This document shows, in pieces, positions 1 to 20,454 of a stretch of DNA of 20,454 bases; position 1 is the first letter of the stretch; every line of letters starts with the position of its first letter. The translations under genes were made by a program, and so were the position numbers. The notes beneath the pieces are model-generated. The model ran no database searches and was not told the DNA's origin. It worked only from the letters and a program-made list of their open reading frames with translations. Source of the DNA: a virus; the IMG/VR virus record IMGVR_UViG_3300033141_000889, positions 1 through 20,454 of that record; one strand, 5' to 3'.

Positions 1-989
1 ATCGACCAGAGCACCGTGCCGTCGACGCGGTCGAGGCAGAACAGGTTGCGCGTCGGGCCGGCCGCCGTCGCGAAGTCGTCGGTCGCGACGTAGACGTGGT
101 CGCCGTCGCTGCACATTGCGCGGATCGTCGGCGCGTTGGTGTCGATCGCGACGGACCATGCCGGGGCTGCGCCGGGCAGCGCGTAGGCCCAGACGTCGTT
201 GCCGCCGTTGCGGTCGCCGCCGCAGTAGCACTGGTCGTCGTCGATCGCCAGCCCGCGCAGCTGCGCCGAGCCGGTGCTGTTTGTCGCCCGAAATGACATA
301 GTAGCGCTGCCCTGCCAGATGTCGATATCACCGGCGCCGGTGTTGCCGGAGATCCCGGCGACCCTGCTGCCGTTGGTCACGAGCACGTTGTGCCCGAACG
401 TTGCGCCGACGCTGGCGACGTTGGTCGAGTCACTGTCGCGACGGAACAGCCCCGGGTTCGCGGCGTTGGAGACGTAGAAGATATGCTCGCCGCTGCAGCA
501 CAGCGCCGCGACCTCGGCTGTCAGGGGATCGATCTCCCAGATCTCCGATCCATCGTCTGGGCTCGCCGCCACGATGTAGTAGCTCGACGTGCCGGCGACG
601 TAGTATACCTGGCCGCCGTCGCAGCAGATGTGCTTTGGGTTTAGGCCGCCGGTCGCCGTCGTCGTCGTCGTGTAGCGCTGGTCGAGACGGCTGTAGAATA
701 CGTTCGTCGAGTCTGGCGGGATCACGGTAAAACAGCTGCGCAGGTCGCATTCGTCGATCCCTTCTTTGAGCGTTGTGAACTGACGCACGAGGATCGGGTC
801 GAGCCAGAGCAGCAGGTCGCCGAGTAGCTCCTGGAACCAGTTGAACTCGTCGTTGTCGGGGATCTGGTTTGGTGCCCAGCCGTTGGCGCGCACGGCGCCG
901 CCAGGGTCGGTCGATCCGTAGGTCGGGCTGCCGCTCGTGCGCCACCCTACGCTGGCGTACAGTGCCGGTTTCGTAATGCGTTCGCTCAT
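1..989 (-). CDS. Tail fibre/adhesin with beta-propeller-like repeats (partial, runs off left edge)
   Basis: The frame is open from the ATG at 989 to base 1 (329 codons), so the C-terminus lies outside the window. The start overlaps the stop of the upstream wedge gene as ATGA. Residues 1-65 look like a baseplate-attachment segment: NGWAP then IPDNDEFNWFQELL, a pattern common near the N-terminus of phage tail proteins. A Thr-rich linker (YTTTTTATGG, about 106-115) follows. From about 120 the sequence repeats every 42-44 residues with a short strand of the type CCDGGQVYYVA, CCSGEHIFYVS, CSDGDHVYVAT, and with GSEIWEID and DGTVLWS segments. This is the rhythm of PQQ- or WD-type beta-propeller blades, with five visible. 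Cysteine is unusually frequent (CC, CC, CYC). Its position last after the wedge genes fits a receptor-binding protein. The propeller fold is inferred from pattern only. Confidence 0.75.
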   Translation of the reverse strand, partial: MSERITKPALYASVGWRTSGSPTYGSTDPGGAVRANGWAPNQIPDNDEFNWFQELLGDLLLWLDPILVRQFTTLKEGIDECDLRSCFTVIPPDSTNVFYSRLDQRYTTTTTATGGLNPKHICCDGGQVYYVAGTSSYYIVAASPDDGSEIWEIDPLTAEVAALCCSGEHIFYVSNAANPGLFRRDSDSTNVASVGATFGHNVLVTNGSRVAGISGNTGAGDIDIWQGSATMSFRATNSTGSAQLRGLAIDDDQCYCGGDRNGGNDVWAYALPGAAPAWSVAIDTNAPTIRAMCSDGDHVYVATDDFATAAGPTRNLFCLDRVDGTVLWS

Positions 990-1543
990 GGGGTGATCCT
1001 TGTCGCGAGCCGCCCTTGATTGAAGCCAGGCCCGGAGTTGAAACGAAATACGCCGGCGTCGTCGCCTTCGTGCAGTGTGTAGCTGACGCCGACAGGCCGC
1101 AGAATTTCCAGCACGCGGATTACGCGCGCGCGCCAGTCGTCGACAACAGGCGCGTCGGTTTCGTATTCCAGCCGATAGTGCGCCAGCGAAAAGACGGTGT
1201 AGCGCACCGCTTTGCCGATGAGGGTCGACGCGATGGCAATGATCTCCTTCGCCGTCGCATCGCTCTGGTGAGCGGCGATTATGATCTCGAGCACCTGTGC
1301 ATAGTCGCCGTCGCTCAGGTTGCCGCGCAGCTCGTCGAAAATGCCGCCGTACTCGTCGAGGATATCGCCGGTCGCGTTCGCGAGCCGGCTATTGGTGAGC
1401 ACCTGCCACAGCACGTCCTCGAGTAGCTGCACCTCGTCGGCCAGGATTTCGGTCAGCGCCGGTATGCGCGCCTTCTCGCGTGCCCAGCCCTGCATTTGCG
1501 CGACCGCCCGCGCGGCATGGTCGGTGATTTTGGTGATAGTCAT
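986..1543 (-). CDS. Baseplate wedge protein, DUF2612/Phage_Wedge1-like
   Basis: A 185-aa protein following the gpJ-like wedge gene, with its ATG overlapping that gene's TAA (TAATG). The mid-protein pattern ILDEYGGIFDELRGNLSDGD, followed by a segment about finding new starts (SDATAKEIIAIASTLIG) and a PVGVSYTL tail, matches my memory of the small DUF2612-type wedge or gpI-like proteins that connect the wedge to the tail fibre. Residues 25-60 are helical, the rest mixed. Gene order (W, J, this protein, fibre) is the standard one for compact contractile tails, where the protein after J bridges baseplate and fibre. Family assignment is by eye; the role as a wedge-fibre adaptor is inferred from position. 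Confidence 0.72.
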   Translation of the reverse strand: MTITKITDHAARAVAQMQGWAREKARIPALTEILADEVQLLEDVLWQVLTNSRLANATGDILDEYGGIFDELRGNLSDGDYAQVLEIIIAAHQSDATAKEIIAIASTLIGKAVRYTVFSLAHYRLEYETDAPVVDDWRARVIRVLEILRPVGVSYTLHEGDDAGVFRFNSGPGFNQGRLATRITP

Positions 1544-2730
1544 TAGCTGTTGACCGTGACATTGGTGTCGAAGTGCGGCACCTCGTCGAGCTCGGGATAC
1601 AGCGGCACGGTATCGCCGGCGCCAGGTGCGCCCCCGATCTTGATCCGCAGGTCGCAGTGGTCGATCCCAGGCACCTGCTCGCGCACGTAGTCTACGAGGT
1701 CATCGGGGAGCACCTTCGAGCCGAGCGTATAGCTGTTGTCGTAGAGCTTGAGCGCCGCCTCGACGTCAGCGTCGCCGGTCGTCGGGTATTCGCTCGTTAC
1801 CGTCAGGTTCAGGATCGCGTAAAGCTCGACCTGGGAGCCGTACTCGAAGCCAAACTCCTGCTCGAAACCGGCGTCGTCGGTCACGGTGTAGCGCTCGGAA
1901 CCGTCGACGTAGATCCCGGCCGGGGACACGGCCCAGGTCGCCTCGATGATCTCCTGCTCTTGCGCGACCGATAGCCCGGTCGGCCATACCACGAGGCGAT
2001 AACTCTTGCCCGGGATGCCGCGCGCGTCGGTGATCAATGTCAGGTTTTCGATCACGGTCGCCGCCGTCACGGCGTCAAGCGCTTCGATCTTTGCGCGGAT
2101 GGACGCAGGGCGCGCCGTGCCGCCCGCTGACAGGCTCGCCTTCTGACGGCGCCTGTAGGCCGCGTCGGTCTCCACCTCGACGCCTGCGACCGCTGCCGCG
2201 GCGTTGGTTACAGTGGTCCAGCCCGCGACCGCGTCGACGATCTCGGTGATTGACGCCGCCGTCGCCTCCTGCGCGCCGATCGGTGCGCACGTGCCCGAAA
2301 CGTCGACCGTACCGCCGCCGCCGATCGTTGCGGGGTCGTCGAGCGCCCAGTAGATATCCGTCGTGCCGGGCACGCGCGCACGCTTGCCGGCCGCGATCAC
2401 CGTCGCAGGAGTGCCGCCCAGCGTCAGCGTTACGGTCGAGTAGGTCGCCGCCCGCCGCCGAACGTTGATCAGCGCGCCGAGGTTGTCGAGCTCTACCCCT
2501 TCGGCCGCGTCGCGGTCGCGCGCGTCGAGCGTCGCCTGTAGCAGATCATACGCCTGGCCGAGCGCGTCGGCCGGCGGGTCGAGGATCTGCGATAGGCCCT
2601 TGTCGGCCTCGAGCTGCGCGTCGACGCCCCACTCCGGCGACGCGATGACCGCCTCGTCGATGTTTTCGCGCACCTGCGCCGTGTTGAGGAGGTTCGCGCC
2701 GCTGCCGTCGTAAGTCGGGATCGTGCTCAT
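1543..2730 (-). CDS. Baseplate wedge protein J-like (Baseplate_J family)
   Basis: A 395-aa protein of normal length for P2 gpJ/Mu gp47-type wedges. The N-terminal region has LDARDRDAAEGVELDNLGAL, the usual 'G..LD.lG...g..R' pattern, followed by a beta-rich part containing VIAAGKRARVPGTTDIYWA and a gain-of-identity strand GTCAPIGAQEATAA. TDAAYRRRQKASLSAGGTAR and a VTAATVIEN strand are the classical core of Baseplate_J. The C-terminal third (YAILNLTVTSEYPTTGDADV then LPDDLVDYVREQVPGIDHCD) corresponds to the domain that contacts neighbouring wedges. It starts at ATG 2730, overlapping the gp25-like stop by ATGA, and its own TAA overlaps the next ATG. With the gp25-like protein it forms the wedge ring that triggers sheath contraction. 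Confidence 0.93.
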   Translation of the reverse strand: MSTIPTYDGSGANLLNTAQVRENIDEAVIASPEWGVDAQLEADKGLSQILDPPADALGQAYDLLQATLDARDRDAAEGVELDNLGALINVRRRAATYSTVTLTLGGTPATVIAAGKRARVPGTTDIYWALDDPATIGGGGTVDVSGTCAPIGAQEATAASITEIVDAVAGWTTVTNAAAAVAGVEVETDAAYRRRQKASLSAGGTARPASIRAKIEALDAVTAATVIENLTLITDARGIPGKSYRLVVWPTGLSVAQEQEIIEATWAVSPAGIYVDGSERYTVTDDAGFEQEFGFEYGSQVELYAILNLTVTSEYPTTGDADVEAALKLYDNSYTLGSKVLPDDLVDYVREQVPGIDHCDLRIKIGGAPGAGDTVPLYPELDEVPHFDTNVTVNS

Positions 2731-3068
2731 GATGTCACCGTTACCGGCCCGTAGACCGTATCAGCCGTGATCGTCAGTACCTTCGTCGCCGGGTCGAGCG
2801 AGATGTCGCATGCGATGAGTGATCCTTCGCCGAGCACCTTATCGGTCACACGCCTGACCCAGCCTTCGAGCACCGTATCCGGCACGCCGCGCTCGCTCGT
2901 CGCCGCGCGATAGGGGAAGCCTGCCTCGGTGTCGAAGGCCCACTCGCCGAGCCCGATCGACAGGTGGATCCAGAGCTGCTGCACCTTCTCGTCGTCGCCG
3001 CTGACGGTTGAGACCAGGCCGTTATCCCAGGCAATGTCGCCGGCGGCGTCGAGCAGGATGTCAGTCAT
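2727..3068 (-). CDS. Baseplate wedge protein, gpW/gp25-like
   Basis: A 113-aa protein, the usual size for P2 gpW/T4 gp25 homologues. It opens with DILLDAAGDIAWDNG, like the 'D..l...gDi....g' of the family, then has the helical segment VQQLWIHLSIGLGEWAFDTE and FPYRA, matching the 'i..rL.t..GEw..d...G.py' core. The C-terminal half (LIACDISLDPATKVLTITAD) forms the strands typical of gp25. Members of this family join the last sheath ring to the wedge and nucleate sheath assembly. ATGA overlaps on both sides (3065-3068 and 2727-2730) couple it to the spike and gpJ genes. Confidence 0.9.
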   Translation of the reverse strand: MTDILLDAAGDIAWDNGLVSTVSGDDEKVQQLWIHLSIGLGEWAFDTEAGFPYRAATSERGVPDTVLEGWVRRVTDKVLGEGSLIACDISLDPATKVLTITADTVYGPVTVTS

Positions 3069-3712
3069 ATCGCTTTGACCTTCGTGGCTGCGCAGCTGCC
3101 GACCGCCGTAAGCGCCGTGAACAGTACTGTCGGCACGACGCCGTGGCCTGCGTGGCTGTGCGCGTCCACTGTGTCGCGGATGAATTGCAACTCCGTTACA
3201 ACGTCGACCGCCAGGGCGACCAGTTTCGTTGCCGTCGAGTCGCCTAGCAGTAGCTCGGCCGCCTTGATTACGAGCGCGCCGGCTTTGTATGCGTCGGCTG
3301 CGAGCGGTACCGACACCGGCTGCGACCCTGGCTCGAACACGGCGTCTGACAGTGAGTTGCGCCGCTTGAGGGCAAGCGGGTCTAGCTCGGTTGCTTGCAT
3401 GCGCCAGGCGCTGATATCGGCGCCGGCGACCCGGATCCAGCCGAAGTCACCTGCGACCAGATCGCCGACGATCGACCACGTCGATCCGGCTGGCCAGCGC
3501 ACCTGCAAATCGTGGCACGGGGCGGCCGTTGTGAGCTGGTCGCGCCGCGGCACGAGCACGAGCGGCTGGACCGTCGCCGTCTGCTGCGCGGCGTTGTAAG
3601 CGATCACCTTCGCCGGCAGGTCACCGAAGCCGGCCTCGGCGCCCTTCGTCTTCGCGACCAGCTTTAGCAGCTCGCCGAAGGTGGTCGCTCCTTCTGTGCT
3701 TACAGGGTCCAT
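3065..3712 (-). CDS. Baseplate spike protein (gpV/Gp138-like central spike)
   Basis: A 215-aa protein starting at ATG 3712, which shares its first base with the hub gene's TAA stop (TAATG). A longer reading upstream is possible but would run back through the hub gene. Residues about 25-90 (PAKVIAYNAAQQTATVQPLV, then IVGDLVAGDFGWIRVAGADI) look like the OB-fold N-domain of gpV/Gp138-type spikes that sits in the hub trimer. The segment SLSDAVFEPG matches the usual 'lsDavf.pG' of this family. Near the C-terminus DAHSHAGHGVVPTV gives an H.H..H pattern common in spike C-termini. It lacks the long beta-helix of large spikes, so it would form a short tip. Confidence 0.85.
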   Translation of the reverse strand: MDPVSTEGATTFGELLKLVAKTKGAEAGFGDLPAKVIAYNAAQQTATVQPLVLVPRRDQLTTAAPCHDLQVRWPAGSTWSIVGDLVAGDFGWIRVAGADISAWRMQATELDPLALKRRNSLSDAVFEPGSQPVSVPLAADAYKAGALVIKAAELLLGDSTATKLVALAVDVVTELQFIRDTVDAHSHAGHGVVPTVLFTALTAVGSCAATKVKAI

Positions 3713-4518
3713 TATGCCGCCAGCCTTACGCCGACGAGGTCGGACTGCCAGAGCAGCTCGGTGTCGCCTTTGTCGTGCGCAGAGGTGCAACGGAACGCGC
3801 CGGAAATCATCCGCGACTTGATCGCGAAGCCGCCGCCAGGGCGCACAGCGCCGAGCTGCGACGTGCTCACCTTGACGCCCTTGTCCGCTCGCTCCGGGCT
3901 GCCGATCATGCCGGACGGTACGCTGATAATCGGGGCGTTGCCTGGCATCGCCTGACCCAGGGCGAGCAGCTGAAAGGCGCCGTCCTGTAGCGACCAGCTC
4001 GCCTGCTCGCCGGAGTAGAGCTCGTCGAGTACCTCGTCGACGCTGCCGCCGAAGGTGGGCGGCGCCTGGTATACGCGCTCGGGGATCGGCGCGATGTAGC
4101 CGCGCGCGATAGCATTCGCGGCGAGCAGGTCAGAGAGCACCTGCGTGCGCGTCGTGCCGGCTGGATACGACCCGGCGAACGTGCCGGTCTGCATTATCAG
4201 CTTCCCGTCGGTGGCCTCAAGCGTCGTGATCTGATTTGGGTGTGACACCTTCGTTTTTACGCCGCCCTTGCGAAGCGCACCGTAGAACAATGAGCCCGGC
4301 ACCGTCTCGCCGGCGAGTACATGTAGCGCCATGCCTGGTGTTTCGAGGAAGGTCAGCGACGCCGGGGCGAGGTTGTAGATCTCGACCTTCGCTTTATTCG
4401 GCGTGCTGCCTGCTGTGCGTTCGATATCGAAGGCGATGTATAGCCGCGACCACTTCCGGCCAATGGTGCCCGGTAGGCCGACGTCGATCTGTACGATGCG
4501 CGGGGCGATGCGCATCAT
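3712..4518 (-). CDS. Baseplate hub protein (gp27/gpD-type)
   Basis: A 268-aa protein starting at the first of two consecutive ATG codons (4518), which overlaps the plug gene stop as ATGA. The N-terminal beta-rich part (IAFDIERTAGSTPNKAKVEI then YNLAPASL) is the 'F.i.k....pN.a.i.iyNL' signature of baseplate hub proteins in compact myophages. LEATDGK and the later SGEQASWSLQDGAFQLLALG continue the hub pattern. The hub trimer closes the tail tube and holds the spike encoded immediately downstream. Between plug and spike genes this is the expected position. Family membership is by pattern; similarity to P2 gpD or T4 gp27 would be structural rather than obvious in sequence. Confidence 0.82.
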   Translation of the reverse strand: MMRIAPRIVQIDVGLPGTIGRKWSRLYIAFDIERTAGSTPNKAKVEIYNLAPASLTFLETPGMALHVLAGETVPGSLFYGALRKGGVKTKVSHPNQITTLEATDGKLIMQTGTFAGSYPAGTTRTQVLSDLLAANAIARGYIAPIPERVYQAPPTFGGSVDEVLDELYSGEQASWSLQDGAFQLLALGQAMPGNAPIISVPSGMIGSPERADKGVKVSTSQLGAVRPGGGFAIKSRMISGAFRCTSAHDKGDTELLWQSDLVGVRLAA

Positions 4519-4892
4519 ACGACCTCGATCGTGATCGCTGCTGCCGCCGTCGGGTCGGCCAGGTCGGCAGGCTCGAGGTAGACCAGATGACAGCGGCGCC
4601 CGAGATCTTCGTAGCCGCACTCAACGCCACTATCGCTCGTGTCCCAGATCGCGATGTCGCCAGGCGGCAGCCCCGGGATCTGGTAGGTCTCGAGCAGTGG
4701 CGTGTCGATGCTCAAGCGCTTGCCGAGTAGCAGCGGCTCGTCGGCTGCATCGTACAGATATAGATACCATCGGTCCGTGCGCTCGGCGTAGCGTAGCACG
4801 ACGCGGAACGTATCATCGCCGAGCTGGATCGTGTAGTCGTACTCGGGCACCTGCTCGACGTCGGCGATGTCAAACGGCGGCAGCTGGATCAT
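4515..4892 (-). CDS. Baseplate plug protein, Pam3 gp18-like
   Basis: A 125-aa protein. Of two in-frame ATGs (4901 and 4892) the second is preferred: it overlaps the previous stop as ATGA and has AAGGGA eight bases upstream, which would be almost touching the 4901 codon. The sequence YDYTIQLGDDTFRVVLRYAE, RTDRWYLYLYDAADEPLLLG and LLETYQIPGLPPGDIAIWD fits the baseplate plug family described for cyanophage Pam3 gp18 (DUF6983-like): a small beta protein with 'R...W.l.l.d..g..l..g.rl'. The plug seals the hub and tube before injection. The C-terminus (VYLEPADLADPTAAAAITIEVV, here split by a Pro turn) ends as a strand. Confidence 0.8.
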   Translation of the reverse strand: MIQLPPFDIADVEQVPEYDYTIQLGDDTFRVVLRYAERTDRWYLYLYDAADEPLLLGKRLSIDTPLLETYQIPGLPPGDIAIWDTSDSGVECGYEDLGRRCHLVYLEPADLADPTAAAAITIEVV

Positions 4893-5443
4893 GAGAACCA
4901 TCCCTTGAGCTTGTAGATCCAGTCGGTCTGCTTTGGCGTGCTCGGCTTCGGCTTGCCGGCGCCGGCGCCGCCCTTCGTCGGCTTCGGCGTCGCGCGCTTG
5001 CGCACCGACGGCTTGAGCCTCGACGCCGGGATCGTCGTGTACTCCGGCGCGGGGATGCGCACGGTCTGACAGTCGATCGCGAAGCGCATCATGTCGCCGT
5101 CGCCCTGGCCCGTGTTGGCGTCGTCGGTCGCTATTACCACCTCGCGCGCCCACCAGTGGGTTATCAACAATACCGGCTGCATTGCCGCCGCGACCGCTTC
5201 CAGCGCTGCGTCAGCCTGCGATACGCGCTGTTGTGATACCGGCAGGCCCCACGGCCATGCTGTGATCACGCCCTCGACGCGAAACTTAGTCGGGCCGCGG
5301 TTGCCGAAGTCGCTCATGTTCGCGCCGGCCTCGACGGGCTTGTCTGTCCACTTAACGGCGCCGCGTCTGCCCTCCTTGAGATCGGCATCGAACTCGAAAA
5401 GGATCGCGTACGTCGCAGCGTCGAGTAGGTAAACCTCGCTCAT
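4889..5443 (-). CDS. Dit-like baseplate/tail hub-associated protein
   Basis: A 184-aa protein directly after the tape measure gene, with an ATGA overlap at 5440-5443. The N-terminal 60 residues (KWTDKPVEAGANMSDFGNRG then TKFRVEGVITAWP) match the Dit-like N-terminal pattern 'pVe.Ga.isDh....p..v...G.i'. Residues 75-115 hold a helix followed by a LLITHWWAREVVIAT strand. The C-terminal 50 residues are Lys/Pro/Gly-rich (KPTKGGAGAGKPKPSTPKQT) and end in an aromatic DWIYKLKGWFS tail, which may anchor to the tube or hub. In related compact tails this protein joins the last tube ring to the hub. Sure about the structural role; the exact family name is less certain. Confidence 0.72.
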   Translation of the reverse strand: MSEVYLLDAATYAILFEFDADLKEGRRGAVKWTDKPVEAGANMSDFGNRGPTKFRVEGVITAWPWGLPVSQQRVSQADAALEAVAAAMQPVLLITHWWAREVVIATDDANTGQGDGDMMRFAIDCQTVRIPAPEYTTIPASRLKPSVRKRATPKPTKGGAGAGKPKPSTPKQTDWIYKLKGWFS

Positions 5444-7440
5444 GCTGTCACCGGCACGCCGATCGTCGGTCGGAAGATCGAGAAGGTGTCACTGACCGTC
5501 TTGTCGAGCGCGCGCTTCGTGCCGGCTGCGACCGCGGCCTCGAACTGCGCAGGGGTCATGTCGGCTGTGCCTTGGACGCTCACAGACACCGCGCCGACCG
5601 AGATCTGATTCGTCGTCGCGCCGCCGGGGGCGAGCTGCCTGCGCCTGCCTGCGGCGAGCTCTGCCATGCCGGTGATACCGACCTTTGCCCCGGTCAGGCT
5701 CGCCGCCTTATCGACGACCCAGCCGACCTTGGACGCGATGCCGTCGACGAGCTTTTTGATCGGGCCTAGCGCTGCGTTCCAAGCCTTCGCGATCTGACCA
5801 GCCGCCCATTTCATCGCCTTCACAAGCCAGGTGACCATTTTGATCAACAGGGTCAGCGCGTTGATGCTCGCGACGATCATAACGACGAGCACCTGCAGCG
5901 AGCCCTTCGCCACGGTGCCGAGGTATGGAAGCGCCTTCTTGATCAGGCTCCATAGTACCTCCTGGATCTTGAGCCATGCGAGCCAGAGCGCAGTCAGCCC
6001 TGGCTTGACGGCGATCCAGATCTCGATCAACGCCGCTTGCAACTCGAGCAGCCCCGGCTTGATTGCGCGCCAGACCTGGCCGAGCACTATAACGCCGGAG
6101 GTCAGTGCCGTTTTAAACACCTCGAAGCCGTCGAGGATCACCGGCCACAGCTCGTTGAACAGGTCGCGGATGGCATAGCCCAGCGCGATGAGCGCCGGGC
6201 CGAACTCGCGCCAGAGCGCTTTGTACATCTGGTGTTGTAGGACGATCAGCTTCCAGACGATCTTGGCGACGCTGTAGCCAACGGTGCCGAGCCACTTCAC
6301 AGCGGCGCCTAGTGCGTTGACTACGGCCCTCGCTTTGTCGGCAACGCCGAAATGTTCGAAGAGATCGCCGACTGCAGACTTGCCGCCCTTGCTCCACACG
6401 TAGAGCGATTGAATAACCAGCACGACGGCTGCGACCGCCGCGACGATGAGCATGTATTTCGCAGCTGTTTTCAGGGCTGCGATGCCGTTGATGCGCATCC
6501 AGAACGCGGTCTTTTTCAGTACGCCGACGAGCGTCGTGAAAGTCTGCGCGAGCTTGACAGTGACGATCGCCGCCAGGGCGACCGCGAGAAACTTCGCCGC
6601 TACGCCTGCCAGGTGGAGCGCTCGGCGCAGGTTGTCTCCGGACTTCGCCCAAGCGACGAAGGCATGCAGGTTTTTTGTTACCGCCGGGAGCAGCTTGACC
6701 GCGATCTGATTCCGTACTCCCTTTAGCACTGATACCGTGCGCAACATTTCGTCGTTGTAGTCTTCGGCGATCTTCGCCTCGGACACGGACAGTACGACGC
6801 CGAGCTTCTTGGCCTCTAACATCGCCGCCTTGATCCCCTTGGATCCCCCCTCCAGCAGCACGCCCATCTTTTTACCGGAGCGGCCGAACAGGTTCATCAA
6901 CACCTGCGTTCGGTTCCCCTGGATCCGGCCCTCTTTGAAGCTGTCGGCGATCTCAGTCATCAGCCGGATCGGATCTTTGAACTTGCCGCCTGCTGTTTTT
7001 ATATCTACGCCGGCCCGGCGGAATGCGTCGGCCGCCGCCTTCGATCCGTCGGCCGCGTTGCCCGCGTTCTGCGCGAGCTTCGGCAACGCGACGTTAAGCT
7101 CCTGGATCGTGATCCCGCTCAGCCCAGCCGCGTGTGTCATCGCCTGGTAGGCCTCGGTGCTAATTCCAAGCCCGCGCGCAAACTTCGCTGCCTCGTCTGC
7201 CGCCTTCGCGAAGTCATGCGTAAATAGCTTCGCGACGCGGCCGGCGATGAGTGCCCCGACGACGTGCCGGAAGCCGAGCGCCATCCCCTTGAGGTCGCGC
7301 TTTAGCGTGTAGGCTGCGCGGCTGGCGGCGCGCATTTCGCGCTTCGCTGCACGGGTGTGCGTCTCCACCTTCTTCAGGCCGGACGCATCCGACTTGAAAA
7401 GGATCCGCGTAATGAGCGATCTGACGACGCCGCCTGCCAT
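5440..7440 (-). CDS. Tail tape measure protein
   Basis: At 666 aa this is the longest gene in the window and sits at the canonical place after the chaperone ORFs. Residues 15-100 are basic and helical (KKVETHTRAAKREMRAASRA), followed by the common tape-measure motif SKAAADAFRRAGVDIKTAGG (about 133-152). Hydrophobic, probably membrane-inserting stretches lie near 280-300, 328-347 and 515-535. Residues 450-510 carry an 18-residue repeat (WRAIKPGL and WIAVKPGL). The N-terminus is preceded by GGAG only weakly spaced. Tape measures set tail length at about 1.5 angstrom per residue, so roughly 100 nm here; this is an estimate from family knowledge. No lysozyme or peptidase domain was recognised. 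Confidence 0.93.
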   Translation of the reverse strand: MAGGVVRSLITRILFKSDASGLKKVETHTRAAKREMRAASRAAYTLKRDLKGMALGFRHVVGALIAGRVAKLFTHDFAKAADEAAKFARGLGISTEAYQAMTHAAGLSGITIQELNVALPKLAQNAGNAADGSKAAADAFRRAGVDIKTAGGKFKDPIRLMTEIADSFKEGRIQGNRTQVLMNLFGRSGKKMGVLLEGGSKGIKAAMLEAKKLGVVLSVSEAKIAEDYNDEMLRTVSVLKGVRNQIAVKLLPAVTKNLHAFVAWAKSGDNLRRALHLAGVAAKFLAVALAAIVTVKLAQTFTTLVGVLKKTAFWMRINGIAALKTAAKYMLIVAAVAAVVLVIQSLYVWSKGGKSAVGDLFEHFGVADKARAVVNALGAAVKWLGTVGYSVAKIVWKLIVLQHQMYKALWREFGPALIALGYAIRDLFNELWPVILDGFEVFKTALTSGVIVLGQVWRAIKPGLLELQAALIEIWIAVKPGLTALWLAWLKIQEVLWSLIKKALPYLGTVAKGSLQVLVVMIVASINALTLLIKMVTWLVKAMKWAAGQIAKAWNAALGPIKKLVDGIASKVGWVVDKAASLTGAKVGITGMAELAAGRRRQLAPGGATTNQISVGAVSVSVQGTADMTPAQFEAAVAAGTKRALDKTVSDTFSIFRPTIGVPVTA

Positions 7441-7442
7441 AA

Positions 7443-7622
7443 CTACAGGCTCTCCAGTACGTCACGGAGCGATAGGCCGAGCGCTGTATCGACAACGTGA
7501 ACCATTGGCCATTGCGTTGCTACCGTCACCGGATCGTAGCCTCCTCCTCCTGTTGTAACTCGCCAGAAATACCAACCGCGCCAACCCAGGCCGGGCAGCT
7601 CGGCGTCAAGCTGCTCGATCAC
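7443..7622 (-). CDS. Second tail assembly chaperone ORF (GTG start or frameshift product)
   Basis: The frame following and overlapping the chaperone gene encodes AELPGLGWRGWYFWRVTTGG, an aromatic-rich segment, and ends LGLSLRDVLESL. A GTG at 7622 overlaps the chaperone TGA as GTGA and would give 59 aa. The same frame stays open upstream to 7745, which is in the -1 register relative to the chaperone, so a fused product by -1 frameshift is the alternative, as in the lambda G/GT pair. It lies between chaperone and tape measure, the expected site. No standard slippery heptamer was found in the 127-base overlap, so the mode of expression is open. Confidence 0.6.
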   Translation of the reverse strand: MIEQLDAELPGLGWRGWYFWRVTTGGGGYDPVTVATQWPMVHVVDTALGLSLRDVLESL

Positions 7623-8200
7623 AGAATCTCGGAAGGCTTCATCGCTGCGCTCTTGGGCTCGCTCGGCGGCATCTCCGCTTCGTGCTCCGGGCCGATCCCG
7701 GCTGACATCGCGAGCCCGGCCAATTGCGGCCGCAAATCGCCCCATATGCTCTCGACGAAAGGGCCGTAGTTGACCGTCAGTACCCAGCGCACGGCGTCGA
7801 TCGCCTCGCGTAGGTTGCCGCCGCCGAAAGCTGCGGTGCGCTGCCCGTCGTCGAGCAGCGGTTGCTTGCGCAACTCGCCGCCGACCGTGGCGATCCGGGT
7901 CGTCGTCGCCAGGATGCGCGCGATGAGCTTCGACCCGCCGGCGGCGATGACCCTGCCGGGCAGCTCGCCGAGCGCACCGATCGCCTGGCCGAGCACCTTC
8001 TCGTCGAGGTCGAGCGCTCCGGCGTTACCGCCGAGCAGCACCGACTTGAATGCCTCGCCGAGCGGCCCGCCAACCATCGCCGCGAGCTCTAAGCCGAGGT
8101 CGAAGCACTGGTCGAAGGCGAACGGCACTGTCTCGTAGCGGTGCTCGCGACCGTCGAGGTCGAAGAGCGTCGTGTCGACCGACATGAGCTCAGAACCCAA
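7619..8200 (-). CDS. Tail assembly chaperone
   Basis: A 193-aa protein between tail tube and tape measure. The start is a TTG at 8200, chosen because AGGAGG (8207-8212) lies exactly six bases before it; the in-frame ATG at 8185 would be 21 bases away. Residues 1-45 are strands plus a helix (FDLDGREHRYETVPFAFDQ), residues 50-140 are helical with a Gly-rich centre (ALDLDEKVLGQAIGALGELP), and the C-terminus is Pro/Ser/Lys-rich. This type binds the tape measure during tail assembly in lambda- and Mu-like phages. The gene ends in TGA that overlaps a GTG of the next ORF. Identification rests on position and overall pattern. Confidence 0.68.
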   Translation of the reverse strand: MGSELMSVDTTLFDLDGREHRYETVPFAFDQCFDLGLELAAMVGGPLGEAFKSVLLGGNAGALDLDEKVLGQAIGALGELPGRVIAAGGSKLIARILATTTRIATVGGELRKQPLLDDGQRTAAFGGGNLREAIDAVRWVLTVNYGPFVESIWGDLRPQLAGLAMSAGIGPEHEAEMPPSEPKSAAMKPSEIL

Positions 8201-8206
8201 GGATCA

Positions 8207-8212
8207 CCTCCT
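8207..8212 (-). promoter_or_regulatory. AGGAGG ribosome binding site deciding a TTG start
   Basis: A complete AGGAGG on the minus strand, overlapping the tube gene's TAG stop and lying six bases before the TTG at 8200. The same AGGAGG-N6-start geometry precedes the portal gene, so the TTG is credible as the true start of the chaperone. Confidence 0.75.
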
Positions 8213-8651
8213 ATGCCGAGACGAGATAGCGGTTGGCGCCTTCGGTCCAGCCGCCAGGCTGGATCTCGGCGACGAAGGCCCACGGCACGACGAGCGGCTC
8301 GGTGCTGCCCTTGATCTCCGGCGGCAAGAAGTAGGACGTCTGCGCGATAACCAAGCTCGTGCCCTCGAGATCCTTGATCAGCATCGGCCCGGTCTGGCCA
8401 GGCGTGCCGAGGATATCCAGGGCGACCTTCGCGCTGATTAGCTCATTGATCGGCGATCCCTTTACGATCGACACCGTGCCGTCGTAGAGCACCGCAGGGG
8501 TGCCGCTGCGAACGCTCGCGCCGTGCGTCCCTTCGATCTCAGTGAAGGGCTTGTTGCGCGGCGCCAGCGTCAGAAACTCGCCAGACGCGAACTCGAAGAG
8601 CTGGATCCCCATGACGGTGATCGACAGTCGGTTTGGGTCGAAATGATACAT
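8211..8651 (-). CDS. Tail tube protein (DUF3277-like)
   Basis: A 146-aa protein directly after the sheath gene. The start at 8651 has AGGAG a few bases upstream. The N-terminus YHFDPNRLSITVMGIQLFEF, then FLTLAPRNKPFTEIEGTHG and VRSGTPAVLYDGTVSIVKGS, is the typical opening of phage tube proteins of the DUF3277 type in compact contractile tails: 'y.p..v.....g......g.......r......' followed by a 'G..G...rs...d....i.i.l...s..n..l' strand set. The protein would stack in hexameric rings to form the inner tube through which DNA passes. Its length and position after sheath are both standard. Confidence 0.88.
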   Translation of the reverse strand: MYHFDPNRLSITVMGIQLFEFASGEFLTLAPRNKPFTEIEGTHGASVRSGTPAVLYDGTVSIVKGSPINELISAKVALDILGTPGQTGPMLIKDLEGTSLVIAQTSYFLPPEIKGSTEPLVVPWAFVAEIQPGGWTEGANRYLVSA

Positions 8652-8678
8652 GCTCGATCTCCTGCTCGGGGGTTGCCG

Positions 8679-9725
8679 CTAGAACGTGATCCCGATGTTG
8701 AAATTGAAATCCTTGATCGCGCCGGCCTTCTGCACCGTGCCAGCGATCGTGACCGTCTTGGTCGCGCGCGTCACTGCCGATATATCGACCAGTTTCGGCA
8801 CGTCGAGCACGAGCGAGTTTTTGACGAAGTGCCCGGCCTTCACTCCGACCGCGACGACCGCCCGGATCACTCCTTCGCAGAGCGCGATCCCGTCGTCGTC
8901 GTAGGCGATCTTCGAGTTGGCCATGCTCTGGCGTTTCGCGAGCGCCGCGATCCCCTCGCCGAGGCGTGCTTCGAACCAATCTTCGATGATCTTGTCTTCG
9001 ATCCAATCGCCGCCGAACAGCACGCCGGGGCGCATGACAGAGCCGCCCTTGAAAGGCAGATAGAGGTTGCCGTTCAGCCCCTCGACGACTGCCTTTTTCG
9101 TGGCGTCGATGTCGGCCGAGCCGGGAGCGCTGCAGCCGACGAGCTCTTTGTCGTGGGCAACGCTGCTCTGGCTGTCGAGGTCGCACGACAGGATCGTGGC
9201 CAACCAGTCGAGGTCGACGAACTCGTCGTCGTCGTCGTGCCAGGTGCCGAAAGCGCGGTTGTTGTTGTCGGCCTGGAGATCTTCGAAGAGGTTCGCAGGC
9301 GTGCCGGCAGTGATCGCCGCGTCGCTGGACTGGATCGAACCGATGCGACCGTTCGCTGCGACCCACGTCGCCAGGTCGTCCTGTGTGGCCTGCGTGCGGT
9401 CGTCGCAAACGACGCCATAGAACTCTGACCAGGCGATGAGCAGCGCGTCGAGGTCGGTGTCGAGCGTCGCGTACGTCACCGGGGCGACGGCGATATCGGG
9501 CGGCCTCAACTCCTGCGAAAAGAACGCAGCCAGGGCGAGCATAGCCGGCGCGCTCAGATCGGTGTCTGCCTGCGCGTCGCGGTTGCTCGTGTAAAGCCGG
9601 TAGTCTTCGGTGAAGCCTGCCTCTACCTCCTCCGTCGCCAGCACGATCCGGCCGAAGTTGGCAATGTCGACAGACATCGACTCGCCGTAGATGTTGATAT
9701 TGATGTCCAGGTCGTGAGAAGCCAT
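8679..9725 (-). CDS. Tail sheath protein (DUF3383-like)
   Basis: A 348-aa acidic protein with AGGAG before ATG 9725 (CCCATAGGAGTTACCGATG). The centre has GVVCDDRTQATQDDLATWVA, a Rossmann-like strand-helix segment seen in DUF3383 sheath proteins, then an acidic run HDDDDEFVDLDWL encoded by a GTC/GAC repeat tract near 9221. The C-terminal domain (VAVGVKAGHFVKNSLVLDVP then KAGAIKDFNFNIGITF) resembles the conserved sheath C-terminus that makes inter-subunit strands. A tube gene follows directly, so the phage has a contractile tail. Shorter than many sheath proteins, it is consistent with a compact tail that lacks decorating domains. Confidence 0.88.
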   Translation of the reverse strand: MASHDLDININIYGESMSVDIANFGRIVLATEEVEAGFTEDYRLYTSNRDAQADTDLSAPAMLALAAFFSQELRPPDIAVAPVTYATLDTDLDALLIAWSEFYGVVCDDRTQATQDDLATWVAANGRIGSIQSSDAAITAGTPANLFEDLQADNNNRAFGTWHDDDDEFVDLDWLATILSCDLDSQSSVAHDKELVGCSAPGSADIDATKKAVVEGLNGNLYLPFKGGSVMRPGVLFGGDWIEDKIIEDWFEARLGEGIAALAKRQSMANSKIAYDDDGIALCEGVIRAVVAVGVKAGHFVKNSLVLDVPKLVDISAVTRATKTVTIAGTVQKAGAIKDFNFNIGITF

Positions 9726-9734
9726 CGGTAACTC

Positions 9735-10295
9735 CTATGGGTACGTTGCGTCAAAACCGCTGTAGCCCATTGCGTTGACTGTTTCAATGGTACCAACCCT
9801 GCTCGAATCCGCCGCCATGTAGACCACGGCGAACTCGATCATCGCGCTGACCTCGTGCACCGTCTCGCGTAGCTCGCGCGTGTCGAAGACGTCTGCGATG
9901 TCGCGGATCGCGATCCCTGCGGTGTTCAGGTATGCCTGCTCGACCAGCCGACCGCGCGCGGTCGGCAGTAGCTCGGCCAGGTCCGGGCCGGTGTCGCCGT
10001 AGAACTTGACCTCGACGACGAGCTCGCGCGTGCGCGTTAGTGCGAGCTCGTGCGTTGAGCCGTCCGGGTCGGCCGGTGCTACCTCGGCGCCTACCCGCCG
10101 GTGCGGTGTCGCGCTCAGGTTGCGGCTGCTCGTGCGCTCTACCGTCGCGTAGGGAAACGCGATCGACAGGCGCGAGCCGTCGGCGGCGAGCGGCTTTGCA
10201 TTGATGACCTTGCTAAGCGTCGGCAGCGCAAGCTCGACGTAGCCGCGGAAGGCGTCGAGCGCTTCGCGTGCTGTTAATGCGAGCGTGCTACTCAT
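9735..10295 (-). CDS. Tail terminator / neck protein (gp12-like neck terminator type)
   Basis: A 186-aa protein whose ATG (10295) lies 8 bases inside the previous gene's end. The pattern FRGYVELALPTLSKVINAKP near the N-terminus, FPYATVERTSS and then ELVVEVKFYGDTGPDLAELL resembles the phage neck terminator gp12-like group: a helix, 'P.py..v', then alternating strands ending in a 'v.v.fyG.....' motif. In such phages the protein caps the tail tube and sheath and joins them to the head. The C-terminal YMAADSSRVGTIETVNAMGY is a shared strand-loop feature. Position immediately before the sheath gene agrees. Confidence 0.72.
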   Translation of the reverse strand: MSSTLALTAREALDAFRGYVELALPTLSKVINAKPLAADGSRLSIAFPYATVERTSSRNLSATPHRRVGAEVAPADPDGSTHELALTRTRELVVEVKFYGDTGPDLAELLPTARGRLVEQAYLNTAGIAIRDIADVFDTRELRETVHEVSAMIEFAVVYMAADSSRVGTIETVNAMGYSGFDATYP

Positions 10296-10635
10296 CGCTG
10301 CCGACCTCGGCGCAGATGTACGCCACGTGAGGCAGCCCGGACACGTGTGCTACGTGGTCGATCTCGGCGATCGGCATCAATGTGCCCTTCGACGTCGCGA
10401 ACCGGATCTGGCCTGGCTTGAGGTGGCTGACACGGCCCACGTCTCCTTCGGTGTAGACGACCCAGCGGGCCGACCTGCGCGCTGCCTCCGGCAGCAACTC
10501 GATCTGCGCCTGGCCGACCGGCTGCACCGATCCCCATACCGTCGCGGTGCTGCCGCCGGAAAGCACAATCTCGCCGTTAACGATGCTTTGGCTGTAGCCC
10601 GTCGCCGTGATCTGCTCGCGGCCGAGGAGTCGCAT
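10288..10635 (-). CDS. Head-tail stopper/adaptor-like protein
   Basis: A 115-aa protein. The ATG at 10635 overlaps the previous TAA (TAATG). Longer readings upstream run through the preceding gene in another frame and are disregarded. The core IVLSGGSTATVWGSVQPVGQ, QIELLPEAARRSARW and VVYTEGDV fits the head-closure or stopper proteins ('asvQP.....l..LPeG.R.......y'), beta-barrel proteins that plug the connector until tail joining. It stands between the neck protein and the tail terminator, as in many siphophage and myophage neck cassettes. The assignment is by pattern and position. Confidence 0.62.
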   Translation of the reverse strand: MRLLGREQITATGYSQSIVNGEIVLSGGSTATVWGSVQPVGQAQIELLPEAARRSARWVVYTEGDVGRVSHLKPGQIRFATSKGTLMPIAEIDHVAHVSGLPHVAYICAEVGSDE

Positions 10636-11123
10636 TAGACAGCGTCCCCTTCGCGCGGCCGGCGCGGGTCGTCTCCGGCCGCGACGGTGCCTGACGACGC
10701 TGCTCGGCGCGAGCCGACCCTGCCGCCCTCGAAGACCGTCGAGCGGATCGCCTTTGCCATCCGACCAGAGCGGCGTTGTACAACGCGCATCGCCGCCGCG
10801 CGCATCGCCGCCTGGATCGGCTTGCCCATGAGAGCATGGATCCGCTGCGGCGTGTCGGTGCGTCCGGCGAGTAGCTCCTTGTGGATGCGATCGAAGGCTG
10901 CGTCGGTGCTGCCCCGCGCGGCGTCGTAGCCGCTGGCGATAGCGGTGTGCACTCGCAGGATCGCCGCGACCTTCGCGACCTCCTGACCGCGTGCGCCGCC
11001 GCCGCTGCGTGGATAGCGCAGCTTCCAATTCAGGATCCCGTTGCGCAACTCGAGCCCGTCGGCCTTCGCCGTCGCGCGCGCCATCGCGCCGAATCCCAGA
11101 TCTTTGTCTTCGACGTGCTGCAC
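10635..11123 (-). CDS. Neck/tail-completion protein, weakly HK97 gp10-like
   Basis: A 162-aa basic protein with a GTG start at 11123, three bases after the upstream stop; an internal ATG at 11084 is the alternative. It is largely helical, with KPIQAAMRAAAMRVVQRRSG, RMAKAIRSTVFEGGRV near the C-terminus, reminiscent of the 'a....Ap..tG.L..si.......' ending of HK97 gp10-type neck proteins. The last 20 residues are Arg/Asp/Pro-rich. It sits between the helical K/A/E-rich protein and the stopper. The family call is weak; a neck or tail-joining role follows from context. Confidence 0.5.
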   Translation of the reverse strand: MQHVEDKDLGFGAMARATAKADGLELRNGILNWKLRYPRSGGGARGQEVAKVAAILRVHTAIASGYDAARGSTDAAFDRIHKELLAGRTDTPQRIHALMGKPIQAAMRAAAMRVVQRRSGRMAKAIRSTVFEGGRVGSRRAASSGTVAAGDDPRRPREGDAV

Positions 11124-11126
11124 GTT

Positions 11127-11564
11127 CTACTTCGCCTTCGCTTCTGCTTCCTTGGCCGCGGCGGCGGCGTTTGCCTTGCCCTGCGCCTGCAGCGCCGCGC
11201 GGCGCTTCTCGGCCTGCGCCTTGCGCGCCTTGCGAGCATCGAAGACCTTGAGCCGCGCCGCCTCGAGCTTGCCGCGGTCGGCCTGCGCCTGCTTCGCTGC
11301 GCGCTCGCGACCTTCCTTGACCTGCTCCGCGTTCGCGCGGCGTGCCGCGGTGGCGCGCTCGAAGGCTGCGCGCTGCTCGGGGTGCTCCTTGTCGCGCTCG
11401 GCAGACTTCTCGGCCTGGTCGAGCAGGTAGGCGTCGGCGTCGTGCGCGATCCGCGGTACCATCCGGGCATACTCGGCGTCAGTAACGCGGATCCGCGAGC
11501 CGGAGAGCACGCGGCCTTTTTTGCCGGGGCGCTCGAGGTTGACTTTCAGGATCACAGCTCTCAT
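11127..11564 (-). CDS. Lys/Ala/Glu-rich helical protein of the head-tail region
   Basis: The start is ATG 11564, one base after the connector stop and preceded by AAGGCGG. The resulting 145-aa protein has a short strand-rich N-domain (residues 1-50: MRAVILKVNLERPGKKGRVL, then SGSRIRVTDAEYARMV), which resembles small phage domains of the type 'G.....G..i.v.d.e...l', followed by about 95 residues that are almost pure Ala, Lys, Glu, Arg and Gln, predicted as one long helix or coiled coil. No known function is recognised. The position between connector and neck proteins suggests a structural or assembly-factor role, but nothing in the sequence shows which. Confidence 0.65.
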   Translation of the reverse strand: MRAVILKVNLERPGKKGRVLSGSRIRVTDAEYARMVPRIAHDADAYLLDQAEKSAERDKEHPEQRAAFERATAARRANAEQVKEGRERAAKQAQADRGKLEAARLKVFDARKARKAQAEKRRAALQAQGKANAAAAAKEAEAKAK

Positions 11565-11565
11565 G

Positions 11566-12003
11566 TCATACCGCCTTTGGAATTCTGAGAAGGTTTGCGA
11601 ACGCGCCCGACCAGAACTGCATCGCCGCGCGGCGCGCGTGCGTTGCGGCGCTGAGCCCGGAGACGCCGCCGGCGTACGCTTCCTGTAGCGCGCCGGTCTT
11701 GACCATGGCAACGCCGCCGCTTACGGGGCTGCTATAGATCGCGCGCATTGCCTTGACCCACTCGAAGACGCCGAGCGCGATCAGCGCATCGGCGGTTGGG
11801 TCGTCGGGCGTCGTGTCGACAAGCTCGTCGGTGTCCGGGTCGGTGTAGTACCACTCGGCGAGCTCGTCGAGGTCGGCCGACGCCGCAGCGAGCCAGAGGC
11901 CCAGATTCGAGTCTTCGCTCGTATCGTCGGACGCGAGCCCGACGTAGACACGCAGGGATTCGCCGAACAGGCCGAATGTAAAGCTACTCGCCGCCGTTGC
12001 CAT
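11566..12003 (-). CDS. Head-tail connector (gp6-like adaptor)
   Basis: A 145-aa protein overlapping the HeH-like gene by 20 bases. Mostly helical: LWLAAASADLDELAEWYYTD, then ALIALGVFEWVKAMRAIYSS. The pattern 'a...aD.....y......d..d.....p.....ai..gv.ewv..' is that of gp6-type connectors, helical bundles that assemble as a ring beneath the portal and provide the docking site for the stopper. The acidic loop (TDPDTDELVDTTPDDPT) separates the first and second helical parts. Position after capsid and before neck genes is standard. Function assigned from fold pattern and position rather than a defining motif. Confidence 0.68.
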   Translation of the reverse strand: MATAASSFTFGLFGESLRVYVGLASDDTSEDSNLGLWLAAASADLDELAEWYYTDPDTDELVDTTPDDPTADALIALGVFEWVKAMRAIYSSPVSGGVAMVKTGALQEAYAGGVSGLSAATHARRAAMQFWSGAFANLLRIPKAV

Positions 12004-12304
12004 CGGAAGCCCCGGCCATGGTTGCGGCCCAGAGTTGGGCGCGTAGCTCCGGCAGCAGCGCGCGCTTGTTGTGCTCGACGCCGAGCGTGCCCAGCGCGAT
12101 CATGATCTCGTGCCTTGTCATGTCTGCGACCGCGTAGCGCTGGCGAGGGGGCGGCGCCGGAGCAGGCGCCGCGGTGGCGTTCTGCTCCGGCGCGTCGTCG
12201 TTGTGCTGGGGATTGGGGGCGGGCGCCCGCTGTGCGCGGGCGGAGCCGAGCCGACGACACCGGCGGCGTCGCGTACGGCGTGACTCTGTGGTGGGAATGC
12301 TCAT
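11984..12304 (-). CDS. Small protein with HeH/SAP-like domain
   Basis: A 106-aa protein between the capsid and connector genes, with AGGAAG ahead of its ATG. The N-terminal 50 residues are Arg-rich and then Pro/Ala-rich (APAPAPPPRQR), probably disordered. Residues about 62-98 read MTRHEIMIALGTLGVEHNKR then ALLPELRAQLW, matching the HeH/LEM/SAP-like helix-extended-helix pattern ('t..el...L...gi......kaeL...L'). Small proteins of this type are frequent after capsid genes. They might bind DNA or the capsid during assembly; the precise role is unknown. Confidence 0.65.
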   Translation of the reverse strand: MSIPTTESRRTRRRRCRRLGSARAQRAPAPNPQHNDDAPEQNATAAPAPAPPPRQRYAVADMTRHEIMIALGTLGVEHNKRALLPELRAQLWAATMAGASDGNGGE

Positions 12305-12316
12305 GCGGTGGCTTCC

Positions 12317-13993
12317 TTACGCCGTGGGCGGCGCGTCGAAGTAACAGCGGCGCCAGGCGGTGCCGACCTTGAGCAGGTGCGCGAAGCTCTGCTCGTAGAG
12401 CATGGTCTGCTGATTCGAGATCAGCTGGTCGTTGACGTAGCCGACCACCATTTCCGCGTCAGGCACGCGGCAGAAGCTCGACGCCTGCTGCGGGTCGAAT
12501 ACCAGCGCGTACGTCTGCGCGATCTTGCTGGACAGCACGACGCGCACGCCACCGATCGCCTTCAGCGTCGGCGTGTTGATGATCGCCGGGCCTTCACCGG
12601 CGCCGTGCACGTAATTCATGTTCGCGTCTTTCGCATTCGCGAGCTTGAACCAGTCGAGCTTGTGCATCACGCAGACGATATTGCGATCGCCGGGGATGTT
12701 CGCAGCGGACCACAGAACCAGATCGGCACGGTTGCCGCCGTCTTCGAGCGACGTGCTCCACGTGTCGGTGCTGACGCTGTGCGCGGTGATCTGCGTCGAG
12801 TTGAGCAGGCCGTGCAGCTGCGGCGCCGTGCCGCTGCCGTAGAGTAGATGCCACTCGAGCACCTCGCGCAAGCGCACCGGGAGCCGCCCGCTCGCCCACG
12901 AGGCGAGGTCGAAGAGGTTCGTGCGGCGCAGGCGCTGACGGGTCAGGATTACGTACGTGGCGAGCGTCTGAATGTCGACGCTCTGCAGCGACGCCTTCAG
13001 CACGCCGGCCGGCTTGATCCCGTTCTCGGCGGTCGCCGCGAACTCCTCGCCGGTCAGCAGGTCGCCGTCGTCGCAGTCGTAGTCGACCACGTTCGTGGCG
13101 AAGGTGATCGTGGTTCCGGGGGTGATCGCGCTGACGGTGTGCGGGCCGTGCTTGCCCTCGTAACCGCTGGTAGCCGACCAGGCGTAGACGGTCTGGCCGA
13201 CGAAGAAGCCCTCGGTGTTGTGCACCGTGAACGCGCCAACGGCCGTGACGGATCCGCCGGTGATCGCGCCGTTGAGAGCGGCGACCACGTGGCCCTTGCT
13301 GCTCTCCTCGTCTTCTACCATCTCCTTGAAGGTGTCGGCGTCGACGACGCCGGGAGCCTCGAAGATCAGGTCGACCAGACCGATCGGGTCGCGGATGAGC
13401 TCGGTGAGGCCCTGCTGTACGATCGGGTCGCTCGCGTCGCTCATGAGCCCGTCGTCGATCACGACAGACGACTCGCCGGCGAAGCCGTGGCGACGGGCGA
13501 ACGGCATCGCGTTTTCGATCTTGAATCGCACCGACGCGCGCTTGTTGCCCTCGGCGAGCTCGCGGTACTTCTTCATTCCCTCGCCGGAAGCGAGCTCTTG
13601 CGCGAAGGCGCTGCCGAGGCGTCGCTCGGCAGGGCTCGGCGTGCCACCCATGGCTTCGACGCGGGCGGTGCGCTCGTCGATCTGCTTGATGAGATCGTGA
13701 TCCTTGTCGAGCCGGTCGGCGAGCTCGGCGTACTGCTCGCCGGCCTCGAGCTTGGCGAAGCGATCCGCGACGCTCTGCTCGGTGGCCAGACTCGCGGCGC
13801 GCGTGTCGATGAGCTCGATCCGCTCGTCGATCTTCGCGACGGTGTTACCGATGACCTCGATCTGCTCGGTGACCTTCGCGCCGAACGCCTCGAAGGCGGC
13901 AGCCGGAGCGGTGGGCGCCGGCGCGTCGAGAGACGCCGGGGGGCGGTTGAACGCGCCCGGCTTGGGCGCGAGCTTGGATCTCTTCTTTGACAT
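12317..13993 (-). CDS. Major capsid protein, HK97 fold, with inserted domain
   Basis: A 558-aa protein. ATG 13993 is preferred to a TTG two codons upstream because AGGAG (14003-14007) is nine bases before it. Residues about 35-115 are a coiled-coil delta/scaffold domain (VTEQIEVIGNTVAKIDERIE). The body carries HK97-fold marks: LIFEAPGVVDADTFKEMVED, FAATAENGIKPAG, ILTRQRLRR, a BALANCED helix RLREVLEWHLLYGSGTAPQL and the P-loop-like end VYGYVNDQLI-type strand (VVGYVNDQLISNQQ). Between residues about 232 and 316 lies an apparent inserted beta-rich domain (GGSVTAVGAFTV, EGFFVGQTVYAW, TPGTTITFATN, DGDLLTG), not found in compact HK97-type capsids. Cleavage of the scaffold by the adjacent protease, probably between 115 and 165, is inferred. 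Confidence 0.92.
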   Translation of the reverse strand: MSKKRSKLAPKPGAFNRPPASLDAPAPTAPAAAFEAFGAKVTEQIEVIGNTVAKIDERIELIDTRAASLATEQSVADRFAKLEAGEQYAELADRLDKDHDLIKQIDERTARVEAMGGTPSPAERRLGSAFAQELASGEGMKKYRELAEGNKRASVRFKIENAMPFARRHGFAGESSVVIDDGLMSDASDPIVQQGLTELIRDPIGLVDLIFEAPGVVDADTFKEMVEDEESSKGHVVAALNGAITGGSVTAVGAFTVHNTEGFFVGQTVYAWSATSGYEGKHGPHTVSAITPGTTITFATNVVDYDCDDGDLLTGEEFAATAENGIKPAGVLKASLQSVDIQTLATYVILTRQRLRRTNLFDLASWASGRLPVRLREVLEWHLLYGSGTAPQLHGLLNSTQITAHSVSTDTWSTSLEDGGNRADLVLWSAANIPGDRNIVCVMHKLDWFKLANAKDANMNYVHGAGEGPAIINTPTLKAIGGVRVVLSSKIAQTYALVFDPQQASSFCRVPDAEMVVGYVNDQLISNQQTMLYEQSFAHLLKVGTAWRRCYFDAPPTA

Positions 13994-13995
13994 GG

Positions 13996-14601
13996 TCAAA
14001 ATCTCCTCAGTCGGGCGGTGGCCCGGTGAATCGCCGCCGCTAGCGCGACCTCTGGATTGCTATCGATCGCCGGTGCCGCGGCAGGCTCCGGTTCGGCTGC
14101 TGCGCCTTCATCTGCGGCGCGCTCGACGAGCTCGGCGTACGCCTCTGGGTTCGCGCCCTCGGGGCAAGGGCCGACCTCGTAGATCGCCGAGAAGGAAAGC
14201 ATGTGCTCGACTCCGTCGTCGTCTTCGGCGATCTCCCCGAAGTCGAATAGCATCGACGCGCCGGTGCGTGCCCTGCCATCCATGACGGTGAGTATGTCGA
14301 TCGTCTCGTCGGTAGCGAAGGGAATACCCTCGAAGTAGAGCCCGCGGTCGTCTTCGTGTAGCTCAGACGCTTCGCCGAGTTGCAACGACCAGACGTTGTG
14401 TGACCAGTAGACCGGCATCTGCTGCCCGGCCTGGCGCGCGAGCACCGACGCGAAGGCGCCAGGGTCGATCATCATGCGGCGCTTTTTCCACTCGAACGGA
14501 TCGAAGTACTCGAACTCGTTACCGGTGATCGCGGCATATCCCTGCAGCTTGACGGTGCTCGGATCGACGACTTCGATCTGTGCTCGGGGCTTGAGTGCCA
14601 T
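13996..14601 (-). CDS. Prohead maturation protease (HK97-type serine protease)
   Basis: A 201-aa protein of normal family length. The pattern VKLQGYAAITGNEFEYFDPF, MIDPGAFASVL, MPVYWSHN and EDDRGLYFEG follows HK97-type prohead protease (S21-like fold). The likely catalytic His is H68 in YWSHN and the likely catalytic Ser is S116 in RTGASMLFDFG. SFSAIYEVGPCPEGANPEAY is the usual end of the protease domain, and the last 35 residues are an Ala/Glu-rich tail. It cleaves the scaffold domain of the capsid protein encoded next. Its stop overlaps the capsid gene's Shine-Dalgarno area. No good Shine-Dalgarno precedes ATG 14601, and a hairpin lies 14 bases upstream. Confidence 0.9.
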   Translation of the reverse strand: MALKPRAQIEVVDPSTVKLQGYAAITGNEFEYFDPFEWKKRRMMIDPGAFASVLARQAGQQMPVYWSHNVWSLQLGEASELHEDDRGLYFEGIPFATDETIDILTVMDGRARTGASMLFDFGEIAEDDDGVEHMLSFSAIYEVGPCPEGANPEAYAELVERAADEGAAAEPEPAAAPAIDSNPEVALAAAIHRATARLRRF

Positions 14602-14614
14602 GTCGTCAGGCTAC

Positions 14615-14632
14615 CCGAGCTGAGCCGCTCGG
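14615..14632. repeat. Inverted repeat CCGAGC-N6-GCTCGG between protease start and plus-strand promoter
   Basis: Perfect 6-bp arms (14615-14620 and 14627-14632) with a six-base loop. On the minus strand it lies in the protease leader, 13 bases before the ATG. On the plus strand it sits 21 bases upstream of the -35 box at 14654. No T-run follows on either strand, so it is not a typical terminator. It could be a binding site or a leader hairpin that affects protease translation. Confidence 0.5.
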
Positions 14633-14652
14633 AAAAGGGGCCAACTTCGCCT

Positions 14653-14666
14653 GTTGACATGTTAAC
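14653..14666. promoter_or_regulatory. Imperfect palindrome over the -35 box (candidate operator)
   Basis: GTTGACATGTTAAC is self-complementary at 12 of 14 positions, with a perfect ACATGT core (14657-14662). It covers the -35 hexamer of the plus-strand promoter, a position where a bound dimer would block polymerase. The adjacent small protein looks like a ribbon-helix-helix regulator, so autorepression is a natural hypothesis. Inference only. Confidence 0.4.
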
Positions 14667-14682
14667 GGGGCGGATTGATACT
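14654..14682 (+). promoter_or_regulatory. Sigma70-type promoter for the plus-strand gene
   Basis: The -35 hexamer TTGACA (14654-14659) is perfect, the spacer is 17 bases, and the -10 hexamer GATACT (14677-14682) matches consensus at four of six positions including the key A2 and T6. The expected start of transcription, about seven bases on, is at 14689-14690, which is the A of the ATG. This is by far the best promoter I see in the window and it opposes the late operon. Confidence 0.7.
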
Positions 14683-14689
14683 ACCTGGC

Positions 14690-14875
14690 ATGCCGAAAAC
14701 TGAGCACATCCGAGTCAGCGTGCGCGCGTGGTACGCGCTAAAACGGGTCCAAGCGTACGCGCCTGACTACCAGCGCGACAACGTTAAAACGTTCGCAACG
14801 CTGGTCGACGCGATACTCTACGGCGACGACGAGCTGCTCGTGCTGGCGCGTAAAAAGATGCGCGAGACGAACTAG
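14690..14875 (+). CDS. Small moron-type protein, ribbon-helix-helix-like
   Basis: The only credible plus-strand gene: 61 aa, starting at ATG 14690. A TTG at 14675 would overlap the -10 box and is rejected. It has no room for a Shine-Dalgarno; its promoter is spaced so that the transcript would begin at the ATG, implying leaderless translation. The protein runs strand (HIRVSV), helix (RAWYALKRVQAYA), turn, helix (TFATLVDAILYG), then a basic-acidic tail (LARKKMRETN), the shape of an Arc/MetJ-type ribbon-helix-helix DNA-binding protein. Four of its five lysines use AAA. It is flanked by portal and protease on the other strand, the position of a moron. The stop TAG shares the palindrome CTAG with the portal stop. 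Function as a regulator is inferred. Confidence 0.68.
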   Translation: MPKTEHIRVSVRAWYALKRVQAYAPDYQRDNVKTFATLVDAILYGDDELLVLARKKMRETN

Positions 14876-16317
14876 TCGTCGGCGACGATCGCGAGCTCTG
14901 GTGGCTGCGTGTCCTGCTCGTCGTCGGCTTCCTGGTCGGCGTCTTCGTCGGTCGCTTCGTCCGGCTCGGCGCGTCCGGCGATCACGTCGCGACCGGTCGA
15001 CTTGTCCAGGTAGGGCCGCTCCGGCATGCCGAGCTCGAGGTGGTCGTTAATGTCGTTGGTTGAGTACCCAAGGCCCTGCAATTTCTCGCCGACCTCGAGC
15101 GCCGCGAGCTGCAGCTGCAACCCGATGTGCGACCCTGCCAGCGAGTAGAACAGGCGCACGTCGTCGCCGTACTGCCGGTGCACTAGCTGCGCGTTGTAGT
15201 GACCGTAAATCACTTCGAGCACCGGCGCGATCGAGCCGGTGAACCAGAGCACCGTGGCCTCTTTGGTGTTGCTATAGGTCGCCCGGTCGAGCTGCCCGAG
15301 AATGCTCGGCTGCGTGCCGATCGTAGCAATGATCTCGTCTCGCGCTGAATTCTTGGTATCGAAGACCTGCAGCTCTTCGGGCGACCAGCCCTTGATGGCC
15401 TTCGGACCGGAACCGAGCACGAGGATCCCACCGTCGTCTTGCACGCGCTGGTGATCGGCCTCAAGCTCGGCCTTGATCTTCGCGCGCTGCTCGGGGTTCG
15501 GGCTCAGTGGCGCGTCGAAGCCGACGACGATCCCGGGCGAGACGCGGTTACGCAGGTTGTAGCGCTGGCGCTCGGTGGCGATATGATCGATCTCGGTGGA
15601 GCGGAGCGCGGCGCGCAAGGGGCTCGCGCCTTTCCAAAAGCTCGACGGGCTCGGCGCCATGATGTTGAGCAGCTGGTCTGGCTTCCACGTCAGGTCAGGC
15701 TTGCCGCCGCCGCGCTTGTATCGGTAGAGCGTCGGCGCGCCGTAGAGCTCATCGACGTCGGCGCTCATGGAGATCGGCGATAGCAGCGGCACGACTGACA
15801 GCCCCGCGAGCGAGCAGACCGGCACCTGATAGGCGTTGCCGGCCGCGTAGTAGTGCAGCGCCGTCACGTACAGGAGGTGCTGCCACGACCAAAACGGGAA
15901 GGTCTCAGATTTCCCGAGCGGGTCGCGGATGAAATCCTGCAACGGATGCGACGCGTCCTGCATCTTGACCCACCTGCCGCCTACCTTCTCTTGCGCGATC
16001 GGCGTCAACTGCGACATGGCCTTCGCGTTTCCGTTGATGCTCGCCCACGACCAGGCGCTCGCGCGCAGCAGTCGATCGAGGTCGGTGTCGGTGTAGCCCA
16101 TGGTCGCAGGGTATACCGGCGTCATCGGACCTAGCATCGTGTAGCGCTGGTCGACGTCGTCCCACGTCAGCGAGCTGAGCCGGTGCCCGGTCGCCGTCGC
16201 AAGTCCGAGCGCCTGCGTGCTTGCCCGGTGCTCCGGCTCGGCTGTGCCGCGCCTTGCATTGCGCCCGGCGACCCACTTTTTCAGATTCAACTCGTGTGAC
16301 TCGACGTATCCGGCCAT
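14872..16317 (-). CDS. Portal protein (HK97-type)
   Basis: A 481-aa protein with a near-perfect Shine-Dalgarno (AGGAGG at 16324-16329, six bases before ATG 16317). The sequence SWASINGNAKAMSQLTPIA, FWSWQHLLYVTALHYYAAGN, YRYKRGGGKPDLTWKPDQLL and SFWKGASPLRAALRSTEIDH follows the phage portal family, including the 'G.SPL.a' motif. WFTGSIAPVLEVIYGHYNAQ is the usual C-terminal crown-domain helix. The last 35 residues are strongly acidic (DEATDEDADQEADDEQD). Twelve copies form the packaging channel on which terminase docks. The TAG stop overlaps the stop of the plus-strand gene. The protease gene lies 270 bases downstream, beyond that gene. Confidence 0.93.
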   Translation of the reverse strand: MAGYVESHELNLKKWVAGRNARRGTAEPEHRASTQALGLATATGHRLSSLTWDDVDQRYTMLGPMTPVYPATMGYTDTDLDRLLRASAWSWASINGNAKAMSQLTPIAQEKVGGRWVKMQDASHPLQDFIRDPLGKSETFPFWSWQHLLYVTALHYYAAGNAYQVPVCSLAGLSVVPLLSPISMSADVDELYGAPTLYRYKRGGGKPDLTWKPDQLLNIMAPSPSSFWKGASPLRAALRSTEIDHIATERQRYNLRNRVSPGIVVGFDAPLSPNPEQRAKIKAELEADHQRVQDDGGILVLGSGPKAIKGWSPEELQVFDTKNSARDEIIATIGTQPSILGQLDRATYSNTKEATVLWFTGSIAPVLEVIYGHYNAQLVHRQYGDDVRLFYSLAGSHIGLQLQLAALEVGEKLQGLGYSTNDINDHLELGMPERPYLDKSTGRDVIAGRAEPDEATDEDADQEADDEQDTQPPELAIVADD

Positions 16318-16323
16318 GGCTGA

Positions 16324-16329
16324 CCTCCT
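16324..16329 (-). promoter_or_regulatory. AGGAGG ribosome binding site of the portal gene
   Basis: Full-consensus Shine-Dalgarno six bases before ATG 16317. It lies in a 50-base gap after the large terminase stop that also holds a CCGGCG-G-CGCCGG inverted repeat and the GGCTTAGCCTA repeat. Confidence 0.75.
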
Positions 16330-16330
16330 C

Positions 16331-16341
16331 GGCTTAGCCTA
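16331..16341. repeat. Copy 1 of the 11-bp repeat GGCTTAGCCTA
   Basis: Lies in the gap between large terminase and portal. The first nine bases form a palindrome with one central base (GGCT-T-AGCC). An identical copy stands directly before the small terminase start at 18596-18606. Confidence 0.5.
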
Positions 16342-16367
16342 CCGGCGCCGCCGGCGAGTTGCAAGCC

Positions 16368-17960
16368 CTAGCCGAATTGCCGGCCGCGCTCGAAAAACGT
16401 GAGCGCCATCGTCATCGTATCAACCCGGTCGTCTCGGGTGCGATTCGGGAAGCCGCATACCTCGGCGAGCCAGTAGTGCTGCTCGCCGTTCTCGTGCTCG
16501 CTCTGGATGTAGACGCGGCCTGACGCCGGCACGTAGGAGATCGCCTCTGCTCGCTGCCGCTTCGTCTCGCCTTGCACACTCCAATCGCGTACGAATTGAT
16601 GTTCTCTTGGTAGCTTCTCTTCGGCTGCGACGTTCAACACTGCGCGCAGCCCGGCGATGATCGACGGGCCGTTCGCTGCCTTCTCGATCAGAATGCAGGC
16701 GAGCTGGTCGCCGTGCTGCTGCACGAGTTGCACGAGCACCTGGATCGATGACGCTGAGTTGATTTTCTGGCGCACCTGCTGCACGAGATAGCAATCGCGG
16801 CCGAGCTTTCCCCATACGTCGAAAACAGCGTAATCAGTGTGCCGGGTCGCCTTCGACTCTTTGAGATTGTTCGGGTCGGCTGTGATGATCAGGTATTCGT
16901 ACTTCGGCGGCAGCGGATAGGTGGGGAAGTCACCGTTCGCGAAGTCCGGGATCCTGACGGCGCGGCGCCAGTCGTCGATCGTCGGCTCGTGCGACCACCT
17001 CGCGAACATGTCGCGTAAAAAAATAACGCCGTGCTCAGGCGTTGGGTTCTGTTGGTTCTGTGCCTCGTCGGTCGCGGGATCATTCTCTCGCTCGGCGCTG
17101 GTCGTCGCCTCGTCGAGGATCGCCGGGTTGAGTAGCTCTTCGGGCTCGGTGCGTTGATCCGTCCATAGCTCGCCCGTGGCCAGGCAGCGCACCGACGAGC
17201 AGAACGTACGATCTGGCTCGTGCCGGTTCGGTAAAAACAGGTGCACGAGGTTGGGATTCTCGGCCCGGCTAAGCAGGTATCCGGTAGCGTCGCTCTCGTG
17301 CGTGCGTTGCTGGATCTCGACGAAGGGAGACGTCAGCCGCGCGCGGCGTTTCAATAGCACCGATTCGAGCCAGGTGTTTATTTTTGCGTTCTCCTCGACG
17401 GAAACCTTGAGCGGATCGTTCGCGTCGTCGAGCACGCGGCAATGGGGGCGGGCGCCGATGATCCCAGAGCGCACCGTACGCGAGACGCGCCCACCGCGGC
17501 GGGTCGTCGCGAAGTTAGAATCGGCGGCGACGTGCGTTGACAGCTGCCAGTCGGGGCGGAAGGTGTTCTGGTACCAGGGCGACGCGACTAGATCGCGGTG
17601 GCGCCTGGCGTCGCGCAGGGCAACAAAATCATTCGTGCTCAGACAGAGGAAGCGATACCATGGTTTTTTCAGCCAGCACCAGGCCGGGAACAGTACCGAG
17701 CAGAGCAGCGACTTAGCGAAGCCCGGCGGCACGTTAATCAGAAGCCAGAGGATCTCCTCGGCGAACGCGGCTTCTAGGTGCTCGCAAATGCAGTCGATGT
17801 ACCAGCCCCAGATCAGCGGCTCGTCTTCGTGAAAGAACGGCCAGGCGTTTTTAACGAACGTCGCGAGCGACGCCTCGCACCAGTACGCGGTAACAGCCGC
17901 GCGCGCCTCGTCTTCGCCGGCGCGCTCGATTATGTCGAGCAGTTGCGCGTGGGATATCAA
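16368..17960 (-). CDS. Terminase large subunit (packaging ATPase and nuclease)
   Basis: A 530-aa protein. The frame begins with TTG 17960 overlapping the small subunit's TGA (TTGA); no ATG is available nearby. ATPase: Walker A-like NVPPGFAKS (76-84), Walker B VLDD (176-179, continuing DDANDP), and motif III IQQRTHESDATGYLL (216-230). A poorly conserved acidic linker (about 270-340) carries many Glu and Asp. Nuclease: first Asp in ITADPNN (D362), an acidic-basic LIEKAANG segment (E426), and the last pair in TRDDRVDTMTMA (D511, D514), the RNase H-like triad. It cuts concatemers and powers DNA entry through the portal. Codons 313-315 spell ATT TTT TTA, an in-frame T TTT TTA heptamer. Confidence 0.93.
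   Translation of the reverse strand: MISHAQLLDIIERAGEDEARAAVTAYWCEASLATFVKNAWPFFHEDEPLIWGWYIDCICEHLEAAFAEEILWLLINVPPGFAKSLLCSVLFPAWCWLKKPWYRFLCLSTNDFVALRDARRHRDLVASPWYQNTFRPDWQLSTHVAADSNFATTRRGGRVSRTVRSGIIGARPHCRVLDDANDPLKVSVEENAKINTWLESVLLKRRARLTSPFVEIQQRTHESDATGYLLSRAENPNLVHLFLPNRHEPDRTFCSSVRCLATGELWTDQRTEPEELLNPAILDEATTSAERENDPATDEAQNQQNPTPEHGVIFLRDMFARWSHEPTIDDWRRAVRIPDFANGDFPTYPLPPKYEYLIITADPNNLKESKATRHTDYAVFDVWGKLGRDCYLVQQVRQKINSASSIQVLVQLVQQHGDQLACILIEKAANGPSIIAGLRAVLNVAAEEKLPREHQFVRDWSVQGETKRQRAEAISYVPASGRVYIQSEHENGEQHYWLAEVCGFPNRTRDDRVDTMTMALTFFERGRQFG
17016..17022 (-). other. In-frame T TTT TTA heptamer in the terminase linker
   Basis: Codons 313-315 of the large terminase read ATT TTT TTA, so the heptamer T TTT TTA stands in the register used by -1 frameshift sites. 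Slippage would add 28 codons and stop at 16930, giving a 343-aa product that ends just before the nuclease domain. No stimulatory structure was established. Confidence 0.3.
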
Positions 17961-18595
17961 CGCTCGACGCTCAGCGCTGCCGCAAGCCCGGCCATGAGCT
18001 CGGGGTCGAAGGACTTGAGCGCAGCGCGTAGCTCGTCGCGTGCCGGGTCGACGTGTTTTATCTCGGTTCGTTTCGGTGCCATCACGCCGGCTATCGCGAG
18101 CAGGTGCTCGAGGATCTGCGCGCGCACCTTGGGACTGACTAGCTCTTCTGTGACTGCCACCTCGACGACGGCGCCGGCGCCGGGATTGTCCGGGTCTTCG
18201 ATCATCGTCATGATAGGCGCGCCGGAACGGCTCGTTTTGATCTTGCGATCGCCGGCGCGAACCTTGCCGATCGACAGGTCGCGTAGCTCGGCGATGATCT
18301 CCGCGCTCTCGTTATAGACGGCCTGGCGCACTTGCTCGCGGCCGATGTGCCGCCCGGCGATCTGCTCGTGCAGTTGGTCGGCGTCGTAGGCCTCGGCACG
18401 CGGTCGCCAGTTGTTTTTACTAGCCCAGCGCTCCCAATGGCGGCGGTTGCCCGGCTTGGATCCGGCCACCACCAGGGCTTTCGCTGCGCTGCGCGCCTTG
18501 CCAAGCTCGAGATAGATCACGAAGGCGGCGAATGCCTTCCCCGTCTCGCCCGGGATCCGCGCCCATGGCTTGCCCTTGATGACGTCAGCGCCCAT
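17957..18595 (-). CDS. Terminase small subunit
   Basis: A 212-aa protein directly before the large terminase. Residues 18-60 form a DNA-binding helix-turn-helix region (FVIYLELGKARSAAKALVVA, then NRRHWERWASKNNWRPRAEA), with the 'W..R..a.D' ending common in small terminases of this group. A helical segment (QVRQAVYNESAEIIAELRDL) and a long ASP/Pro loop follow, and the C-terminal 60 residues are helical (SPKVRAQILEHLLAIAGVMA). The gene starts at ATG 18595, directly preceded by the GGCTAAGCC repeat and without a strong Shine-Dalgarno. Its stop overlaps the large subunit start. It recognises the packaging site and regulates the ATPase. Confidence 0.82.
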   Translation of the reverse strand: MGADVIKGKPWARIPGETGKAFAAFVIYLELGKARSAAKALVVAGSKPGNRRHWERWASKNNWRPRAEAYDADQLHEQIAGRHIGREQVRQAVYNESAEIIAELRDLSIGKVRAGDRKIKTSRSGAPIMTMIEDPDNPGAGAVVEVAVTEELVSPKVRAQILEHLLAIAGVMAPKRTEIKHVDPARDELRAALKSFDPELMAGLAAALSVER

Positions 18596-18606
18596 GGCTT
18601 AGCCTA
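18596..18606. repeat. Copy 2 of the 11-bp repeat GGCTTAGCCTA
   Basis: Immediately before the small terminase ATG, in the 31-base gap after the zinc-ribbon gene. Identical to 16331-16341 before the portal gene. On the minus strand it reads TAGGCTAAGCC followed by ATG. Confidence 0.5.
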
Positions 18607-18626
18607 TCGCGACAAGGTGCCGGTGT

Positions 18627-18818
18627 CTAGGTGGCGTCGGGATCCGCCGCGGCCTTCTGCTTCGGCGACCCCTGCTGCCATCCGCAGCGGGCGCAGTTCC
18701 AACGGTAGGGATTGTCCGGCAGCGGGCGCCGCCATTGCATCCGGCCAGTGCAGCGAGGGCAGGTCGGGCGGCCGGTGCTGAGCTTGCGGCGGCGGTTGAT
18801 TTTGCGGCGGTAGCTCAT
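18627..18818 (-). CDS. Zinc-ribbon protein
   Basis: A 63-aa basic protein whose ATG overlaps the preceding stop as ATGA. CPRC (C20, C23) and CARC (C42, C45) make a CX2C-X18-CX2C zinc ribbon with aromatic and basic residues between (MQWRRPLPDNPYRWN). The N-terminus is strongly basic (YRRKINRRRKL). This is likely a nucleic-acid-binding ribbon. It stands just before the small terminase, where small zinc-binding proteins and HNH nucleases are common, but no HNH motif is present. Function unknown beyond metal and nucleic acid binding. Confidence 0.75.
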   Translation of the reverse strand: MSYRRKINRRRKLSTGRPTCPRCTGRMQWRRPLPDNPYRWNCARCGWQQGSPKQKAAADPDAT

Positions 18819-19084
18819 GGGTCGACGTCCAGTGTCATCGCGATCTCGAGCCCGGCGTTGTGGATCTCGCAGAACTCGCGCCACTCGGCGACGGAATAAA
18901 TCCGGCGGATCGTGCCATCGTGTAGCGCGATGTCGAACGCGCCGAGGCCATAGCCGAAGTGCTCGTCGAGTGCGTGCAGGTCTAGCACCTCGTCGTGCTC
19001 CAGGACGTAGACAGGGATCCGCCGCGGTGGCGGCTCCGCGGCTCGGATGTTGATCACGATGTCATGGTCGTATGACTTGCTCAT
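18815..19084 (-). CDS. Hypothetical protein, 89 aa
   Basis: Not recognised. Starts at ATG 19084 in an ATGA overlap with the previous gene and ends in ATGA with the zinc-ribbon gene. The sequence contains RRIPVYVLEHDEVLDLHALD, then FGYGLGAFDIALHDGTIRR and YSVAEWREFCEIHNAGLE, suggesting a small alternating strand and helix fold with an acidic character. Readings extending upstream of this start overlap the gene before it. It is probably real because of the precise coupling on both sides and normal codon bias. No function can be assigned. Confidence 0.6.
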   Translation of the reverse strand: MSKSYDHDIVINIRAAEPPPRRIPVYVLEHDEVLDLHALDEHFGYGLGAFDIALHDGTIRRIYSVAEWREFCEIHNAGLEIAMTLDVDP

Positions 19085-19395
19085 GTTGCCTCCTTGCGTT
19101 GCCATGGCGGGACCGTGCGCGTGACTATCAGGCGCTCGGCTTTGAGCTGCTCGGTGTAGCTGCACAATTGCAGCCAGGTCGGGCGCCTGCTCAGCGCGCG
19201 CGACACGAGATACCAGGCGAGCACGTGCGGCCCGCCGAAGTGCGTTGCGCCCGACTTCTCGAGGATCCAGATCGTGCGGCCGAGCTCGCGGCGTGCGCGT
19301 GGGGTGCACTCGGGATACAGCCTGCCCAGCGCGTTGATGTGCTGAGCCATCTCGACGAAGTCGGGCGGTAGCGGCAGGGGTCCGGCGTTGCTCAT
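19081..19395 (-). CDS. Hypothetical protein, 104 aa
   Basis: Not recognised. Start ATG 19395 and stop are both in ATGA overlaps with neighbours. It opens with SNAGPLPLPPDFVEMAQHIN, continues with a helical, basic region (RARRELGRTIWILEKSGATH), and ends with AERLIVTRTVPPWQRKEAT. It is probably a soluble helical protein. Alternative upstream in-frame starts would run through the preceding gene and are not needed. Being the third gene of the coupled cassette, it was likely inherited together with its neighbours; role unknown. Confidence 0.6.
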   Translation of the reverse strand: MSNAGPLPLPPDFVEMAQHINALGRLYPECTPRARRELGRTIWILEKSGATHFGGPHVLAWYLVSRALSRRPTWLQLCSYTEQLKAERLIVTRTVPPWQRKEAT

Positions 19396-19619
19396 GGCGT
19401 CCCCTTGTCGATGTAGACCGGGACGCCGGCGAGTAGCGTGACCGGAGTCTGAGTGTTGGTCGACACGCACAGCGCCGCGTCGGGCAGAGCCGAATCCATA
19501 GCGAGCAGTAGGTCGCGCCACTCCTGCTCTCGGATCCGGAATGCGAAGCGGTGGTGTAGCGCAGGCGGGATCAGGGCCGCAACGCGGAGACATTCGCCGA
19601 CGACGTCTGGCTTGCTCAT
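19392..19619 (-). CDS. Hypothetical protein, 75 aa
   Basis: Not recognised. Starts at ATG 19619 inside the stop of the coiled-coil gene (ATGA) and ends in ATGA with the next gene. A helical N-terminal half (VGECLRVAALIPPALHHRFA, then REQEWRDLLLAMDSALPDAA) is followed by strands ending GVPVYID. Longer readings from 19658 would overlap the preceding gene and have no support. Codon use agrees with the neighbours. Function unknown. Confidence 0.6.
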   Translation of the reverse strand: MSKPDVVGECLRVAALIPPALHHRFAFRIREQEWRDLLLAMDSALPDAALCVSTNTQTPVTLLAGVPVYIDKGTP

Positions 19620-20350
19620 GGCTTGCGGCGCCGCAAGCCATACCGGACGAGCTGCCAAATAACGGCGACCGGGCCGACGTCTGCGGCGGCGGCGGTGCCC
19701 TTGATTATACCGGCGATCCAGTTGTCGATCGATAGCAGGCGCGTGCGGATGTCCATGAGCCTGACGTCGTGCTGTGCGATGTGCGCCGCCATTGCTTGCG
19801 CGCGGTCGTCGAGTCGTAGCGTGTCTGCGGTCGCGCCGGCGTCAGCAGCCTCGGTGAATTCGCGCAGCTCTGCGATGGCCTCCTCAGCGTCGTCGATCTT
19901 GCGATCGTGGTTGTCAACGCGTTTGCTCATATAGCCGAGCTGGGTGCATGATTCGTCGTGGGCCGGCTCGATCTTGTCGACGCGACCGCGCAGGCTGCGC
20001 ACCTCGGCCTTGGTCGCGAGGCGGTCGAAGGCTGTCGGGGCTGGCTTGTCGACGTCGGCAACCTCGTAGACCTCGCCGATATCGGTGGTTAGGTGGGCGC
20101 GGTTAAGCCGCCGCAGTAGGGTATCGACGGCCTCGGCCGCGGTGGTGCGCTCGACGCCGTTGAACTCGGCGAGCCACTGCCGCACTACCGCGAGCTGCTC
20201 GCCCATGGATTTGTGGTGGTCGGCGTGCACCTCGCAAACCGCCGGGGCGCAGTCGGGGTCGATGCCTGCCAGGTTGAGCTTGCTCGCGAGGTCGCGGGCT
20301 CGCGCAACCCACTGCCGGAGGTTTTTGTAATCTCGCGTTGTGTCTTTCAT
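19616..20350 (-). CDS. Coiled-coil protein with hydrophobic C-terminal segment
   Basis: A 244-aa protein. ATG 20350 is the start because AAGGAG (20359-20364) is eight bases upstream; a TTG ten codons earlier has no such site. Residues 1-100 are helical, with a Cys/His-containing stretch CAPAVCEVHADHHKS. Residues about 105-205 look like a coiled coil with heptad-like spacing (MSKRVDNHDRKIDDAEEAIA). The C-terminus has a hydrophobic stretch WIAGIIKGTAAAADVG then VAVIWQLVRYGLRRRKP, which could be a membrane helix with positive flanks. Such a coiled coil plus C-terminal membrane helix recalls XhlA-type or holin-linked proteins, but the match is weak. It heads the late operon in this window. Confidence 0.7.
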   Translation of the reverse strand: MKDTTRDYKNLRQWVARARDLASKLNLAGIDPDCAPAVCEVHADHHKSMGEQLAVVRQWLAEFNGVERTTAAEAVDTLLRRLNRAHLTTDIGEVYEVADVDKPAPTAFDRLATKAEVRSLRGRVDKIEPAHDESCTQLGYMSKRVDNHDRKIDDAEEAIAELREFTEAADAGATADTLRLDDRAQAMAAHIAQHDVRLMDIRTRLLSIDNWIAGIIKGTAAAADVGPVAVIWQLVRYGLRRRKP

Positions 20351-20454
20351 TGTTGTTTCTCCTTTCAAACGTTGTGCCAAGTTAGCGTTTTTTGTTATTT
20401 TTTAGCTCGTTATCGGTACGCGGAACAAGAAATCTTGATTTAGCGTCAGCCGCC
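20351..20454. promoter_or_regulatory. AT-rich leader upstream of the coiled-coil gene
   Basis: This 104-base stretch has no gene. It holds T-runs on the plus strand (20388-20393, 20398-20403), much lower GC than the rest. On the minus strand TTGTTC (20423-20428) and TAAAAA (20399-20404), 18 bases apart, could be a weak promoter for the late operon. A palindrome CAAGA-AA-TCTTG lies at 20426-20437. The promoter call is tentative. Confidence 0.25.

Follow-up and report, generated by a model that had tools for sequence, protein, structure and literature searches.

The presence of a single small open reading frame directed against the course of an otherwise one-direction structural operon raises the question of whether this reading frame is a gene and, if so, when and from what signals it is expressed. 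The stretch of DNA analysed here (the window, 20,454 nt in length) belongs to a small contractile-tailed phage, whose genes for TerS, TerL, portal, S78 protease, HK97-type capsid, sheath, tape measure and baseplate proteins are all encoded by the minus strand. The 61-aa reading frame in question, ORF61 (14690-14875, plus strand, stop codon included; ATG at 14690-14692, TAG at 14873-14875), occupies a gap of 270 b between the portal gene (14872-16317, minus; PF04860, 1.8e-29), with which it is convergent, and the prohead protease gene (S78; 13996-14601, minus; PF04586, 3.9e-9), from which it diverges, while the other identified gene junctions of the minus-strand operon are mostly overlaps or a few tens of bases. 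Its stop codon and that of the portal gene share bases within the sequence CTAG (14872-14875, both strands). A near-identical contig, IMGVR 3300033143_002119, overlaps the window with 0 differences over 11,632 b and 2 over 4,045 b, and runs 7,955 b beyond it. Elsewhere in the window, an 85-aa ORF adjoining the TerS gene (18627-18884, minus) encodes a zinc-ribbon-like CPRC...CARC pattern and weakly matches a PHROG of a Lar-like protein (E 0.17).

Results of our analysis indicate that ORF61 is very probably a real gene, because its codon usage fits that of the phage's own genes. The per-codon log-likelihood is 0.37 for ORF61 and 0.31 +/- 0.12 for the latter, as compared to at most 0.26 for antisense windows (n=77 in each frame), and the score of ORF61 is the highest among 109 plus-strand ORFs of at least 40 aa, a rank shared by one ORF of 43 aa that runs antisense to a gene. 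The G+C content of its three codon positions is 0.64, 0.36 and 0.79, respectively. An earlier reading of this locus from the sequence only had placed a 61-aa gene here, opposite to the operon, and the coordinates, strand and coding score all agree with that placement.

The region upstream of ORF61 contains a predicted promoter of sigma70 type on the plus strand, which comprises a -35 hexamer TTGACA (14654-14659; consensus match 6/6), a 17-b spacer (14660-14676) and a -10 hexamer GATACT (14677-14682; only a 4/6 match to TATAAT). The latter ends 7 nt before the ATG, from which it is separated by ACCTGGC (14683-14689) as read from the sequence, and no Shine-Dalgarno sequence is present at ATG 14690. 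As judged by the spacing, transcription would start at 14689-14690, and a start at A14690 would yield a leaderless mRNA beginning with AUG; the distance of 7 nt lies within the about 6-7 nt expected of leaderless messages. This is the only promoter site of at least 10/12 in the 20 kb of the window on either strand, with a mean of 0.4 such sites in whole-window shuffles. An equally good site appeared in 0.18% of shuffles of the 88-b upstream stretch (p 0.0018), and a 10/12 site with leaderless spacing in 7 of 40,000 local shuffles (about 2e-4), figures which need relaxing by the number of gene starts, since the site was singled out by a reading of the whole window; even after such relaxing it stays unusual. 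Among the 372 ATGs of the window, that at 14690 is the only one with a site of at least 9/12 in leaderless geometry, and in two relatives (about 80 kb) three ATGs reach 9/12 and none reaches 10/12. All the positions of the promoter elements given by the sequence-only reading thus hold, as does its observation that the ATG lies at the predicted start, a geometry which is real and rare by chance.

Two features near the -35 hexamer deserve mention. The palindrome-like TTGACATGTTAA, considered as an operator, matches in the window only its own reverse strand, and as no second copy is present there, the operator idea stays speculation. A 13-nt imperfect inverted repeat, CATGTCGTCAGGC / GCCTGTTGACATG (14599-14611 and 14649-14661), with a CCGAGC/GCTCGG hairpin inside it, connects the protease start with the -35; the imperfect stem upstream of the protease gene folds no better than shuffled sequences (z -0.9).

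Syntenic relatives, found by scans with TerL and portal alignments, allowed a comparison of the portal-protease junction, as the sequence-only reading had proposed; scans with portal, protease and capsid retrieved only the near-identical contig or a few relatives. The nearest relative (IMGVR 3300022688_000024, 40,476 b; genome G006, locus L110) encodes TerL, portal, protease and capsid proteins that are 60%, 62%, 52% and 67% identical, respectively, to those of the window. Its portal-protease gap of 260 b holds a reverse-strand ORF of 58 aa (P0002), the stop codon of which overlaps that of the portal gene as in the case of ORF61, with TTAG instead of CTAG. The N-termini of the two products are alike (KTEHIRVSVRAWYALK in ORF61 and KTDSIRVRSRTRWALK in P0002) and share the motif KTxxIRVxxRxxxALK. 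When ORF61 was compared with all six frames of the 40 kb of this genome, the highest-scoring match fell on the P0002 slot and strand. The global alignment score of the two proteins was reached by 11 of 2000 shuffled alignments, and the similarity is strong only over the first 16 residues. The codon score of P0002 is weak (0.05 vs. 0.30 +/- 0.12), and therefore the case for P0002 rests on its position and N-terminal match. In five records of more distant relatives (L024/L025, L026, L027 and L031), whose portal proteins are 33-44% identical to that of the window, the portal-protease gaps are gene-free and of 37, 37, 38, 79 and 42 b. Being kept in the window phage and its nearest known relative and missing from the next ones, ORF61 appears to be an accessory gene. 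Its insertion was not very recent, as it is shared with a relative of only 62% portal identity. As a separate observation, the genome of another relative (G002, L106) encodes a PAPS reductase and DUF3440 protein followed by a protein with a ParB_N domain (4263-5968), and a Gp3-like recombination directionality factor family protein (7345-8436), in a record with no detected integrase or resolvase.

The same comparison bears on the way in which ORF61 may be translated. In both the window phage and the nearest relative the conserved N-terminal motif starts directly after the ATG, and the ATG of P0002 is also devoid of a Shine-Dalgarno sequence. In leaderless genes of Deinococcus, a TANNNT -10 motif precedes the ORF by about 6-7 bp (PMC12340547), and the lambda cI and tetR messages are known leaderless ones (PMC4965119). 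Given the position of the motif, the missing Shine-Dalgarno sequences in both phages, the Deinococcus-like spacing and the cI and tetR precedents, leaderless expression of ORF61 is plausible. No TTGACA/GATACT pair is present upstream of P0002, where the best site in leaderless geometry scores 6/12; the end of TGCTACCCT lies 6 nt from the P0002 ATG on its upstream side, a post hoc observation of a pattern found at about 0.4% of ATGs.

An unlikely alternative, which survives best of those considered, is that ORF61 is translated with a leader from an in-frame TTG (14675-14677, plus strand; 66 aa) that lies within the spacer and the -10 hexamer, that its promoter is located further upstream, and that TTGACA/GATACT is a coincidence. 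The TTG is preceded by GGGGCGG, with an anti-Shine-Dalgarno duplex of -7.0 (background mean -3.6), and in the nearest relative GGTGG, with a duplex of -8.0, precedes an ATG located upstream in the same frame (MYALVCYPAR-MEKK...). However, the upstream extensions are dissimilar between the two phages, in which conservation begins directly after the ATG, and a coincidence would require a 10/12 promoter in leaderless geometry of the kind that only 7/40,000 local shuffles contained. With its predicted transcription start at the ATG, ORF61 is an unusually clean candidate for leaderless phage gene expression.

According to its published description, a moron is an individual gene that carries a promoter of its own, separates two genes which are neighbours in related phages, and is usually followed by a terminator (PMC4378225). 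ORF61 lies between genes that are adjacent in the five distant records (270 b vs. 37-79 b) and is preceded by the predicted TTGACA-17-GATACT promoter, while no plus-strand terminator-like site was found near its end. As the published wording is 'usually', the missing terminator lowers, and does not exclude, its membership of this class, and ORF61 looks like a moron-like gene with an unusually clean predicted promoter. The sequence-only reading had gone further and had suggested a moron expressed independently and perhaps in lysogeny. The inserted reverse gene and its own predicted promoter speak for the first part of this suggestion; the part concerning lysogeny found no support. In the searched records, which included two contigs of about 40 kb and may be incomplete, Phage_integrase was absent from seven (the window, the overlapping contig, G002-G005 and G006), Resolvase from six (the window, G001 and G002-G005), and the rve (Mu-type) transposase and a cI-like HTH_3 repressor from five. 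Expression of ORF61 from a prophage is thus not supported by gene content, and a role in lysogeny, in which ORF61 would alter the host or exclude other phages, is quite improbable despite the resemblance of the locus to that of Tab of phage JBD26, which is active from a prophage (PMC10884400).

We consider it probable, with some reservation, that ORF61 belongs to the accessory, moron-like genes of a lineage of small contractile-tailed phages and that it is expressed independently, probably early, and possibly without a leader. The host RNA polymerase could use the ORF61 promoter without waiting for transcription of the late operon, so that expression would be early or constitutive during infection. 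The mRNA would start at A14690 or within one base of it and would be translated as a leaderless message, and late transcription of the opposite strand would damp ORF61 by collision. The product may be a small helical protein that acts on the host, on host defences or on the regulation of the phage, and would be no part of the virion. If so, ORF61 would represent an orphan accessory gene family of one uncultured lineage, in a class from which defence and counter-defence proteins, among others, have been characterised.

Searches of Pfam, PHROGs, NCBIfam, PADLOC and PDB sequences, as well as tblastn searches of phages and plasmids, gave nothing significant for ORF61. Its single-sequence AlphaFold2 model (pLDDT 78) contains helices at residues 11-23, 29-44 and 47-60 and an unstructured N-terminus, while the model of P0002 is helical at the N-terminus; Foldseek found no match to either model. 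A ribbon-helix-helix fold, suggested by eye (an HIRVSV strand followed by helices), was not supported, since RHH_1 (PF01402) and Arc (PF03869) remained unmatched at E<=10 in the window genome (G000) and the nearest relative (G006); with regard to the strand-helix-helix order of this fold, the two structural models speak neither for nor against it. A match in Pantoea genome contigs (L103) proved to be a chance match of DNVKTFATL within a long host ORF, which we take to resemble a tRNA methyltransferase. We give only a slight chance to the further-reaching proposal that ORF61 and its counterpart form a new family of small regulators that bind DNA and which, expressed leaderlessly and opposing the late operon, would act as an early/late switch in a lytic phage.

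A regulatory RNA antisense to the 3' end of the portal gene could also be the main product of the promoter, with ORF61 being incidental. With no terminator after ORF61, transcripts would run antisense into the portal gene, and the stretch folds somewhat better than its shuffles (z -2.6). The strong codon signal of ORF61, the protein-level match in the nearest relative and the lack of an Rfam match argue against this explanation, which we regard as very improbable. That ORF61 is a chance reading frame in a non-coding gap, for which the lack of a family match in any search might speak, was already disfavoured and has hardly any likelihood in view of the coding score, the gap size, the stop overlap and the positional counterpart in the nearest relative.

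Several known systems resemble the proposed accessory gene in part. Similarly to the morons of HK97/HK022 type, ORF61 has a predicted promoter of its own and is inserted between genes adjacent in related phages. Its base composition gives a mixed picture, with a G+C content somewhat below that of the window (59.6% vs. 64.9%) and a third-position G+C of 0.79. Unlike these morons, it has no terminator that could be found, its codon usage is phage-like and not foreign, and no sign of lysogeny accompanies it. With the leaderless messages of lambda cI, tetR and Deinococcus it shares a -10 placed for a message beginning at AUG, although the leaderless start of ORF61 is only predicted; the late genes of the window phage include Shine-Dalgarno-led ones, such as the portal gene (GGAGG, duplex -13.0). 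In Alteromonas phage PB15 (L009, 4275-4797), small reverse-strand ORFs also directly precede the prohead protease gene, but there are three of them, the gene that they follow encodes a minor capsid protein, and the locus contains no ORF61 match; reverse inserts are thus tolerated in the same head-module region of a distant phage. The best anatomical analogue of ORF61 is Tab, an orphan protein of small size from Pseudomonas phage JBD26, whose gene lies on the minus strand among the late genes and has its own promoter (PMC10884400). Unlike the ORF61 product, Tab is of 83 aa, is encoded between the terminase genes of a prophage-forming phage, blocks virion assembly and acts from the prophage (PMC10884400). 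The likeness is one of anatomy, that of a small orphan gene with its own promoter, predicted in the case of ORF61, which opposes the late genes among those for packaging and head proteins.
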